Below are positions 1 through 64,000 of a stretch of DNA of 64,000 bases, one piece after another. Location of the stretch: assembly GCA_004297825.1 (NCBI GenBank), contig SCSX01000015.1, forward strand, positions 1 through 64,000, written 5' to 3'. Below the pieces are notes generated by a model that did no database searches, was not told the origin of the DNA, and saw only the letters and a list, made by a program, of their open reading frames with translations. The stretch comes from Spirochaetota bacterium. GTDB lineage: Bacteria; Spirochaetota; UBA4802; UBA5368. Made by a program: the position numbers and the translations under genes. Positions within the stretch are counted from its first letter, which is position 1. Every line of letters starts with the position of its first letter.

Positions 1-76
1 CGAGCTTGAGTCGATACGATATACGATAGAGCAGTTGGCAGCAGAAAGACGAGCGCTTAAAAACGCCTCGACCTGA
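1..76 (+). CDS. C-terminal end of an upstream gene (partial)
   Basis: One frame is open from the window edge and ends in TGA at 74-76, giving a charged, helix-like tail that finishes ...RRALKNAST. The stop lies 15 bases before the alpha-galactosidase start, so the two genes are probably co-transcribed. The visible part (24 residues) is too short to identify a family. The alternative is chance openness over a short stretch, but the spacing to the next ribosome binding site favours a real gene end. Confidence 0.5.
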   Translation, partial: ELESIRYTIEQLAAERRALKNAST

Positions 77-91
77 CCCGGAGGGCCTCCC

Positions 92-2014
92 ATGCAAAGC
101 GTCCTTTTCTCCAGGATTTTCGATGAAGCCGTCGTCACCGTGCACTACAAGAGCGGCATCTGGACCACGTCCGAGGTGCTGCAGCGGCATGGCAGCTCCC
201 ACAGGGGACGCTATTTCACCGTGGAGATCGAGAGGCGCAAGCAGGAGTATCACCCGGTGCTTGCGTGGACCGCGAACGCGCCGCGCTACCTGTACAAGAT
301 GGAGATCGCCTTTTTCGGAGAGATTGCCGGGTCATGGAGCTTTTTTAAGAACGGCTACCAGTCCTGGACGGTCACGCGCAGTTACCGTCCCGACGAAACG
401 CCCCTCAAGCCCAGGCGCCCGTGGTACCTTCCCATGGTCAATCCCGTCGCGAAAATGCAGGACAACATGAACAACCTGCCGTCGGGCCGCCACGGAGAAA
501 TCAGCTCCGAATCGTTGGTGGTGCTCAAGAACATGGAGAACGGCAAATGCGACTTTGCAGGCGTCGCCGGCGACTTCAGGGATTTCGTATATTTCCGCGC
601 GAACCTTGAATCCGGGGGAATAACGCATTTCGCGATTACGTACGATCTCGACAATTTCGAGCTTCCCATGGGCGCGGGCAAGCGCGCGCTCGAGCCGCTC
701 CATACCGCGTTCGGCGACGAGGAAGTCGTCCTCGAGGATTACTGCGAGGATATCCGCAAACGAAAAAATCCGCCCATCCCGAAAGACGTACCCGTGGGCT
801 GGTGCTCGTGGTATTACTACTTCACGGAAATCAAGTACGCCGACATGCTGGCCAACCTGGAGGTGTGCAAAAAGAAGAAGCTCGCGCTCGACTACTTCCA
901 GGTGGACGACGGCTGGCAGTTGAACGTGGGTGACTGGCTGGAGATGAGGCCCGAATTCAAGGACAGGATGAAGCATCTCGCCGACGAAATTCACAAGGCC
1001 GGATACAAGGCGGGGCTATGGCTTGCCCCCTTTGTGGCCACGATAAAATCGAATATTTTCAAGCGCCACCCGGACTGGTTTATCGTCGACCGAAAATCCC
1101 TGATATCGCTCGGGAAGAGTTACGCCGGATACAATCCCAACTGGGCGGGATCGATATTCCTGGGACTGGACCTCACCAACCCGGAGGCGATGGCGTACGT
1201 GCGGCGGGTCATCCATACCGTGGTGCACGAATGGGGTTACGACGTGATCAAGCTCGACTTCCTGTACGGGGCCGCGCTTACCGGTCACTGCCGCAACAAC
1301 CGCCTCACACGCGCGGAGCGCCTGCTGGAGGGACTGCACGCGATACGCGAGGAGGCGGGGGCGCATACCTTCATCCTGGGCTGCGGTATTCCCATGATGC
1401 AGGGGATCGGAATCGTCAATGGGAACAGGATTGGTGAGGACGTCGCCCCCAACTGGATCGACCCGGACGACATCAGATGGGGCGGGGAATCGCACGTGGG
1501 CACCAGGAACGCCCTGCGCAACACCCTCAACCGTGTGTTCATGCACCGTAAATTCTGGCTCAACGATCCCGATTGCCTCATGATCCGGGACACCGATACG
1601 CAGCTTACCGCCGCCGAGCGCTCGATGCTCAGGGATGTCATCTGCGTTTCCAACGGGATGCTCATCGTTTCCGACGACATGGGAAAACTGCCGGACGCGA
1701 AGATCGAGGAGATCAGGGACGCATTCACGCTCTCGCGCGCGCTCGCGAAGGGCAGGGTGTACACACTGGGCGTCATGGATGCTGCGCACCCGTCATGGCT
1801 CCTCAATACCGCGGGAGCCCTACTCGCGATGAATTTCGCGGACGACAGGCGCGCCGTAAGGCTCGACCTGGTCCAGCTCGAACGCATCCTTGCGCGCAGT
1901 AAGAAGAAGCTTCCCGCCAAATTCTCGGACGGGGCGGGAAAGAAGTATACGCCCGCGAAGCTCGAAGCGGGTGTGGAGCTGGAAGCGCACAGCGCGCTCC
2001 TGCTGCGATTCTAG
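92..2014 (+). CDS. GH36-type alpha-galactosidase
   Basis: This 640-residue protein would hydrolyse alpha-galactosides such as melibiose or raffinose-type sugars. It has the GH36/melibiase barrel: the GWCSWYYYF strand near residue 236, DDGWQ shortly after, KLDFLYG with the likely nucleophile Asp389, and RIGEDVAPNW with the likely acid/base Asp450. The N-terminal ~220 residues look like the beta-rich domain of the family. There is no signal peptide, so it is probably cytoplasmic. GGAGGG lies just upstream of the ATG. Its convergent neighbour is a FucI/AraA-like isomerase, consistent with sugar use, but substrate specificity cannot be read from sequence. Confidence 0.88.
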   Translation: MQSVLFSRIFDEAVVTVHYKSGIWTTSEVLQRHGSSHRGRYFTVEIERRKQEYHPVLAWTANAPRYLYKMEIAFFGEIAGSWSFFKNGYQSWTVTRSYRPDETPLKPRRPWYLPMVNPVAKMQDNMNNLPSGRHGEISSESLVVLKNMENGKCDFAGVAGDFRDFVYFRANLESGGITHFAITYDLDNFELPMGAGKRALEPLHTAFGDEEVVLEDYCEDIRKRKNPPIPKDVPVGWCSWYYYFTEIKYADMLANLEVCKKKKLALDYFQVDDGWQLNVGDWLEMRPEFKDRMKHLADEIHKAGYKAGLWLAPFVATIKSNIFKRHPDWFIVDRKSLISLGKSYAGYNPNWAGSIFLGLDLTNPEAMAYVRRVIHTVVHEWGYDVIKLDFLYGAALTGHCRNNRLTRAERLLEGLHAIREEAGAHTFILGCGIPMMQGIGIVNGNRIGEDVAPNWIDPDDIRWGGESHVGTRNALRNTLNRVFMHRKFWLNDPDCLMIRDTDTQLTAAERSMLRDVICVSNGMLIVSDDMGKLPDAKIEEIRDAFTLSRALAKGRVYTLGVMDAAHPSWLLNTAGALLAMNFADDRRAVRLDLVQLERILARSKKKLPAKFSDGAGKKYTPAKLEAGVELEAHSALLLRF

Positions 2015-2038
2015 ACGGCTGCCGGGACGGGGGGTCGA

Positions 2039-3355
2039 TCAGGAAATCACCCTCCATCCCTTGATCCGGGAAACGATCTCGAACGGCCGGATGAACTCGC
2101 CGTACACCACCGATGCGTGATGCGCAATCCCGTTGTAGATCACCTTACCGAGCACGTCGCACACCGGCTCGTCGAACACCGCCTTGAGATAGGTCCCTTT
2201 GAGCTCCTTCTTCATGGGGACCGCCTTCGCACGCATGAGCAGGGTCCGATACTCCCGGTCCGCGGAATCCAGGCGCAGGATGCTGAGATCGCCGCTTTTT
2301 AAGACGAAGTCCGCGGTGACTCCCTTGCCGGTGGCGAAATAGGGATCAAGGGAACGCACGCATTCGCTGTCCCACAGGCCGCAGGGCGCCACGCCGCAAT
2401 GCCAGAACAGCGCGAAGTTCTCCTCGAAATTAACCTGCGAGAAATCGAACAGGAAGGGTGTGCCGGCGCCCGCGGCCCGCTGCGCAAGCATCGACAGCGC
2501 GCCGTCGATATCGCCCTCGCAGGCCAGGATCCTGTGCTCCCCTTGAAGAAGCGACATGGCGGCGCAGGGCGCTATGCCGAAATCCGCGGCGAACTCCGGC
2601 CAGCAGCGCAGGGCGAGCGCGTCAAGGCCGTGACGGTCCTGGAAGCCCGCGAGCTTGACCGAGAGCCGGGCGACCAGGTCTGCCTGCGATTCAGTAATCG
2701 CCGAAAGGTCGAAGACGTCTGCAAGCGATTTTCTTCGTGCGGCGACGTCGCTATCCGCCGCCGGAAAATCGAAAATCTCCCTCAGCTCGAAATGGTCTAT
2801 GATCACGCCCATCTGGCGATGCGCCAGAGGCTCGTCCACGCTCATATTGAAGAATCCGTGAGCGTGGGATCCGGCGATCCCCACGCGCGCGCGTTTGAGC
2901 GCGACGATCACGCGGACGGCGTCTACCCAGTCCGTGTCGATCGCGTCGCCCGTCACCGCGTGGTAATCGCGGATTCCCGCCTTGTAGAGGTTGGACGCAT
3001 CCAGGTTCACCCCGCACACCGAGTTCAGCCGGATCTTGCCCCCGTCGTAGGGGAGCTCGTTCAGGCCCCAGAGGAGGACAGGCACCCTGGTCTCATTTTG
3101 AATTTCGAGCAGAAGATGGCCCAGGTGAAAGGTTCCGCTGATGCACACGAGGGCATCGATCGCGCGCGACGCGAAGATGCGCGCCGCCTTCCGCGCGTCC
3201 TCGACCTCGAAGACCAGCCCGGGAACGATTACCAGGTCGACCTCCGGCAGGCCGGCCAGGTCGCGCCTGATGCGCTCGAATATTTCCGCCGCGGCGTTGA
3301 AATCGAAGGTCTTGCGGGCAAGGCAGACGATGCCAAGGGTAATTTTCTGCTTCAT
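2039..3355 (-). CDS. L-fucose/L-arabinose isomerase-like protein
   Basis: The 438-residue protein resembles the FucI/AraA isomerase superfamily. The N-terminal half has the alternating alpha/beta pattern with a short sugar-contact-like stretch (LLWGLNELPYDGG). The C-terminal half contains ACEGDIDGALSML, close to the conserved ACEGD..GALTM block of that family. Members interconvert aldoses and ketoses, but many bacterial paralogs of this length have unproven substrates. It is convergent with the alpha-galactosidase, with 24 bases between stops. The call is secure to superfamily and open to specificity. Confidence 0.65.
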   Translation of the reverse strand: MKQKITLGIVCLARKTFDFNAAAEIFERIRRDLAGLPEVDLVIVPGLVFEVEDARKAARIFASRAIDALVCISGTFHLGHLLLEIQNETRVPVLLWGLNELPYDGGKIRLNSVCGVNLDASNLYKAGIRDYHAVTGDAIDTDWVDAVRVIVALKRARVGIAGSHAHGFFNMSVDEPLAHRQMGVIIDHFELREIFDFPAADSDVAARRKSLADVFDLSAITESQADLVARLSVKLAGFQDRHGLDALALRCWPEFAADFGIAPCAAMSLLQGEHRILACEGDIDGALSMLAQRAAGAGTPFLFDFSQVNFEENFALFWHCGVAPCGLWDSECVRSLDPYFATGKGVTADFVLKSGDLSILRLDSADREYRTLLMRAKAVPMKKELKGTYLKAVFDEPVCDVLGKVIYNGIAHHASVVYGEFIRPFEIVSRIKGWRVIS

Positions 3356-3411
3356 GGCCGGCTTGTTCTCATGGTTTTAATAGGTCGCATACGTCACCGC
3401 CGGGGGCGCTC

Positions 3412-4431
3412 TCAGTCTTCCAGGCCAAGGCGCCAGAGGGCGGTCCCGGCCAGTCCTTTTTTTTGGGCGAGCACGGCCAGCAGGCGTCGCGTTTCGGCAT
3501 CGGAGAAGTATACCCTGTGCGTCCCGGCGGGACCCTGGTACGAGTACGTGATCGTTCCGGACGAATCCCTCTTCCCTGAGTACCGCGAGGATTCCGCCGC
3601 GGCATCCCGCGCCGCGATCACCTGGGCCCGTCCCCGTGGAGGCCAGGCGTATCCGTACGCGGGGATTCCCAGCCAGGTTCGCGCGGAGGGAAACACGCGC
3701 GCCACGCGATCGATGTTGCGCTCGGCCCACTGGAGCGAGGTGACCGGGCCTGGGGACGTATCGGCCCGATTAAGGTCGTAACACATGAGCACGATCTCGT
3801 CGAGATGCTTTCCTATGAGTGAAAGGTCGTGGAATTTTGCCCATTTCTCGGGGAAATCGACCGGCGGAAAGATCGCCATGCTCAGGCGTACGGCGCCCTC
3901 GGATGATAGCTTTGCGCGGGCGAGGGCCAGGAATTCCGCGAGGCGTTTCGCGTGCTCCGGGGGAATGTACTCGAAATCGAAATGGATGCCCTGGAGGCGG
4001 TGCTTCTCAAGCAGCGCGGCCAGTCGAGCCACGGCATTCTCCCGGGCCGTTTCCGATTTCAACATCGCCGTGCCATCGGCGGCCGACGAAAAGGTGACGA
4101 GGGGGCAGATGCTCTTCGCCCCCGAAATTCTTTTCAGGAGCGCTACATTCGCCTCGCTCGTGACGAGGTCGCCCCTTGCGTTGAGATAGTACCCGGTGAG
4201 GCAGATAACGTCGTAGCGCGATGCCGCAGATTCGAGATAGGCGGCGTCCGCGGACGTGTCGAGCATTCCGCTCATGATATAGGCCCAGGATTTTTGCGCG
4301 CCGGGGTCCGGTTCGCGTCCGCGCGAACAGGTGATAAGGAATCCGGCGATGAGACACGCGAAGACCGGGATCGCGCGCAGCGCGAAGCGCAGTGTACGCC
4401 GGCACATGGAACTCTGCGGCGCGCTCGGCAT
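3412..4431 (-). CDS. GH18-like glycosidase lipoprotein
   Basis: The 339-residue product starts with a basic region, a hydrophobic segment and a probable lipobox ending LITC near residue 35, suggesting a membrane-anchored lipoprotein. The barrel resembles GH18/YaaH-like proteins: RYDVICLTGYYLN, then GIHFDFEY where the Glu matches the GH18 acid/base, then MCYDLN and WLGIPAYGYAW. Such enzymes act on chitin- or peptidoglycan-type glycans. AGGAGGG sits six bases before the ATG and fixes the start. The DxxDxDxE motif is shortened, so substrate and activity remain uncertain. Confidence 0.72.
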   Translation of the reverse strand: MPSAPQSSMCRRTLRFALRAIPVFACLIAGFLITCSRGREPDPGAQKSWAYIMSGMLDTSADAAYLESAASRYDVICLTGYYLNARGDLVTSEANVALLKRISGAKSICPLVTFSSAADGTAMLKSETARENAVARLAALLEKHRLQGIHFDFEYIPPEHAKRLAEFLALARAKLSSEGAVRLSMAIFPPVDFPEKWAKFHDLSLIGKHLDEIVLMCYDLNRADTSPGPVTSLQWAERNIDRVARVFPSARTWLGIPAYGYAWPPRGRAQVIAARDAAAESSRYSGKRDSSGTITYSYQGPAGTHRVYFSDAETRRLLAVLAQKKGLAGTALWRLGLED

Positions 4432-4560
4432 TTCAGCCCTCCTTTCCCGGCTCTATCTCGCGGATTTTATACAGACATATCCCGGGAAACTGCATCCCGT
4501 CCTGCTCGTAACTATTCCCGGTCACTACTGCGAAGTTCATAGTGGAGTTGTTGCAAAACT

Positions 4561-4641
4561 GTCATTTCGACCGCAGGGAGAAATCTTAAGGCGTATGCGG
4601 GGCAAAGATTTCTCACCCGAAAAAGCCGGGTTCGAAATGAC
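4561..4641. repeat. Dispersed palindromic repeat (REP/MITE-like)
   Basis: An imperfect nested palindrome: outer arms GTCATTTCGA (4561-4570) and TCGAAATGAC (4632-4641), inner arms GAGAAATCTT (4578-4587) and AAGATTTCTC (4605-4614). From memory, this GTCATTTCGA...GAGAAATCTT layout resembles a non-coding repeat scattered in many bacterial genomes. It sits in the 256-base gap between the GH18-like and transketolase genes. Only one copy is seen in this window. Confidence 0.7.
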
Positions 4642-4687
4642 AATAAGAGAAAAGCAACAAGTCACACACCCGTTCGCTCTGCGGGAT

Positions 4688-5635
4688 TCACTTCTTCGCG
4701 CGTACGAGGGAGCGTACCGCCTCCACGATATGCTTCACACCGAACCCGTGCTTGTCGAACAGGTAGTTCTCGGTCGCGACCTCGCCGAATTTATCGGGAA
4801 TGCCGAGGCGCCTGACCTTCACGGGGTGATGTTCCGAAAGCGTTTCGCACACGGCGCCGCCCAGGCCCCCGATTATCTCCTGGTTCTCGACGGAGACGAC
4901 GGCGCCCGTTTTCTTGGCGGAGGCGACCAGCCCGTCTACGTCAAAGGGCTTCACGGAAGGGAAGTGCAGTATATCGGCCCCAATCCCTTCTTTTAAGAGC
5001 TCGTCGGCGGCCTTCACGGCGAACTGGGTCATGTAACCGGTCGCGACGATCGTGACGTCGCCCCCCTGGCGCAGCCGCACCGATTTCTGGGGATCGAAAA
5101 CGTACGTCTCGTCAAACAGCGCGGTGACCTTGGAGCGCACGAGCTGCATGTAGGTGGGCTGCACCGCCGCGGCCATGTACTTCATCATCGCGTGCAGCTC
5201 GAACGGGTCACAGGGGCTGTAGACGTGCATGTTGGGCATCGCGCGCATGATCGCGAGGTCCAGGAAATCCATGTGGGTCCCGCCGTTGGGCCCCTGGGTG
5301 ATGCCGGGCGCGGTGCCCACGATCTTGACGTTGTTGTTCGCGTAGGCGACGCTTATCGTTGCCTGGTCGTACACGCGCCGCGAGGCGAAGCAGGAGAACG
5401 TGGCGCAGAAGGGAATCTTCCCCTCGTTCGCGAGACCCGCGGCGATGGAGATCATGTTCGCCTCCGCGACGCCGGCGTTAATAAAATTTTTCGGATGCTT
5501 GTCGCACACCACGGGGTTCGTGCCGCTCGCCTTGGAAAGGTCCGCCTCCAGGCACAGGACGTTCGGGTTCGCCTCTATGAGCTCGTTGAGCGTATGGGCG
5601 TATACCATGCGCATTTCCATGCTTTTATAGTCCAT
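4688..5635 (-). CDS. Transketolase, C-terminal subunit
   Basis: The 315-residue protein carries the pyrimidine-binding and C-terminal domains of transketolase, the half that pairs with the TPP-diphosphate subunit encoded just upstream. Typical segments are NVLCLEADLSKASGT, FINAGVAEANMISIAAGLA and a GATGYMTQ-like VATGYMTQ stretch. It would shuttle two-carbon units in the non-oxidative pentose phosphate pathway. The frame is open to 5680, but ATG 5635 is preferred: it has GAGGAG upstream and lies two bases after the stop of the N-terminal subunit, implying coupled translation. DXS-like enzymes are full length, so a split transketolase is the best call. Confidence 0.88.
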   Translation of the reverse strand: MDYKSMEMRMVYAHTLNELIEANPNVLCLEADLSKASGTNPVVCDKHPKNFINAGVAEANMISIAAGLANEGKIPFCATFSCFASRRVYDQATISVAYANNNVKIVGTAPGITQGPNGGTHMDFLDLAIMRAMPNMHVYSPCDPFELHAMMKYMAAAVQPTYMQLVRSKVTALFDETYVFDPQKSVRLRQGGDVTIVATGYMTQFAVKAADELLKEGIGADILHFPSVKPFDVDGLVASAKKTGAVVSVENQEIIGGLGGAVCETLSEHHPVKVRRLGIPDKFGEVATENYLFDKHGFGVKHIVEAVRSLVRAKK

Positions 5636-5637
5636 CG

Positions 5638-6507
5638 TTATACTCCTCTGCAGTAGGGTAAATCGTAGCGGCAGCCGCATCCTTCAAGGTATTCCTCCCA
5701 TGTCTTACCGTCCGGAATCTTGATGTTGTGGCTTCCCACCTTGCCCTCGACGAGCCTGTTGCCCTTTCCCTTGATCGTGTGCGCGATGATCATGGAGGGC
5801 TTTCCCGTGACCGCGACCGCGCCGTTGATCGTCGTAAAAAGCGCGTCCCAGTCGTGGCCGTCCGTCTCGAAGACCTCCCAGCCGAAGGCCTTCCACTTAT
5901 CGGCGAGGGGCTCCAGGCCCATGACCTGGTGGGTGGTCCCGTCTATCTGGAGCTTGTTGTAATCGCAAATGGCAACCAGGTTATCGAGCTTGTAGTGGGA
6001 CGCGAACATGGCGGCCTCCCATACCTGGCCCTCGTCGCTCTCGCCGTCGCCCACGATGCAGAACACGCGGTGACCCTTGCCGTCGAGCTTCCCCGAAAGG
6101 GCGAGCCCGCATGCGCACGAGAGCCCCTGTCCCAGGGAGCCTGCCGTCATGTCGATGCCGGGGGTCCGTACCTGGTCAACGTGGCTGGGGAGCCTCGTCC
6201 CGTCAAGGTTCAGGGTGGGGAGCCATTCCTTGGGGAAATATCCCTTCTCGGCAAGGGTAACGTAGAGCACGGGGCCCGCATGCCCCTTTGAAAGCACCAG
6301 GCGGTCCCGGTCGGCCCAGCGGGGCTCTTCGGGGCGCACGTTCATGATCCGGTAATACAGGGTAATTAATATTTCCACGAGGCTGAGCGCGCCTCCTATG
6401 TGGCCCGATCCGGCGCCACAGATCATATCGGTGATGACGAACCTGAACTTCTTCGCGAGCTCGTCGTACTCGTCGCGGGCGAAGCCTCCTGGTGCGGTTG
6501 CAGACAT
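5638..6507 (-). CDS. Transketolase, N-terminal subunit
   Basis: This 289-residue subunit binds thiamine diphosphate. The diphosphate/magnesium motif is seen as GDGESDEGQVWEA followed by CDYNKLQIDG, and there is an early SGHIGGALS segment and a SKGHAGP loop containing the conserved histidine. Together with the downstream 315-residue subunit it makes the two-gene form of transketolase common in bacteria and archaea. GGAGG precedes the ATG. The order N-subunit then C-subunit, two bases apart, is the usual one. Confidence 0.92.
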   Translation of the reverse strand: MSATAPGGFARDEYDELAKKFRFVITDMICGAGSGHIGGALSLVEILITLYYRIMNVRPEEPRWADRDRLVLSKGHAGPVLYVTLAEKGYFPKEWLPTLNLDGTRLPSHVDQVRTPGIDMTAGSLGQGLSCACGLALSGKLDGKGHRVFCIVGDGESDEGQVWEAAMFASHYKLDNLVAICDYNKLQIDGTTHQVMGLEPLADKWKAFGWEVFETDGHDWDALFTTINGAVAVTGKPSMIIAHTIKGKGNRLVEGKVGSHNIKIPDGKTWEEYLEGCGCRYDLPYCRGV

Positions 6508-6856
6508 GTGAATCCTCCATGGTGAAAGAATGAGCTTGAATATGAAGATGAGGGCTAGGCTCTCATGGCAAGCGGAATATTGTCACACAGAAAATGGGCA
6601 TCGTGTAAAGCGACTTTTTTCGGGATGCACTGATTTTCGAAGCAGGGATATGTCGTATCTAAGATTCGATGAATTTGAAGTGCAGTGTGCGCGACGAGGA
6701 GGATCCGCCTATCGGGGAGCGTTCGGCGGGCGGCGGACCGGTATGACTTCTGCCGGGGAAGGAGTCATATCGGTCCCGGGGATTATTCAAATACCCATAA
6801 AGGGCCGACCCGGCCGTTCCTATGGCATCTTCGCGGAATAGTACGGTCCCGTAGTA
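6508..6856. other. 349-base intergenic region with a stem-loop
   Basis: It lies upstream of the transketolase pair and downstream of the secreted orphan gene. No convincing gene is seen; short open frames here lack coding character. The one clear structure is an inverted repeat at 6735-6748 and 6763-6776 (14 pairs including one G-U), with a 14-base loop. No U-run follows on the leftward transcript, so it is not a standard terminator. It could stabilise a 3' end. Confidence 0.5.
6735..6776. repeat. Inverted repeat / stem-loop
   Basis: GGACCGGTATGACT at 6735-6748 pairs with AGTCATATCGGTCC at 6763-6776, with one G-U pair in RNA. It lies about 80 bases past the stop of the leftward 6857-8059 gene, where a transcript-end structure is expected, but without a U-tract. 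Confidence 0.6.
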
Positions 6857-8059
6857 TTAAAGAAAACTCGTGCGCAGTGTAACCCCTCCGGAATAGCTGA
6901 ATCCTTCCACATTCACCTTCGCGTATCCTATGGGATGATACCCGCGGCTTCCCTCGACGAAGACGGCGAAATTGGGTGCGAACGCTATCTCGATACCGGC
7001 AAACCCTACAACCCCGTACGTGTTTTTGGAAAATTCGTAACTCTTGACCCCTGGGCCTTTGGGCGGAGTTGCCGTTTCCACGAAATTCTGGTACTGGAAT
7101 GCGGCACCCGCATACCCTTGCCAGAGTATTCCCAGGCGGTAATACCCGCCTATAAACCTGCCGCCCAGGAATCCCCCGGTCGCCACCAGGCTGTAATCCT
7201 CTAGGGCGGGAAACAGTTTATCCTCCAGGACCATCTTTTTATTCGTCAGGTTGGTCCCATTTCCATAGGTCCGGTGTGAAATCCTAAGCATGAGATCAAA
7301 GCCGTTGCCGAGCGGCGAGCGGAAGGTCGCGGGAAACCAGTCGATCACTATCATGTAGGCGTCTTCCGGCGGCATGGATTCGATCGCCATTCCTTTTTCA
7401 AGCGTGGATGAGACGATGGCGGTTCTGCAGTATCCCACCCTCAAAAGGGATGTCCGCGATTCGATGTTCTTCCTGCGTCCCGCGACGACTCCGCTTTTAC
7501 CTTCGCCTGCGCGCCATGCGTATTCGCGCTCCTTTTCTTCCGCCTCGAACCTGGCAATACCGGAGGCATCGCCGGTTATCAGGAAGGACCCCATAAGTTT
7601 GGATACCTCCTCCAGGTAATCCCTTTCCCTGAACTTAACCGTCTTCACTCGCGCAAGCTCTATCCTTCCGGTTGAGCGATCCAGTATTTTCGCGGTGATG
7701 TAGAACAGTCCGTCCACGTTCGAGACGGTTCCATACACGATGTAATCGGTCTTTATGTTCTCCATGAGTTTCTTGATGCAGGCGTCATCGTAGCACGCGT
7801 CCAGGCTCATCTTGAGCTCTTCCTGCGCGATAACCTGTTTTACCTCGTCGTCCGAGGTGATGAAGAACGTTCCCTGTTCAATTATTTTTTCGGAGATGTA
7901 GTCCTTGATGTGGTTCCCAACAGGATCGGTCAGCGGGATACCCTGGACAATGCCGAAGGGCTTGATGTAGATTGCCTTCTTATCGGCGAGCGAGGGGAGG
8001 GTCAGGAGCAACAATAACACCGGAGTCACTATTCCAACAGCCTTAAACCTCGTACCCAT
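6857..8059 (-). CDS. Secreted protein with TolB/CsgG-like N-terminal fold (unknown function)
   Basis: The 400-residue product has a clear signal peptide (a run of leucines, then SLA before DKK). Residues ~30-160 show an alpha/beta domain with CYDDAC followed by KTDYIVYGTVSN and AKILDRSTG, a pattern seen in exported proteins with a TolB-N/CsgG-like fold. The second half has alternating strands and many aromatic and glycine residues and ends in Phe-Leu, suggesting a beta-barrel or beta-sandwich. GGAGG precedes the ATG. It stands alone transcriptionally. No enzymatic motif is seen; an outer-membrane or periplasmic role is inferred. Confidence 0.6.
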   Translation of the reverse strand: MGTRFKAVGIVTPVLLLLLTLPSLADKKAIYIKPFGIVQGIPLTDPVGNHIKDYISEKIIEQGTFFITSDDEVKQVIAQEELKMSLDACYDDACIKKLMENIKTDYIVYGTVSNVDGLFYITAKILDRSTGRIELARVKTVKFRERDYLEEVSKLMGSFLITGDASGIARFEAEEKEREYAWRAGEGKSGVVAGRRKNIESRTSLLRVGYCRTAIVSSTLEKGMAIESMPPEDAYMIVIDWFPATFRSPLGNGFDLMLRISHRTYGNGTNLTNKKMVLEDKLFPALEDYSLVATGGFLGGRFIGGYYRLGILWQGYAGAAFQYQNFVETATPPKGPGVKSYEFSKNTYGVVGFAGIEIAFAPNFAVFVEGSRGYHPIGYAKVNVEGFSYSGGVTLRTSFL

Positions 8060-8370
8060 TTTCGATACCTCCCCGGAAATCGAGCGAAATTACACTAAAC
8101 GCATTTATAGACCCGAGTGGGCCTTTTTTGTGTCCATATGTCAATTGTTAATTAGTAAAAAATTGTTTTTAAGCGTTCGAATTTGACACTCTAGCATGTT
8201 CTTGGGACGTTCGGTTACCGGGTGTCCCAAATTTAATTGGGATAAGTTAGTATCCGAACACGTAAGGAAAGTGGAATAGACGCTAATTTTAGTCTAATGT
8301 GACATAACGTATATTATCGGAAGTTGCTGAAATATGTTTTGCTAAACGGTTGATAAGGAGGTAGGACCAC
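8060..8370. other. 311-base AT-richer intergenic region
   Basis: It separates the leftward secreted gene from the rightward accessory genes and should hold both promoters. No ORF is credible. TTGGGAC (8202-8208), GTCCCAA (8224-8230) and TTGGGA (8237-8242) form mutually exclusive hairpins. A TATATTAT-like stretch near 8310 could be a -10 element for the rightward genes, without a clear -35. Confidence 0.4.
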
Positions 8371-8439
8371 ATGGAAAACAACAGTGAACCACGGTGCCGG
8401 CGTGTTTGGAAGTGGCGCGGTTACGATTTACGCCCATGA
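8371..8439 (+). CDS. 22-residue micro-ORF with a strong ribosome binding site
   Basis: A 22-codon frame starts at ATG 8371 behind AAGGAGG, one of the strongest Shine-Dalgarno matches in the window, and ends at TGA 8437-8439. The product is basic and tryptophan-containing (ends WKWRGYDLRP). It lies 51 bases before the M15 peptidase gene. It could be a leader peptide, a small gene or the remnant of a frameshifted gene. No family is recognised. Confidence 0.4.
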   Translation: MENNSEPRCRRVWKWRGYDLRP

Positions 8440-8490
8440 CGCAATTTATAACGCTATGTTCGACACTCAAATTTCATTCGAGGTAGCGTC

Positions 8491-8916
8491 ATGAAATATA
8501 TACCGAATACCGAAATCGAAATACGCTTCATCGCGGCACTGAAAGCGTTCAAGCTGGAGACCGGTCTTTCCGGCCTTGAGTACGTCATTTCCAGCACGTA
8601 CCGCCCCGGCGAACAGAGCGAACACGGAAAGCCAGGCGGCGCAATGGACGTGTATTTCATGATCCATTCAGAGAGCGGCCGGAAGGAATTCGCCCCCCTG
8701 TCTGTCTATATCGATCTTTTCGCCTTTCTCCTGGATAACTGGGAGGGATACGCGGGCCTCGATGCGTTCAACGATCAAATACACATTCACCTGGACATGA
8801 GGCCGGACAACGTTTTTTTCCTGGAAGATAAAGGCTATGCCTTCGCGGTCGCTAACAACCGCGCGGCCCTGCTCCTGGAAGTCGCGGACTATCAAAAAAA
8901 AAGCGCGGGGGTCTGA
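8491..8916 (+). CDS. M15-family peptidase, endolysin-like
   Basis: The 141-residue protein has the zinc-site pattern of M15 (VanY/endolysin) peptidases: STYRPG then SEHGKPGGAMDV (His45, Asp53) and DQIHIHLD (His98 or His100). Such enzymes cut peptidoglycan cross-links. There is no signal peptide, which fits phage endolysins rather than VanY carboxypeptidases. GAGGT lies upstream of the ATG. Its stop overlaps the start of a 24-residue hydrophobic ORF. In an accessory stretch without other phage genes it may be a domesticated or residual lysis gene. Confidence 0.65.
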   Translation: MKYIPNTEIEIRFIAALKAFKLETGLSGLEYVISSTYRPGEQSEHGKPGGAMDVYFMIHSESGRKEFAPLSVYIDLFAFLLDNWEGYAGLDAFNDQIHIHLDMRPDNVFFLEDKGYAFAVANNRAALLLEVADYQKKSAGV

Positions 8917-8990
8917 TGCTCGCGGGCCTCGCGCTCCTGGTCGTGTGTCTCCCCGTCATCGCAAGTATACCGCAACGTCAGATCAACTAA
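8916..8990 (+). CDS. 24-residue hydrophobic micro-ORF overlapping the M15 gene
   Basis: ATG 8916-8918 shares its A with the TGA of the M15 gene and the frame runs to TAA at 8988-8990. The peptide begins MLAGLALLVVCLPVIA, a probable single transmembrane segment, then a short polar tail. The stop-start overlap suggests translational coupling. A holin-like or membrane-tether role for the signal-less endolysin is an inference from position only. Confidence 0.4.
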   Translation: MLAGLALLVVCLPVIASIPQRQIN

Positions 8991-9140
8991 GTGCCCTGGG
9001 GTCCGCACACCCTGGGGCGCTCCTCTTATTGTGGTTTAGGGTTTATCTTTTCCTCTAATTTTCTTGTAAAATAATTATTTCTGTTATCAACATAATTTGG
9101 TAACATGTTCGTGTAGATTATTTATCAATGGAGCATGATA

Positions 9141-9383
9141 ATGAAATTGAGTAAAAAACAGCAGGATTATGTATTTAAAAAATTAAACTCATTTGGGCCG
9201 CCGCCGACCTGCTCGATTTGCCATACAAAAGATTGGACAGTATCGGATACCATATTCGAGTATCGCGATTTCAACAAAGGGAGATTGTCGGGAGCAAGTA
9301 TTCTATATCCCGTAATTCTTCTTACGTGTTCAAAATGTGGAAATACGTATAGCTTAAATGCAAATATTCTTGGTATTGAATAA
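9141..9383 (+). CDS. Small zinc-ribbon protein (unknown function)
   Basis: The 80-residue product has two CxxC knuckles, CSICH near residue 24 and CSKCGN near residue 63, the layout of a zinc ribbon. A hydrophobic stretch (YPVILL) lies before the second knuckle. ATG 9141 is preferred over 9135 because GGAG at 9129-9132 would be only two bases from the earlier codon. The gene is AT-rich compared with its surroundings and is followed 13 bases later by another AT-rich orphan, suggesting a recently acquired two-gene unit. No specific function can be assigned. Confidence 0.6.
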   Translation: MKLSKKQQDYVFKKLNSFGPPPTCSICHTKDWTVSDTIFEYRDFNKGRLSGASILYPVILLTCSKCGNTYSLNANILGIE

Positions 9384-9396
9384 GCCGGGGTGAAGT

Positions 9397-9828
9397 ATGA
9401 AAAAAATCAAAGATATAACCAGACCGAGCATTTTATTTGAACCAGTAGTTCAGGGCGAATACCCCATCACCGAAACGGATTGGAATCGATTAAAAGAAAT
9501 GGTGAAAACTATTAAACCAGAGAATAGAGTATTCAATTTTATATCCGCATTGTGTTTCGGGGTATTTGGTAATTCAATTTTCATGATTTTGTCTTTGTGT
9601 TTGCTAGAAAAATTACCACCTTGGATGATTCCCACATCCGTTGCGACAGCATTCGTGACCATAGTACTTGGTGTTGCGTTTTTTAAACTAGACATGTCAC
9701 AAAAAGTTTATACTTCGAGCTCATCAAGTGCTGTTGTGCAGGAAATGGATAGATTGGAATCGCGTTTTGAAACAGGCATAAATATCGAACAAAAGCCTGA
9801 GGATTTACTTTGGGGGGATTACAGTTAG
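9397..9828 (+). CDS. Two-TM membrane protein (unknown function)
   Basis: The 143-residue product has two transmembrane helices in its middle: VFNFISALCFGVFGNSIFMI continuing to LSLCLL, and IPTSVATAFVTIVLGVAFF. Soluble tails of about 50 residues flank them. It follows the zinc-ribbon gene by 13 bases with GGGGTGAAGT upstream of the ATG, so the two are probably one operon. Base composition is clearly more AT-rich than the housekeeping genes, pointing to transfer. No family is recognised; a role in defence or as a small toxin or immunity unit is possible but unsupported. Confidence 0.55.
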   Translation: MKKIKDITRPSILFEPVVQGEYPITETDWNRLKEMVKTIKPENRVFNFISALCFGVFGNSIFMILSLCLLEKLPPWMIPTSVATAFVTIVLGVAFFKLDMSQKVYTSSSSSAVVQEMDRLESRFETGINIEQKPEDLLWGDYS

Positions 9829-9914
9829 CTAAATAATGAAAAACCTGGCGGGGATATTATCCACCGGCCGGGCCTCTCGGGCGCCTATAGCTTTGCGCCG
9901 TTAAGCCGTTGCCG

Positions 9915-10214
9915 TCAAGCCTTTTTCTCGACGCCCCCGCCGGTGAGCGCGCCGACAACGGCCGCGATGTCCAAGTCCCCGGACTGGAATTTCTGCAATA
10001 ACGCCATTATCCCCGCGGTGGGGTCCGTCGACGCGACTGGCTGAGGAGCGGCGGCGACGGCCGCCTGGAGGCGATCCCGTTCCGCCCGGACGATTTCCAA
10101 TTCTTTTTCCATGCGCCCGATGTCTATTCCCTCGCGGCGGCCCATATCCTTTCTTTCCTCCCTGGTCTTCATGACGTCGATCTGCATGGCGAGGGCGTCA
10201 GTGGGAGAACACAT
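9915..10214 (-). CDS. Small helical protein of phage or unknown type
   Basis: The frame is open from 10397, but the part beyond about 10300 lies opposite a better ORF, so the start is unresolved; ATG 10214, 10187 and 10172 are candidates and none has a strong ribosome binding site. The C-terminal 85 residues look coding: a charged coiled-coil-like segment (MEKELEIVRAERDRLQAAV), an Ala/Pro linker, then MALLQKFQSGDLDIAAVVG and a KKA tail. This resembles small accessory or phage proteins, but I recognise no family. Confidence 0.4.
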   Translation of the reverse strand: MCSPTDALAMQIDVMKTREERKDMGRREGIDIGRMEKELEIVRAERDRLQAAVAAAPQPVASTDPTAGIMALLQKFQSGDLDIAAVVGALTGGGVEKKA

Positions 10215-10308
10215 GCATACTTTACACAATTTTGCCTTAAAACCAGCAACAATCCCATCTGCCACTGCTTGTCGTCGAGAGCATTCGGTCTTCCGGAGGC
10301 CCTTTTCC

Positions 10309-10443
10309 ATGGCGGATATCCAGAAACGTTGTCCCGGTGTAAGCTGCGCGATGATCAGGAAAGTCTTCGCCGATTTAAAGAAATCCGGTGAGATCAAGCC
10401 AATAGTCCGCGGCCCCGGGGCACAGTGGGTTAAAAAGGGGTAA
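10309..10443 (+). pseudogene. Winged-helix fragment or 44-residue DNA-binding protein
   Basis: From ATG 10309, with GGAGG nine bases upstream, a 44-residue frame reads MADIQKRCPGVSCAMIRKVF...GPGAQWVKKG. This looks like the C-terminal winged-helix of Fic-type or similar regulators, where a helix-turn-helix is followed by a basic wing. The same frame is open upstream to 10111 but that part looks non-coding. It may be a leftover 3' end of a larger gene, or a minimal regulator in its own right. It overlaps the open frame on the other strand. Confidence 0.4.
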
Positions 10444-10571
10444 TTTTTTTAATAAGGGTAAGAGAAAGGGTAATGTTAACATTTCCCTCACCTCATGCCT
10501 TCCCGCCCAGCCCTGTACCTACTCCCAGCATGACTGATACATCAGTTTCCTTATCTCTTATATAGCCTTCT

Positions 10572-11576
10572 TCACCTCAACCTTTCAATCGGGTCGTCCG
10601 TCATCAATTCCGGGTACAGCCTCTGTTCGCACTCGGGGCAGATTCCATGCGTGAATTTCGCTTCAATGCGTGCGGCCAGGTAGTGCTCCACGTCCTCCCA
10701 GGTGCCGTCCTCGTTCTTCACCCGCTTGCAGTGGGCGCACATCGAAATGACCCCGCACGCGTCCACCTTCGCGAGCGCGTCCCCGAGGTAGCCAAGGGTT
10801 TCCTCAACCTCGCGAGTCTTCAGGTCGAGCTCCGCCTCGAGCCGGGCCACGCGGTCCGCGAAATCCGCGATGGCCCTGTCCTGTTCCAGCATCCTCTGGC
10901 GCTGCTGGATGATCTCGGTGACGTCCTCAACGCGGTGGATGATATAGCGCACCTCGTTCTCATGGCCCATCACCGGGATGTTGACGGGGCTCCAATAGCG
11001 CTCCTCGACGGGACTTCCCGCGCTCCTGTTGATGCGGATGTCGTATTTACGGACCACCATGACGTCGGACATGCGGGTTTTCCGCACCCGTTCAAGCGAT
11101 GCGCTCAGAACCTTCATGATGCTTCCAGGCTCCTTCTCGCGGCCGTTACCGAACAGGACCTGCGCCTTACGCCCCATGATGTCGTGCCGCGAGGTACCGG
11201 ATGCACGCAGGTATTCCTCGCTCGCGGCCACTATCCGGAGGTCCTCGTCGAACACCAGGAACAGGCCCGGGGCCGATTCCAGCAATTTTTTGTAATCGGG
11301 CTCCATCGCGGGGTCGATCGCCCTGCCCCTGGCCGAAACGGGGCGTGCCACTGCCTGGAACGCTCCCTGGACCGCGGCGCCCTCACCGCCGTAAAACAAC
11401 CTCCTGTCCGGCCCCCTGCGCCTTCCGCCGGGCGCCCGCACCGGGTCGGCGCCGATATTCACCCAGCCGGTCGAGCGCATGAAGCCTTTGATCTTATTCG
11501 AGGCTATGAGCCCGTCCAGGAGAAAGGGCTCCACTTCTTTACGGACATTGTCATGAAACATTACTTGTATATTCAT
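10572..11576 (-). CDS. PAS-domain sensor with GSU3473-like N-terminus and C-terminal zinc motif
   Basis: The 334-residue protein has three parts. Residues ~1-65 resemble the short GSU3473-type proteins of Geobacter: GFMRSTGWVNIGADPVR followed by RRGPDRR. Residues ~90-215 form a PAS domain (FLVFDEDLRIVAASEEYL), ending in RVEDVTEII. A coiled coil follows, then a terminal cysteine block, CAHCKRVKNEDGTWEDVEHY to HGICPECEQ, seen at the C-terminus of many PAS proteins. No kinase, cyclase or HTH output is present, so it probably acts through partners. The start could also be GTG 11588, but its GGGAG is too close. Confidence 0.65.
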   Translation of the reverse strand: MNIQVMFHDNVRKEVEPFLLDGLIASNKIKGFMRSTGWVNIGADPVRAPGGRRRGPDRRLFYGGEGAAVQGAFQAVARPVSARGRAIDPAMEPDYKKLLESAPGLFLVFDEDLRIVAASEEYLRASGTSRHDIMGRKAQVLFGNGREKEPGSIMKVLSASLERVRKTRMSDVMVVRKYDIRINRSAGSPVEERYWSPVNIPVMGHENEVRYIIHRVEDVTEIIQQRQRMLEQDRAIADFADRVARLEAELDLKTREVEETLGYLGDALAKVDACGVISMCAHCKRVKNEDGTWEDVEHYLAARIEAKFTHGICPECEQRLYPELMTDDPIERLR

Positions 11577-11840
11577 GGTTATTGTCACACTCCCGTTTCG
11601 GTTGTGCGCATATGTCGAGGGTTATTGCAGTAACGCTGCCGCCGTTTACGTTTCAACTTGGAACCATAATAAGGAAAAATTTATTTGGATTCAATCCGCG
11701 CCCTGTTTTTTCCCGGAAAATATGTATTTTTGTTATACAGGATTATCAAGCGCCGTTCCGATACCGCGGACGTTCCCGGGGGAGCCGGTTCCGCCGGCAG
11801 GAACGCATTATCGGACGGCGAGACGGGGGAAGATGAATAC

Positions 11841-12059
11841 ATGAGTATCGATATACTGGAACAGAGTGAGATCATACTTCAATCGGTGATTCACTGCCCG
11901 GTGTGCGGTTTCGAACGCGAGGAAACCATGCGTACCGATTCATGCCTGGTGAACTACCTATGCGCCTCGTGCGGCTCGATTTTACGGCCCGCGAACGACG
12001 ACTGCTGTGTGTTCTGTTCGTTTGGCAGCGTGAAGTGTCCCCAGAAACAGGCGCAATGA
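11841..12059 (+). CDS. GDCCVxC-type small zinc protein
   Basis: The 72-residue protein has CPVCGF near residue 19, CASCGS near residue 42, then DDCCVFCSFGSVKCP. This matches the family annotated as GDCCVxC-domain (seleno)proteins, some members of which carry selenocysteine; here only ordinary cysteines are seen and the first Gly is Asp. The function of the family is unknown; metal or redox binding is likely from its eight cysteines. The start at 11841 avoids the in-frame stop that follows ATG 11833. It stands alone between divergent and convergent neighbours. Confidence 0.7.
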   Translation: MSIDILEQSEIILQSVIHCPVCGFEREETMRTDSCLVNYLCASCGSILRPANDDCCVFCSFGSVKCPQKQAQ

Positions 12060-12119
12060 GCCGTGCGCGGGTGACGGGTTCGGCCGCGCGGATTTGAAGC
12101 CGCGACGCCCTATGAGGGT

Positions 12120-13181
12120 TTATTCGTTTTCGCTGTTCTTGAGGATGTAGCGCGCGCGCTCGTGTCCCGGCTCCAGTTCGAGCGCTTTTGTCGAGTAGTG
12201 GGCCGCCTTTTTCATGTTGCGATGCTTGTAGTAAAGCTCCGAGAGCATGACGAGCGCGTCCACGTTGCCGGGCTCCAGTTCCGTCACGGTGACGAGGTGA
12301 TCGCGTGCCTTCCGGTCGTCGGGCTCCTCGCTGCGGCTGTAGAAGGTTCCCAGGAAAAAGTGCACGTCGGGGGCGTTCGGATACAGGGCCAGGGCCTCTT
12401 TTGAATACTTGATGCCCTCCTTGATATACTTCTCGCGAAGGTCCGCCTTTATGTAGGAAAAATACGCCTCCCGGTATCGGGTCTCGGAAAGGCTCTTCAA
12501 CAGGGCGAACCGGTCCTCCTTGTCGTACAGACGCGAGATGCTCTTATACGCTTCGCTGAGCTCCTTGTAGGCGAAGGGAAGCATGTCGTCCTTCAGGTAG
12601 CGCTGGCCCAGCCTCAGGTGCGCCTCGGGATTTCCGGTGTCCAGCTCCAGGGCGCGCTTGTAGCTCGCGATGGATTCGGCGTCCTGTCCGGTCTCCCGGT
12701 GGAAATCGCCCTTCGCGTTGTGGATGTAGGCGTCCTTCGCCTGTGCGCCCTCGGAGCGCTGCACGACACGGTCACCCTCGTTCGCGAACCTGAAATTACC
12801 GAACGCGAGTATCATGGGACCCAGCGACATGGAGTTGAACACGGTTTTGACTTCCATCTTAGCGATGATCAGGTTGTTTTCGTTTACGACATAAAGCTCA
12901 TCGCCCGCCTTGATGCCCTCGTCGGAATAGAGCCGCGCGGAGAGCTTCGTCTTGCCGCGCGCGCCGCTCGATACGCTCTCGATGTCGGTCATCTCGCTCG
13001 TCGATATGGAAACGATCTTCCCTACCTCGACGCACTCCCAGCCTATGGCGTCGGCCTCGTGGTACAGCGCGCGAAGCCGCCTGCCCTCCCCCGGAAGCTT
13101 CATGAGGGACGCGGCGCGCGCGTCTGCCAGGGCGCAGGCGAGGTAAATGAATACGGCGATGATGGAAATGAACGGTCGCAT
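12120..13181 (-). CDS. Exported TPR-repeat protein
   Basis: The 353-residue product begins with a signal peptide (ISIIAVFIYLACALADARA). Residues ~25-130 look like a small beta domain (GDELYVVNENNLIIAKMEV), and residues ~155-350 contain TPR units such as SIASYKRALELDTGNPEAHLRLG and AAHYSTKALELEPGHERAR (shown here as separate motifs of one repeat class). TPRs mediate protein contacts, probably in the periplasm. Its ATG overlaps the stop of the M23 peptidase gene by one base, so the two are translationally coupled. Confidence 0.75.
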   Translation of the reverse strand: MRPFISIIAVFIYLACALADARAASLMKLPGEGRRLRALYHEADAIGWECVEVGKIVSISTSEMTDIESVSSGARGKTKLSARLYSDEGIKAGDELYVVNENNLIIAKMEVKTVFNSMSLGPMILAFGNFRFANEGDRVVQRSEGAQAKDAYIHNAKGDFHRETGQDAESIASYKRALELDTGNPEAHLRLGQRYLKDDMLPFAYKELSEAYKSISRLYDKEDRFALLKSLSETRYREAYFSYIKADLREKYIKEGIKYSKEALALYPNAPDVHFFLGTFYSRSEEPDDRKARDHLVTVTELEPGNVDALVMLSELYYKHRNMKKAAHYSTKALELEPGHERARYILKNSENE

Positions 13182-14278
13182 CAGCGAATGAACCTCAACG
13201 GATTGAGGGGGGTCAGATATTTCCTAAGCTCAAAATGGACGTGCGGTCCCGTGACCGCGCCCGTCATGCCGGAGAGCGCCACCTGCTGTCCCTGTTTCAC
13301 CTCGGCGCCCGCCGCGACGGTGTTCTGCTTGTTGTGCGCATATACCGTAATATAGCCGCCCGGATGGCTCACGACCACCATGTTCCCGTACCCGTCCTTC
13401 CACCCGCTAAAGATCACGCTTCCCGCGGCGGCGCACATGACCGGCGTGTCGATCGGGACGTAGATATCCACGCCGCAATGGAATTGCGGGCGCCTCGTGA
13501 ACGGATCGAGCCTGTTCCCGAAACCGGAGGTGATTCCCCCGCGGACTGGCCACGCGAGCGCGATCCCCAAACCCGCCGCAGGCTTCGATACGGCGACAGC
13601 CGCCTTTGCCGCGAGCCTTTCGGGCTTGCGTGCGTCGGGTATGAAAATCGTCGTATTGGTCTTAAGCACCATGCTCTTGTTCTGTTCCTGGATGGAGCGC
13701 GGGGTCACACGGTAGGTACCGGAGATGGACTTGATCGTTTCGCCCGGTTTCACGGTATGGCTCACCCCGTTGCGGTTGGGAACCATGATGACGTTGCCCG
13801 GGGCGAGCATCGCCGGCGTTTCGATCTCGTTCGCCCTTATGATAAGCCGGTGGTCGACGCCGTATCTCTTCGCGATGGTCCAGAGGTTGTCGCCCTTCGC
13901 GATACGGTAGTTCGTGAGGTGCCAGCGGGAATCCTTTTCCTTCAGCTCGGCGAGCACGGTCCGGGCGGCGTGCGCGGGAGAGTCGACCTGCGTATCGGAC
14001 CCCCCGTCCTTTTCTTCCGGCCCCAGCGAGGCGATGGTGTCGTCGAAGGACTCGTCATAGATTATCTGCCCCTCACCCGCCTCTTCCTCGTCCTCGCGCA
14101 GGGGGTTTTCGGAGAACATGCTCAGGCCGTTCATGATGACAGCCTGTTCCAGGGCGGCCATGCCGTCGTCGGGGGATTTCTTCTTCGCCCCCCCCGCCAC
14201 GATATTCGTGTACAGGGCGAGAAGGAGCAGGACCGCGATGAATGCGATGGTGGCAAGGGTGAAATGACGACGGTTCAT
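13181..14278 (-). CDS. LysM/M23 peptidoglycan peptidase
   Basis: The 365-residue protein has an N-terminal membrane segment (TIAFIAVLLLLALYTNIV), two LysM peptidoglycan-binding repeats (KGDNLWTIAKRYGV and KPGETIKSISGTYRV), and a C-terminal M23 domain. The zinc ligands are visible in HCGVD and GPHVHFEL, and SGFGNRLDPFT is typical. It is either a membrane-anchored endopeptidase or an NlpD-like amidase activator; the complete H...D...HxH set favours activity. It starts three bases after the hflX stop and overlaps the TPR gene downstream. Confidence 0.88.
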   Translation of the reverse strand: MNRRHFTLATIAFIAVLLLLALYTNIVAGGAKKKSPDDGMAALEQAVIMNGLSMFSENPLREDEEEAGEGQIIYDESFDDTIASLGPEEKDGGSDTQVDSPAHAARTVLAELKEKDSRWHLTNYRIAKGDNLWTIAKRYGVDHRLIIRANEIETPAMLAPGNVIMVPNRNGVSHTVKPGETIKSISGTYRVTPRSIQEQNKSMVLKTNTTIFIPDARKPERLAAKAAVAVSKPAAGLGIALAWPVRGGITSGFGNRLDPFTRRPQFHCGVDIYVPIDTPVMCAAAGSVIFSGWKDGYGNMVVVSHPGGYITVYAHNKQNTVAAGAEVKQGQQVALSGMTGAVTGPHVHFELRKYLTPLNPLRFIR

Positions 14279-14281
14279 GCA

Positions 14282-15436
14282 TTAATCATCGGATCGAGGG
14301 GGGCTCTTCTTTACCCGGAAAACGCTGAAACATTCGTAAAGCGAGGCCAGTCGCGTTCGGAGCTCGGGAATCCCCTCCCCCGTCACGGCCGAGCCCACGA
14401 TGCAGCCGGGAAAGCGCTCGGCGATGTGGAGCGCGCGTTCGTGGTCGGCGAAACGGTCGGCCTTGTTCAGGAAGAGGACACACTGCTTCTCCCCGGACCC
14501 CAGGTGCGCGAGCTCGTCCTCGACCACACGGATGTTCTTGTCCAGGGTGGGCGCGGTGATATCGGCCACGTGGATGAGAAAATCGGCGTTGTTGATCTCC
14601 TCCAGCGTCGACTTGAACGACTCGATGAGGTTCGTGGGGAGGTTGGTGATGAATCCGACCGTGTCCGTGAGGAGCGCCTTCATGTCGTCGGCGATGTGGA
14701 CGGACCGCGTGTACGCGTCCAGGGTGGCGAAAAGCCTGTCCTCCACGAAGAGGTCGTCGCGCGCGAGAAAGTTAATGAGCGTGGACTTGCCGGCGTTCGT
14801 GTAGCCCACCACCGCGCCGCACACCGAATCCGCGCGGGATTTCCGCACCCTCGCGCGGTGCGCCGCGATCGTTTCCAGACGGCTTTTGAGTACCGATATT
14901 CTCCTGAGCACGTGGCGCCGGTCGGTCTCCAGCATCTTCTCGCCGGGCCCCCTGGTGCCGATACCGCCCCCCAGCCGGGAGAGCACACCGCCCAGCCCTT
15001 TAAGCCTGGGGAGGATGTAGCGCAACTGCGCGAGCTCGACCTGGATCTTCGATTCGGCGCTGCGGGCGCGGCGCGCGAATATGTCCAGGATGATCTCGGT
15101 GCGCCCCACGACGCGGATCTTGAGGATTTCCTCCATATTGCGTATCTGCGCCGGCTTGATCAGGTTGAGGTCGAACACCAGGAGCTTTATCCCGGCGGCC
15201 TCCACGGCAGCTTTGAGTTTTTCGAGCGTCCCCTTTCCCACGAGCGAGGAGGCGTCCAGGCGGTCCCTGCGTATGACGCGCGTATCGACGATGATAGCCC
15301 CCGCGGTCCTCACCAAGTCACGGAGCTCGTCCAGGGAGTGCTCCACTTCGTGCGAATCCTGCTTCCCCAGCCGGATCGCGACCAGGCAGGCGCGCTCTTC
15401 CGCCGATGACGGTATCCTATTGACCGAGGCATCCAT
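14282..15436 (-). CDS. hflX: Ribosome-associated GTPase HflX
   Basis: The 384-residue protein has the HflX N-terminal domain (LVFDLNLIKPAQIRNMEE), the glycine-rich linker GGGIGTRGPGE, and a GTPase domain with GYTNAGKST (P-loop), DTVGFI (G3) and LNKAD (G4). HflX binds the 50S subunit and splits or rescues stalled ribosomes under stress. Its start overlaps the end of the DUF192 gene by 20 bases, placing it inside an operon otherwise devoted to envelope proteins. Confidence 0.95.
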   Translation of the reverse strand: MDASVNRIPSSAEERACLVAIRLGKQDSHEVEHSLDELRDLVRTAGAIIVDTRVIRRDRLDASSLVGKGTLEKLKAAVEAAGIKLLVFDLNLIKPAQIRNMEEILKIRVVGRTEIILDIFARRARSAESKIQVELAQLRYILPRLKGLGGVLSRLGGGIGTRGPGEKMLETDRRHVLRRISVLKSRLETIAAHRARVRKSRADSVCGAVVGYTNAGKSTLINFLARDDLFVEDRLFATLDAYTRSVHIADDMKALLTDTVGFITNLPTNLIESFKSTLEEINNADFLIHVADITAPTLDKNIRVVEDELAHLGSGEKQCVLFLNKADRFADHERALHIAERFPGCIVGSAVTGEGIPELRTRLASLYECFSVFRVKKSPPRSDD

Positions 15437-15866
15437 CTATGTGCACCCTGCATCCGCGCGTGATCCCGTTTCTTTCGAACCATCCCGCGTTCACCTCGAG
15501 CGCGTACATCGCCGGGTTGCGCGACGGGTACGTGAGCGTATCGTCCAGCGGCTTCATGTCGTAAATTTCCCTGATGACCCCCCTGCGGTCGATGTAGGCG
15601 ATGCTGAGGGGAATATGCGTGTTTTTCATCCAGAAGGCAAGCACCTGTTCGTACTCGAAGGCGAAGAGCATGCCGGAGGCTTCGGGAAGGTACCTGCGGT
15701 GCATGAGCCCCAGGTTCCGCTCCTCCGGCGTGCGTGCGATCTCCACGCCGAGCGTTATCCGCTCCCCGCGCGCGTTGACGAGCACTAAGTCGCAGGTGCC
15801 CGGTGCGCCTGCCGCTGCTGTCTGGAACAGGAGTACAAGGGTTAACGCGAGGGGGCTAAAACGCAT
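15417..15866 (-). CDS. Exported DUF192 protein
   Basis: The 149-residue product has a signal peptide (LALTLVLLFQTAAAGA) and the DUF192 core: EERNLGLMHRRYLP, GMLFAFEY, FWMKNTHIPLSIAYID, then the NPAMYALEVNAGWF block. The family is widespread, small and periplasmic or secreted, with unclear function. The frame is open to 15926, but ATG 15866 gives a proper signal peptide and overlaps the previous gene's end by 11 bases, implying coupling. Confidence 0.82.
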   Translation of the reverse strand: MRFSPLALTLVLLFQTAAAGAPGTCDLVLVNARGERITLGVEIARTPEERNLGLMHRRYLPEASGMLFAFEYEQVLAFWMKNTHIPLSIAYIDRRGVIREIYDMKPLDDTLTYPSRNPAMYALEVNAGWFERNGITRGCRVHIDGCLGQ

Positions 15867-16596
15867 CGTTGTATTCAATCCGGATGATCCTGTTGGCAGG
15901 CTCCCGCGATTGAAGTAAAATGTCAAACTCTATTGCAAGATGGCCCATGTACGAATAGCGCATACCCAGGTTCCACAGCCACTCGTAGGCGCGCCTGAAA
16001 TTATAATAGATGCGCTCGCTCTCGGCCTTGAAAATAAAGTACTGTCCCAAAGGAACGTCCAGTCCCACGAAATAGGCGGTGTCTTTGGGTACGTAGTGCG
16101 GCTGGGTGGGCGTGCGAATTCCCACGCTGATATGCTGCTCGTCGTTCAGGAGGTAAATGGGTTTGGTGACGACAAAGTACGGGCCGTAGATCATGCGGTT
16201 GAGCTCGTTGTCGGCGTTTTCGGTCCGCGCAGCCTCGCCGATGTAGAATGAATCGTACCCTGCCGCGATCGATATGGGAAAGGTCTCCCACCCGTCGGTG
16301 AACTTGAGCTTGGCGATGACGCCCGGCACGTTCGGCTTGGGTTTGTCCTTCCCTATCGCGTTCTGCATGTCGAACGAGACGCCCAGGAAGAGATTATTGT
16401 GGAGGCCAATGAAGGTCTTGAGTTCCATGCCCCCGTTGTCGTAGCCCAGGAAGGAAACCTGGTAGGTGCCCTTCTCGATCGTGAAGGCGGTGGGCGAATC
16501 GATTTCGACGGTGTTGCGGATGTAGTTCTGGGCGAACGCGCCGGCCGGCGCCATGAGCAGGATCGCGATAAGGCACTGGACGCATGTCGTTTTCAT
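15856..16596 (-). CDS. Exported, probably outer-membrane protein (unknown)
   Basis: The 246-residue product from ATG 16596 has a signal peptide (LIAILLMAPAGAFAQN). The rest is rich in alternating strands with tyrosine and glycine (SFLGYDNGGMELKTFIGLH; NLGMRYSYMGHLAIEFDILL), the look of a small beta-barrel. The open frame extends to 16701, but the extra residues are basic and unlike an export signal. It sits between the UPF0164-like gene and the DUF192 gene in a leftward operon. No family name can be given. Confidence 0.6.
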   Translation of the reverse strand: MKTTCVQCLIAILLMAPAGAFAQNYIRNTVEIDSPTAFTIEKGTYQVSFLGYDNGGMELKTFIGLHNNLFLGVSFDMQNAIGKDKPKPNVPGVIAKLKFTDGWETFPISIAAGYDSFYIGEAARTENADNELNRMIYGPYFVVTKPIYLLNDEQHISVGIRTPTQPHYVPKDTAYFVGLDVPLGQYFIFKAESERIYYNFRRAYEWLWNLGMRYSYMGHLAIEFDILLQSREPANRIIRIEYNDAF

Positions 16597-16719
16597 GAAG
16601 TGGCAGACCCGCATTCGATAGATTCGTACTCTTCTTGAGTATCGGAACCTTGCGGGCGGGAGATTACTTTCTTTCCCCCGGGAGCCGCGACTGGACGTCA
16701 AAAAGCGTTCGGCCTCTTC

Positions 16720-17955
16720 TCATCTGGTTTTCTTGCGCTTCTGTTCGACTTTTTCATTTTCCAGCTGGAGTTCCCTGAGCTCTTCGAGCTCGAGGATCTT
16801 CTGTTTCACGTTTTTATGGTACGGATTGTTCTCGGCGCAGTCCTTGAACGCCTCGATTGCCGAGTCCAGGTCGTTCTGGATGTAGTACCGGATGCCCTTC
16901 TGGTAGAATTCCTCGGCCTTGATCTTGTTTTCCACGGTGATAACTTTAGGAATGAGCTTGACGGTGACCGTAAATGAGTAGACCGGACCGAACACCCTGG
17001 TGTCCGTATACGAGGTGTCCACCTGGAATGCCACGTTCTTCACCGCGTAGTTGAACCCGAACCCCAGGCTGTACTTCCCCTGGATATCCGTCACCTTGTT
17101 GTCGAGGAACCGGTACCCCGCCCGGAACGTCAATATTTCCAGATAATTAAGCTCGAACCCCGTGAGCACGCGCAGTCCCTCATCGAAACCATAGGTGAAG
17201 TCGTACAGGTCGGAAGAATCGATGAAGTACTCGGTGATGTCCACGTTGACCCCGAACCATTTCGTGAGATAGTACGAACTCCCGATCCTCAGGGTCCTGG
17301 GCAGCGGATCGTTCTTGACCTTGGTGCCCATGTTGAGAAGCGAAAGCCCCAGGGAAAGGTTCCTGATAGGCGCATCGAACGGCGAGTACATGTACAGGCG
17401 CTTGAGCACGCCCACGTCCACTGCCGCCGCGTGCACGGTTATGGGGCCGATGCGCTGGTACAGGTATTTGACGGAGCCCCCCACCTCGACGAAGCCGAGC
17501 GACTGTCCGTAGGCCACGGTCATTGCCGAATTGTAGAATTGCACGTCCCCGACCTTGTTGCCGTCTATATCGATCCTGTCGAACGGCGGGACCCAGAAGA
17601 GCGAGTTGGAGAATCCCAGGAAGCCCTGGTACACCGGCCACACGAAGCTGAAGTTCTCGAACCGGGAATCGAGTATGAGGTCCTGGTGCATTACCGCGAA
17701 TTCCGGGTATTTCATGGTGCCCAGCCCGGCTGGGTTGTAATATATGGAGTTGATATCGCCGACCGCAGCGGTGAACGCTTCCCCCATGCCAAGGGGTCTG
17801 CTTCCCACCCCGAGTTCCAGGAACGCCGCACCCGACGTGCCCACGGAACCCGCCGCGAACAGCGACCGGCCTCCCCGGGACAGGGACAGCGCCAGGGTCA
17901 TGCACGTAAGGGCAATAACGGTCAGACTTGTATATTTTCTCATAATTGCGCGCAT
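16720..17955 (-). CDS. UPF0164/PorV-like outer-membrane protein with C-terminal TPR-like tail
   Basis: The 411-residue product has a signal peptide and the opening of the PorV/UPF0164 class: GTSGAAFLELGVGSRPLGMGEAF is read here as SRPLGMGEAF plus NSIYYNPAGLG. A FadL-like barrel fills residues ~40-325, ending with VYSFTVTVKLIP. Residues ~340-400 add a helical repeat (DLDSAIEAFKDCAENNPYHKN-type TPR) and a charged tail. UPF0164 proteins are abundant in treponemes, which supports the spirochaete call. A possible alternative start is ATG 17943. Confidence 0.75.
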   Translation of the reverse strand: MRAIMRKYTSLTVIALTCMTLALSLSRGGRSLFAAGSVGTSGAAFLELGVGSRPLGMGEAFTAAVGDINSIYYNPAGLGTMKYPEFAVMHQDLILDSRFENFSFVWPVYQGFLGFSNSLFWVPPFDRIDIDGNKVGDVQFYNSAMTVAYGQSLGFVEVGGSVKYLYQRIGPITVHAAAVDVGVLKRLYMYSPFDAPIRNLSLGLSLLNMGTKVKNDPLPRTLRIGSSYYLTKWFGVNVDITEYFIDSSDLYDFTYGFDEGLRVLTGFELNYLEILTFRAGYRFLDNKVTDIQGKYSLGFGFNYAVKNVAFQVDTSYTDTRVFGPVYSFTVTVKLIPKVITVENKIKAEEFYQKGIRYYIQNDLDSAIEAFKDCAENNPYHKNVKQKILELEELRELQLENEKVEQKRKKTR

Positions 17956-18059
17956 CGACCGATCCGCTCCCCGGCCCCCGGACGCACCGGTACGAGAATA
18001 GCCGAACCTGAACGACTATTCAAATATTTACTGGTAATTTCTACCCAGTGGGCAAGTTT

Positions 18060-19238
18060 TTATTTAAACATAAGCTCCCGGACAAGGTCGATACCCGTTT
18101 CGTCCCCGCCCGTTCCCGGGAGTTTGACGACGATCACGCCCGGTTGTACCTGCTCCAGCCGCTGCACTTCCAGATCGAGCATTATCTTGTCCGCCGGAGA
18201 CGCCAGAACCAGTATCCTGGCCCGGTCGAGGCGGCAGATTATCGAATTGCCGGAGAGCCTTTCATTCAGCAGCGCGTAAAGGTACACGGCAAGGTGGTAC
18301 GATTCGGGATCGTGACGCAGGATTTGCAATTCCACGGTGACACACCTCCTGGCCGCGACCCGCGCCTTCTGGAGGTATTCCAGGATATAATAGGTGTTCT
18401 GAACCGTTCCCGGGTTGAGCGTCCATTGCCGGCGGATTTCGTCATGGGTGTACATGAGCAGCGCGGGGGCAAGTACCGCCCCGATGGAGGAGCGTACCTC
18501 GCCCGGGCTTTTGTCCGGGGCGCCCTGCCGGTACCAGATCATGAGTATGGGCGAGAGGGATTTGTCCTGGAATCCGGTTTCCGCCGCGGGGCCCTGTTCT
18601 CCCAGGAGCGGCGCGTAAAGATTGTGGAAGCTGTTTGCGTAAAGCGCCCAGGAGTTCCCCTGGAGAAATCCGAACCGGGACGCGAGCGCGTCGTCGGCGG
18701 CGATGTCCTCGCGCTTTACGAATATTCCATCCGCCGATTCGCGGAGCATCCGGTATATGCCGTCATGCACATCCAGGAAGAGGGAGTATATCTCGACATC
18801 GCTTATGGTATTGATGACGGGGGTGAAGCACTTGCTGCGCATGTTATAGGCGAGAATGCAATACGAATGTATCCCTATCCCGTCCAGGCCGTCGCGCAGC
18901 ACCGTTCCCAGATCCTCGCTCGTGATGGCCGACAGCGCCGCGTAGGTGGAGGCGGAATCGGTTCCCGCGCGCCCGGGAAGGTTGGCCACGTGGTAAAAGA
19001 GCATGTGGAAGCGCATGATGAGCTCTTCCTCGGAAAGGGAATCGACGTCATCGTCGATATGGGGGGCCGACTCCCGTGCGTTGATCTTGTTCACCAGGTC
19101 GCGGAGTTCTGGATTGAAGGTTTTCTCTCTCAGGAAAATAGGCGCGGTATCTTCCGGGGCCGTATCTGCGCCCTCCCCCCCCGCGCCGGGCGCGGGGCCG
19201 CCCGTCACGATGAATTGATCGTCCAAGTGATCGCTCAC
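18060..19238 (-). CDS. Large orphan cytoplasmic protein
   Basis: The 392-residue protein has no signal or membrane segment. After an acidic, glycine-rich head come mixed alpha/beta stretches (ILAYNMRSKCFTPVINT; SPILMIWYRQG) and a C-terminal part with ILVLASPADKIMLDLEVQRL and VIVVKLPGTGGDETGIDL. The pattern could be a GAF-like or receiver-like regulatory fold, but I see no diagnostic motif. It lies about 105 bases upstream of the UPF0164-like gene and may lead the envelope operon. Confidence 0.6.
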   Translation of the reverse strand: MSDHLDDQFIVTGGPAPGAGGEGADTAPEDTAPIFLREKTFNPELRDLVNKINARESAPHIDDDVDSLSEEELIMRFHMLFYHVANLPGRAGTDSASTYAALSAITSEDLGTVLRDGLDGIGIHSYCILAYNMRSKCFTPVINTISDVEIYSLFLDVHDGIYRMLRESADGIFVKREDIAADDALASRFGFLQGNSWALYANSFHNLYAPLLGEQGPAAETGFQDKSLSPILMIWYRQGAPDKSPGEVRSSIGAVLAPALLMYTHDEIRRQWTLNPGTVQNTYYILEYLQKARVAARRCVTVELQILRHDPESYHLAVYLYALLNERLSGNSIICRLDRARILVLASPADKIMLDLEVQRLEQVQPGVIVVKLPGTGGDETGIDLVRELMFK

Positions 19239-19333
19239 AATATGCCGCTATTCCTTTTTTCGCAAAGTGTGCGCGTTCAAAATTAATTAGGCAAGATAAA
19301 ATCAAATTTGCGGGAAAAAAGTTACAAAAAGTA

Positions 19334-19363
19334 TTGACACGGTTCCGTTACTCTTGCTAAGAA
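19334..19363 (+). promoter_or_regulatory. Promoter of the tRNA-Asn gene
   Basis: A perfect -35 TTGACA at 19334-19339 is followed after 18 bases by TAAGAA at 19358-19363. It lies 20 bases before the tRNA, the expected distance for a sigma-70 promoter of a stable RNA. Confidence 0.6.
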
Positions 19364-19383
19364 GTAACCCACTCGGAAACCAT

Positions 19384-19456
19384 TCCCCTGTAGCTCAGTT
19401 GGTAGAGCAAGTGGCTGTTAACCACTGGGTCGCAAGTTCGAGTCTTGCCGGGGGAG
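19384..19456 (+). tRNA. tRNA-Asn (anticodon GTT)
   Basis: A 73-base cloverleaf: acceptor arms TCCCCTG (19384-19390) and CGGGGGA (19449-19455), a D-arm with AGTTGGTAGA, anticodon stem GTGG/CCAC around GTT at 19417-19419, and a T-arm containing GTTCGAG. The discriminator base is G. CCA is not encoded (GCAGG follows), so the tail must be added by the nucleotidyltransferase. Confidence 0.96.
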
Positions 19457-19462
19457 CAGGGG

Positions 19463-19503
19463 CGGACGTTATCGAACTCACGATAACGTCCGTTTTATTT
19501 TTA
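19463..19503 (+). terminator. Rho-independent terminator after tRNA-Asn
   Basis: A perfect 12-bp stem (19463-19474 with 19481-19492), a six-base loop and a T-rich tract. It starts six bases after the tRNA and ends that transcript. Confidence 0.92.
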
Positions 19504-19638
19504 TTATATTCCCCTTCATCAAGCAGCTTCTCTGAATTACACTCATTTAAGCAAAACCTTCCCGTCCTTTTCTTTGTGGTCTATTGCAATCAAATTTGCC
19601 TTTTTAACCTGCCACTCACTGGGTGTGTAAAAAAATAA

Positions 19639-19667
19639 TTGACATTTATATGCCTATGCAATAAACG
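19639..19667 (+). promoter_or_regulatory. Candidate promoter of the TetR/orphan genes
   Basis: TTGACA at 19639-19644, then a 17-base spacer and TAAACG at 19662-19667 as a weak -10. The -10 lies inside the left arm of the palindrome, so a protein bound there would block RNA polymerase. Confidence 0.5.
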
Positions 19668-19698
19668 GACGCACTAGTACGTCCGTTTATTGCATAGG
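19653..19698. promoter_or_regulatory. 46-bp near-perfect palindrome, likely operator
   Basis: Two 19-bp perfect arms (19653-19671 and 19680-19698) flank a centre that is itself ACTAGT; only the pair 19672/19679 fails to match. It lies 22 bases before the TetR-family gene and overlaps the candidate -10. TetR proteins usually bind palindromes near their own gene, so autoregulation is likely. Because the predicted transcript would begin near the centre, it would carry only one arm, arguing for a DNA operator rather than an RNA hairpin. Confidence 0.75.
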
Positions 19699-19720
19699 GG
19701 CCTCACGAGGATGGGAAACG

Positions 19721-20704
19721 ATGAACAAAACAGACACGGAAATGAAAATTCGGGTAAGCTTCTATGGCAAAATAGGAGAGTTCTTTCAGCCGGACGGTAA
19801 TTTTGACAGAGCACGCTTCCTGGTACGCCTTGGGCGTTCGCTGGAAGATGTCAAAAAGAAGCACAAGACGGAAAAAACCTATAAACGGGCCGGGGCGGAG
19901 TGGCTTTCCCGCTACCTGAATGAAGTACTCGTCTACCTTTTTGAAAAGGGAATGGCCGGCGCGGCTTTAGATTTATTCAGGTCGGCAATTTCTGAGGCGA
20001 AGAATCGGATGCTGGATCCCATCGCCGTCGCTCCGGCATTCCTTGAAAACATTATCGCTTTGGGGGAGTCGCGTGATGAAAAAACAAAAAGAACGAATCC
20101 ATCGTGGGACAATAAACGGAAAGCAATTTTTAAGGCCGCGTTAAATGTTTTCGAGCGTGACGGCTACCCTAAATCGACGATGGACGCCATTGCGGCGGGC
20201 ACAGGGATAGGCAAGGCATCGATATACCGTATGTATAAAAACAAGGAAGCCCTGCTGGATGACATGCTTCAGGAAAAATTCAACGAGATAGCCGCGGAAA
20301 TAAACAAAATCCATTCGCAGGAAAGCGACGTGCTTGGGCAGATTCAGGAAATGGTTTCATACTGGCTCTCATTCATCACTGATAACTATACGGTGTACAC
20401 GCTTATTCATAATGAGAAGAATTCCGCGGGGGTGAGCAATCGCATGCTGTTTTATGACCATATAACAGCCAATCTTCCCATGTTCAAAGAAAGGATCGTC
20501 GCCCTCAATAAAGAGAATAAGCTGAAAACCATTAACTTCTACACGGTATTCTATGGGATTTTGGGATATATCGACGGAATCGTCGTTAAATGGCTCAAAG
20601 ATGAAAGAGCGTATGACCTGACGGGAAAATCCCTGGAAATACTGGATGTCATTTTTACCGGCATCCTGACCGGTGACAATGGTGCAGGAAAACACCGACG
20701 ATGA
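19721..20704 (+). CDS. TetR-family regulator with a ~125-residue N-terminal extension
   Basis: The DNA-binding domain is not at the start but at residues ~130-180: IFKAALNVFERDGYPKSTMD, IAAGTGIGKASIYRMYKNKE, then a TetR-like helical ligand domain. The N-terminal ~125 residues form a separate helical region (FFQPDGNFDRARFLVRLGRS; WLSRYLNEVLVYLFEKGM) that I do not recognise. TetR proteins usually have 190-220 residues, so this 327-residue form is a fusion. It lies behind a 46-bp palindrome and 74 bases before an orphan gene, its probable target. Confidence 0.82.
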   Translation: MNKTDTEMKIRVSFYGKIGEFFQPDGNFDRARFLVRLGRSLEDVKKKHKTEKTYKRAGAEWLSRYLNEVLVYLFEKGMAGAALDLFRSAISEAKNRMLDPIAVAPAFLENIIALGESRDEKTKRTNPSWDNKRKAIFKAALNVFERDGYPKSTMDAIAAGTGIGKASIYRMYKNKEALLDDMLQEKFNEIAAEINKIHSQESDVLGQIQEMVSYWLSFITDNYTVYTLIHNEKNSAGVSNRMLFYDHITANLPMFKERIVALNKENKLKTINFYTVFYGILGYIDGIVVKWLKDERAYDLTGKSLEILDVIFTGILTGDNGAGKHRR

Positions 20705-20778
20705 GATAAAGCAACTTTCCGCGCACGCACGCTTTCTTCTTTGCTGGAAAGCGTTAAAAATATTAGAGGAGGTCCGTT

Positions 20779-22521
20779 ATGGACAATAAACAAAAAATCC
20801 CCATTTGGGGAAAGGAGAAGGGAAGAAAAATAGCGATCCGGGGTACAGATGTCGTTCACCCTTCCCAGTGGGTTTCGGGAGAACATCCGGGCACGTGCCA
20901 GGTGCCGTATATTCTGAACCCCAGATCGCTTAGTCATCATGAAAATCTTGCCATTCGAAGAATCTGGAGGTCAAGCGATTATTCCGGAAAAAACTTCAGT
21001 CTCTTCAACATCACCGACGTGCCCAGTAAATACAAGCTCGCGCAAGTGCTTGCGTGCGGGTTAAAGGCCACCAATGCCACCTATTCGCAGCACTGGGAGG
21101 GACTGTATTTCGACTGGACCTTTAACGAGCGAATGAAGGCTATCGTTAATGAATTCAAACTCTTTCGCCAGGGTGAACGATTTGTCGACAACGCATTCGC
21201 GACCATCGTTCTGTTGAATACCGGTTACAGTGGCCCGTTCATGCAGATGCTCAATCTGCGCAGGAAACCAATGCCCCCCAGCATGCTGACCCTCGAGCAG
21301 ATCGACATGGGCACCTTTGAGCATAATATCAGGGCGGCCATCGGAGGGGTTCTTGGAGGTGCGATCGGAGCGAACGTCATCCGCCATTCTCTTGCCCGTG
21401 AGTGTATCGAAGGGCTCAATAAAGATGCGTACCTGGAATTGAGGCGTAATCTGATACTCGAGGCGCGCGAAGGGAATCCGGGGATGAATGAACGCGGCCG
21501 CGTAGCGGTTATCATCCAGATCGGGTTCAAGGGTCCCGAGGATCGCTTCACCTTTAGCGAGCACTTGATGAAACTCGCCGCGGCTAAGATCATCGAGCGC
21601 AAGAGCGAGCGGCGCAATGTGGATTTCGATCGTGATCTGGACGTGACAGTCTTATTCAATTTCAAAAGGACCATCAATAATTTATTCGTGAGGGATGGTC
21701 TGGAAAAAATCGTTAAAATGATCGAGGTGGAGGGGAATACCGAGCAAGGGCGTACCGTGCTCAACAGGATCAGAGACCGTATTGAAGAGGGATTGAGCAA
21801 AGCGCACGACGACATACTTGAAAGCTATGAGGACAATCTCCGAGATGGCCTTATCGGCCCCGGTCGCGATGGATATAATCAAATGGCCGGGCTCGTCGTG
21901 GGATTGGGCAAGAAGGTGCTCAAGCCCCGTGAAGACGCTCATAAAATGTTCTTCTTTTATATCGATCTCGATATGCTCGCGAAAACAGCATTGCCCATAG
22001 ACATGATTGAACACTCTATCGGCGAAGCTATACAGGCGGGTCTTAACTCGATCCATCTGGACGGAACCACGCTCGTTCCTACCGGGGAAGACCTCCGCTT
22101 CGGAGCGTTCTGCCTCACCGGACCGCTCCATTCGGCAGAGTGTAATGACTCAGTCGAGGAGCTCGAGCGCGGATATGGAAAGGGATTTTGGGATATCCTG
22201 GCGCCTGACCTGCCCCCGGTGAACAAGATGGTCGCCATTATCGCCCTCGCAGCCAAGAGCGAGCAGGATGCGATGATAAGCGAGGAGCAGGCGATGAGCG
22301 AACGCAAGTCGGTCAATGATGTATTCTGGTATAAAACCTGGAATCATCCCGAAGGGAAAAAGCTGGATGTGCGTCAGTGGATATCGTATGCAGACATGTT
22401 GAATGTCGTCCCTATACCCGGGAACGACACTGCCTTGTCAGATGACCCGGTGCCTGATATTCTTCCTGCCGATCATCCGAATACCATGGTATACTCCTCC
22501 CTTAAAAGGAAGGATGCATGA
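20779..22521 (+). CDS. 580-residue orphan protein, probably TetR-controlled
   Basis: AGAGGAGG seven bases before the ATG is a very strong ribosome binding site, suggesting high expression when derepressed. The protein has no signal peptide. A glycine-rich hydrophobic segment (AAIGGVLGGAIGANV, residues ~186-200) could insert in or touch a membrane, and a long charged helical region spans ~280-370. The C-terminus is proline-rich. No catalytic motif or family is recognised. Position after a TetR gene, with a terminator behind, makes a two-gene unit with inducible control likely. Confidence 0.7.
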   Translation: MDNKQKIPIWGKEKGRKIAIRGTDVVHPSQWVSGEHPGTCQVPYILNPRSLSHHENLAIRRIWRSSDYSGKNFSLFNITDVPSKYKLAQVLACGLKATNATYSQHWEGLYFDWTFNERMKAIVNEFKLFRQGERFVDNAFATIVLLNTGYSGPFMQMLNLRRKPMPPSMLTLEQIDMGTFEHNIRAAIGGVLGGAIGANVIRHSLARECIEGLNKDAYLELRRNLILEAREGNPGMNERGRVAVIIQIGFKGPEDRFTFSEHLMKLAAAKIIERKSERRNVDFDRDLDVTVLFNFKRTINNLFVRDGLEKIVKMIEVEGNTEQGRTVLNRIRDRIEEGLSKAHDDILESYEDNLRDGLIGPGRDGYNQMAGLVVGLGKKVLKPREDAHKMFFFYIDLDMLAKTALPIDMIEHSIGEAIQAGLNSIHLDGTTLVPTGEDLRFGAFCLTGPLHSAECNDSVEELERGYGKGFWDILAPDLPPVNKMVAIIALAAKSEQDAMISEEQAMSERKSVNDVFWYKTWNHPEGKKLDVRQWISYADMLNVVPIPGNDTALSDDPVPDILPADHPNTMVYSSLKRKDA

Positions 22522-22559
22522 TGAGGCACACTATATCAGTCCAATGAGCACACGGTTTT

Positions 22560-22605
22560 ACAGGCCGGCCGGCGCTACTGCGGTCGGCCGGCCTGTGATT
22601 TTTCT
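22560..22605 (+). terminator. Rho-independent terminator after the 580-residue orphan
   Basis: A 12-bp GC-rich stem, 22560-22571 with 22585-22596, closes a 13-base loop and is followed by ATTTTTCT. It ends the TetR-orphan transcription unit. Confidence 0.85.
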
Positions 22606-22677
22606 GAATCGCTTGTTTTTCTCCAGCCGGAATACCCCCCGGAAATATTCTGTATCGGCGGCCTCGCTATATCACAC

Positions 22678-22706
22678 TTGAAAATTCCCAATTTTTCCTG
22701 TATTCT
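22678..22706 (+). promoter_or_regulatory. Sigma-70-type promoter of the chemoreceptor gene
   Basis: TTGAAA at 22678-22683, a 17-base spacer and TATTCT at 22701-22706, about 67 bases before the chemoreceptor ATG. It follows the terminator of the previous unit, so the chemoreceptor pair starts a separate transcript. Confidence 0.6.
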
Positions 22707-22772
22707 AATCTTAGCTCAGGGACTCTAGAAGTTTCCAGGAGCCGATTGAGACGTCCTCCAGGGGGTTGAGCC

Positions 22773-24047
22773 ATGGCCGAGAGGAAACGGGCAGTCTCGA
22801 TTCGCAGCGTGTCGGTGTTCATAGGTCTTTTGCCACTTATATTCGCGGCCTGCCTTTTTTATGTCCTCCTGATATTCGTGTCCCCTACCGGCGCCTTGAA
22901 CAGCAGTGCGCTCGCGTATTTTGGGCTTGCAATGGCGGGGATTCTCGCATTTGGCGTCTCTGCCGCTATTCTCCGGCACAGGAGGTTTGGCATCCCTGTA
23001 CGGAAGCTTGTGGAAAATACCCGTAATATTACCATTTACACCCGGCTGCCGGGAACAAGCCGGAGCGGCTTCAGGGAAATCACGGACAACCTGAACGGCA
23101 TGTTCGCACGGGTTTCGTATCTCATGGACGAGATAACCGGAATTACCGGCAATCTCGTGGAATCACTCAACTCTATGTCCGATACATCGTTGGTGTTTTC
23201 TCAAAATGCACAAAACCAGGCCGCGACCACTGAACAGATCACCGCAACCATTGAAGAGATATCCGCCGGGATGGAAACGGTCACCAATAACGTTTCCATG
23301 CAGTTCTCCAAGCTTTCCGAGCTTACCCGGAACATTCTAACCCTGTCGAGCGTCATCACCGAGATCAGCCGGCAGGTCCAGGACGCCCAGGCGCTTTCCG
23401 GGGAAATATCACACCACGTAGCGGTGGGGAGTGAAACGCTCGAGAGATTGAGCGTCAGCATGGAAACGATACGCGCGAACTCCCGGGAAATGACCAATAT
23501 CGTGCAGATTATCAACGACATCTCGGACAAGATCAACCTGTTGTCCCTGAATGCCTCGATCGAAGCGGCGCGTGCCGGGGATTATGGGCGGGGATTCGCG
23601 GTCGTCGCAGACGAGATTTCGAAACTCGCCGACCAGACCACGATGAGCATCAAGGATATCGACGCCCTCATCAAGAAAAACGACCAGGAGATCGTGGTGG
23701 AGCTGGGCAATGTCAAGGAAACCGTTTCGATGATTTCCGGCATCTCCCAGGGGGTCGGGCGGATCGATTCGCTGGTGGACCAGATTTCCTCCAACGTGAA
23801 CATGCAGCTCGAGATCAAGGAAATCATCAACCGGGAGGCGGACACGGTAAAGTCCGGTTCGGATGAGATCAAGGCGTCTACCGAGGAGCAGCACACGGCG
23901 ATCCAGGAAATCGTGAAATCGGTATCACAGATCAACGAATCCACCCAGGCGATCGCGTCCGGCTCCGAGCAGATTGCGAACAAGTCCGTCGAGCTGGCGA
24001 GCACCTCGCAGGTGCTGAAAGAGCGGATCGAATATGTAAAACTGTAG
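22773..24047 (+). CDS. Chemoreceptor (MCP) lacking a periplasmic sensor domain
   Basis: The 424-residue protein has two closely spaced membrane helices ([20 protein letters not shown] and the segment around [13 protein letters not shown]), separated by only about ten residues, so there is no extracellular ligand domain. After a short linker comes an MCP signalling region, with the kinase-contact tip [19 protein letters not shown] near residues 252-270 and adaptation-type glutamine/glutamate runs. It would form arrays with CheA/CheW. AGGGGG precedes the ATG. The next gene, 13 bases on, probably supplies the sensory input. Confidence 0.9.
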
Positions 24048-24060
24048 AAGGAGGTCCCAA

Positions 24061-24645
24061 ATGGCTCAGTTTAAGGCATTCACGGCCAATGCGGAGGTCA
24101 ACGGCGAAACCGTGCTTTCAATCGTTGACGGGATGGGTAACTTCAAGGATCGGGCCATGAAGTTCCTGGATGAACAGGGAATAAAATCGCCGGAACCGGG
24201 GAAATGGTATTCACAGCAGGCATGGCTCAATGCGTTCGAGGCCATAGCCAAGGCGACGGGAGATTATACGCTCTTCAACATCGGGAAGAAAATACCCGAG
24301 AACGCGAAATTTCCGCCCCAGATTGACGATATCGAAAAGGCGCTCTCCGCGATCGACGTTGCGTACCACATGAACCACAGGATCAACAACGAGGTGCTCT
24401 TCAACCCGAATACCGGAGCCATGAAGGAAGGCATAGGGCATTACGCATTCGAGAAAACGGGGGAGCGCAAGATGAAGCTGGTATGCAATAACCCGTATCA
24501 TTGCGATTTCGATAGAGGCATAATCGATGCGATGTCGCAGCGTTTCAAACCGGCAGGCGTTCCGCTGGTGATGGTACGCCATGACGATACTCAGCCCTGC
24601 CGCAAGAAGGGTGCGGATTCCTGTACCTACCTTGTAAGCTGGTAG
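24061..24645 (+). CDS. Cysteine-rich V4R-like soluble protein, likely chemoreceptor partner
   Basis: The 194-residue protein has a helical N-terminal half and a C-terminal half with CNNPYHCDFDRGII and CRKKGADSCTYLVSW (Cys142, 148, 180, 188). This resembles V4R/H-NOX-superfamily small-molecule domains, which end in a G..C.F-type strand; the H-NOX YxSxR heme motif is absent. AAGGAGG sits before the ATG, and the gene starts 13 bases after the chemoreceptor, so they are co-expressed. Ligand or metal sensing relayed to the receptor is an inference. Confidence 0.65.
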   Translation: MAQFKAFTANAEVNGETVLSIVDGMGNFKDRAMKFLDEQGIKSPEPGKWYSQQAWLNAFEAIAKATGDYTLFNIGKKIPENAKFPPQIDDIEKALSAIDVAYHMNHRINNEVLFNPNTGAMKEGIGHYAFEKTGERKMKLVCNNPYHCDFDRGIIDAMSQRFKPAGVPLVMVRHDDTQPCRKKGADSCTYLVSW

Positions 24646-24680
24646 TTTTCCCCAACCTGCGCGCCGGCGTCTCAGTTCTG

Positions 24681-25724
24681 TTATACAAAACGCTCTCCCG
24701 GCCTTGCGATGAGTATGTCTCCTGATTCCCCGAGCTTGTGAACGATACGGATTATCCTGTTCTGTGATTCTTCCACGTCCTCGAGACGTATGGGGCCCAT
24801 ATACTTGATATCTTCGCGGAGAAGCGCGGCTGCCCTTTTGCTCATATTCGCAAATATCTTCTCCTGTACTGCCGGGCTTGCGCCCTTAAAGGCTTTTGCA
24901 AGGTCCTGCGTATCCACCTCGCGAAGGACTTTTTGTATCACCCTGTCGCCGCACGCGGCAAGATCCTCGAAGACAAACCATTTCTGCATGATCTGTTCAT
25001 ACAATTCGGGGGCATATTCCTCGAATCCCCGCATCACCTGCGAAGACAGTTCTGCCGGTCGTGATCCCAGGAGCATGATAAGGGTGCGCACTCCCTGCCC
25101 GGACGATTTCACTGCCTCCGCGAGCGCCCCTATCTCCTGTTCGGAAACGGGTTCGCTGGACACGATGCGCCTGTTGGCCGACAGGATTTTTTCGAGCTCC
25201 TGCCTGCATTCCTCGTCTTCCATGGGAATGGAGATATTCGCTCCGGGAGACATTTCGTTAACCGGAACGCGGTTGGGCGTAAAACCGGTCTTGTCGTCCG
25301 CTTTTTCCGGATCAGCCTGACCGTGTACCGCCGGCGGAGTGGAATAATCGGGTTCCAACCGTTCCCCGAGATGCGCCATCATTTCCTCGCGGACATAGTT
25401 TGGTGAAAGTCCCTGCTGAATGCCCAGTATCCCGCTCGTCGCGACCATGCGCATGAGCAGCTCCCATCCGTCAAAATGCCCGGCACGCATCCTGGTCACA
25501 CATATATCATGCACACGCTGCGGATCGCATCCGTCCACCACGAGCCTGAGGCCGTTTTTTATGAAAGTCGATTCGATGCCGGGCAGCTCGTCTTCAAGGG
25601 CGAGGAGGCCTTCCATGCGCGCCTTTTCGGCGAATTGAACGAGCATGTCTATTATGGGGATAATTTTCCGCTTTTCGGTTTTTGAGCATGTGGTGTTTTT
25701 CCAGAGATGCGCATCGTATAGCAT
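24681..25724 (-). CDS. Chimeric MotA(cytoplasmic)-FliG(C-terminal) protein
   Basis: Residues ~22-75 match the MotA cytoplasmic loop (FAEKARMEGLLALEDELPG, then FIKNGLRLVVDG.DP), and ~88-120 match the MotA C-terminal tail (ATSGILGIQQGLSPNYVREE), but the transmembrane helices that should lie between are missing. After a ~60-residue linker, residues ~185-345 are the FliG middle/C-terminal domain: FVFEDLAACGDRVIQKVLRE, KIFANMSKRAAALLREDI and MGPIRLEDVEESQ. FliG-N is absent. AGGGGG lies near the ATG. It could modulate stator-rotor contact. Confidence 0.82.
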   Translation of the reverse strand: MLYDAHLWKNTTCSKTEKRKIIPIIDMLVQFAEKARMEGLLALEDELPGIESTFIKNGLRLVVDGCDPQRVHDICVTRMRAGHFDGWELLMRMVATSGILGIQQGLSPNYVREEMMAHLGERLEPDYSTPPAVHGQADPEKADDKTGFTPNRVPVNEMSPGANISIPMEDEECRQELEKILSANRRIVSSEPVSEQEIGALAEAVKSSGQGVRTLIMLLGSRPAELSSQVMRGFEEYAPELYEQIMQKWFVFEDLAACGDRVIQKVLREVDTQDLAKAFKGASPAVQEKIFANMSKRAAALLREDIKYMGPIRLEDVEESQNRIIRIVHKLGESGDILIARPGERFV

Positions 25725-25900
25725 TGGAACCCCCTGAGCTGGAATGTACTTATTCTTTTATCGCCGGGCCACCAGTCGCGGGATGTAGCGAAACGCTTCC
25801 TTTACCTTCCTCCACACGCCATGCAACGCCCGGAAAATCATGGGCCCGTCCCTTCATGCAAGCCCACTCCGTGTGATAACCCCCGTGAACCAGCGTCCCC

Positions 25901-27589
25901 CTAGTCGTCGCCCTTCATGCCGAGGTAGAGCTTCATCGTGTGCCAGGCGATCCCGGGGTCGTCGGCGATCATGCCGAACAGGGTGCGCAGGTCGCGCATG
26001 AAATACCATGCCTTGAGTATGCCCGGCTCGCGCTCGGCGCCGTAGCGCACCCCGCGCGCATCGAGAATGCCGTAGTGCGTCTGCAGGCGTCCGTGGAATT
26101 CGTCATAGTCCCGGCCCTCGGGCCGGCTCCACAGCGTTTCGCTGAGCGCGAGCATCCGGGGGAAAAGCTTCTCTTCGACGTTGTCGACGGTCGCGTATTC
26201 GGACCACATGTTCGCCTCGGACCCGAGTATCAGCCCCCGGCGGTCTTCGGGGATTCCGGGGGGAATGGGCTCGAACGAATAGACCGTTTCCAGGCTGGTG
26301 ATCGCGAGCCCGTAATCGAAATAGGTATGCGACGTGGGGGACACAATCGCCCTGCGGCCCTGCTTCACCGCCTCGACCGCGCCCTGGACACCCCGCCACG
26401 ACTGCACGGTAGCCGATTCCGGCAGCCCGCCCTCCAGTATCTCGTCCCAGCCTATGAGCCTTCGCCCGTGCGCGGCGAGCATAGATTCGGCGCGCGTGAT
26501 GAACCAGCTCTGCAACTCCTTCTCGTCGCGAAGGCCCAGTTCCTTCATGCGCGCCTGGCACCTGGGGCATGCCTTCCACCTGAACTTGGGACATTCGTCA
26601 CCGCCAATGTGGATGTACTTCCCGGGGAACATCGCGGCGACCTCGGCGAGCACGTCTCCCAGGAAACGGAAGGTGTCTTCGCTGCCCGCGCAGAATACGT
26701 CCCGATGAATTCCCCACCGTGCGCTCACCTTGAACGGTCCCCCCGTGCAGGACAGTTCCGGGTAGGCAGCCAGGACCGCCTGGCAGTGACCCGGCATCTC
26801 GATCTCCGGGACCACGGTGATGAAGCGCTCCCGCGCGTACTCTACGATCTCGCGCACGTCGTCGCGCGTATACAGGCCTCCGTAATCGGCCCCGCCCTCC
26901 TTTCTGAAGGCGCTCACCTGGGCCAGGCGCGGATATTTTTTGATTTCGAGCCTCCAGCCCTGGTCGTCGGTGAGATGCCAGTGGAACACGTTCATCTTGT
27001 AGAGCGCGAGAAGGTCCAGGCAGCGTTTAATGAAATCTTTCGGATAAAAATGCCTGCTGCAGTCGAGATTGAGTCCGCGCCAGGGGAAGCGCGGCGCATC
27101 GCGGATAACGATTCCCGGAAGTCTGACGGTCTTATTCCCGGGGCCGCCCGGCCCGGCAAGGATCATCTGCCTGAGCGTTTGCGCGCCGCGAAACACGCCC
27201 TCGGGCGAAGGCGCGCCCAGAAACACCTCGTCGGGTCCGATACGCAGCGAGTAGGACTCCGCGTTTATCCCGCTCCCGGGCGCCTCCAGTGCAAGGTGGA
27301 TGGCGCCCTGCCGCCGCGCCCCCTGGTATGATTTTATCATGAGCGCAGGCCCTTTGGCGTCCGAAATCCATCCGGAAAGCATGGCCGCCGTCGTGCGCAC
27401 GGATGCGTCATCGCTCGCGAAAATAATCGTGTCACCGCTGATTGTAAAAGATCCCGGCACGGATTCGACTTGTGTGGGTCGGGGTATGAGCGCGCGCTGG
27501 TCCATCACGGCCTCCATGGGGCCCTTATTCGTGCAGCCGCAGAGCATAAGCATGCCCGCGGCGAGTACCGTCGGAACGCCCCTGTGCAT
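25901..27589 (-). CDS. GH20 beta-N-acetylhexosaminidase lipoprotein
   Basis: The 562-residue product has a lipoprotein signal ending MLCGCTNKG. The GH20 barrel is clear: FPWRGLNLDCSRHF, NVFHWHLTDDQGWRLEIKKY, PEIEMPGHCQA and IHIGGDECPK, where the Asp-Glu pair is the catalytic couple of substrate-assisted hydrolysis. It would release terminal GlcNAc/GalNAc from chitin, glycan or peptidoglycan fragments at the cell surface or in the periplasm. AGGAG precedes the ATG. Length and domain order are normal. Confidence 0.93.
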   Translation of the reverse strand: MHRGVPTVLAAGMLMLCGCTNKGPMEAVMDQRALIPRPTQVESVPGSFTISGDTIIFASDDASVRTTAAMLSGWISDAKGPALMIKSYQGARRQGAIHLALEAPGSGINAESYSLRIGPDEVFLGAPSPEGVFRGAQTLRQMILAGPGGPGNKTVRLPGIVIRDAPRFPWRGLNLDCSRHFYPKDFIKRCLDLLALYKMNVFHWHLTDDQGWRLEIKKYPRLAQVSAFRKEGGADYGGLYTRDDVREIVEYARERFITVVPEIEMPGHCQAVLAAYPELSCTGGPFKVSARWGIHRDVFCAGSEDTFRFLGDVLAEVAAMFPGKYIHIGGDECPKFRWKACPRCQARMKELGLRDEKELQSWFITRAESMLAAHGRRLIGWDEILEGGLPESATVQSWRGVQGAVEAVKQGRRAIVSPTSHTYFDYGLAITSLETVYSFEPIPPGIPEDRRGLILGSEANMWSEYATVDNVEEKLFPRMLALSETLWSRPEGRDYDEFHGRLQTHYGILDARGVRYGAEREPGILKAWYFMRDLRTLFGMIADDPGIAWHTMKLYLGMKGDD

Positions 27590-27862
27590 GGGAATTCTCC
27601 TGTGAGAATGATTTCAGGGGACAGGGAATGCAATCCCCCGGCGATCTTTCTATTTGTTCGTACGCACTTTCACGCGCACGGTCAACAATAGCATTCCCAC
27701 CCTGAAAATTAAAATACATTTTTTCATTTCGGAGGTCGCGGGGACGTATTTATTGGTTGCCAAACTAATATAATGATGGTATACTCATACCCGCGATCCC
27801 ACGGCACATCGAAGCCGCATCCTTCGAAAACCGGCGGGCGCGGAAAGAGGGGGTACCTTGCC

Positions 27863-28783
27863 ATGATCATTGACGCGCACAGCCACCTGGGCGACATACT
27901 GAACCGCGGGGGCGGAGAGCTCATCTACCGGAAAGGGGTACGAATGCCCGCGATGATGGATCCCCAGGCCCTCAGCGAGAGTCTCATGATGCGGAACCTG
28001 GGCCTGGGCAAGCTTCTTTATTACGCCTGCATGACCCAGGCGACCAGGGCGGAACGCGCGCGTAATTCCACGGCGACGCTCGAGAACATGCGGGAATCCC
28101 TCGATGGAACCGATATCGCGCATACCGTATGCCTTCCCATCGCGCCGCACGTAACCTTCAAGGACCTCATCGGCGCTGCCGCGCACGACGATCGCATCGT
28201 TCCCTTCACGACCGTCGACTTCGACGACATGAGCTCAATGGAGGAATCGCTCCGGGAGGATGTCCGGGACGGCGCCCGCGGGCTCAAGCTCCACCCCGTG
28301 ATACAGCGTGTCTCCCCCACGGACGAGCGCACCTCGCGCGTCCTGGAGGCCTTCCAGCCGCTCGGAAGGCCCGTGCTCGTACACGCGGGAAAATCGCAAT
28401 ACTACCTGGGGGACGAGAAACACCGCAACGTCGCCGCGTTTGGGTCGATTAAGCCCATTGCGCATATGGTGCGGAATTTCCCCGGCATACGATTCGTCGT
28501 GGGTCACGCGGGGCTTTTCTGGCATCGCGAGGTGCGCGCACTCATGGGCGGGTTGAAAAACGTCTGGGTGGACACGAGCTTCCAGTCTCCCTATACCATA
28601 AGGAAACTCATCCGTTCATTCGGCGCGGAACGGGTCATGTACGCGTCGGACTGGCCGTACGGGAACCGGAAGCCGCATTTGCGGACCGTCCGCGCCGCGT
28701 GCCGCGGCGACGCATCGCTCGAACGTATGATTTTTTTCGAGAACGCGGCGTCCTTGCTCGGCATTTCCGCGAGCCGGGTGTGA
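27863..28783 (+). CDS. Amidohydrolase-family metal-dependent hydrolase
   Basis: The 306-residue protein shows the amidohydrolase-2 TIM-barrel layout: DAHSHLGD at the N-terminus, GLKLHPVIQ, VLVHAGKS, RFVVGHAGLFW and the terminal metal Asp in YASDWPYG. Members hydrolyse or decarboxylate cyclic and aromatic substrates; the true substrate cannot be told. The frame is open to 27773, but ATG 27863 has AGAGGGGG upstream and begins directly with the metal motif, as is usual. Confidence 0.82.
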   Translation: MIIDAHSHLGDILNRGGGELIYRKGVRMPAMMDPQALSESLMMRNLGLGKLLYYACMTQATRAERARNSTATLENMRESLDGTDIAHTVCLPIAPHVTFKDLIGAAAHDDRIVPFTTVDFDDMSSMEESLREDVRDGARGLKLHPVIQRVSPTDERTSRVLEAFQPLGRPVLVHAGKSQYYLGDEKHRNVAAFGSIKPIAHMVRNFPGIRFVVGHAGLFWHREVRALMGGLKNVWVDTSFQSPYTIRKLIRSFGAERVMYASDWPYGNRKPHLRTVRAACRGDASLERMIFFENAASLLGISASRV

Positions 28784-28798
28784 TGGCCCGTCTCCGGT

Positions 28799-29641
28799 TC
28801 AGCCGTCCATACGGATAAACAGTCCCGTCCAGCCGTCCATCTCCGCGTCGTCGGCGATCCGGATACCGCGATGGCGCAGCGCCTCCAGCACCTCATGCGC
28901 GCGGCGCGTGAGTATGCCGCTCATTATGAGCGCGCCGCCCGGGGCGACAAGGGCGAGGATCCTGTCCAGGTAGGCGAGTATCACGTCGGTGATTATGTTC
29001 GCGAGCACGATGTCGTAGGTCCTGCCGGGATTGAAGTTCGCGAGGTCGCCCAGGCCCACGTCGATGAACCCGCAGCCGTTCGCGATCATGTTTTCACGCG
29101 CGCATGCCACCGCGCGGTCGTGTATATCGATCCCCCTGATGTCGCGCACGCCGTAACGCGCCGCGAAGATCGAAAGTATCCCGGTGCCGGTCCCCACGTC
29201 CATGATCGACAGGCCTTTTCGGGCCTCCTCGGGAATGGGGCGCAGATACCCGGCAAGCAGTTTCATGCAGAGCACCGTGGTGGGATGCTTCCCGTCTCCG
29301 AACGCCCGGCGCGGATCGATGTAGATGTACGAGGCCATGTCGCCGATACTCCGTTCGTGGGTGAAATCCACCGAGACGTTGAAATCGTCCAACAGGACGT
29401 ATCCATCCGCGCCCTCCATCCAGATGTAGGGCCACAGGCGCTCCTCGAAGTCCTCGAGAAAATCGGCGCCCTCGTTCACCGCGTCGTACAGCGCCTCGAG
29501 CTCGTTGAAGTGCCCTGAAAGATGCAGGACGTCCTCCGTGGAATGCCTCTCGCCGTAGACGTGGTACGATTCCATACCCCGCCCGGTGTCGAGCGTGAGC
29601 GCGATCCGGATCGAGGCAGTATCGGTACTATTGCCGCTCAT
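28799..29641 (-). CDS. prmA: Ribosomal protein L11 methyltransferase
   Basis: The 280-residue enzyme has the PrmA layout: an N-terminal substrate-binding domain, then AFGDGKHPTT (the PrmA-type AFGTG.H.TT motif), MDVGTGTGILSIFAA for S-adenosylmethionine binding, and DIVLANIITDVI (the N-I/P motif). It trimethylates ribosomal protein L11. The frame is open to 29782, but GGGAGGGA before ATG 29641 fixes the start. It is convergent with the amidohydrolase, 15 bases apart. Confidence 0.9.
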   Translation of the reverse strand: MSGNSTDTASIRIALTLDTGRGMESYHVYGERHSTEDVLHLSGHFNELEALYDAVNEGADFLEDFEERLWPYIWMEGADGYVLLDDFNVSVDFTHERSIGDMASYIYIDPRRAFGDGKHPTTVLCMKLLAGYLRPIPEEARKGLSIMDVGTGTGILSIFAARYGVRDIRGIDIHDRAVACARENMIANGCGFIDVGLGDLANFNPGRTYDIVLANIITDVILAYLDRILALVAPGGALIMSGILTRRAHEVLEALRHRGIRIADDAEMDGWTGLFIRMDG

Positions 29642-29805
29642 TCGGGTCTTTCCCTCCCCGCGCTGATTACAGGCGCTTTTCGCGCTGATCAACTCTGCCG
29701 GTGCGCGGCGCGCGCGGCAAGCGCATTTCCTTAATTCCCGCAAAATGCTTGACAGTGTCCGCGACAATGCATGGAATTTCACGATATTTACTGAGGAGCG
29801 CCCCG

Positions 29806-30747
29806 GTGGCCGATAAAAAAGATCCGAAAGACAAGAAAAAAACAGGCGGCAGGAAGAAGAAGCCCAATACGGGAAAAGCCCCCGCCGGAGCGCCCAGGCG
29901 CGGTAAAAAGAAGTCTCCTGTCGTCGAGAACGCGCTCGCCCGCGTCCCCTCGAAGCTCCCCGTGAAGATAGAGGAACCGGAAGAAGAGATCGATCCCGAG
30001 GCCCTCAAGCGGGGGGACACCCCCATGAGCCTCATCTCGCACCTGGACGAGTTTCGAAGCCGCATAGTGTTCACGCTGGTTTCCATCCTCGTCATCATGC
30101 TGCTTTCGTTCTTCTTCTCGGACGAGATACTGTCCTTTCTCACCAAACCCTATACCGATACAGGGCTCAAGCTCAACGTGTTCAACCTCATCGACGGTTT
30201 TCTGCTCAGGCTCAAGTCTTCGCTCATCGCGGCGCTGCTCCTGGGATTTCCCATAATCATTTTCGAGATATGGAAGTACATCGCGCCGGCAATAAACAAG
30301 GAGGAACGCGGATTTGCGCGCGGTATGATCGTTGTGGCGGTTTTGCTCTTTTACCTGGGCGTGAGCCTCACCTATCTTGCCCTCCCCATGGCGATAACGG
30401 CGCTTCTCAGCTTCACGCCGCCCGACATGGTGAGCATGATCAGCGCGAGCGATTATCTTTCGGTGATCATGCTCTTCAGCTTCGCCATGGGAGGCATCTT
30501 CGAGCTTCCCATCGTGATCCTCATACTCACCAAGATCGGCCTCGTCACCCCCGCGTTCCTGGTCTCCAAGCGCAAGTACGCGATCGTACTGGTGTGGATC
30601 ATCGCGGCAATCATCACCCCGACCGTGGACCCGCTTACCCAGTCGATGGTCGCCATACCGCTCATGCTCCTCTATGAAATCTCGATCATTATCTCAAAGG
30701 TTGTGGTAAAGAAGAAGATACGCAGGATGCAGGCCGAAGAGCGCTAA
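29806..30747 (+). CDS. tatC: Sec-independent translocase subunit TatC
   Basis: The 313-residue protein has six membrane helices and TatC landmarks: SLISHLDEFRSRI, the FEIWKYIAPAI loop and MLLYEISI at the end. TatC recognises twin-arginine signals of folded proteins. A basic, Lys/Pro-rich cytoplasmic head of about 75 residues precedes the usual start of the family and is unusual. GTG 29806 with GAGGAG upstream is the chosen start. No tatA/B is nearby. Confidence 0.93.
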   Translation: MADKKDPKDKKKTGGRKKKPNTGKAPAGAPRRGKKKSPVVENALARVPSKLPVKIEEPEEEIDPEALKRGDTPMSLISHLDEFRSRIVFTLVSILVIMLLSFFFSDEILSFLTKPYTDTGLKLNVFNLIDGFLLRLKSSLIAALLLGFPIIIFEIWKYIAPAINKEERGFARGMIVVAVLLFYLGVSLTYLALPMAITALLSFTPPDMVSMISASDYLSVIMLFSFAMGGIFELPIVILILTKIGLVTPAFLVSKRKYAIVLVWIIAAIITPTVDPLTQSMVAIPLMLLYEISIIISKVVVKKKIRRMQAEER

Positions 30748-30828
30748 ATATTTCTTGACGGGCGCGCTCCGGCGCCCCACCCTCTTTCCGGCGTATCGAA
30801 ACCATTCAATGGACGACGAGGTGTCGAC

Positions 30829-32013
30829 ATGGCGATCAAATACCTGAAAGACCTTGAATTGAAAGGCAGGCGGGCCCTCATCCGCGTGGACTATAACGTG
30901 CCCTACGACAAGGAAATGAACATCACCGACGATACGCGCATCACCGCGACACTCCCCACCCTGAATTACTGCATAGAAGAAGGCGCGAAGGTCATACTCA
31001 TTTCCCACCTGGGACGTCCCGACGGGAAGGTCGTACCGAAGATGAGCCTTAAGCCCGTGGCGCTCAGGCTGTCGCAGGTTTTGAAAAAAGACGTGAAGTT
31101 TATCGACGCCCCCCTGGGTGACGCGGTGCGTGACACTGTCGCGTCCATGAAGGAGGGGGATGTCGCGCTCCTCGAGAATATACGGTACTATCCCGAAGAG
31201 GAAAAGAACGACGAGGCGTTTGGCAAACTGCTCGCGTCCCTGGGCGATGTGTACATCAACGACGCCTTCGCCACGGCGCACCGCGGGCACGCCTCGAACG
31301 AGTCGATCACGCATTACGTAAAAGATTGCGCGGCCGGAACGCTGCTTCAAGACGAGATTGAATATTTCAACAAGGCGATGAAAAATCCGGAAAAGCCCAC
31401 CCTCGCGATCGTGGGCGGCGTGAAGGTCTCTACGAAAATCGAGGTGCTCAAGCACATCATGGACAGGGTCGATTACCTGGTCATAGGCGGCGCAATGGCC
31501 TTCACCTTCCTGAAGGCGAAGGGCGTGAACACCGGGAAATCCCTCGTCGAGGAAAACTACGTTCAGACCGCGCGGGACATCATGGAGCTGGCGAAAAAGC
31601 ATAACGTCCAGATACTATTGCCTGTCGACGCGGTAATCGCGCCGGATATGGAAAGCGGCTCAAAAACCAGCGTGGTGCCGATAGACAACATCCCCCCCGA
31701 CATGGCAGGTTTCGACGTGGGACCCCAAAGCGTCGCGCTGTTCAGGGACGTTATCATGAAATCGAAGACCATCATCTGGAACGGGCCGTTGGGCGCGTTC
31801 GAGAACGCCGCCTTCGCCGGCGGAACGAACATGACCGCGAAGGCCGTCGCGGAATCGGGCTGCCTGAGCGTGATCGGAGGCGGAGATTCGGTCTCGGCGC
31901 TAAACCAGTCCGGTTACGCGGACAAGATGTCGTATATTTCGACGGGGGGCGGTGCGTTTCTGGAAATGCTCGAGGGGAAAACGCTTCCTGCGATCGCCGC
32001 GCTCGACAGGTAG
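30829..32013 (+). CDS. pgk: Phosphoglycerate kinase
   Basis: The 394-residue enzyme has the typical markers: RVDYNVP and DDTRITATLPTL at the N-terminus, HLGRPDGK, ENIRYYPEE, INDAFATAHRGHAS, then WNGPLGAFEN and GGGDSVSALNQSG at the nucleotide site. It makes ATP in glycolysis from 1,3-bisphosphoglycerate. GAGG precedes the ATG. It follows tatC by about 80 bases and is not next to gap or tpi here. Confidence 0.97.
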   Translation: MAIKYLKDLELKGRRALIRVDYNVPYDKEMNITDDTRITATLPTLNYCIEEGAKVILISHLGRPDGKVVPKMSLKPVALRLSQVLKKDVKFIDAPLGDAVRDTVASMKEGDVALLENIRYYPEEEKNDEAFGKLLASLGDVYINDAFATAHRGHASNESITHYVKDCAAGTLLQDEIEYFNKAMKNPEKPTLAIVGGVKVSTKIEVLKHIMDRVDYLVIGGAMAFTFLKAKGVNTGKSLVEENYVQTARDIMELAKKHNVQILLPVDAVIAPDMESGSKTSVVPIDNIPPDMAGFDVGPQSVALFRDVIMKSKTIIWNGPLGAFENAAFAGGTNMTAKAVAESGCLSVIGGGDSVSALNQSGYADKMSYISTGGGAFLEMLEGKTLPAIAALDR

Positions 32014-32026
32014 GCGGTACCCCAGT

Positions 32027-32860
32027 TCAGGACCTTCCTTTCGCCACGCGGTCCCGTCGTGAAAGTATCCTGTCGGGATCGATCTCCCCGACGTTATTGA
32101 AGATGTAATCGGGCACGTAGGGAAACTGACCGACCATCTCCCTCGTGGTCACCCCCGTGAGTACGAGGCAGCAGGTCATGCCGGCCTCGAGCCCCCCGAC
32201 GATATCGGTGTCCATGCGGTCTCCCACCATGAAGCAGTTCGCCGAATGCACGCCTATGTGCTTGCGCGCCCAGTACATCATCGCGGGATTTGGCTTCCCC
32301 AGGAAATAGGGGCTGCGACCGGTGACCTTTTCTATCGGAGCGACGAGGGCGCCGCACGCGGGGACCGGCCCGCGCGAGGTGGGACCGGTTATGTCGGGAT
32401 TCGTTGCAATGAATCGGGCCCCCTCCATGATAAGAAACGTCGCCTCCATGATTTTCAGGTAATCGTACTCGTCCGTCTCGCCGATTACCACGTAATCGGG
32501 ATTGTCCTTGGTCACGGTGATATGGTGCTTTTCGAGCTCGGCCAGGAGCCCCTTGCCGCCGATCACGTACGCCGAGCACCGGGGCTTCTGGTACTCCATG
32601 AAGGTCGCCGTCGCCATGGCGGAGGTGTAGAATCGGCTTTCCTCCACCTCGATCCCCATTCCGTGCATGCGGTGGCGGAGCTCCAACTGGGTGTGGTAGG
32701 AATTGTTCGTGATGAACAGGAAGGGGTAGCCGCGATCGATCAGCCTGTTCACGAATTCCCTGGCCCCGGGGATGAGGGTAGGCCCGCGGTTAATCACACC
32801 GTCCATATCGATTAAAAACGATTTCTTATACCCGTCATCCGGAATCTGTGTCTCAATCAC
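32027..32860 (-). CDS. HAD-IIA (NagD-like) phosphatase
   Basis: The 277-residue protein carries the HAD motifs: LIDMDGVINRGPT (motif I), TNNSYH (motif II), then GKPNPAMMYWARK and VGDRMDTDIVGG (motifs III/IV). The family covers NagD, p-nitrophenylphosphatase-like and phosphoglycolate phosphatases; the exact substrate is unknown. The start is GTG 32860 with AGGAT upstream. It is convergent with pgk, 13 bases apart. Confidence 0.87.
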   Translation of the reverse strand: MIETQIPDDGYKKSFLIDMDGVINRGPTLIPGAREFVNRLIDRGYPFLFITNNSYHTQLELRHRMHGMGIEVEESRFYTSAMATATFMEYQKPRCSAYVIGGKGLLAELEKHHITVTKDNPDYVVIGETDEYDYLKIMEATFLIMEGARFIATNPDITGPTSRGPVPACGALVAPIEKVTGRSPYFLGKPNPAMMYWARKHIGVHSANCFMVGDRMDTDIVGGLEAGMTCCLVLTGVTTREMVGQFPYVPDYIFNNVGEIDPDRILSRRDRVAKGRS

Positions 32861-33079
32861 TATCCTGTCCCCTGTAGCTATTAATGGTTGATTCGAGCGC
32901 GGAACGCGCTACTACGCAACAGTATTTATAGTATATCCAAATTTTAAGCAATAGTAAATACCATTTTCCGGGCTGCACGGTCTCGTCCGATCCTTCTTAA
33001 CCCAACCGGGCATAATTAATTGTTTACAATTTAACTCGTTGTACGACAATCAATCGAACATACTATGGAGATCGTAGAT

Positions 33080-35284
33080 ATGAATAAAGAAAAATCCCCC
33101 CGGGGCGGCCTGCGCGGACTTCGCACATTTTTGAAATTCCTGCTGGTACTCACCCTTATACAGATAATCGTCGGGGTGTGCCTGGGATCCATGACCATCG
33201 CCATTACGGAGATGGCAAAATTGAGGACCGTGGTCGTCGCCGTGGCGTTCATCCTTGTACCCTCGACCCTGATTTACTTCATCGTCAACCTGGTAAGCCT
33301 TGTGAGGATGCGCACACTTTTCTTCGGCACAGTCGAGGCGATCCGGGATGATCCCAAGCTTCGCAGGCGTATCGATACCTACACGCGAAAGCTCTATATA
33401 ACAACCGTTATCCTGGCGACGAGCTCCCCCGTCCTTTACACGGCCATTCAATTCATGCGCAAGACGCCGCCCGCGATGGGCAGCGTCGCCATCATCGCCT
33501 TCTGCACGGCGGGGGTTGGTATCGCGGGGGGGAACGTGATGCACCTGTTCGCCGCTCCCCGTCTTGCGCGTCTGATGCACGACGCCGGCGCGAAATTCAA
33601 ACGCGTGCAGCTTAAGCACAAGCTGATGCTCCCCGTCATGAACATGGTCATGGTGCTGCTCATCGTGGCCTCGATATTCACCTATGTATCGATAAGGAAC
33701 ATCTACGAACCCGCGGGAATGGAGAGAAACATGCTCTCGTTCAGGCTCTCCCTGGAAACCATTCTCGAAAAAGCGCCCGCGAAGCCCGGCCCCGAGCGGG
33801 ATAGGTACATTCTCGAACAGCTGCGCTCGAAAAAGCTCCTGAATCAGGATTTTCATTTTATCCTGGACCGGGCCGGCACGATTACCGGTTCCAGCTTCCC
33901 GGACATCCTTGGAAAGAACGCGCTGAACGACCTCGAGAAGAACTGGATGATTACCAACCGGTTCGAACCGAACGTGCGCGCGCTCATCGGCGGCGGCGAG
34001 GGCATGGCCGGCATCTATTACGGCCGCAACGTATACTATTCATTTTTCATGAAGATCCCGGACACGGGGCTTTATGTGATGAGCGGGGAGCTTTCCAACA
34101 GCTTCTTCAAGGACCTGAGCGTGATCGCCACCATCATGGTGGTCTTCGGCTGGTGTGCGGTCCTCGCGCTCGTATTTTACTCGCTCTACTCTGCAACCGT
34201 CAAGTTCAGGCCGCTGGCGGAAGTATCGCGGCAGCTCAACCACATGTCCAACGGTGACATGAGGGCGGTAGATTTCAGCGCCCGGTACCAGTTCGGCGAC
34301 GAGATCGGGGACATGGTGGATGCGCTCCAGAGGATGAAAAGCATTTTCAGGGACATCACCGTGAACCTTAAAACAGCCTCCAGCGACCTGAGCGAGATCG
34401 CGACCACGGTCGATTCGACAAGCCGCAGCATATCGGACGACGCCCAGTCCCACGCCAGCACCATCGAGGAGTTCTCGGCCTCGGTCGAGGAGATAATGTC
34501 GTCGATCGAGATGATCTCGGGCAACGTGAAGGACCAGTATGAGAAGACGCATAGTGTGTTCAAGTCCATCTCCGGTTTCGTGAATTCGATGCAGAGCATC
34601 TCCCGGAACACGGAAGAAGCGGAATTGATCGCCGAGAAGACCTACAGCAACGTGGCCCGGATCGAGGGAGAAATAGGCACCACGGTGGACGAAATAAAGG
34701 CTATCGGCGAAAGCTCGAAAAAGGTCGGCGAGACCCTCGCGGTGATCCGCGATATTTCCGACCAGATAAACCTGCTTTCCCTGAACGCATCCATCGAGGC
34801 CGCGCGCGCGGGCGACGCGGGCCGGGGATTCGCCGTCGTGGCCGACGAGGTGGGCAAGCTCGCTGACCGCACCAACACGGGCGCGCGCGACATCGAAAAC
34901 CTCATCAAGGAAAGCGGGAAGCGCGTGCAGGAAGGCATCGTCAAGATTCTGGACATCTCGGGAAGCATGAAGGCGATGACCGATTCGGTCAAGACCACCT
35001 CGGACATCATCGTGCGCATCGCGTTCCATTCGAAGTCGTTCGTCGAGGAGACAGACGCCGTATTCAGGGAGGTGAAACAGCTCACCGAGCTTTCCAACAC
35101 GAACGCGGTCGCCGCCGACGAGCAGATGAGCACCACGAAAGAGGTCATGTCGGCGATAGACCAGATGAACGCCGCGGTCGACAAGACCATGGAAAGCATC
35201 AAGAAATTCATGAGCGTGGTGGACACCCTGACGACGCACTCGCGCCGCATCTCCGAGATGCTGTCGGTGGTCAGGACGGAATAG
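33080..35284 (+). CDS. Six-TM methyl-accepting chemotaxis protein
   Basis: The 734-residue receptor has four N-terminal membrane helices, a fifth helix ([17 protein letters not shown]), an extracellular domain of about 130 residues ([20 protein letters not shown]), a sixth helix ([17 protein letters not shown]), a HAMP-like segment ([10 protein letters not shown]...GDEIGDMV) and a full MCP signalling region with the tip [23 protein letters not shown] 33080 is preferred over 33065 because GGAG overlaps the earlier codon. The N-terminal four-helix block is an addition to the usual two-TM design. Confidence 0.9.
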
Positions 35285-35296
35285 GCGGCGGGAATT

Positions 35297-36235
35297 CTAG
35301 ACGTACACGAGGTTTACGACGGGCCCGATATCGACCTCCACGTGCCCGGACGCGTGGTAGAGGTCGCCGTCCATCGTGTAGGTGATCCCTTCCGGCGACT
35401 CCATGCGCAGGGAGCTCACATGCCGGTAGAAATGCCTGGGGCTGGGAATGGGCTTGCCGCGCTTTAGCCGGATAAAATAACGCAGGACCTCCCGGGGGCT
35501 CAGCGCCGTGGCGATCACATGAAAGCTTCTCTCACCCGGGTGCCGCGGGGCGAGCGGGGAGAATCCCATGCCCACGGTCTCCACCGTTCCCGCAAGCACG
35601 CCGATAAAATCCTCGCAGGGAAGGTAACTTCCATCCAGTGCGACGCGGCCGTGAAACCTCTTGAACAGGCGCGGGGTGCCGGTATCGGAGGCGCACTCCC
35701 AGATGGCGCGGGCAAATACCCTGATGCGTTTGAGCAATCCCTTGCTGCCCCCGTCATACACCGCGTCCAGCACATTCGTGACCAGGCCGTTCCCGAACAG
35801 GAAGCAGTAGCGGTCCTCGATCCTGAGCGTGTTCCGGGGAACCGTGCCGATCGCGTCGCCCCGCCTGACGCGCGCCAGGTAGCGTTTCAGGATGCTCAAG
35901 CCGCTCCCCTTGAGATTGATCGTCCGGGATATGTTGTTCATGGTCCCGTCTTTCAACAGGAGCACCGGGGGCAGCGGGTCGGAGCCGTATTCGCGGATAA
36001 ACCGTGTGAGTACCTGGTGGATGCTGCCGTCCCCGCCGGAAATTGCGAGAATGGAAATCCCCTCCCTCCTGCAGCGCGCGACCGCATCGTCGAGTTCGTC
36101 GAAAGAACACGGCGCGATCACCTCTACCAGCCCCTGCCCCGCTTCCCGAAACTCGCGAATGGATTTCCCCTTCCGGAGCTTGTTTATCCTGGAAAGCGGA
36201 TTGACAAATAGGGGGATTTTTCCGACTTGATTCAT
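35297..36235 (-). CDS. Diacylglycerol-kinase-family lipid kinase
   Basis: The 312-residue protein has the DAGK catalytic fold: PLFVNPLSR near the start, the nucleotide motif [14 protein letters not shown], and [12 protein letters not shown], the counterpart of GTxNDfA. YegS/DgkB-type enzymes phosphorylate diacylglycerol or related lipids at the membrane. It is convergent with the six-TM receptor gene, with 12 bases between stops. The C-terminal [14 protein letters not shown] block is also typical. Confidence 0.85.
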
Positions 36236-36367
36236 TAAGGGTTCCGATGCACCCAGATGTATCGACGAGCCCCGATTAAGTCAATGATAATCGTCCCCGG
36301 GGGTCCGATAAAAAATACTTGCGTAGACGGGTCCCCGGTTTTATGAATCGAGACACGGAGGGCCCCA

Positions 36368-36736
36368 TTGAGCGACGAAATTATAAACATTCTTCCCCGC
36401 GCGCGCTGGGAGGTCAAATTCTCCGACCAGGGCAGCTGGCGCACGGGAATTTACCGGCCCGAATTCGCCGGCCCCGGTGCGGTCGAGACGCTCGAAAAGC
36501 ATTCCTGCCCGGAGCTTTTTATCTGCGCCGGCGGACGAATGGGCATGGTGCTCTATGACGGCGCGCGCGAGCGCGTCGTCGAGCTCGATCCGAACGAGGC
36601 GCTTCTCGTGGAAGACTACCATAACGGCTTTGCCGTCGACGAGCGCGGGTTTTTCATCGTCGTGGAGCGCACCTCGTTTACCACCGAGTATATCGACCGC
36701 CATACGAAGCGCTTCATCAGGAAGGTTGAAACGTGA
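36368..36736 (+). CDS. Small cupin-like protein upstream of aroE
   Basis: The 122-residue product is mostly short beta strands (GRMGMVLYDGARERVVEL; NEALLVEDYHNGFAVDERG), suggesting a cupin-like barrel, but the usual metal histidines are not evident. The start is TTG 36368 with GGAGG eight bases before; no ATG is suitable. Its last codons overlap the GTG start of aroE by four bases, so it is co-translated with aroE. Function unknown. Confidence 0.6.
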   Translation: MSDEIINILPRARWEVKFSDQGSWRTGIYRPEFAGPGAVETLEKHSCPELFICAGGRMGMVLYDGARERVVELDPNEALLVEDYHNGFAVDERGFFIVVERTSFTTEYIDRHTKRFIRKVET

Positions 36737-37590
36737 AAATTCCAGGGGCCCTCACGAGGCTCTATTGCATATTCGGCAATCCGGTCCGCCATTCCCTTTC
36801 CCCGCGCATGCACAACGCGGCGTTTTCCGCGCTCGGCATGGACGCGGTGTACCTCGCCTTCGAGCCGTCGTCCATCAAGGATGCGCTCGCGGCGATGCGG
36901 GCGCTTCCCATTCACGGCGCAAGCGTAACGATTCCCTACAAGACCCCGGTGCTCCCCCTTCTCGATTCCGTGGACGAGCTCGCGGCGCGCATCGGCAGCG
37001 TCAACACCGTCGTGAACAGGAACGGCAGCCTTCATGGCGCGAACACGGACGGCAGGGGCGCGCTCACTGCCCTTGAGCGGGCCGGATTTTCTGCGCGCGA
37101 CAAATCCGTGCTGGTCGTCGGCAACGGGGGATCGGCGCGCGCCGTCGCGTTCACGCTTCTCGCCGCGGGCGCGCGCGTGCTCGTCGCGGGGCGCAACGAA
37201 TCAAGGATCGCGGCCCTCTCCGCGGAGCTCGCGGCGTCGTATCCCGGCGTCGCGCACCGCACCCTGAATTCGCTGGACCGCGCTTTAATGAAAGATATCG
37301 ACGCCATCGTCAATACCACCCCCGTGGGAATGGGGTCCGATACCCACGACACCCCGATCGACGCCTCGCTGCTGGCATCGGCGCACCTGGTAATGGATAT
37401 CGTGTACGCCCCTCCCATGACTAGGCTCCTCAGGGAGGCCCGCGACGCGGGATGCACGATCGTCCAGGGCACCGATATGCTCCTCTACCAGGGCGTGCTC
37501 CAGTTCGAGCTGTGGACCGGGATGAGCGCCCCCGTTGAAATCATGCGCGCAACAATCATCGACGCCATGCCGCACGCGGTCCCTGAATAG
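36733..37590 (+). CDS. aroE: Shikimate dehydrogenase
   Basis: The 285-residue enzyme reduces 3-dehydroshikimate with NADPH. It shows FGNPVRHSLSPRMHN, the catalytic lysine in VTIPYKTPVL, NTDGRGALTALE, the dinucleotide motif VVGNGGSARAVAF, NTTPVGMG and GTDMLLYQG. The start is GTG 36733, overlapping the previous stop. folC follows eight bases later in the same operon. Confidence 0.95.
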   Translation: MKIPGALTRLYCIFGNPVRHSLSPRMHNAAFSALGMDAVYLAFEPSSIKDALAAMRALPIHGASVTIPYKTPVLPLLDSVDELAARIGSVNTVVNRNGSLHGANTDGRGALTALERAGFSARDKSVLVVGNGGSARAVAFTLLAAGARVLVAGRNESRIAALSAELAASYPGVAHRTLNSLDRALMKDIDAIVNTTPVGMGSDTHDTPIDASLLASAHLVMDIVYAPPMTRLLREARDAGCTIVQGTDMLLYQGVLQFELWTGMSAPVEIMRATIIDAMPHAVPE

Positions 37591-37597
37591 GCGCACC

Positions 37598-38914
37598 GTG
37601 GCCAGCCCTGTCGATCGCTTATCGGCCCTTGCCAGCTTCGAGCGTTCGGGCGGCTTTGCTCAAGGCGAGTACAGCCAGGACGCGATCCGCACGGTTCTCG
37701 ATCGCGTGGGCAATCCGCACCGGGACTTCAAGTCCATCCATGTCGCGGGCACCAACGGGAAGGGATCCGTGTGCCACATGCTGCACGCCATATTCAGCGC
37801 CGCGGGCTGCCGGACCGGGCTGTATACCTCGCCCCACCTCGAGCGGATCAACGAGCGGATAGTCATCAACGGGATGCAGATTTCGGACGAGGCGCTCGAC
37901 CTTCGCATCGCGGAGATCCTCGATGCGTTTGTGGGCCCGGGGGCCGCGCCCACGTATTTCGACGCGCTCACCGCGATTTGTTTCCGCCATTTCAGCCGCG
38001 AGAAAATCGACATCGCGATCGTCGAAACCGGTCTCGGGGGGAGGCTCGATTCGACCAATGTCATCGCACCCTGCGTGTCGATAATTACCGACATATCGCT
38101 CGACCATACCGCCGTCCTGGGAAATTCTTTACCGGGCATTGCGAAGGAGAAGGCGGGCATAATCAAGGCGGGCGTTCCGGTTGTCAGCTCCAATTCCCGC
38201 GCATCGGTCGTGCGGGTTCTCGCGCAGCGGAGCAGGGAGCTCGGCGCCCCTCTGCATCTTTTAGGAAGGGATTTCCACGTGCGCACGACCGGCGAATCGG
38301 CGCCAGCCCATATCCGTCTTGATTATTCCGGTACAGCCTGCACGCTGCACGACGTACCCGTCGCCGCGACCGGCGACTTCCAGGCGAAGAACGCGGCGCT
38401 CGCCATTCATGCCGCGTTTCTTGCCGGGTCATGCGCTCTTCCCGTGACGGAGGAAGCGATACGCGCCGGCCTGGCCGGACTTTCAATTCCCGGGCGGATG
38501 GCCCGCCTCAACGATTCACCGCGGATCCTGTTCGATCCGGCCCACAATCCCGCGGCCATGCGGGAGGTACTGGATGCGCTGGGGAAAAGAACCCGAAATT
38601 CACGGCTTATCGTCGTATTTTCCGTGATGCGCGACAAGGACCACATCCGCATGGCGAGAATGATCGCCTCCAGGGCCCACCTGGTTTTCTATTTCGAGTC
38701 GGACGATCCCCGCGGATTGAAGGCGGCACAGCTCGATCCGGGACTCGTTTCCGCGACCGGAGCGCCGTGGCGCTTCGTCGGCTCGAATGATGAATTGGAC
38801 CGATCCCTGCATGAATGCCTGGCAAGGGACGATGTGCTGCTGTTCACCGGAAGCTTCCGGCTTTTCCGCACGGCCCGAGAAATATCGTTGAAATTATCGA
38901 AGCACTGGTCTTGA
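37598..38914 (+). CDS. folC: Folylpolyglutamate/dihydrofolate synthase
   Basis: The 438-residue ligase has the FolC markers: HVAGTNGKGSVCHML (P-loop), TSPHLERINERI, VETGLGGRLDSTN, SLDHTAVLG, and DPAHNPAAM in the C-terminal domain. It adds glutamate to folates. GTG 37598 is the likely start; the ribosome binding site is weak (AGGCG), consistent with coupling to aroE. Confidence 0.93.
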   Translation: MASPVDRLSALASFERSGGFAQGEYSQDAIRTVLDRVGNPHRDFKSIHVAGTNGKGSVCHMLHAIFSAAGCRTGLYTSPHLERINERIVINGMQISDEALDLRIAEILDAFVGPGAAPTYFDALTAICFRHFSREKIDIAIVETGLGGRLDSTNVIAPCVSIITDISLDHTAVLGNSLPGIAKEKAGIIKAGVPVVSSNSRASVVRVLAQRSRELGAPLHLLGRDFHVRTTGESAPAHIRLDYSGTACTLHDVPVAATGDFQAKNAALAIHAAFLAGSCALPVTEEAIRAGLAGLSIPGRMARLNDSPRILFDPAHNPAAMREVLDALGKRTRNSRLIVVFSVMRDKDHIRMARMIASRAHLVFYFESDDPRGLKAAQLDPGLVSATGAPWRFVGSNDELDRSLHECLARDDVLLFTGSFRLFRTAREISLKLSKHWS

Positions 38915-38970
38915 ATGGATGGGGACATGCGGAATCATCCGTTGCCTTTGAAGCGCACCACTCCATAAAA

Positions 38971-39924
38971 ATGAAAGACCGGGAAAAGGAACTGCTCATT
39001 TCCATATCGGGCGCAATGCGTGATTTTGCGCACGGGTCGCTTCCCCTGGGCCAGGCCCGCGAGCGCTACAGGGAGCTCAGGGACCGGTACCGATCGCTGG
39101 GCGTGAGGACCCCGGATCACGCGGGCTCGTCGGTCTTTAAATCCCTGTGCTACGACCATAACATAACGAATTTTTCCCTTCTCTCGGGCGCCCTGAGGCT
39201 GATCGAGGATAAACCGGAATTCCTTTTCTTCAGCGGCGACGCCGCCATCGCGTCCGCGGTGAAAGAGCGCATCCCCATGCATTCCGTCGAACTGCAGAAG
39301 GGAATCGCCTGCACGCTCGCGCCGGGCGACGCCGCCCGGTTTCCGCACGCCGTGCACTGTTCGGAACCCTTCACGGCGGGGGGCACGCCCGTAATCTTCA
39401 CTGCGGTGACCTCCTCGAAATATTTCGGATTCAACCGGTTCCTGGGCTATTCAGGGCTCGTGCGCAAAATTCTCGAAGAGGTGAGAGTCGAGACGGGCGC
39501 GATGCATTTCGATTGCCGGAAGCCCGGCAGGGACGAGATTCACGACTTCATGGATTCGGCGCTACGGGGCGGCGGTGTCGTGACGGCGCGATGTTTCTAC
39601 TTCGGGCTTATTGACAGGATATTCAGCCACCTGGGCATTCCCATCATCCTGGAAATATCCGAACAGATCGTGCGCGACATCACCGGGCACGCGGTCCGGG
39701 GCGGGAAGGTTTTTCCGCTTTCCGTCAGGGAATATATCGCCCTTCTTCCCGAGGAGCCGGACTTGTCGCGCAAGCCCGGAAGAGGGCCCGTCGAATTCCG
39801 GTACAAGGGCGTCTCGATCCCCTACGAGTATATCGAGATACCCGTGCGATCCATGCCCGACAGGATCGCTTTCTGGGAGCACCTGGCCCGGTTCGTCGAC
39901 GAACACGCGGCCTCCGCGCAGTAA
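38971..39924 (+). CDS. Orphan cytoplasmic protein downstream of folC
   Basis: The 317-residue protein has no signal or membrane helix. Segments such as FFSGDAAIASAVKERIP, GGVVTARCFYFGLIDRIFSH and LPLSVREYIALL-like FPLSVREYIALLPEE show a mixed alpha/beta fold. ATG 38971 lacks a clear ribosome binding site, and the frame is open further upstream through the folC end, so the start is uncertain. I do not recognise the family; position suggests transcription with aroE-folC. Confidence 0.55.
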   Translation: MKDREKELLISISGAMRDFAHGSLPLGQARERYRELRDRYRSLGVRTPDHAGSSVFKSLCYDHNITNFSLLSGALRLIEDKPEFLFFSGDAAIASAVKERIPMHSVELQKGIACTLAPGDAARFPHAVHCSEPFTAGGTPVIFTAVTSSKYFGFNRFLGYSGLVRKILEEVRVETGAMHFDCRKPGRDEIHDFMDSALRGGGVVTARCFYFGLIDRIFSHLGIPIILEISEQIVRDITGHAVRGGKVFPLSVREYIALLPEEPDLSRKPGRGPVEFRYKGVSIPYEYIEIPVRSMPDRIAFWEHLARFVDEHAASAQ

Positions 39925-39979
39925 TATGCCCCCTGCGGGCCATGGCCGCGTCCGGGAAGCCCTCTCTCAACTCGACGGC

Positions 39980-42001
39980 CTACTCCTGTGAAACTCCAAG
40001 ATCGGAAAGGACCAGACCGGCGAGTGCATCGTCCGCCGGAGTGCCGGTCATCTCGAAGGCCTGTTGAATCCTGCCGCATTCCAGCATGAGTCCGTACCCC
40101 TGCCGGATATGAACCGGCACGATGCATACCCGCGCCGACGCGTTGCGCGCCATTTCTCCCACGGCCGCGATGAGCCCCCTGGCGAATTGATCGCCCACCG
40201 GCGCGTCTTCGCCCGCGGGCACGACCATGGACACCCCGTTCACGAGCATGACCCCGGCATACGCGTACAACAGCTCCCGGTAGAGGGGATTCACGAGCCT
40301 GGACCGGTCGATGGTGTATCCCCCCGACCGGTGAATGAGCGCTTTTTTCAGGAAGCCCCCTGCCGCATCAAGGTACACGGGAAATCTCGGCATCGTATTC
40401 CATTCATTGCCCAGCGCGACGGCAGCAGAGAGGGGATCGGCCAATCCGGCACCCGCGATAATGAAAAGCGGCGTGCCCTCTTTCCGCAGGTAGTCGGTCG
40501 GCGTGCACAGAATCTTCCGGTTTCCTGCGGATTTCCCGATTCCCAGCAGCGCGCCCGCCTGAACCAGCCCCGCGAATGCGAGCCTGACCAGCGGGGAATA
40601 ATTGTCGACGATACCGGCGAGGTATCGATCGCACAGCGTGCGCGCCGCCGCCGCGGATTTTCGCGCGTCTTGAAGAAGCGCGAACTCTCCCGCCGACGCG
40701 TCGCGCGCGTAGCCGGAGCGGGGAACGCCGTCCTCACCCGGGGTGATAAGCGAATCGACGAAGCGCGCTATTTCGGCACGGAGGGGCTCGCTGCGCCGAT
40801 ACCGCTCCTCGAACGAGGAAAGGATCATTTCCCTGAAATGGATGCCGCTCGTGTGCTCCAGCCCCCTTTTGCGCTCCTTGACCTGGATTTTCGTGGACAG
40901 GTAAATCTCCTCGAACCTGCGCGGGTCCTTGATCGTCTCGATAAGGAGGGACGGTTCCTTCTTGTTGAGAAGTATCTCGTACAGGGACCGATACACCGGA
41001 AGCGCGATACCGTGCGCGGCCGCGATCTCGATGAGCGGCTCGATCGCGTAGGCCCCCTCCGCCAGGTAATCGAGCTTCTCTCCCATTTTTGCAAGCACCG
41101 AGCCGGGACGAAGCCGCAGCATCAGCCGGTCGAATAATCCCAGCGTGTTCCCCTTCGTCATTATCCTCTGCGCGATTTCATACCCGAATCTCCGGTTCCT
41201 GCTGTGCGCGCTCAGGGCGGTGGTCACCAGGTCGCCCAGCCCCGAGATGTCGAGCAGGGTCTCTTCCTGCGCCCCCATGATTCTCCCGATCCGTATGATC
41301 TCCTTGAGCGATTCGGCGATGAGCGCTCCCGCCAGGTTGTCGCCGCACGCGGGAAGCGCCGAAATCATCCCGGCCGCGATGGCTGCCGGGTTTTTCAGCG
41401 TGCCGCCCAGTTCCACCCCCTTCACGTCGGCGCTTCCCCGGCAGTGAAGGTACGGGCACTCCAGCAGGCCCATGAAGGTATCCCGCGCCTCGGCCGATTC
41501 GGAGGCGACGGAAAGGCAGGTGTGAAATTTCCTGGATACCTCCTCCGCATGGCTGGGCCCGGAAATGGCGACGATGCGCCCGCGGACCTGGGGTATGGCA
41601 TTTTCAATGGTTTCCGAAATCGTGAGCACCCGCCCCTGGACCTTGCAGAAGCCCTTCGAGATATAGCCGAAGCGCGCGTCCGGGTCCACGATTTTGGATA
41701 TCCGTGCGCAGGTTTCAGAGATCGCCTTCGAGGGAACCGCCAGTATTATATTTTTGCATCCGAAAACACAGTCCCTGATGTTGCCCGTAGCCATCACGTT
41801 GTGCGGCAGTCTGACCCCCGGCAGGTACATCGCGTTGACGCCCGCCGATGAGATCGAACGGACGACCTGCTTTTCGTAGGCCCAGAGCTTGACCGAAAGA
41901 TGGGGGTTCGCCTCGGCAATGACCATGGCGATAGTCGTACCCCAGGAGCCCGCCCCGAGCACGGAGACTGCTTCTTCCTGGTACTTCCTGAAATCTTCCA
42001 T
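39980..42001 (-). CDS. gpsA: Glycerol-3-phosphate dehydrogenase fused to a degenerate PlsB-like acyltransferase domain
   Basis: Residues ~11-345 are GpsA: VLGAGSWGTTIA, GPSHAEEV, the catalytic Lys in ELGGTLKN, and GLGDLVTTALSAHSRNRRFG. GpsA enzymes are about 335 residues long, but this protein has 673. Residues ~395-640 follow the order of PlsB: FIIAGAGLADP, GGYTIDRSRLVNPLYRELL, LVNGVSMVVPAGEDA and CIVPVHIRQGYGLMLE. The HX4D catalytic motif (here CTPTDYLRKEG) and the GGRSRTG substrate loop appear lost, so the second domain may be regulatory. Confidence 0.85.
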   Translation of the reverse strand: MEDFRKYQEEAVSVLGAGSWGTTIAMVIAEANPHLSVKLWAYEKQVVRSISSAGVNAMYLPGVRLPHNVMATGNIRDCVFGCKNIILAVPSKAISETCARISKIVDPDARFGYISKGFCKVQGRVLTISETIENAIPQVRGRIVAISGPSHAEEVSRKFHTCLSVASESAEARDTFMGLLECPYLHCRGSADVKGVELGGTLKNPAAIAAGMISALPACGDNLAGALIAESLKEIIRIGRIMGAQEETLLDISGLGDLVTTALSAHSRNRRFGYEIAQRIMTKGNTLGLFDRLMLRLRPGSVLAKMGEKLDYLAEGAYAIEPLIEIAAAHGIALPVYRSLYEILLNKKEPSLLIETIKDPRRFEEIYLSTKIQVKERKRGLEHTSGIHFREMILSSFEERYRRSEPLRAEIARFVDSLITPGEDGVPRSGYARDASAGEFALLQDARKSAAAARTLCDRYLAGIVDNYSPLVRLAFAGLVQAGALLGIGKSAGNRKILCTPTDYLRKEGTPLFIIAGAGLADPLSAAVALGNEWNTMPRFPVYLDAAGGFLKKALIHRSGGYTIDRSRLVNPLYRELLYAYAGVMLVNGVSMVVPAGEDAPVGDQFARGLIAAVGEMARNASARVCIVPVHIRQGYGLMLECGRIQQAFEMTGTPADDALAGLVLSDLGVSQE

Positions 42002-42063
42002 GGAGCGAGGGTAACGGCAAGGACGATTTTTGCAAGTATTAATACGGGGAGCTGATATTGAAG

Positions 42064-42087
42064 AAGGGCGGGATCGCTCCCGCCCTT
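42064..42087 (-). terminator. Hairpin terminator after rpoD
   Basis: A 10-bp GC-rich stem (42064-42073 with 42078-42087) with a four-base loop lies a few bases past the rpoD stop. On the leftward transcript it is followed by CTTCTTC, a weak U-tract, so termination may be partial. Confidence 0.7.
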
Positions 42088-42094
42088 TCGTGTT

Positions 42095-43864
42095 CTACAT
42101 GTAATCCAGGTAATCCTTAAGCTTGCGCGCCCTGGTGGGGTGCCGCAGCCGCCGCAGCGCCTTCGCCTCGATCTGGCGTATCCTTTCGCGGGTGACCTTG
42201 AAGACGTAGCCCACCTCTTCGAGCGTGTGCGAGTATCCGTCGTCCAGGCCAAACCTCATCCGGATGACCTTCTGCTCCCGTGCGGGCAGGGTATTCAATA
42301 CCGTGTGAATCTGCTCGGACAAAAGCCGGTACGCCGCCGTGTTCGCGGGCGAATCGACTTCCTTGTCCTCGATGAAATCGCCTAGCAGCGAATCCTCTTC
42401 CTCGCCCACCGGCGTTTCCAGGGAGATGGGTTCGCGCGCGACGTTCTTCACGCCCTTGACCTTGCTCACCGGCCAGCCCAGCCTGTCGGCAAGCTCTTCG
42501 GCGGTGGGCTCACGCCCGAACTCCTGCTGGAAGAGCCTTGTTTCGCGCATCACCTTGTTGATCTGCTCGATCATGTGCACGGGAACGCGGATGGTGCGCG
42601 CCTGGTCGGAAATCGCGCGCGTGATGGCCTGCCGTATCCACCAGGTGGCGTACGTGGAGAACTTGTACCCCTTCCGGTATTCGAACTTGTCCACGGCTTT
42701 TATGAGACCGATATTGCCTTCCTGGATAAGGTCGAAAAAGTGCATGCCGCGGTTCGCGTATTTCTTGGCTATAGAGACCACGAGGCGGAGGTTGGCGTTG
42801 ATAAGCTCTTTTTTCGCGACATGGATCTTCCGCTGTCCCTGGTCGATCTGCTTTCCCCATCTAAGAATATCGTCGGCCGATGCCCCGGCCTCCTGCTCGA
42901 TGCGCCTGATCTTCCGCTCGTTGTTGCGTATATCCTTGACAAGCTCCACGAGCTCGTCCTTATTCTTCATCTTGAATTCGGCGACGATCTTCTTGACGTC
43001 CTCGCCCTTCTCGACCTTGCGCGCATAATGCTTCAGGTCTTTAAGATCCTTCCGGTATTTGCGCTCTATGGACGAGAAAAAGTCGAGGGTGTCCTTGATC
43101 CGGGCCACCATGGACTGGATCTTGTTCGCGAGCTTGCTGATCTCGTTTTCGTTGATTTCCAGGTCGCGCACCGAATCGACGATGATCTTCATGGACCCGT
43201 CGATCTTTTCCTTGAACTCGGCGTACTTCTTGGACTCCGCGTCGAGCTTCTTCATCTTGTTCTGGACCTGGACGATCTTCTTGTCCTCGCCTATGATCGC
43301 CGACATCTTCTCGCCGTACTTCTTCTCGAGCTGTTTCATGTCGACGGACGAAAAATAGTAAAGCCGGTTGATGCGCAGCACGTCCATGAGCTTGATCTTC
43401 CCGCTCCTGACTTTTGGGAAATTCTTGATGAGGTCGTTGATGAGCAGGGACGAGTGTATCACCGCGTCCTCTATGAGGAGCTCGCCCTCCTCGATCCGCT
43501 TTGCAAGGTCGACCTCCTGGTCGCCGGACAGAAGCGATACCTTCCCGATTTCCTTAAGGTAGAGGCGAATGGGATCGTCGATATACGAAGAGTCTTCCGA
43601 AGCGGAGCCCGAGGATTTCTTGGAAGCCGTCGAGGACTTCTTCTTCACGGGCGCGGGCGCGAGCTTCCTGGTGGATTCTTCGACCACCTCGATGCCCAGC
43701 TGGTTCAGGAGGATGAAAATATCGTCAATCTTGTCGGAATTGAGCAATTTGTCGGGTAAAATGTCGTTGATCTCGTCATAGGTGATCTCGCCGTTGGACT
43801 TGCCCATGGTGATCAGCTTCTTCACTTCCGGGATCTTCTCGAGAATCAGTTCGCTCTTGCTCAT
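42095..43864 (-). CDS. rpoD: Primary sigma factor RpoD (sigma-70)
   Basis: The 589-residue factor has region 1.1 ([20 protein letters not shown]), region 1.2 ([20 protein letters not shown]), region 2 with [20 protein letters not shown] and [10 protein letters not shown], region 3, and region 4 ending in [19 protein letters not shown]. It directs core RNA polymerase to housekeeping promoters. ATG 43864 is preferred over TTG 43888 because GAGG lies just before it. It follows dnaG by 20 bases. Confidence 0.96.
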
Positions 43865-43884
43865 GGCCCCTCGTACAGTGCGGT

Positions 43885-45681
43885 TCAAACGGATTTATTA
43901 TAGACATAATGAGAGAGTTTTTCCTTCTCTCTGCGCAGTATTTCAAGTTCGGTCAGGTATTCCTTGCTGTCGACTCGCGCGGGATCGCCGGCTTTGATCA
44001 GGTTCACATATCTGTCGATCTTCTGATCGATTTGATACAGCTTCACGTTTATATATATCTCGGTATACGCGGCACCGGGATTCTGTAAATTATACTCTAC
44101 AAAGAGGTGTTTTTCCAGAAAAAGTTTTACCTCCCCATCTGTGAAATAATCGATGATCCTGTCAATTGAAATACTTTCCTCCGCCTCGAATAATTCGGCC
44201 AGCCTGCGGTATATCTCCCGCGCGATGGGGTCCGGGATATCACCGGGCGAGAAGTCGATTATGGCCTGGTTTATGAGCTCGGGATGCCGGCAGAGCAGGA
44301 GCACCATCTCCCTGTGGGAGCGCGTAAGATAATCGGCGGCGGGCGTCCCGGCCTGCCGGTCGGTCTTGAGCAGCGCGGAATTTTCGGGCCGAAGCGCCTT
44401 CGCGGTGAATTTTTTATAATCGGCGCGCAGCGCATCTTCCCTTATCTTGAGCCGTTCCGCCAGGGTGTGGAAATAGCCGCTTCGTTCGCTCTCGAATTCG
44501 ACGCCTTTGAGTATATCGAACAGGCTCAGCAGAAGCTCCATGCGTCCCTTCCCCTGTCCGGCGATAATCGCCCTTTCCAGGAGGAAATCGACCGGCATTC
44601 GGGCGGTATCGATGACCGCCATGAGCTCGCGGGGGCCCTTTTTAATGACGAAATCGAAGGGATCGTCGCTTTGCAGCTCGGCCACGCGCACCTCGACGTT
44701 CTGTTCCCGGGCGACATCCAGGGACCGCAGCGACGCCTTTATGCCCGCCGAATCCGCGTCGAAGAGCATGATGATCTCGTGGCAGTACCGCGACATGAAG
44801 CGCACGTGCCCCTGCGTGAGCGCGGTGCCCAGGGGGGCCACGACGTTGGTGATCCCGGCCTGGTGGCAGCCTATGACGTCAAGGTATCCCTCCACCACGA
44901 TTGCCCTGTTCAGGGAGCGAATGCTCTCCTGGGCCCGTTCGAATCCGTACAGGACGCTCCCCTTATGGAAGAGCTCGGATTCCGGTGAATTCAGGTACTT
45001 GGGCTCCCCCTGGTCCGTGACCCTGCCCCCGAACGCGATCACCTCCCCCTTGTGGTTGAAGATGGGAAACATTATGCGGTTGCGGAACCTGTCGTACACG
45101 CGGACCCTGCCCTCTTTTTCCTTGGAAGACAAGAGGCCCAGTTTCTCCGCAAGTTCCAGGGGGGCCTTCATGGCGGTCAGGCGCCGATACAGCGAGTCCC
45201 ATTCGTCCGGAACGTAGCCCAGGGAGAAATCCTCCATGCTCTGCGGCGTGAGGCCGCGGCGCTCAAGGTATTCGCGCGCGAGGCTTCCGGCGTCCGATTT
45301 CAATATCTCCCGAAAGTGCTTCAGGGCGATCCGGTTGATCTTTTTCTCGCGCTCGATATCGCCCGATTCCGCGCGCGCCGATACCTCTTCCTCTATCCGG
45401 ATGCCCAGGATGTCGCCCAGGTGACGCACGCTTTCCGGGAAATCGAGCCGCTCCATCTTCTGAATGAACGTGAAGACATTCCCCCCGGTCTGGCAGCCGA
45501 AGCAGTAGAATATCTGCTTATCGGGGGAAACCGTGAATGAGGGCGTTTTTTCCTTGTGAAAGGGGCACAGGCCCAGGAAGTTCCGGCCCTTTTTTTGCAG
45601 GGTCGGCACGTAGCGCTTCACGATATCCTGGATTTGCGCCCTTTCCCGGATAAGGTCGATTGTTTCGCGTTTAATGGGCAC
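43885..45681 (-). CDS. dnaG: DNA primase
   Basis: The 598-residue primase has the N-terminal zinc ribbon ([16 protein letters not shown], then CFGC), the RNA-polymerase domain ([15 protein letters not shown]), and the TOPRIM motifs [15 protein letters not shown] and [13 protein letters not shown]. The C-terminal region would bind DnaB helicase. It sits between yqeY and rpoD, the classical macromolecular-synthesis operon order. Confidence 0.97.
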
Positions 45682-45744
45682 CTGGACTCCGATACGACGG
45701 GAATAGCAACCTGCCGGGAGAGGATCCCCGGGAAGCCGTTAACG

Positions 45745-46194
45745 TCAGAGGCTCTCCATCTTCTGGGAAAGGAGTTTTTTTACCATGGCCCCGTCCGCCT
45801 GTCCCTTCAGGTCTTTCATGAGCGTGCTCATTACCTTCCCGAAGTCCTTTTTGCTGACCTCACCAAGGGCTTTCAATTTGGCATCTATCGCCTGGGAGAG
45901 CTCCTGTTCGCTCATTTGTGTGGGCAGGTAAAGCTCGATAATGACCAGCTCGGCGGCTTCCTTGTCGGCGAGGTCTTTTCTGCCGGCCTTGGTGTACTCA
46001 TGTATGGCCTCTTTCCGCTTCTTCGCGGAGCGCATGAGCACTTCGATCACCTTTTCGTCGCTCAGATCCTCCGTCCCCCTGGTTTTTTCATACATGATAT
46101 CGGACTTGAGCATCCTGAGCGTCCCCAGCTTTACTTCTTCCTTCGCGCGGAGGGAATCCTTGAGATCGCGGTCAATTGTTTCGAGTATGGACAT
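45745..46194 (-). CDS. yqeY: GatB/YqeY-domain protein
   Basis: The 149-residue protein matches YqeY: SLRAKEEVKLGTLRMLKSDI near the start, AKKRKEAIHEYTKAGR, and KDFGKVMSTLMKDLKGQADG at the end. It shares the tail domain of GatB but acts alone; its precise role is unclear. ATG 46194 has GAGG upstream and is preferred over GTG 46209. It leads the yqeY-dnaG-rpoD operon. Confidence 0.92.
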   Translation of the reverse strand: MSILETIDRDLKDSLRAKEEVKLGTLRMLKSDIMYEKTRGTEDLSDEKVIEVLMRSAKKRKEAIHEYTKAGRKDLADKEAAELVIIELYLPTQMSEQELSQAIDAKLKALGEVSKKDFGKVMSTLMKDLKGQADGAMVKKLLSQKMESL

Positions 46195-46448
46195 TACAAC
46201 CTCGCTCACGATAAGATATATAGAATTGTACTACCTGCAACCAATAAGTGCCTGTTTTCACTATTAAATTTTTATTGACGCGAGGGGCTTTATGCGGCAA
46301 CAAATATGACATAAATTCGTCCGATAGTCGCTCCTTCCGTATTTATTGATTTTAGCCCGCCGTGCGGCGTTTTGCGGGGTTATTTTATTGAAGTTATTCA
46401 ATTGCAGGACGATTATTATAAAAGTAAATGATAAATTCCGGAGTGGTC

Positions 46449-47489
46449 ATGAAAAAGTTCATGTGGTTTGGTCTCCCTGCGTTGATCGTGTTTGCGCTTA
46501 TCGTTTTCAAAGTGACCGATACCATATGGAGCGAAGGCCGGGAAGCCGGAGCTAACGGGCTCCGCCTGGAAAGCGCCGACCAGGGGGACAGGAAAGGCTA
46601 CAAGTTTCCCCGGTTCTACAAGGGCTTTTACCTCACCACCGAGGCCGGGGCGAACATGAAAAAGCTCGAGCCCTTCATCGAAAAGGCGAAAGCGGCCGGC
46701 CTCAATACCGTGGTACTTGACGTCCAGAATTCCCGGTTCTCGGAATGCATGGTTCCCGCCGAAAACATCGAATATCTCGTTAAAAACGGGTTTCACCCGA
46801 TCGCGCGGGTCGTCGTTTTTCCCGACGGGCTGAAGAGTTTCCCCGTCCCTGAAGCAGCCATCCAGGATAAAATCGCCCTCGCAGAAAACGCATGCAAGAA
46901 CGGCTTCAAGGAAATCCAGTTCGATTACATCCGCTTCAACGATTTCGGGGTATTGCGCCAGCTCACCCTCCAGCAGAAATACGATTTCATCCAGGGCTTC
47001 CTCGCGCGCGCGAAGAAAAGCCTTGAAAAGTACGATGTGAAGATCGCCGCGGACATCTTCGGCCGTATTCCGCTCAACAAGCAGGACGAGATCGGACAGA
47101 ACATGGAGGTGTTCGACAAGGTGGTGGACGTTATCTGCCCCATGGCCTATCCCTCGCACTACACCTGGAGCATGGACCTCATGTCGAACCCCTACCAGAC
47201 CGTATTCATTACCTCGAAACGGGCCCGGGAGCGCGTCAAGAACGCGGATATCGTGACCTACATCCAGGCATTCAAATACAAGCACGACCTTTCCAAGCTT
47301 ACCTTCGAAAAATACATCGAGGAACAGATTCGCGGCGTGCACGATTCCGAGGTCAGGGGCTATCTCCTTTGGAACGCGCGGCATGAATACGATACCGCCT
47401 TCGACGTGGTGAAGGAATACTATTCGAAAGAAGCCTCCCGCGTATCCAAGGTTTCGAACAGGAACAAGGCCGAGTCCAGCTCCATCTAG
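46449..47489 (+). CDS. DUF4015 putative glycoside hydrolase
   Basis: The 346-residue product has an N-terminal membrane anchor or signal (FGLPALIVFALIVFKV). The barrel fits DUF4015: KGFYLTTEAGAN, LNTVVLDVQNSRF, FKEIQFDYIRFND and ICPMAYPSHYTWSMD. The Asp in the FDYIRF strand is the family's likely catalytic or binding residue. The family is annotated as putative glycosyl hydrolase, with substrate unknown. GGAG before ATG 46449 fixes the start. Confidence 0.85.
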   Translation: MKKFMWFGLPALIVFALIVFKVTDTIWSEGREAGANGLRLESADQGDRKGYKFPRFYKGFYLTTEAGANMKKLEPFIEKAKAAGLNTVVLDVQNSRFSECMVPAENIEYLVKNGFHPIARVVVFPDGLKSFPVPEAAIQDKIALAENACKNGFKEIQFDYIRFNDFGVLRQLTLQQKYDFIQGFLARAKKSLEKYDVKIAADIFGRIPLNKQDEIGQNMEVFDKVVDVICPMAYPSHYTWSMDLMSNPYQTVFITSKRARERVKNADIVTYIQAFKYKHDLSKLTFEKYIEEQIRGVHDSEVRGYLLWNARHEYDTAFDVVKEYYSKEASRVSKVSNRNKAESSSI

Positions 47490-47507
47490 GTTCGGCCGCT
47501 TTAACTG

Positions 47508-49079
47508 CTATTCCTCCCGTATCCGGACCTGGTAGGGACGCTCATAATTTTCCCGCAGGGCTTCTATTATCAGGTACCCCCTGCCGTCTATCATCTCGGT
47601 GACCTGGATGCTCCGGTCGCCCGAAAGCTCTTCCGATCGAATTTCGTATCCTGCCGGGTCGGTGACGCTGATCTTCATCTCGGCACCGGGTACGCCGTCG
47701 ATCTCCAGGGTGATTTTTACTCTTTTGGAATATTCAAGCAGGTAATAATCGAGATCATGCTTTTTCGAGATGTAGCCACGGATAATTTTCCTTACGACCC
47801 TGTTTGCCTTGTCCCGCGAGTCATTCGGTTCGATCTCGTAATTGTCGGAGAAGGCGTAATTTTTTGCGGAAAGGACGTACGAATCGCCCTTGTCGAACTG
47901 TCCGCGCTTGGCGGATACCATGACGTAGAATTCGGGTTCCAGAAGCGCATTGGGGAATGTTTCACTTTCACCCGGACCACCGTTGTCAATCTCGAAAATC
48001 TTCTGCCTGTTTTTTCCGATTATCGTCATGACCAGGTCAAGCGATTCCGGGGGCGCGGCCGTGATCGAGTAGAACGACCGGCCTTTCCCGGCAGTGTGCC
48101 TGAAAAAATCGATATCCCCCTCCGGGAATATCTTAGCATGGATATCACCGTCGGCCAGCGCCGTTGAGCGCGCGATGTCATTATTGGGCTCAAGCTCGGA
48201 GCCTTCATCGTACTCGTTTGTCGTCAGGGAAAGCTTGTAGGGTGAATCGTGGTTCGATTCGAAGCTTTTAGATGCGACCATGATGTAATACCTGTCTTCC
48301 GATGAGATCCCGATGTCACGCAGGCTTTCCCCCTCTCCCGACCCCGTTGAATCCGAATGGGCGACCAGCTCTTTTTTTGCGTCGTAAAGCGACAGCGTCG
48401 CATTAACCCCCGGAACGCCGGTCAGGTTAATTGTCACAAGCTTCGCTCGAAAATCATCCAGGGACACCCGGAATTCGTACCAATCCTCCTCGCGCATGGG
48501 GGCGTCCCCTTTATCGTTCATGCGATTGAAGGCCGGCGAAAAATATCCTTTTATCTCCTTGTTTTCCTCGACGCGCGTCGCCGTTGAAATCGCATCATTG
48601 GGCTCCGCCTCCTCGCGGCTGTATCGGCGCGATTTGTATTTAAGCAGGTACGGATTCTCGGAATTGCCTGTCGGCGTGTCCCTGTCGCCGTGCATGACCA
48701 GGATGAAATAGGTGCCCGGCGCGCAGTACAGGTTGCAGAATCGTTCCGGTGAAGACTTGCGTGAATCGTCGATATGCTTGAGAAGCTCCTGCCCTTTGAA
48801 TTGCCGCCATACCTGGAAGGCATGGTTCACGCCCTTTATTGCAGAGAGCTCGATATCGATGACTGCGGGCTCATCGACCCGGAAGGTATAATAGTCCCTG
48901 TCTGTAGCCGAAGCAAGGAATCCCTGCATGGCGCGGCCTTCGGCGAGCGGGGTAGCGGTGAAAAACGAGTCATTCGGCTCCTTTTCCGCCTCGGGTTTTT
49001 CACCGCATCGCACGAGGGTGCCCGATGTTACGATCAGGAAAAACAAGAAAACTATCTTGAAAAAGCGTTTTTTCTTCAC
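47508..49079 (-). CDS. Lipoprotein with four PPC-like repeats
   Basis: The 523-residue product has a signal peptide and a probable lipobox ending LVRC near residue 25; Arg before the Cys is unusual but spirochaete lipoboxes are loose. Four units start with EPND-type motifs at residues ~34, ~158, ~297 and ~415 (EKEPNDSFFTATPL; EPNDAISTATRV; EPNNDIARSTAL; EPNDSRDKANRV), each a ~120-residue beta sandwich of the bacterial pre-peptidase C-terminal (PPC) class. No peptidase domain is present, so it is probably a surface-binding protein. It is convergent with the DUF4015 gene. Confidence 0.8.
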   Translation of the reverse strand: MKKKRFFKIVFLFFLIVTSGTLVRCGEKPEAEKEPNDSFFTATPLAEGRAMQGFLASATDRDYYTFRVDEPAVIDIELSAIKGVNHAFQVWRQFKGQELLKHIDDSRKSSPERFCNLYCAPGTYFILVMHGDRDTPTGNSENPYLLKYKSRRYSREEAEPNDAISTATRVEENKEIKGYFSPAFNRMNDKGDAPMREEDWYEFRVSLDDFRAKLVTINLTGVPGVNATLSLYDAKKELVAHSDSTGSGEGESLRDIGISSEDRYYIMVASKSFESNHDSPYKLSLTTNEYDEGSELEPNNDIARSTALADGDIHAKIFPEGDIDFFRHTAGKGRSFYSITAAPPESLDLVMTIIGKNRQKIFEIDNGGPGESETFPNALLEPEFYVMVSAKRGQFDKGDSYVLSAKNYAFSDNYEIEPNDSRDKANRVVRKIIRGYISKKHDLDYYLLEYSKRVKITLEIDGVPGAEMKISVTDPAGYEIRSEELSGDRSIQVTEMIDGRGYLIIEALRENYERPYQVRIREE

Positions 49080-49265
49080 GATGCCGATCCGCCAGCAGGT
49101 CTTATTTCAGGGATTTGGTTCATGTGGACGATCTGGTATGAAATTTTGCGCCCCGTCAAGTTACATTTTCATTTTGCCGGCGGGCACTATTTCAAATTAA
49201 ATTATTATTGAAAATTTCCCGATTTCCCGGTCCTGTCATACCATCTAGAACCATCCGGAGGAACC

Positions 49266-49580
49266 ATGAGTACCAGGATAAAAATAATAGGCGTAGTCGC
49301 AGGACTCGCGCTGATATTCGGCGGCTACCTTTATTTCAAGTATTTCTTCACCTACGAGCAGAAGAACATCTTTCAGCGAAAGCTCGAGAACATAACCGGC
49401 CAGAATCTCACTATTACGGTGTTCGGTCTCGATGGAAAGATAATCAAGCGCTGGACCAATGTCGCGAAGATCACGTCGGGCAAGGACGAGCACAGCCTCA
49501 CCTATACCTTTTTTTACACTAAGGACAACAAGTATGTCCAGATACCCAATTCCGTCTGGTATCTGGCCGAAGAGGAGTAG
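49266..49580 (+). CDS. Small membrane-anchored protein upstream of recG
   Basis: The 104-residue product has one N-terminal membrane helix (IIGVVAGLALIFGGYLYF) and a soluble remainder rich in beta strands (NLTITVFGLDGKIIKRW). GGAGG precedes the ATG. Its stop abuts the GTG of recG, so the two are co-translated. No family is recognised; the strand pattern could be a small sandwich domain facing the periplasm. Confidence 0.6.
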   Translation: MSTRIKIIGVVAGLALIFGGYLYFKYFFTYEQKNIFQRKLENITGQNLTITVFGLDGKIIKRWTNVAKITSGKDEHSLTYTFFYTKDNKYVQIPNSVWYLAEEE

Positions 49581-51674
49581 GTGCTTTCGGATCCTATCCA
49601 ATCGGTAAAAGGAGTAGGCCCCGCGAAGGCCGGGGTCCTTTCCCGGGAAGCCGGCATTGAAACGGTCGAAGACCTGTTGTACTACGGGCCGCGCCGGTAC
49701 CTTGACCGTTCGGCCTTCAAGGCAATTCGTGATTGTTTTGTAAACGAAACCGTTACTATCTCGGGAAAAATTGTCGGCGTGATACAGGCCGGGCGGTCGC
49801 GGAAATACCTCCAGGTGCTCATTGACGACGGCACGGACGTCCTGGCAGGGGTATTTTTCCGCGGGATCACCTATTTCAAAAAGATATTCGTCGAGGGCGA
49901 AGAGGTCCTGTTTTCGGGCAAAGTCGAATTTTTCCGCACGAAGCAGATCGTTCACCCGGATTATGATTTCTTCGAGGCCGATTCCCGCATACAATCCATC
50001 AACACGGGACGGGTAATCCCCCTGTATCCCTCCACGGAGGAGCTCAAGGGCGCCGGTTTCGATTCCAGGGGCTTCCGGCGCATCATCAGGCGCGCGATCG
50101 ATTCTCATCTCGATTCCGTGAACGATCCCCTGGACGGCGCTACTCGGTCCCGGATGAATCTAATGGGACTCAGGGAAGCGCTGCTCGCGGTTCATTTCCC
50201 CGAAACTATCTCCCAGGCGGAGGACGCCCGGAGGCGGCTCTCGTATAACGAGCTCCTTATCTTTCAGTACTACCTACAGCTTCTCCGGAAGCGTTTACAG
50301 AGGCAGGGCGGAAACAGTGCGCGAGCCGTGAACGGAGAGGTTCTCGCGTCGTTCATGGCCCGACTCCCCTTCACGCCCACCGGAGATCAGCAGAAGGCGA
50401 TTTTAGAAATAGCCGGGGACATGCAAAAGCCCTACCCGATGAACCGGCTCCTCCAGGGCGACGTTGGCACAGGCAAGACCGTCGTATCGATGGCCGCCGC
50501 CATCCTTGCGGTATCGCGGGGCGCACAGGTCGCGGTTATGGCGCCCACGGAAATTCTCGCATCGCAGCACTATGCGAATTTCACAAAGCTGTGCCCGGGG
50601 GGCATGAAGATTTCGCTTCTCACCGGCGGGCTGGAGCAAAAAAATAAGTCGGCCGTATCCGCGGAGCTGGAAACGGGCAACACCGACATTATTATCGGAA
50701 CGCATGCCCTCATCCAGGAAAAGGTGCTTTTCAGCAACCTGGGTCTTATCGTCATCGACGAGCAGCACCGGTTCGGTGTCGAACAACGCGCGAAGCTCCG
50801 CGAAAAAGGGGCGCGCTGCGATGTGCTCGTGATGACGGCCACCCCCATACCGCGATCCCTCACCCTCACGCTTTACGGCGACCTGGACGTATCCGTGCTG
50901 CGGGAGCTTCCCCGGGACCGCATGCCGGTGAAAACGCTCGCGTTGCCGGAATCACGCATAAAGGGGGTGTACAAATCCGTCGAGAAATATCTTGCGGAAG
51001 GTCGCCAGGCTTTTTTCATTTTCCCGTTGGTCGAGGAATCCGAAAAGCTCGATCTTAAATCGGCGACCGGGGCCTATGAATCGCTGAAAGCTGAATTCTT
51101 TCCGGACCGTACCATCGGACTCCTCCATGGCAGGATGCCCGCGACCGCCAAGGAGGCGATCATGGGCGACTTCAAATCGGGGAAAATCGCTCTCCTGGTG
51201 TCCACGACGGTAATTGAGGTCGGCATAGACGTTCCGAACGCGAACGTGATCGTCATATTTCACGCAGAGCGTTTCGGGCTTGCCCAGCTCCACCAACTGA
51301 GGGGCCGGGTCGGGCGCGGTGCCCACCAGGCGTTTTGCGTGCTGCTCTATCCCGATTCGACGGATGGCGACGGCATCACGAGAATAAACGCGCTCGCTAC
51401 GAACAATGACGGATTCAGCATCGCGGAGGAGGACCTGCGTCTCAGGGGGTCCGGGGAATTTTTCGGGGCGCGGCAGCACGGAAGGTTTACGGGGTTTGAA
51501 TTTGCAGACCCGGTAAAAGATTACGAGCTCATCGTGGCCGCGCGCGCCGAGGCCGGGAAACTGGTATCCTCCGCCGTTGACGGCGATGAATCACCGGATG
51601 TTCTCGATGGTATCCGGCGTCATGCGTTATTCCGGGGAATGCGAACCAGCCGCCTTCTCGCCATTCTCTCCTAG
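49581..51674 (+). CDS. recG: ATP-dependent DNA helicase RecG
   Basis: The 697-residue helicase has the N-terminal OB wedge domain (VETVEDLLYYGPRRYLDRS-type sequence, seen as DLLYYGPRRYLDRS), the P-loop LQGDVGTGKTVV, VIDEQHRFGVEQR, TATPIPRSLTLT, and the C-terminal LRGRVGRGAHQAFC motif. It remodels stalled replication forks and Holliday junctions. The start is GTG 49581, with GAGGAG inside the end of the previous gene. Confidence 0.96.
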   Translation: MLSDPIQSVKGVGPAKAGVLSREAGIETVEDLLYYGPRRYLDRSAFKAIRDCFVNETVTISGKIVGVIQAGRSRKYLQVLIDDGTDVLAGVFFRGITYFKKIFVEGEEVLFSGKVEFFRTKQIVHPDYDFFEADSRIQSINTGRVIPLYPSTEELKGAGFDSRGFRRIIRRAIDSHLDSVNDPLDGATRSRMNLMGLREALLAVHFPETISQAEDARRRLSYNELLIFQYYLQLLRKRLQRQGGNSARAVNGEVLASFMARLPFTPTGDQQKAILEIAGDMQKPYPMNRLLQGDVGTGKTVVSMAAAILAVSRGAQVAVMAPTEILASQHYANFTKLCPGGMKISLLTGGLEQKNKSAVSAELETGNTDIIIGTHALIQEKVLFSNLGLIVIDEQHRFGVEQRAKLREKGARCDVLVMTATPIPRSLTLTLYGDLDVSVLRELPRDRMPVKTLALPESRIKGVYKSVEKYLAEGRQAFFIFPLVEESEKLDLKSATGAYESLKAEFFPDRTIGLLHGRMPATAKEAIMGDFKSGKIALLVSTTVIEVGIDVPNANVIVIFHAERFGLAQLHQLRGRVGRGAHQAFCVLLYPDSTDGDGITRINALATNNDGFSIAEEDLRLRGSGEFFGARQHGRFTGFEFADPVKDYELIVAARAEAGKLVSSAVDGDESPDVLDGIRRHALFRGMRTSRLLAILS

Positions 51675-51686
51675 CGATCGCCCAAA

Positions 51687-52400
51687 TCAGAGCAACCCGC
51701 AGCAATGCTTGTACTTTTTATTGCTGCCGCACGGACACTGGTCGTTTCTCCGGACTTCCTGTCCCGTCTGCGCCTCTATGTTCCGTATAACGGTCTTGTT
51801 CTTGCCTCGTTCGTGTTTTTTCGCCTTGACCGATTCCTTGAGGGTCACCATGGTATCCCATAGTATCCTGGTGAACCGGTTGAGTCTTTCCACCAGCGAT
51901 TTCGTGTCCTGGAAATCCTTCTCCCCCCAATTTAGCATGCTTTTATGCATTTCCCGCAGGAGCGCGAGGTTGTTTTCGAATATCGCGTATATCTTCGCGA
52001 AGCGTTCGTCCCCGAAGAAGTCCTGGATCCTTCCGAAATCGGCCTGCCTCAGGAAATACTCCCCCGCGAGCACCTGCCGGCCCACGAATTCAATGAGCGT
52101 CTCCCGATCGGCCCCGGGATCCCCGATCTGCATGTGCGGCGAAACCGCGAAGGCGGACGAGCCGTAAAGCCGGTACCAGAGCGCCTCGATTTCATCGCGG
52201 AAGCCGCCGGCACGCGATGGGGAACCCGTCGCGCCGACAACGTCGTTCATCAGATCGCCGATAATGCGGTCAATGGACGACGCCTGTCGCCCCAGTATCG
52301 AAGCCTTTACAACGTCCAGGGAGATGGAAATCCCCGCTTCCTTCATGCGCGCGGAAAGCTCATCATCGCCGGAATATTTTTTTACTTTCATCTGCTGCAT
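51687..52400 (-). CDS. SEC-C motif protein
   Basis: The 237-residue protein is mainly helical and ends in the SEC-C zinc motif NDQCPCGSNKKYKHCCGLL. That motif is best known at the end of SecA but also occurs on unrelated proteins. The body shows no further recognisable domain. It is convergent with recG (12 bases) and lies 34 bases downstream of the 564-residue orphan in the same direction, which may be its partner. Confidence 0.7.
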   Translation of the reverse strand: MQQMKVKKYSGDDELSARMKEAGISISLDVVKASILGRQASSIDRIIGDLMNDVVGATGSPSRAGGFRDEIEALWYRLYGSSAFAVSPHMQIGDPGADRETLIEFVGRQVLAGEYFLRQADFGRIQDFFGDERFAKIYAIFENNLALLREMHKSMLNWGEKDFQDTKSLVERLNRFTRILWDTMVTLKESVKAKKHERGKNKTVIRNIEAQTGQEVRRNDQCPCGSNKKYKHCCGLL

Positions 52401-52434
52401 TGACTATGTCCGTTTGCCGGGGTTTTCGAAAGAT

Positions 52435-54129
52435 TTATTTAAAAACGGTTTTATCGACGAAGCGGTTGTAAACCTGGATGTTCGATATGCCGAACCACTG
52501 TGTATGCTTGCTTTTAAAATAGTCGTTCCGGTTGAATTGCGGATTTGCCTCGAGGTTTTGCCGCAAGATGGTTTCATCGAGCAGGCGGGTATACTTGTCC
52601 ACCTCCGCGCTGTACTTGCGCGCGACGGTTCTTCTCAGCTCGTCGTACACCTGGATCTTGTCGAACTCCAGGTCCCGGTTGTTGATATTCTCTTCGTACC
52701 AGGTGAGGACCACCTCTTTCAAATATTCGAGCGGCAGGAAGCGCACGACGCGGTTGCCGGGCAGATATCGGCAGCATTGTCCGTACTTGTCGTTCTGGAA
52801 CGCGAAGACGAGCTGCCGGTAAATCGTGAGCGGTCCCAGGTGGTAGGAGAAGATCGCGCGCGATTCTTCCTTTACCCCGAAGAAATTGCAGGTCATGTCA
52901 AGGTTTGACACGATCACCCGGTGAAGGAATTCTTCATATTCTTCCAGCGCGGTCTTGGACGGATCGCTCAGGTATTTGACCAGGCTCCTTTTTACCGCCG
53001 CGTCAAGGTCCGTCGTGGTTTCCGGACGGTTGAGGAAATAAAAGACGGTGGAAAGATCCTGGTAATCCTTCTGCAGCTTGTCATAATCTATCTTTAAAAG
53101 GTAGGGTTCGCGCGTGTTCCAGCTGCTCTTTCCGCGAAGCGTGAAGGTTATCTCCTCGATGGATTCCTGCGGTTTTGCCTGATGTTTTTTCAGAGCCGCT
53201 ACAGTCGCGGGCGGCACCTTTACGTACTTTGAATCCCGGGATTCGTTTCCAAAGGGAAATGCAGACTTGTCCACGAAATCGGGATCGAGGATGTCGTCGG
53301 TGGAGTGTCCGGCCGTCTGGAGTCTCAGGGCGGCGTCGATATTAAACAGCGCCTCGTATGCATAGGGGAAGGCTTTTCTAAAGTGAATTTTATTGTTGAT
53401 GTCCTTTTCAAGCACATCAAGGTCACGCTCGGATATCCCGAGAACCGTCGCGATCCTTCCGAGCAGCACGTCGGTTTTCATGCAAAGTCCGCTGCCGATC
53501 TCCACAACCGGCTGCAGGTCCTCCTGAATCGACGCGCCCTCCTTTGAGGAACCCAGTTCCCTGAGGCCCTTGAGGATGTCGTTCCACTCCCTGCGTACCT
53601 TGCTGTTGAATTCCCTGGTGCGAAGAAAGAGCTCCTTTATGGTGAGAAACGCGAGCTTGTTCGCTTCTTCGAAGTCGTCGAAATACTTGTCGTAGTCCCT
53701 CCTGGCCTTCCGCTCAAGCGAATCCATGGAAAGTACCGGGTAGTACTCGTCGTAAATCTGCATGACGGTCTCGGCATGCTTCTGGAACTCGAACCTGTAT
53801 TTCTGCAAAATCGCGTGGGAGGTTTCCGCGTGATCGAATTCGGAATATTTTTTAATGAGCTGCTGGGCGCACATGGTGTGCTCATGCAGTCCATCGAGCA
53901 GGCCCTTTTGAAATATAAGGATGTCCCGCGGAAGCTCCATCCCCCTGAGCTTACGAATGAATTCGTCGTCGGTCAGGTCCCCGTCTGGTCCATGCTCGAC
54001 GATCGAATCCGCCTTGCGGGCCATTTCCTGCTTGACGCGCAGGTCCTCCTTGCGCGCCTGCTTGAATTCCGCGGTATCATCAAAATCGGTGAGTATCTTG
54101 TCGAGGTCGTCATCGCGCATTGGGGACAT
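52435..54129 (-). CDS. 564-residue orphan cytoplasmic protein
   Basis: The protein is acidic, largely helical and has no signal or membrane segment. Distinct stretches are AILQKYRFEFQKHAETVMQI, YFDDFEEANKLAFLTIKELF and a later part with KYLSDPSKTALEEYEEFLHR and NFFGVKEESRAIFSYHLGPL. There is no catalytic motif that I can name. The start could also be an internal ATG (MRDDD...). It sits between ftsH (upstream, same strand, 11 bases) and the SEC-C gene, so it is probably co-transcribed with both. Confidence 0.6.
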   Translation of the reverse strand: MSPMRDDDLDKILTDFDDTAEFKQARKEDLRVKQEMARKADSIVEHGPDGDLTDDEFIRKLRGMELPRDILIFQKGLLDGLHEHTMCAQQLIKKYSEFDHAETSHAILQKYRFEFQKHAETVMQIYDEYYPVLSMDSLERKARRDYDKYFDDFEEANKLAFLTIKELFLRTREFNSKVRREWNDILKGLRELGSSKEGASIQEDLQPVVEIGSGLCMKTDVLLGRIATVLGISERDLDVLEKDINNKIHFRKAFPYAYEALFNIDAALRLQTAGHSTDDILDPDFVDKSAFPFGNESRDSKYVKVPPATVAALKKHQAKPQESIEEITFTLRGKSSWNTREPYLLKIDYDKLQKDYQDLSTVFYFLNRPETTTDLDAAVKRSLVKYLSDPSKTALEEYEEFLHRVIVSNLDMTCNFFGVKEESRAIFSYHLGPLTIYRQLVFAFQNDKYGQCCRYLPGNRVVRFLPLEYLKEVVLTWYEENINNRDLEFDKIQVYDELRRTVARKYSAEVDKYTRLLDETILRQNLEANPQFNRNDYFKSKHTQWFGISNIQVYNRFVDKTVFK

Positions 54130-54140
54130 TTCCCGTCGTC

Positions 54141-56054
54141 CTAGTGCGAAGGCTCCAGTGCTCCCGCCGGATGCGGCTGGGTGACTCCGTCCTGGCCCTC
54201 CTCCTTTTCCGTACGCTCACCCGGCGCATCGACCGCAAGCTGGACGGGGGGAAGGTCCTCGCCGCGCATGATGATATCGATATCGGCCCCCGTAAGCGTC
54301 TCGCGCTCCATCAGGTAGCCGGCGATCTTGTCGAATTGCGCGCGGTGTTCGCTGATCAGGCTATGCGCCCGTTTCTCACACTCCTGGATTATCTGCTTCA
54401 CCTCCGCGTCAATTATCTCCGCGGTCTGCTCGCTGTAATCCCTGTGTTGCGATATCTCCCGTCCCAGGAAAATCTGTTCCTGTTTCTTGCCGAAGGTGAG
54501 CGGCCCCATGTTCTTGCTCATCCCCCATTCGCATACCATCCGTCGCGCGATATCGGTCGCTCGTTCCAGATCGTTGCTGGAGCCCGTGGTAACCTCGTTG
54601 AATTTGATGCTTTCGGCGACGTGACCGCCGAACAGTATCGTGATTTGGTTGAGCCAGTACTGTTTCGAATGGAGATGCTTCTCTTCCTTGGGAAGCTGCA
54701 TGGTAAGTCCAAGCGCCCGTCCCCGGGGAATAAGGGTTACCTTGTGCACCGGATCGTTACCCGTCACGAGACCCAGTATCGTATGTCCGGACTCGTGAAA
54801 CGCGATGATTTCCTTTTCCTCGTTGGAAATGAGCATGGACCTGCGCTCGGGACCCATCATTACCTTGTCCTTCGCGTCTTCCATATCGTGCATGGCCACC
54901 CGCTTCTTGTTGCGCCGTGCGGCAAGCAGCGCGGCCTCGTTGACAAGGTTCGCGAGATCCGCGCCCGTGAAGCCCGGCGTGCCCCGCGCGATAACCTTGA
55001 GGTCAACCTCTCTCGACAACGGTATCTTCCTGGAATGTACCGCGAGAATCTTTTCGCGGCCCTTTACGTCGGGCGTATCCACGACCACCTGCCGGTCGAA
55101 ACGTCCCGGCCGGAGGAGCGCGGGATCAAGCACGTCCGGCCTGTTGGTCGCCGCGACTATTATCACGCCCTCGTTCGTCTCGAAGCCGTCCATTTCCACG
55201 AGGAGCTGGTTGAGCGTCTGTTCGCGCTCGTCATGCCCGCCGCCCAGGCCCGCTCCGCGCAGCCTTCCCACGGCGTCGATCTCATCTATGAATATGATGC
55301 AGGGGGCGTTCTTCTTTCCCTGCTCGAACAGGTCGCGCACCCGGGAGGCGCCCACACCCACGAACATCTCCACGAAATCCGACCCGCTTATCGAGAAGAA
55401 GGCGACGCCCGCTTCGCCCGCGATTGCGCGCGCGAGCAGGGTTTTGCCGGTGCCGGGGGGCCCCATGAGCAGTACGCCCTTGGGTATCTTCGCGCCAATG
55501 TTCACGAACTTTTTGGGCTCTTTGAGAAAATCGATGATTTCCTTGAGCTCCTCCTTCGCCTCGTCAACCCCTGCCACGTCGACGAAGGTGATCTTGTTCT
55601 TGGTCTCGGGGTTCAGCCGGGCACGGCTTTTCCCGAACGACATCGCTTTGTTCCCGGTCGCCTGGATCTGGCGAATCATGAAAAACCATATGAGCCCGAA
55701 GAAGAAGAGCCACGGGAGAAAGTTGAGGAGCCCCTTCAGAAACATGTTGTCGTCGGATTCCTCGCCCTTGACCTCGACCTTGTTGTCGATGAGCATCTTC
55801 ATGAGCGCGGGATCGTCGTACGGGATAACGGTTTCGAAAAAGATCGGCTTGTCGGCCTTCAGGTACGTCCCCATTATCTTTTTGCCGTTCGCAATGGAGA
55901 CGGCTTTTACCTTCTGCTCGGTGACCTTTTTCACGAAATCGCTGTATTGCAGCGGCTCGATCTTCGGTTTCGTATAATCGTTCATTTTAAAAATCGCGAC
56001 CGCCAGCACCACGATGAGCAGCAATAGCGCGATCTGTTTTCCTGCCTTGTTCAT
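54141..56054 (-). CDS. ftsH: ATP-dependent zinc metalloprotease FtsH
   Basis: The 637-residue membrane protease has helices at residues ~7-24 and ~107-127, a periplasmic domain between, the AAA domain with Walker A GPPGTGKT (198-205) and [11 protein letters not shown], the second-region-of-homology arginines ([10 protein letters not shown]), and the zinc motif HESGH near residue 420. It degrades misfolded and regulatory membrane proteins. GGAG precedes the ATG. The usual neighbour tilS lies just upstream. Confidence 0.97.
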
Positions 56055-56160
56055 TGCAAACTCCTAAATTAGCCTGAGTCCCTTTCAACTACCCGGTTTC
56101 ATCCGGCGAAGCGAACTGCCCCGTCACCCGCGCATTGTTCCGCACCCCACGAGTACATGA

Positions 56161-57573
56161 TCAGTTTTGAACGGAGAGCGCAAGTATTCTTTTTGAGCCC
56201 GGATGCACGAAAAAATCGCTCGACACCCTCTCCCTGAGCCCGGATTTCCTCCCGGGAAGAATCCCTGCGATGCGCCCGCCCGCGATAATGAGCGGGATAT
56301 CGTTTTTCCGGACAGTGTCAAGTTTATTTTCTATGTACAGGTCTTTGACCTTTTTGTTACCAAATTCCAGCCTCACCCGGTCTCCCGGACGCCTGTTTCG
56401 GATTGAAATATACCTTATTTCATCCGGCAAGGCAATAAAAATCGATCCCGTCTCGCCCCTCGTTGCAGTATAGCGCGCCTCGTCCGCCGGTTCAATGAGC
56501 ACGACGGCCCCGGTCTCGCGAATTTCCACGGTGACGGGCGTATCGGTCAGGGGTACCAGGTATTCCCATTCCCGGCCCTTTTCTTCCCGGCCCGCGACGC
56601 GGTCTATCCTGATAACCGGCTCTCCGTCAAAGACGGTTTTTTGTACCGATATCGCATCGCTCCGGTACAGGCTTCCATGCGTTTTTTCCGAGCCCAGATT
56701 CCTGCAGATTTCCGCGAGCATTCCCCCGTGCACGAATTCGGCGAAATCTTCGCGTATCACGGCGGCAAGCGTCCACCTGAGAACAGCCTCTTTTCCCGCA
56801 ACGGGCGCGAGGCGGATGTAACTGGCCCCGTCCGCCCGGAAGCGTATCGGACCAAATCGTTCGTCGATAAGCCCGCGCAGCATTCCCTCGTTCTCGCGGG
56901 CCCGGTCGCCCAGTTCGGCAAGCGCGCGCGAAACCTCCGGGAGACGCTCCCGAACCCTGCCCAGTATCTCGTGCCGGACGAAATTCCTGAAATAGGCGGT
57001 GTCCGCGTTCGTCGCGTCTTCGCGCCAGCGAATCGCGCGCTGCTCCAGGTGCGCGTAGATTTCCTGCGCCGATACGCACAGCAGCGGCCGAACGATCTTC
57101 CCGCGACGGGACGCGATGCCGCACAGCCCGTGAATGCCGGTACCGAAAAAGATGCGCATAAGCAGCGTCTCCGCCTGGTCGTCCATGCTGTGAGCCGTCG
57201 CGATCTTCGAATATCCGTGTTCGCCGGCAATGCGTCCGGCCTCCCGGTACCGGAACTCCCTGGCATAATCTTCGAAGGAGATTCCCCCGCCCGGGAAGGG
57301 ACCCATGCGCACGACATGCGCCTCGATCCCTTCGCCTTTCGCCCGCTCCCGCACATGGGATTCGTCGGTGTCCGATTCCGCCCCCCGGACACCGTGATTG
57401 ACATGAAATATCCCCAGGCCTATCGCGCACCGTTCGCGAAGCGCGAGCAGTACGTCCAGGAGCGCCATCGAATCCTTACCCGCCGACGCGCACACGAGCA
57501 CGCGGTCCCCCGTCTCGAGGAGCGCGCGGGCGCGGATGAAATCATGGATGCGATCATATAGAGGGGAGCTCAT
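56161..57573 (-). CDS. tilS: tRNA(Ile)-lysidine synthase
   Basis: The 470-residue enzyme has the PP-loop VCASAGKDSMALLDVL (the usual SGGxDS has Ala in place of one Gly), VNHGVRGAESD, ATAHSMDDQAETLLMRIFFG, then a substrate-binding middle and the C-terminal YISIRNRRPGDRV domain. It converts C34 of tRNA-Ile(CAU) to lysidine so that it reads AUA. tilS-ftsH order is common in bacteria. Confidence 0.94.
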   Translation of the reverse strand: MSSPLYDRIHDFIRARALLETGDRVLVCASAGKDSMALLDVLLALRERCAIGLGIFHVNHGVRGAESDTDESHVRERAKGEGIEAHVVRMGPFPGGGISFEDYAREFRYREAGRIAGEHGYSKIATAHSMDDQAETLLMRIFFGTGIHGLCGIASRRGKIVRPLLCVSAQEIYAHLEQRAIRWREDATNADTAYFRNFVRHEILGRVRERLPEVSRALAELGDRARENEGMLRGLIDERFGPIRFRADGASYIRLAPVAGKEAVLRWTLAAVIREDFAEFVHGGMLAEICRNLGSEKTHGSLYRSDAISVQKTVFDGEPVIRIDRVAGREEKGREWEYLVPLTDTPVTVEIRETGAVVLIEPADEARYTATRGETGSIFIALPDEIRYISIRNRRPGDRVRLEFGNKKVKDLYIENKLDTVRKNDIPLIIAGGRIAGILPGRKSGLRERVSSDFFVHPGSKRILALSVQN

Positions 57574-57652
57574 GGCGAACCGGATGAAAAATGATTGATT
57601 TTTGCCCGGACGGAGTCAACATCTTTATTCATTATATCACCGCGGAGGGACC

Positions 57653-59404
57653 ATGGATACAGTGCTTAAGGCGCGCATCGAGGAATGGACGAAACCACCC
57701 TTCGACAAGGACACCATCGCCGAGGTACGCGCCCTTGTCGACAAGGGCGACGAGAGGGAGCTCACCGACCGCTTCCATGCCACGCTCGAGTTCGGGACGG
57801 GGGGACTGCGCGGGATTATCGGCGCGGGCACCAACCGCATGAACATCTACACGGTGGGTATCGCGACCCAGGGACTCGCCGACTACATCGTCGCGAGGGG
57901 ACGCGCATCCGACGGCGTGGTTATCGCGCGCGATTCCAGGAAAATGTCCCTCGAATTCGCGCGCGCCGCGGCCGGGATACTCGCGGCGAACGGGATCAAG
58001 GTGTACTATTTCGACGATATCACCCCCACCCCCCTGTGCTCCTTCACTATTCGGGAGAAGCGCGCGGCGAGCGGCATCGTGATCACGGCAAGCCACAATC
58101 CCCCGGAATATAACGGCTACAAGGTTTACTGGGACGACGGCGGCCAGGTGGTATCTCCCCAGGACGGAGAGATAATCGCGCAGGTGAACCGCGTCGAATC
58201 GATTTCGTCCATAAAGAGCATTCCCTTCGATGAAGGCGTCGCATCGGGGAAGATCGTCGTTATGGGTGAAGGGCCGGTATCGGACTATACCGCGCGCCTC
58301 GAAAAACGCGTGTTCAGGAAAGCCGCGCCCTCGGGCGTCAAGATAGTCTATACGCCCCTGCACGGGACGGGATACAGGATAGTGCCCCGGGTGCTCGCCC
58401 ATTTCGGGTTCACGGCCGTGTCACTGGTCGAAGAGCAGGCGAAGCCGGACGGCGCCTTCCCCACGGTGAAGTATCCCAACCCGGAGGAGCGCGACGCGCT
58501 CGAGCTCTCCCTCGCACTCGCCCGGAAAATCGACGCCGACCTCGTCCTCGCCACCGACCCCGACGCGGACAGGATGGGCGTGGGATTCAAGGGGGCACAC
58601 GGCGACTACGTCCTCATCAATGGAAACCAGATAGGAACCATGCTCGAGTATTACATTCTCACCAGGATGAAGGAAAACGGCAGCCTCCCGAAAAACGGCG
58701 CCGTGGTCAAGACCGTGGTAACGACCGACCTGCAGGACGAGATCGCCCGGAGCTTCGGATGCGAGGCCGATAATGTGCTCACCGGTTTCAAGTGGATCGC
58801 CCTGAAGATGGCGGAGTACGAAAAATCCGGGGCGCGTTCCTTCGTGTTCGGCGGCGAGGAGAGCTACGGCTACCTCCCCGTCGATTTCGTGCGCGACAAG
58901 GACGCCGTGAGCTCCTGCTACTTTTTCGCGGAGATGGCCGACTGGCTGTCGCGCGGGGGCAGGACGCTCGCCGGGATGCTCGCGGAGATATATTCCCGCT
59001 ACGGCCTGTACCTGGAGGACCTGCATTCCCTCACCCTGAAAGGGCTGGATGGAATGGACCGTATTAAGAAAATCATGTCGTCGTTCAGGGGCAATCCCCC
59101 GGTCGAGTTCGCTGCCGCGCGCGTCGTGCGTATCGACGACCTCAAGCTGCTGGAGCGTATCGACGCGGAACGGGGCACGCGGGAGCATATTACCGGTCTC
59201 CCGCCGTCGGACGTGCTGCAGTTCTTCCTCACGGACGGCAGCAAGGTCACGATGCGTCCCTCCGGCACGGAACCTAAAATAAAGTTCTATTTCAGCGTAC
59301 GCGGCGGCAGGGGGTTGCCCGATCCCGGTGCGGCCGAATCGGCGCTGCGCGCACGAATTTCGGCGTTAAAGAAAGACCTGCTCGCGCGGGTGGAAAAGGT
59401 TTAA
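57653..59404 (+). CDS. Phosphoglucomutase/phosphomannomutase-family phosphohexomutase
   Basis: The 583-residue enzyme has FGTGGLRGIIGAGTNRMN, the phospho-serine loop TASHNPPEYNGYKVYW, the magnesium loop ATDPDADRMGVG, the sugar-binding GGEESYGYLPVD and the phosphate-binding RPSGTEPKIKFY. Its length matches the PGM2-like long form. It interconverts hexose 1- and 6-phosphates. The frame is open to 57602 but ATG 57653 with GGAGGG seven bases before is the start. It is divergent from tilS. Confidence 0.94.
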   Translation: MDTVLKARIEEWTKPPFDKDTIAEVRALVDKGDERELTDRFHATLEFGTGGLRGIIGAGTNRMNIYTVGIATQGLADYIVARGRASDGVVIARDSRKMSLEFARAAAGILAANGIKVYYFDDITPTPLCSFTIREKRAASGIVITASHNPPEYNGYKVYWDDGGQVVSPQDGEIIAQVNRVESISSIKSIPFDEGVASGKIVVMGEGPVSDYTARLEKRVFRKAAPSGVKIVYTPLHGTGYRIVPRVLAHFGFTAVSLVEEQAKPDGAFPTVKYPNPEERDALELSLALARKIDADLVLATDPDADRMGVGFKGAHGDYVLINGNQIGTMLEYYILTRMKENGSLPKNGAVVKTVVTTDLQDEIARSFGCEADNVLTGFKWIALKMAEYEKSGARSFVFGGEESYGYLPVDFVRDKDAVSSCYFFAEMADWLSRGGRTLAGMLAEIYSRYGLYLEDLHSLTLKGLDGMDRIKKIMSSFRGNPPVEFAAARVVRIDDLKLLERIDAERGTREHITGLPPSDVLQFFLTDGSKVTMRPSGTEPKIKFYFSVRGGRGLPDPGAAESALRARISALKKDLLARVEKV

Positions 59405-59413
59405 ACCGGGCGC

Positions 59414-59875
59414 TCAGACCGGGAGGGACGAGAGCAGCTCCTCTTCCTTCTTGCGCATAACGCCCGCGTCCCTGCGGGAGCGCTCGTGGTCGAATCCCGC
59501 GAGGTGCAGCACGCCGTGCACGAGAAGGCGCCGGAATTCTTCGACGGGGGTTACGCCGAATCGCTCCGCCTGGGACTCAACCCGCTCGAGCGAGATATAC
59601 ACGTCACCCAGCGCCTCGGGTTCCGCGGACGGCCCCGGGAAGGGTTCGTCGCGATACGCGAACGAGATCACGTCGGTGGGCTTGTCTTTTTTCCTATATT
59701 CCCTGTTTATCCCGCGGATGCGCGCATCGGTGACGAGGATGACGGTGATCGTCGCGTTCTCGATGCCGATCCGCGCGCACAGGTCGCCAAGCCAGCCGGC
59801 GATCGTGCGCTTCGCGATCCCGTGAAAGGGGAGCTTCACCGATTCCGCGTAAACCTCATGCCTCGCCTTTCCCAT
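59414..59875 (-). CDS. ybeY: Endoribonuclease YbeY
   Basis: The 153-residue protein has the YbeY zinc motif HGVLHLAGFDHERSR and the strand INREYRKKDKPTDVISF. It matures 16S rRNA 3' ends and takes part in ribosome quality control. Its start overlaps the stop of the upstream HD-phosphodiesterase gene by 20 bases. The aspS-phoH-pgpH-ybeY order matches the common phoH-pgpH-ybeY cluster. Confidence 0.95.
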   Translation of the reverse strand: MGKARHEVYAESVKLPFHGIAKRTIAGWLGDLCARIGIENATITVILVTDARIRGINREYRKKDKPTDVISFAYRDEPFPGPSAEPEALGDVYISLERVESQAERFGVTPVEEFRRLLVHGVLHLAGFDHERSRRDAGVMRKKEEELLSSLPV

Positions 59876-62126
59876 TCATCACCTTCTGCTCGAGACGCCT
59901 CACCTCTTCCTGCTCGGGATATTCCATCCTCGTATGGAAGAATCCGTTCAGCACCTGCATGAACGCACGCTGCACCTTGTTGAGGTCCGCCATGGTAAGG
60001 CTGGAAAACTCAAGCTCGTCATCGTTGAGCTTGTTATGGATGATCTTTTTCACCAGCGATTCGAGCTTCACGTAGCTTGGCTCCTGGAGGGAGCGAGATG
60101 CCGCTTCTATTGAATCGGCGAGCATCACGACCGCGGTCTCCCTGGAATGCGGGCGCGGGCCGGGATATTGGAATTCTACCTTGTTTACCTCCGCGCCCTT
60201 TCCCCCCGCTTCGGCCGCCTCGAGGGCCTGGTGGTAAAAGTAGGTCATTGTCGTCTGCCCGTGGTGCTCAAGGATGAAATCGATGACCTCAGGGGGAAGC
60301 TTGTTGTTTTTGGCGATATCGACTCCCTTCCTCACGTGCGAGATGATGATATTCGAGTATTCCCCGGGCGTAAGCGTCTTCGAGCGGGGATCGGTCACCT
60401 TGTTTTCGATATAGATGCCGGACTCGGCGATCTTCCCTATGTCGTGGTAGTATCCGCCTACACGCGCGAGGAGATAATTCGCGCCTATTTCCTTGCACGC
60501 GGCCTCCGCCATGGTCGCGACCATCAGGGAATGATTGTACGTCCCCGGGGCCTCGATGAGCATCCGCTTGAAAATCGGCGCGTTCAGGTCCGAGAGCTCG
60601 AGCAGGTTGAACTTGGTCACGATTCCAAACATGTTCTCGAAAAGCGGGAACACGCCCAGGACCAGGATGGAGTTGACGATACCGCTCGCCAGCGCGAGCT
60701 CGATGTTCTTGAACGTATCCGCAAGGGAGAGTTCCTCCATGAGGCAGATGCCCAGCACGACGAGCGAATTGATGAGACCCAGGAAGAGCCCGCCCCGGAG
60801 GAAGCCTGTTCGCTTCTCCACGTTGTTGAGCACGAACACCCCCAGAATCGCCGAGCTGAAGGCGATAATGATCACCGCCATGGAACCGCCGCTCACCACG
60901 AACGAGAAGAATATCACGTAGAGACCGATTATGACGGCCAGGAACAGGTTGAACAGCGTCGCGATTATCATGGTAACCGCGGGAATGGGCAGGTAAAATG
61001 CGAAATTGACCGTCGAATTCAGGATATTTTCGGTGCGTGAAAGAAAAAACGTATACACCATGAAAACCAGGATGATGACGAACACGATTACGGGAATTTT
61101 TTTATCCGGCAGCAGCTTGGCGTGAAATTCGACCAGGAAATATCCGAATATAATGAAGAATGACAGATGCAGCAGCAGTATTCCCAGGATGTAGTTGATC
61201 TTGCTTGAACGCGCATGGTTGTTGAGAATGGAGATCTTGTTGAGCGCGTCCGTCGTAATGGTATCGCCTTCCCGCACGAGCGTTTGCCCCTTCTTGAGGA
61301 CGCCCATGACCGGCTTCACCCCATGCGTGGTCTCTTCGATCCTTCTCCTCGTTTCGTCCACGTTGAATCCAAGGTTCGGGTGGATGAGCCTGCCGGCCAC
61401 GACGAACACGAGAAAGAGCTGGTCCTTGTTCAGGTTCGGTGCTATCGAAAGGCAGATCGTGTAGAGGTCGCGGCGCACGTCATCGATCGTTTTCAGGGTA
61501 TCGAGCCCCCGGGATATCTCACTTGCGTCGTCCTGGCTGTTGAACAGCCTGATCGTTACATTTTTATTCTTTAAATTCAGCGGATTGTCGTAGGGGCGCT
61601 CGAGCACGCCGGTATCCTGGATATAGATGATTATCCGCCGCATGATCTGCCGGAGCTCCGCGGGGCGCGGATATTGCAGGAGGTTGAAGAGCACCTTGTC
61701 CTCGAAGTGTATGGACTCGGGAAGCCTTCCCTTCAGCATCATGAACTGGAAGGTCCTGTCGGTGCCGTCCGGGGGATACTCCCTGATCGTCTGCTCGATA
61801 TTATCGAAAAGCGTCTCCAGGATTTTTAGCCGGTCAATGAGCACGGTCTGGTCCACGTCGAACACCAGCGGCACGGTCTCGGCGACCCGCATTTTCTCCA
61901 CGCGCGTTTCCGACTCGATCTTATAATTGATCTCGAGGGGCACGCGTATATCTTCCCGCGCGATATCGCCGATGCTGTAATCGAATGTCTTTCCCACGAT
62001 CCCGATCGAGAGCAGCCCCGTCGCGATGAACGTCACCGCGAGTATCAGGAAAAAAGAAAGGCGAACCGTCTTCTGACGCATCGAGCTGCGGAAGGATTTC
62101 CTGAGCATCCTGAACAGGTATATCAT
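59856..62126 (-). CDS. pgpH: 7TM-HD cyclic-di-AMP phosphodiesterase (PgpH-like)
   Basis: The 756-residue protein has an N-terminal helix, a ~270-residue extracytoplasmic 7TMR-HDED domain, seven membrane helices (e.g. FIIFGYFLVEFHAKL; IVFVIILVFMVYTFFL-like segments) and a cytoplasmic HD domain with NHSLMVATMAE, YYHDIGKIAES and FILEHHGQTTM. PgpH homologues hydrolyse c-di-AMP. It lies between phoH and ybeY, as in many bacteria, and is coupled to ybeY. Confidence 0.9.
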   Translation of the reverse strand: MIYLFRMLRKSFRSSMRQKTVRLSFFLILAVTFIATGLLSIGIVGKTFDYSIGDIAREDIRVPLEINYKIESETRVEKMRVAETVPLVFDVDQTVLIDRLKILETLFDNIEQTIREYPPDGTDRTFQFMMLKGRLPESIHFEDKVLFNLLQYPRPAELRQIMRRIIIYIQDTGVLERPYDNPLNLKNKNVTIRLFNSQDDASEISRGLDTLKTIDDVRRDLYTICLSIAPNLNKDQLFLVFVVAGRLIHPNLGFNVDETRRRIEETTHGVKPVMGVLKKGQTLVREGDTITTDALNKISILNNHARSSKINYILGILLLHLSFFIIFGYFLVEFHAKLLPDKKIPVIVFVIILVFMVYTFFLSRTENILNSTVNFAFYLPIPAVTMIIATLFNLFLAVIIGLYVIFFSFVVSGGSMAVIIIAFSSAILGVFVLNNVEKRTGFLRGGLFLGLINSLVVLGICLMEELSLADTFKNIELALASGIVNSILVLGVFPLFENMFGIVTKFNLLELSDLNAPIFKRMLIEAPGTYNHSLMVATMAEAACKEIGANYLLARVGGYYHDIGKIAESGIYIENKVTDPRSKTLTPGEYSNIIISHVRKGVDIAKNNKLPPEVIDFILEHHGQTTMTYFYHQALEAAEAGGKGAEVNKVEFQYPGPRPHSRETAVVMLADSIEAASRSLQEPSYVKLESLVKKIIHNKLNDDELEFSSLTMADLNKVQRAFMQVLNGFFHTRMEYPEQEEVRRLEQKVMNGKGEA

Positions 62127-62135
62127 GCGATCGGC

Positions 62136-63113
62136 CTATTCCGTTTTGGCATGACGATCGTACGCCCCGACGATTTTTTCCACGATGGGATGCCGGCAGA
62201 TATCTTCTTTCCCGAATTCCACAAACGCTATCTCCTCGATTCCCCGAAGCACCTTCATCGCGTTAAGCAGGCCCGACTTTTTGGGTTTCTCTATGTCGAT
62301 CTGGGTGACGTCCCCGGAGATTACGATCCTGGAGCCGGTCCCGAGCCTCGTCAGGAACATCTTCATCTGCGAGCTGGTGGTATTCTGGCCCTCGTCAAGG
62401 ATGATAAACGAGCGGTTGAGGGTGCGGCCCCTCATGTAGGCGAGCGGCGCGATCTCGATGCTTCCCTTTTCGATGAGCTTGGTGGTGCGCTCGAATCCCA
62501 CGAGGTCAAAAAGCGCGTCGTAGAGCGGCCGGAGATACGGATTGATCTTCTGGATGAGATCGCCGGGAAGGAATCCCAGGCTCTCCCCGGCCTCCACCGC
62601 CGGACGCGTTAGGATGATCCTCTCCACCCTTCCGTTAAGCAGATGCTGAAGCGCGACCGCGACGGCGAGATAGGTTTTACCGGTTCCCGCGGGCCCGATG
62701 GAAAGCGTTATCGGAAATTTCTGGATCGAGGTGATGTACCGGGCCTGGTTCAGGGTGCGGGGGGAAATCGTACGCCCGGATTCCGGGATGAGGATCTTGA
62801 GCCTGTTCAGCTCGTCGATATCGACGCTGCCGCCCTTCGCCACGGTGGTCGCCAGGTACTTGATATCGAACTCGTCGAATTCGTATACCTTCTCCCGCTC
62901 GTGAAGAAAATCCCCCATGAGGTGCAGGAGCCGCGCGGCTTTCTCCCCCCTGTCCCTGGGTGCGGTGACAATGAGCGTGTTCCCGCGGGGAATGATGCGC
63001 ACTTCCATGATTTTTTCGATGATGCGGATGTTCGCGTCCTTGAGACCGCAGATGCGCCGGTAGAGGGCGCCGTCATCGATCTCAACGTGGCTTTGTACGA
63101 CGCCTTCGCTCAT
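62136..63113 (-). CDS. PhoH-family ATPase
   Basis: The 325-residue protein has a KH-like N-terminal region and the PhoH ATPase: SIGPAGTGKTYLAVAVALQ (Walker A), LTRPAVEAGE, LGFLPGDLIQKINPYLRPLYD, and FIILDEGQNTTSSQMKMFLT (Walker B). The family is thought to act on RNA with YbeY. The ATG lies one base after the aspS stop, so the four genes form one tight operon. Confidence 0.95.
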   Translation of the reverse strand: MSEGVVQSHVEIDDGALYRRICGLKDANIRIIEKIMEVRIIPRGNTLIVTAPRDRGEKAARLLHLMGDFLHEREKVYEFDEFDIKYLATTVAKGGSVDIDELNRLKILIPESGRTISPRTLNQARYITSIQKFPITLSIGPAGTGKTYLAVAVALQHLLNGRVERIILTRPAVEAGESLGFLPGDLIQKINPYLRPLYDALFDLVGFERTTKLIEKGSIEIAPLAYMRGRTLNRSFIILDEGQNTTSSQMKMFLTRLGTGSRIVISGDVTQIDIEKPKKSGLLNAMKVLRGIEEIAFVEFGKEDICRHPIVEKIVGAYDRHAKTE

Positions 63114-63114
63114 G

Positions 63115-64000
63115 CTAGCGTTCGACCACCTTAATGCTGAGTTCCCGCAATTGTACGGCGTCCACCGGCGACGGGGCCTCGCTCATGAGGCACTGCCCCT
63201 TTTGGGTTTTGGGAAACGCTATCACGTCGCGTATGGACGCGCGTTTCAATAAAAGCATGATGACCCTGTCCAGCCCAAGGGCGATGCCGCCGTGCGGCGG
63301 GGCGCCGTACTTGAGCGCCTCGAGCAGAAAGGAGAATTTTATCTTCGCCTCCTCCTCGGTAATCCCCAGGACGTTGAACATCTTCCTTTGAACGTCGGTA
63401 GTGCATATCCTTATGGAACCGCCCCCGATCTCGACGCCGTTAAGCACAATATCGTATGCCTGCGCCTTGATCGAATCCACGTTCGCGGGGCTGATAGACT
63501 CGAGCAGCGGTATATGCTCCTCCCTGGGCGAGGTGAACGGGTGGTGCTTCGCGTAATAGCGCTTGTCTTCCTCGTGGTACTCGAGGAGGGGGAAATCCAG
63601 TACCCACAGAAAATTGAACTTGTTCTCGTCGATGAGTCCCAGGTCGCGGCCTATCTGCAGGCGCAGATTCGCCAGCGTATCGTTCACCACGCCAAGGCTG
63701 TCGGAACCGAAAAACACGAGCACCACGCCCTTAAGTCCCAGCTTCGCCGCGAGCGCGCTTTTTTCTGCGTCGCTCAGGAATTTCGCGATTCCCCCCTCGA
63801 ACGCCCCGTCGCGATACCGGAAGTACGGCAGACCCTGCGCCTTGAAAATTTTCACGTATTCGGTGTAGTCGTCGATCATTTTCCGGGAGATCTTTCCCTC
63901 GTCCGGAACCGGCAGGCATTTTATCGCACCCCCCGCCTCTACGGCCGCACGGAATACCTTGAATTCCGATTGGGCGAATATCTCGCTGCAAGTGACCAGC
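63115..64000 (-). CDS. aspS: Aspartyl-tRNA synthetase (C-terminal part, runs off the window)
   Basis: The 295 visible residues cover the end of the GAD insertion domain (FAQSEFKVFRAAVEAGG) and the class II catalytic core: FNFLWVLDFPLLEY, HHPFTSPREE, YDIVLNGVEIGGGSIRI (motif 2 region), and GIALGLDRVIMLL with AFPKTQKGQCLM (motif 3). The bacterial type with the GAD domain attaches aspartate to tRNA-Asp. The 5' part lies beyond 64000. Confidence 0.95.
   Translation of the reverse strand, partial: LVTCSEIFAQSEFKVFRAAVEAGGAIKCLPVPDEGKISRKMIDDYTEYVKIFKAQGLPYFRYRDGAFEGGIAKFLSDAEKSALAAKLGLKGVVLVFFGSDSLGVVNDTLANLRLQIGRDLGLIDENKFNFLWVLDFPLLEYHEEDKRYYAKHHPFTSPREEHIPLLESISPANVDSIKAQAYDIVLNGVEIGGGSIRICTTDVQRKMFNVLGITEEEAKIKFSFLLEALKYGAPPHGGIALGLDRVIMLLLKRASIRDVIAFPKTQKGQCLMSEAPSPVDAVQLRELSIKVVER

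Follow-up and report, generated by a model that had tools for sequence, protein, structure and literature searches.

The gene at 24681-25724, on the minus strand of a stretch of 64,000 nucleotides from a Spirochaetota bacterium (the whole stretch is called the window here), encodes a soluble protein in which the cytoplasmic head of MotA is joined to the torque domain of FliG, the transmembrane (TM) helices being excised. This architecture is confirmed, that is, profile searches, the predicted fold and the recurrence of the layout in other genomes and in a phage agree with the soluble protein carrying both faces that had been proposed from the letters alone (the sequence-only reading). The open reading frame (ORF) is complete and uninterrupted, starts with ATG, has its stop codon within these coordinates and specifies 347 amino acids in the order MotA head, linker and FliG-C; all the parts of the protein described below lie on the same, minus strand. 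With about even confidence, we regard the product as an accessory cytoplasmic motor regulator, a clutch or brake which would occupy the rotor-stator interface.

The N-terminal domain (residues 1-121, 25362..25724) is an all-helical MotA cytoplasmic head without TM helices, as judged by AlphaFold2 prediction and a Foldseek search against the PDB. Residues 22-78 (25491..25661) are equivalent to the MotA cytoplasmic loop between TM2 and TM3 and include R36 and E44, as assigned by profiles and the PDB match, and residues 88-121 (25362..25463) are equivalent to the C-terminal tail following TM4. A hidden Markov model (HMM) built from eight spirochaete MotAs of the same bacterial family aligned MotA 75-131 with residues 22-78 at 55.7 bits and MotA 214-247 with residues 88-121 at 6.0 bits, which is weak by sequence alone; the assignment of the tail piece is secured by its motif, present in the paralogues as 'IQAGDNP', and by a fold match spanning both pieces. 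Among 1000 shuffled sequences the top score with this HMM was 4.7 bits, against 63.4 bits for residues 1-135. In addition, residues 15-80 are recognised by several MotA/MotP models of NCBIfam, two of them at 1.7e-14 (the best value) and 1.5e-13, and PDB MotA chains match the protein at 9.8e-12 in a sequence search. Pfam gave no match to the MotA half, but this is not counter-evidence, since NCBIfam, the PDB and the fold comparison all give a clear answer. The pLDDT of residues 1-121 is mostly 87-97, and the domain predicted alone gave a pLDDT of 86 and a pTM of 0.82. Ranks 1-23 of its fold matches in the PDB are all MotA or PomA, and an unrelated structure does not appear before rank 24 (E 0.78). 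The best match is chain C of 8UCS, with an rmsd of 2.8 and a query-normalised TM-score of 0.69; the viral structure library BFVD gave no MotA-head match.

Between the two pieces, MotA 132-213 (TM3 and TM4) is absent from the HMM alignment. The hydropathy maximum over a 19-residue window is 1.0, compared with 2.15-2.82 in real MotAs, so the protein has no TM helix. These results bear out the sequence-only reading, which had seen in the N-terminus the two cytoplasmic parts of MotA with the intervening membrane helices gone, and they go beyond it in that TM1 and TM2 are missing as well. With the MotA equivalog model the protein scores 53.4 bits, below the curated cut-off of 340. It possesses the torque loop with the presumed equivalents of R90 and E98 (R36 and E44) and lacks the four channel-forming TM helices, and because these helices are absent it cannot be a stator.

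Two further features had escaped the sequence-only reading: a disordered linker of about 47 residues (122-168, 25221..25361, pLDDT <50) and, at approximately residues 193-249 (24978..25148), helices resembling FliG ARM-C. The latter fall within the match to TIGR00207 (fliG), which extends over residues 193-344 and model positions 183-333 of 338 at 1.4e-39, its score of 136.4 bits being below the cut-off of 226.7. Among the family members described below, the ARM-C-like stretch is restricted to the window protein and a split orthologue. The FliG C-terminal domain itself, already recognised in the sequence-only reading, occupies residues 234-339 (24708..25025; Pfam FliG_C 9.2e-37), and its torque helix with R297, E304 and D305 occupies residues 296-308 (24801..24839), as located by the PDB match, the model and the alignment. 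The FliG structure 3ajc shows 44% identity to the protein across the fold alignment, and 1qc7_B matches the predicted FliG-C with a target-normalised TM-score of 0.94. FliG-C is well predicted by AlphaFold2, and the model of the whole chain gave two separate sets of matches, one to structures of FliG and one to structures of MotA, so that the two ends of the chain are placed with the two different motor proteins. Thus the C-terminal domain with its torque helix is present by profile, by torque residues and by fold. The N-terminal (FliF-binding) and middle (FliM-binding) domains of FliG are absent, and because of this the protein would not be built into the C-ring as a rotor subunit.

The residue numbering relative to E. 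coli was derived from motif spacing and combines established knowledge with inference. On this basis we take R36 to be MotA R90, E44 to be MotA E98 and R297 to be FliG R281, and we likewise assume that E304, D305, K280 and R313 correspond to FliG D288, D289, K264 and R297, respectively. R36, E44, R297 and E304 are unchanged in 10 of 10 aligned members, the phage member included, and the position of D305 is occupied by D in nine and by E in one. In contrast to these, the equivalents of FliG K264 and R297 (K280 and R313) vary within the family. In E. coli and Salmonella, the contacts are between R90 and E98 on the MotA side and D289 and R281 on the FliG side (PMC7564593, PMC12505986).

The presence of complementary salt-bridge residues within one chain also speaks for another reading, namely, that the MotA and FliG domains are each other's partners, either within one chain or head-to-tail between chains, and have been repurposed as a switch or polymer which is complete in itself and plays no part in running motors. 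This reading would suit the absence of linkage to flagellar genes and the location of the phage copy in a packaging operon. However, it is precisely the contact residues of the motor that have been retained, and the source genome has ordinary FliG and MotA genes, so we consider it unlikely.

The window gene is not alone. A second gene of the same layout is found in the source genome (contig C78, 62343-63104, 255 aa), which in addition has ordinary genes for FliG (on C50 and C6) and for MotA (on C33). A search for the same architecture in other Spirochaetota, which the sequence-only reading had proposed, detected family members by profile in about 10 of the 393 genomes sampled, including 6 of the 46 in the same order; nearly all the other spirochaete genomes gave FliG-type or MotA-type matches only. 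Full-length members occur in genomes G158, G166, G189, G216, G100, G178 and G220. Most members have 245-276 aa, their FliG part consisting of the last subdomain only. In genome G077 the orthologue of the window gene is split across two contigs, and its piece pairs with the window gene in the FliG-C tree with support of 98/90. Genome G080 contains a diverged member with degenerate tandem copies. A related-locus search on genome collections returned ordinary FliGs only. Outside the spirochaetes, the family profile matched 0 of 249 Pseudomonadota genomes, 0 of 247 in the phylum of a Desulfocapsa genome and 0 of 150 in the phylum of a Thermoleophilia genome, all of which are weak negatives because these groups have no positive control.

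The split member in G077 and the degenerate copies in G080 are what might be expected of a non-functional gene fusion or an assembly chimera, the latter being the artefact that the sequence-only reading had itself considered. The assembly artefact is rejected on the grounds of the paralogue in the source genome, the intact layout in independent assemblies and the low dN/dS, which is 0.04-0.20 in both halves for close member pairs with unsaturated synonymous sites. Both halves are under purifying selection, and a non-functional fusion or chimera is therefore extremely improbable. With regard to the two irregular loci, the C-terminal half in G077 (contig C68, L106, 3-713) follows a transporter-like hydrophobic sequence located where the contig begins, and this arrangement is probably a join error at the contig end. 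In G080 the locus L107 (5830-8234) carries three tandem diverged ORFs resembling MotA heads, and the first of them has no torque motif, which suggests decay or a new use.

The family also extends to phages. In IMG/VR, four contigs with a MotA head were detected (L094, L116, L117 and L118); scanning viral contigs with the source genome's own MotA gave no match. In L094 a terminase large subunit (4e-61) and a portal protein (1.1e-107) are followed by a 246-aa MotA-head/FliG-C protein (FliG_C 1.8e-21, MotA 9.6e-11), the frame of which overlaps the next late ORF; judging from its genes, this contig is a phage packaging cassette. In the other three the MotA head stands alone (115-160 aa), and the accompanying phage genes are genes for a DnaB helicase and tail proteins (L116), major head and tape-measure genes (L117) and a member of the phage-type adenylosuccinate synthetase family (L118). 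L117 has a second, broken MotA-head copy (L133, phage contig G401, 2630-3000), the frame of which is split into two short ORFs. The protein encoded at 15333-16286 of L118 (IMGVR_UViG_3300033146_007470) belongs to PHROG 1211 (2-aminooxy adenylosuccinate synthetase, PurZ type), and its annotation hints at a modified (2-aminoadenine) phage genome. Two other sets of matches were set aside. The FliG match in MT835480.1 (L112, 'Bacteriophage sp.') was rejected because it lies in a bacterial flagellar operon (FliF, FliG, FliH and FliI), the record being mislabelled or contaminated, and FliG and MotA matches in Listeria phages were left out because they lack annotation and resemble host DNA.

These copies raise the possibility that the protein is of phage origin and slows or stops the swimming of the infected host, the chromosomal copies being captured phage genes turned into regulators. 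The four viral contigs, one of them with FliG-C, the patchy chromosomal distribution and the grouping of three of the phage MotA heads in one clade are in its favor. In contrast, most chromosomal members have a FliG-C which clusters with that of spirochaete FliG and not with the phage, and no phage gene was recognised by Pfam in the ORFs beside the window gene. The trees of the N- and C-terminal domains contain about 100 sites with long branches, the p-AU being 0.42 for one clade, and are weak on the date of the fusion and the direction of transfer. We hold this origin to be quite unlikely, although it is compatible with the clutch or brake reading. Somewhat more broadly, the proteins of phages and spirochaete chromosomes may tentatively be put together as a class of mobile regulators which mimic both torque faces in one chain and would jam or uncouple the motor, a proposal that we think possible but less than probable.

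The phage copies are also relevant to an adaptor that bridges stators and rotor and helps stators to load or stay, for example at high load, raising the torque instead of blocking it. Spirochaete motors have high stator occupancy, and a chain with one face per partner, joined by the disordered linker, would suit such a function. However, stabilisation of stators fails to explain the phage copies, above all the stand-alone MotA heads, and the gene is absent from most of the sampled spirochaete genomes, among them those of close relatives that possess FliG and MotA; the adaptor is accordingly rather unlikely.

Across the members there is no constant neighbour and no linkage to flagellar operons. 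In the window, 22773-24645 encodes a methyl-accepting chemotaxis protein followed by a 194-aa ORF, which has no Pfam or NCBIfam match above the cut-off; a sensory partner may be encoded in this interval. Elsewhere, three spirochaete genomes have small proteins that resemble one another (L099, 12791-13285; L101, 14744-15304; L111, 3021-3416), and two of the three end in a 'GYNLY/GYNLF' motif. Also in the window, 20779-22521 contains a 580-aa ORF without a Pfam or NCBIfam match above the cut-off. A strict sigma-28 pattern has four matches in the genome against two for the reversed control and none upstream of the 24681-25724 gene, and since the pattern is hardly commoner than its control, a link with the flagellar regulon is unproven. 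In the window protein itself Pfam detected neither a sensory domain nor a PilZ domain.

Among the brake, the clutch and the assembly scaffold that the sequence-only reading had offered as roles, we infer that the clutch or brake is favored. In this mechanism the FliG-C half would enter the pincer that neighbouring MotA heads form in a stator unit, while the MotA head would dock on the torque helix of a rotor FliG, with the outcome that the stators would slip (a competitive clutch) or become tethered to the rotor (a brake). The intramolecular MotA-FliG pair could hold the protein closed until it is needed. In an engineered MotA(1-262)-linker-FliG(239-333) fusion, FliG-C is bound between two neighbouring MotA heads (PMC11302681), and a similar position in the pincer is plausible for the FliG-C half of the window protein. 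Because FliG-C binding in that work needs two adjacent heads, a single soluble head, which provides half a pincer, could engage rotor FliG but perhaps weakly, unless the protein is oligomeric. The identity of the domains, the kept contact residues, the patchy spread, the phage copies, the low dN/dS and the precedents of YcgR and EpsE favor the clutch or brake, and the unconserved K264 and R297 positions, the lack of flagellar-operon linkage and of a constant neighbour, the unproven sigma-28 link and the failure to find a trigger domain speak against it.

A related family is already on record in Leptospira. NCBIfam lists NF047717 (LIC10244, 'PerRA/PerRB upregulated protein') without a known function. 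Compared through its model, this family is similar in length (252 aa), and model positions 9-241 of 252 align with the member of G158, the C-terminus of which is FliG_C at 1.6e-10. The same model covers residues 11-124 of the window protein at 36.8 bits, below the curated cut-off of 475. By these profile comparisons the window protein is homologous to the LIC10244 family and not a member of it by the family's own cut-off; it differs in its longer linker and its extra ARM-C-like stretch. In PMC8638967, LIC10244 appears as a hypothetical cytoplasmic protein which, in host-implanted chambers, was 6.6-fold higher in the wild type than in a double mutant of perRA and perRB. An upregulated fliG paralogue of L. 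interrogans, MY479_RS01260, is described as 'FliG C-terminal domain-containing' (PMC13066512). Consequently, the claim that the layout is undescribed holds in part: it is not unique, NF047717 and this paralogue being listed, but no paper was found which names the MotA half or the architecture. In the open-licence literature searched, no description of such a fusion or of a phage-encoded stator mimic was found.

Spirochaetes have periplasmic flagella, which drive cell shape as well as movement. If the binding of the window protein is what its parts imply, no earlier natural protein is known to carry both faces of the flagellar torque interface. Rotor-stator coupling in spirochaetes would then become directly accessible to genetics, and the Leptospira family raised during host adaptation would gain a candidate function. 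It would also mean that copies of motor parts are encoded by phages, probably for altering the swimming of their hosts.

Among the known systems, YcgR is a PilZ c-di-GMP protein. It binds MotA and FliG, slowing motors (PMC10140304), and the window protein may resemble it as an accessory cytoplasmic protein contacting both; unlike YcgR, it has no PilZ match in Pfam, and its putative binding faces are copies of the motor's own. EpsE of Bacillus subtilis is a clutch which acts on the rotor and resembles glycosyltransferases (PMC3000366), and the proposed likeness is the uncoupling of the rotor, whereas the window protein has no glycosyltransferase match in Pfam. By the profile searches run, the window protein appears unrelated to YcgR or EpsE, and by the respective cut-offs it is placed outside the MotA, FliG and LIC10244 families. 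The engineered Clostridium sporogenes MotA(1-262)-FliG(239-333) fusion (8UCS, PMC11302681) has the same order of parts, MotA, a flexible linker and FliG-C, but that construct is laboratory-made and contains four TM helices and MotB, whereas the window protein is natural and soluble.
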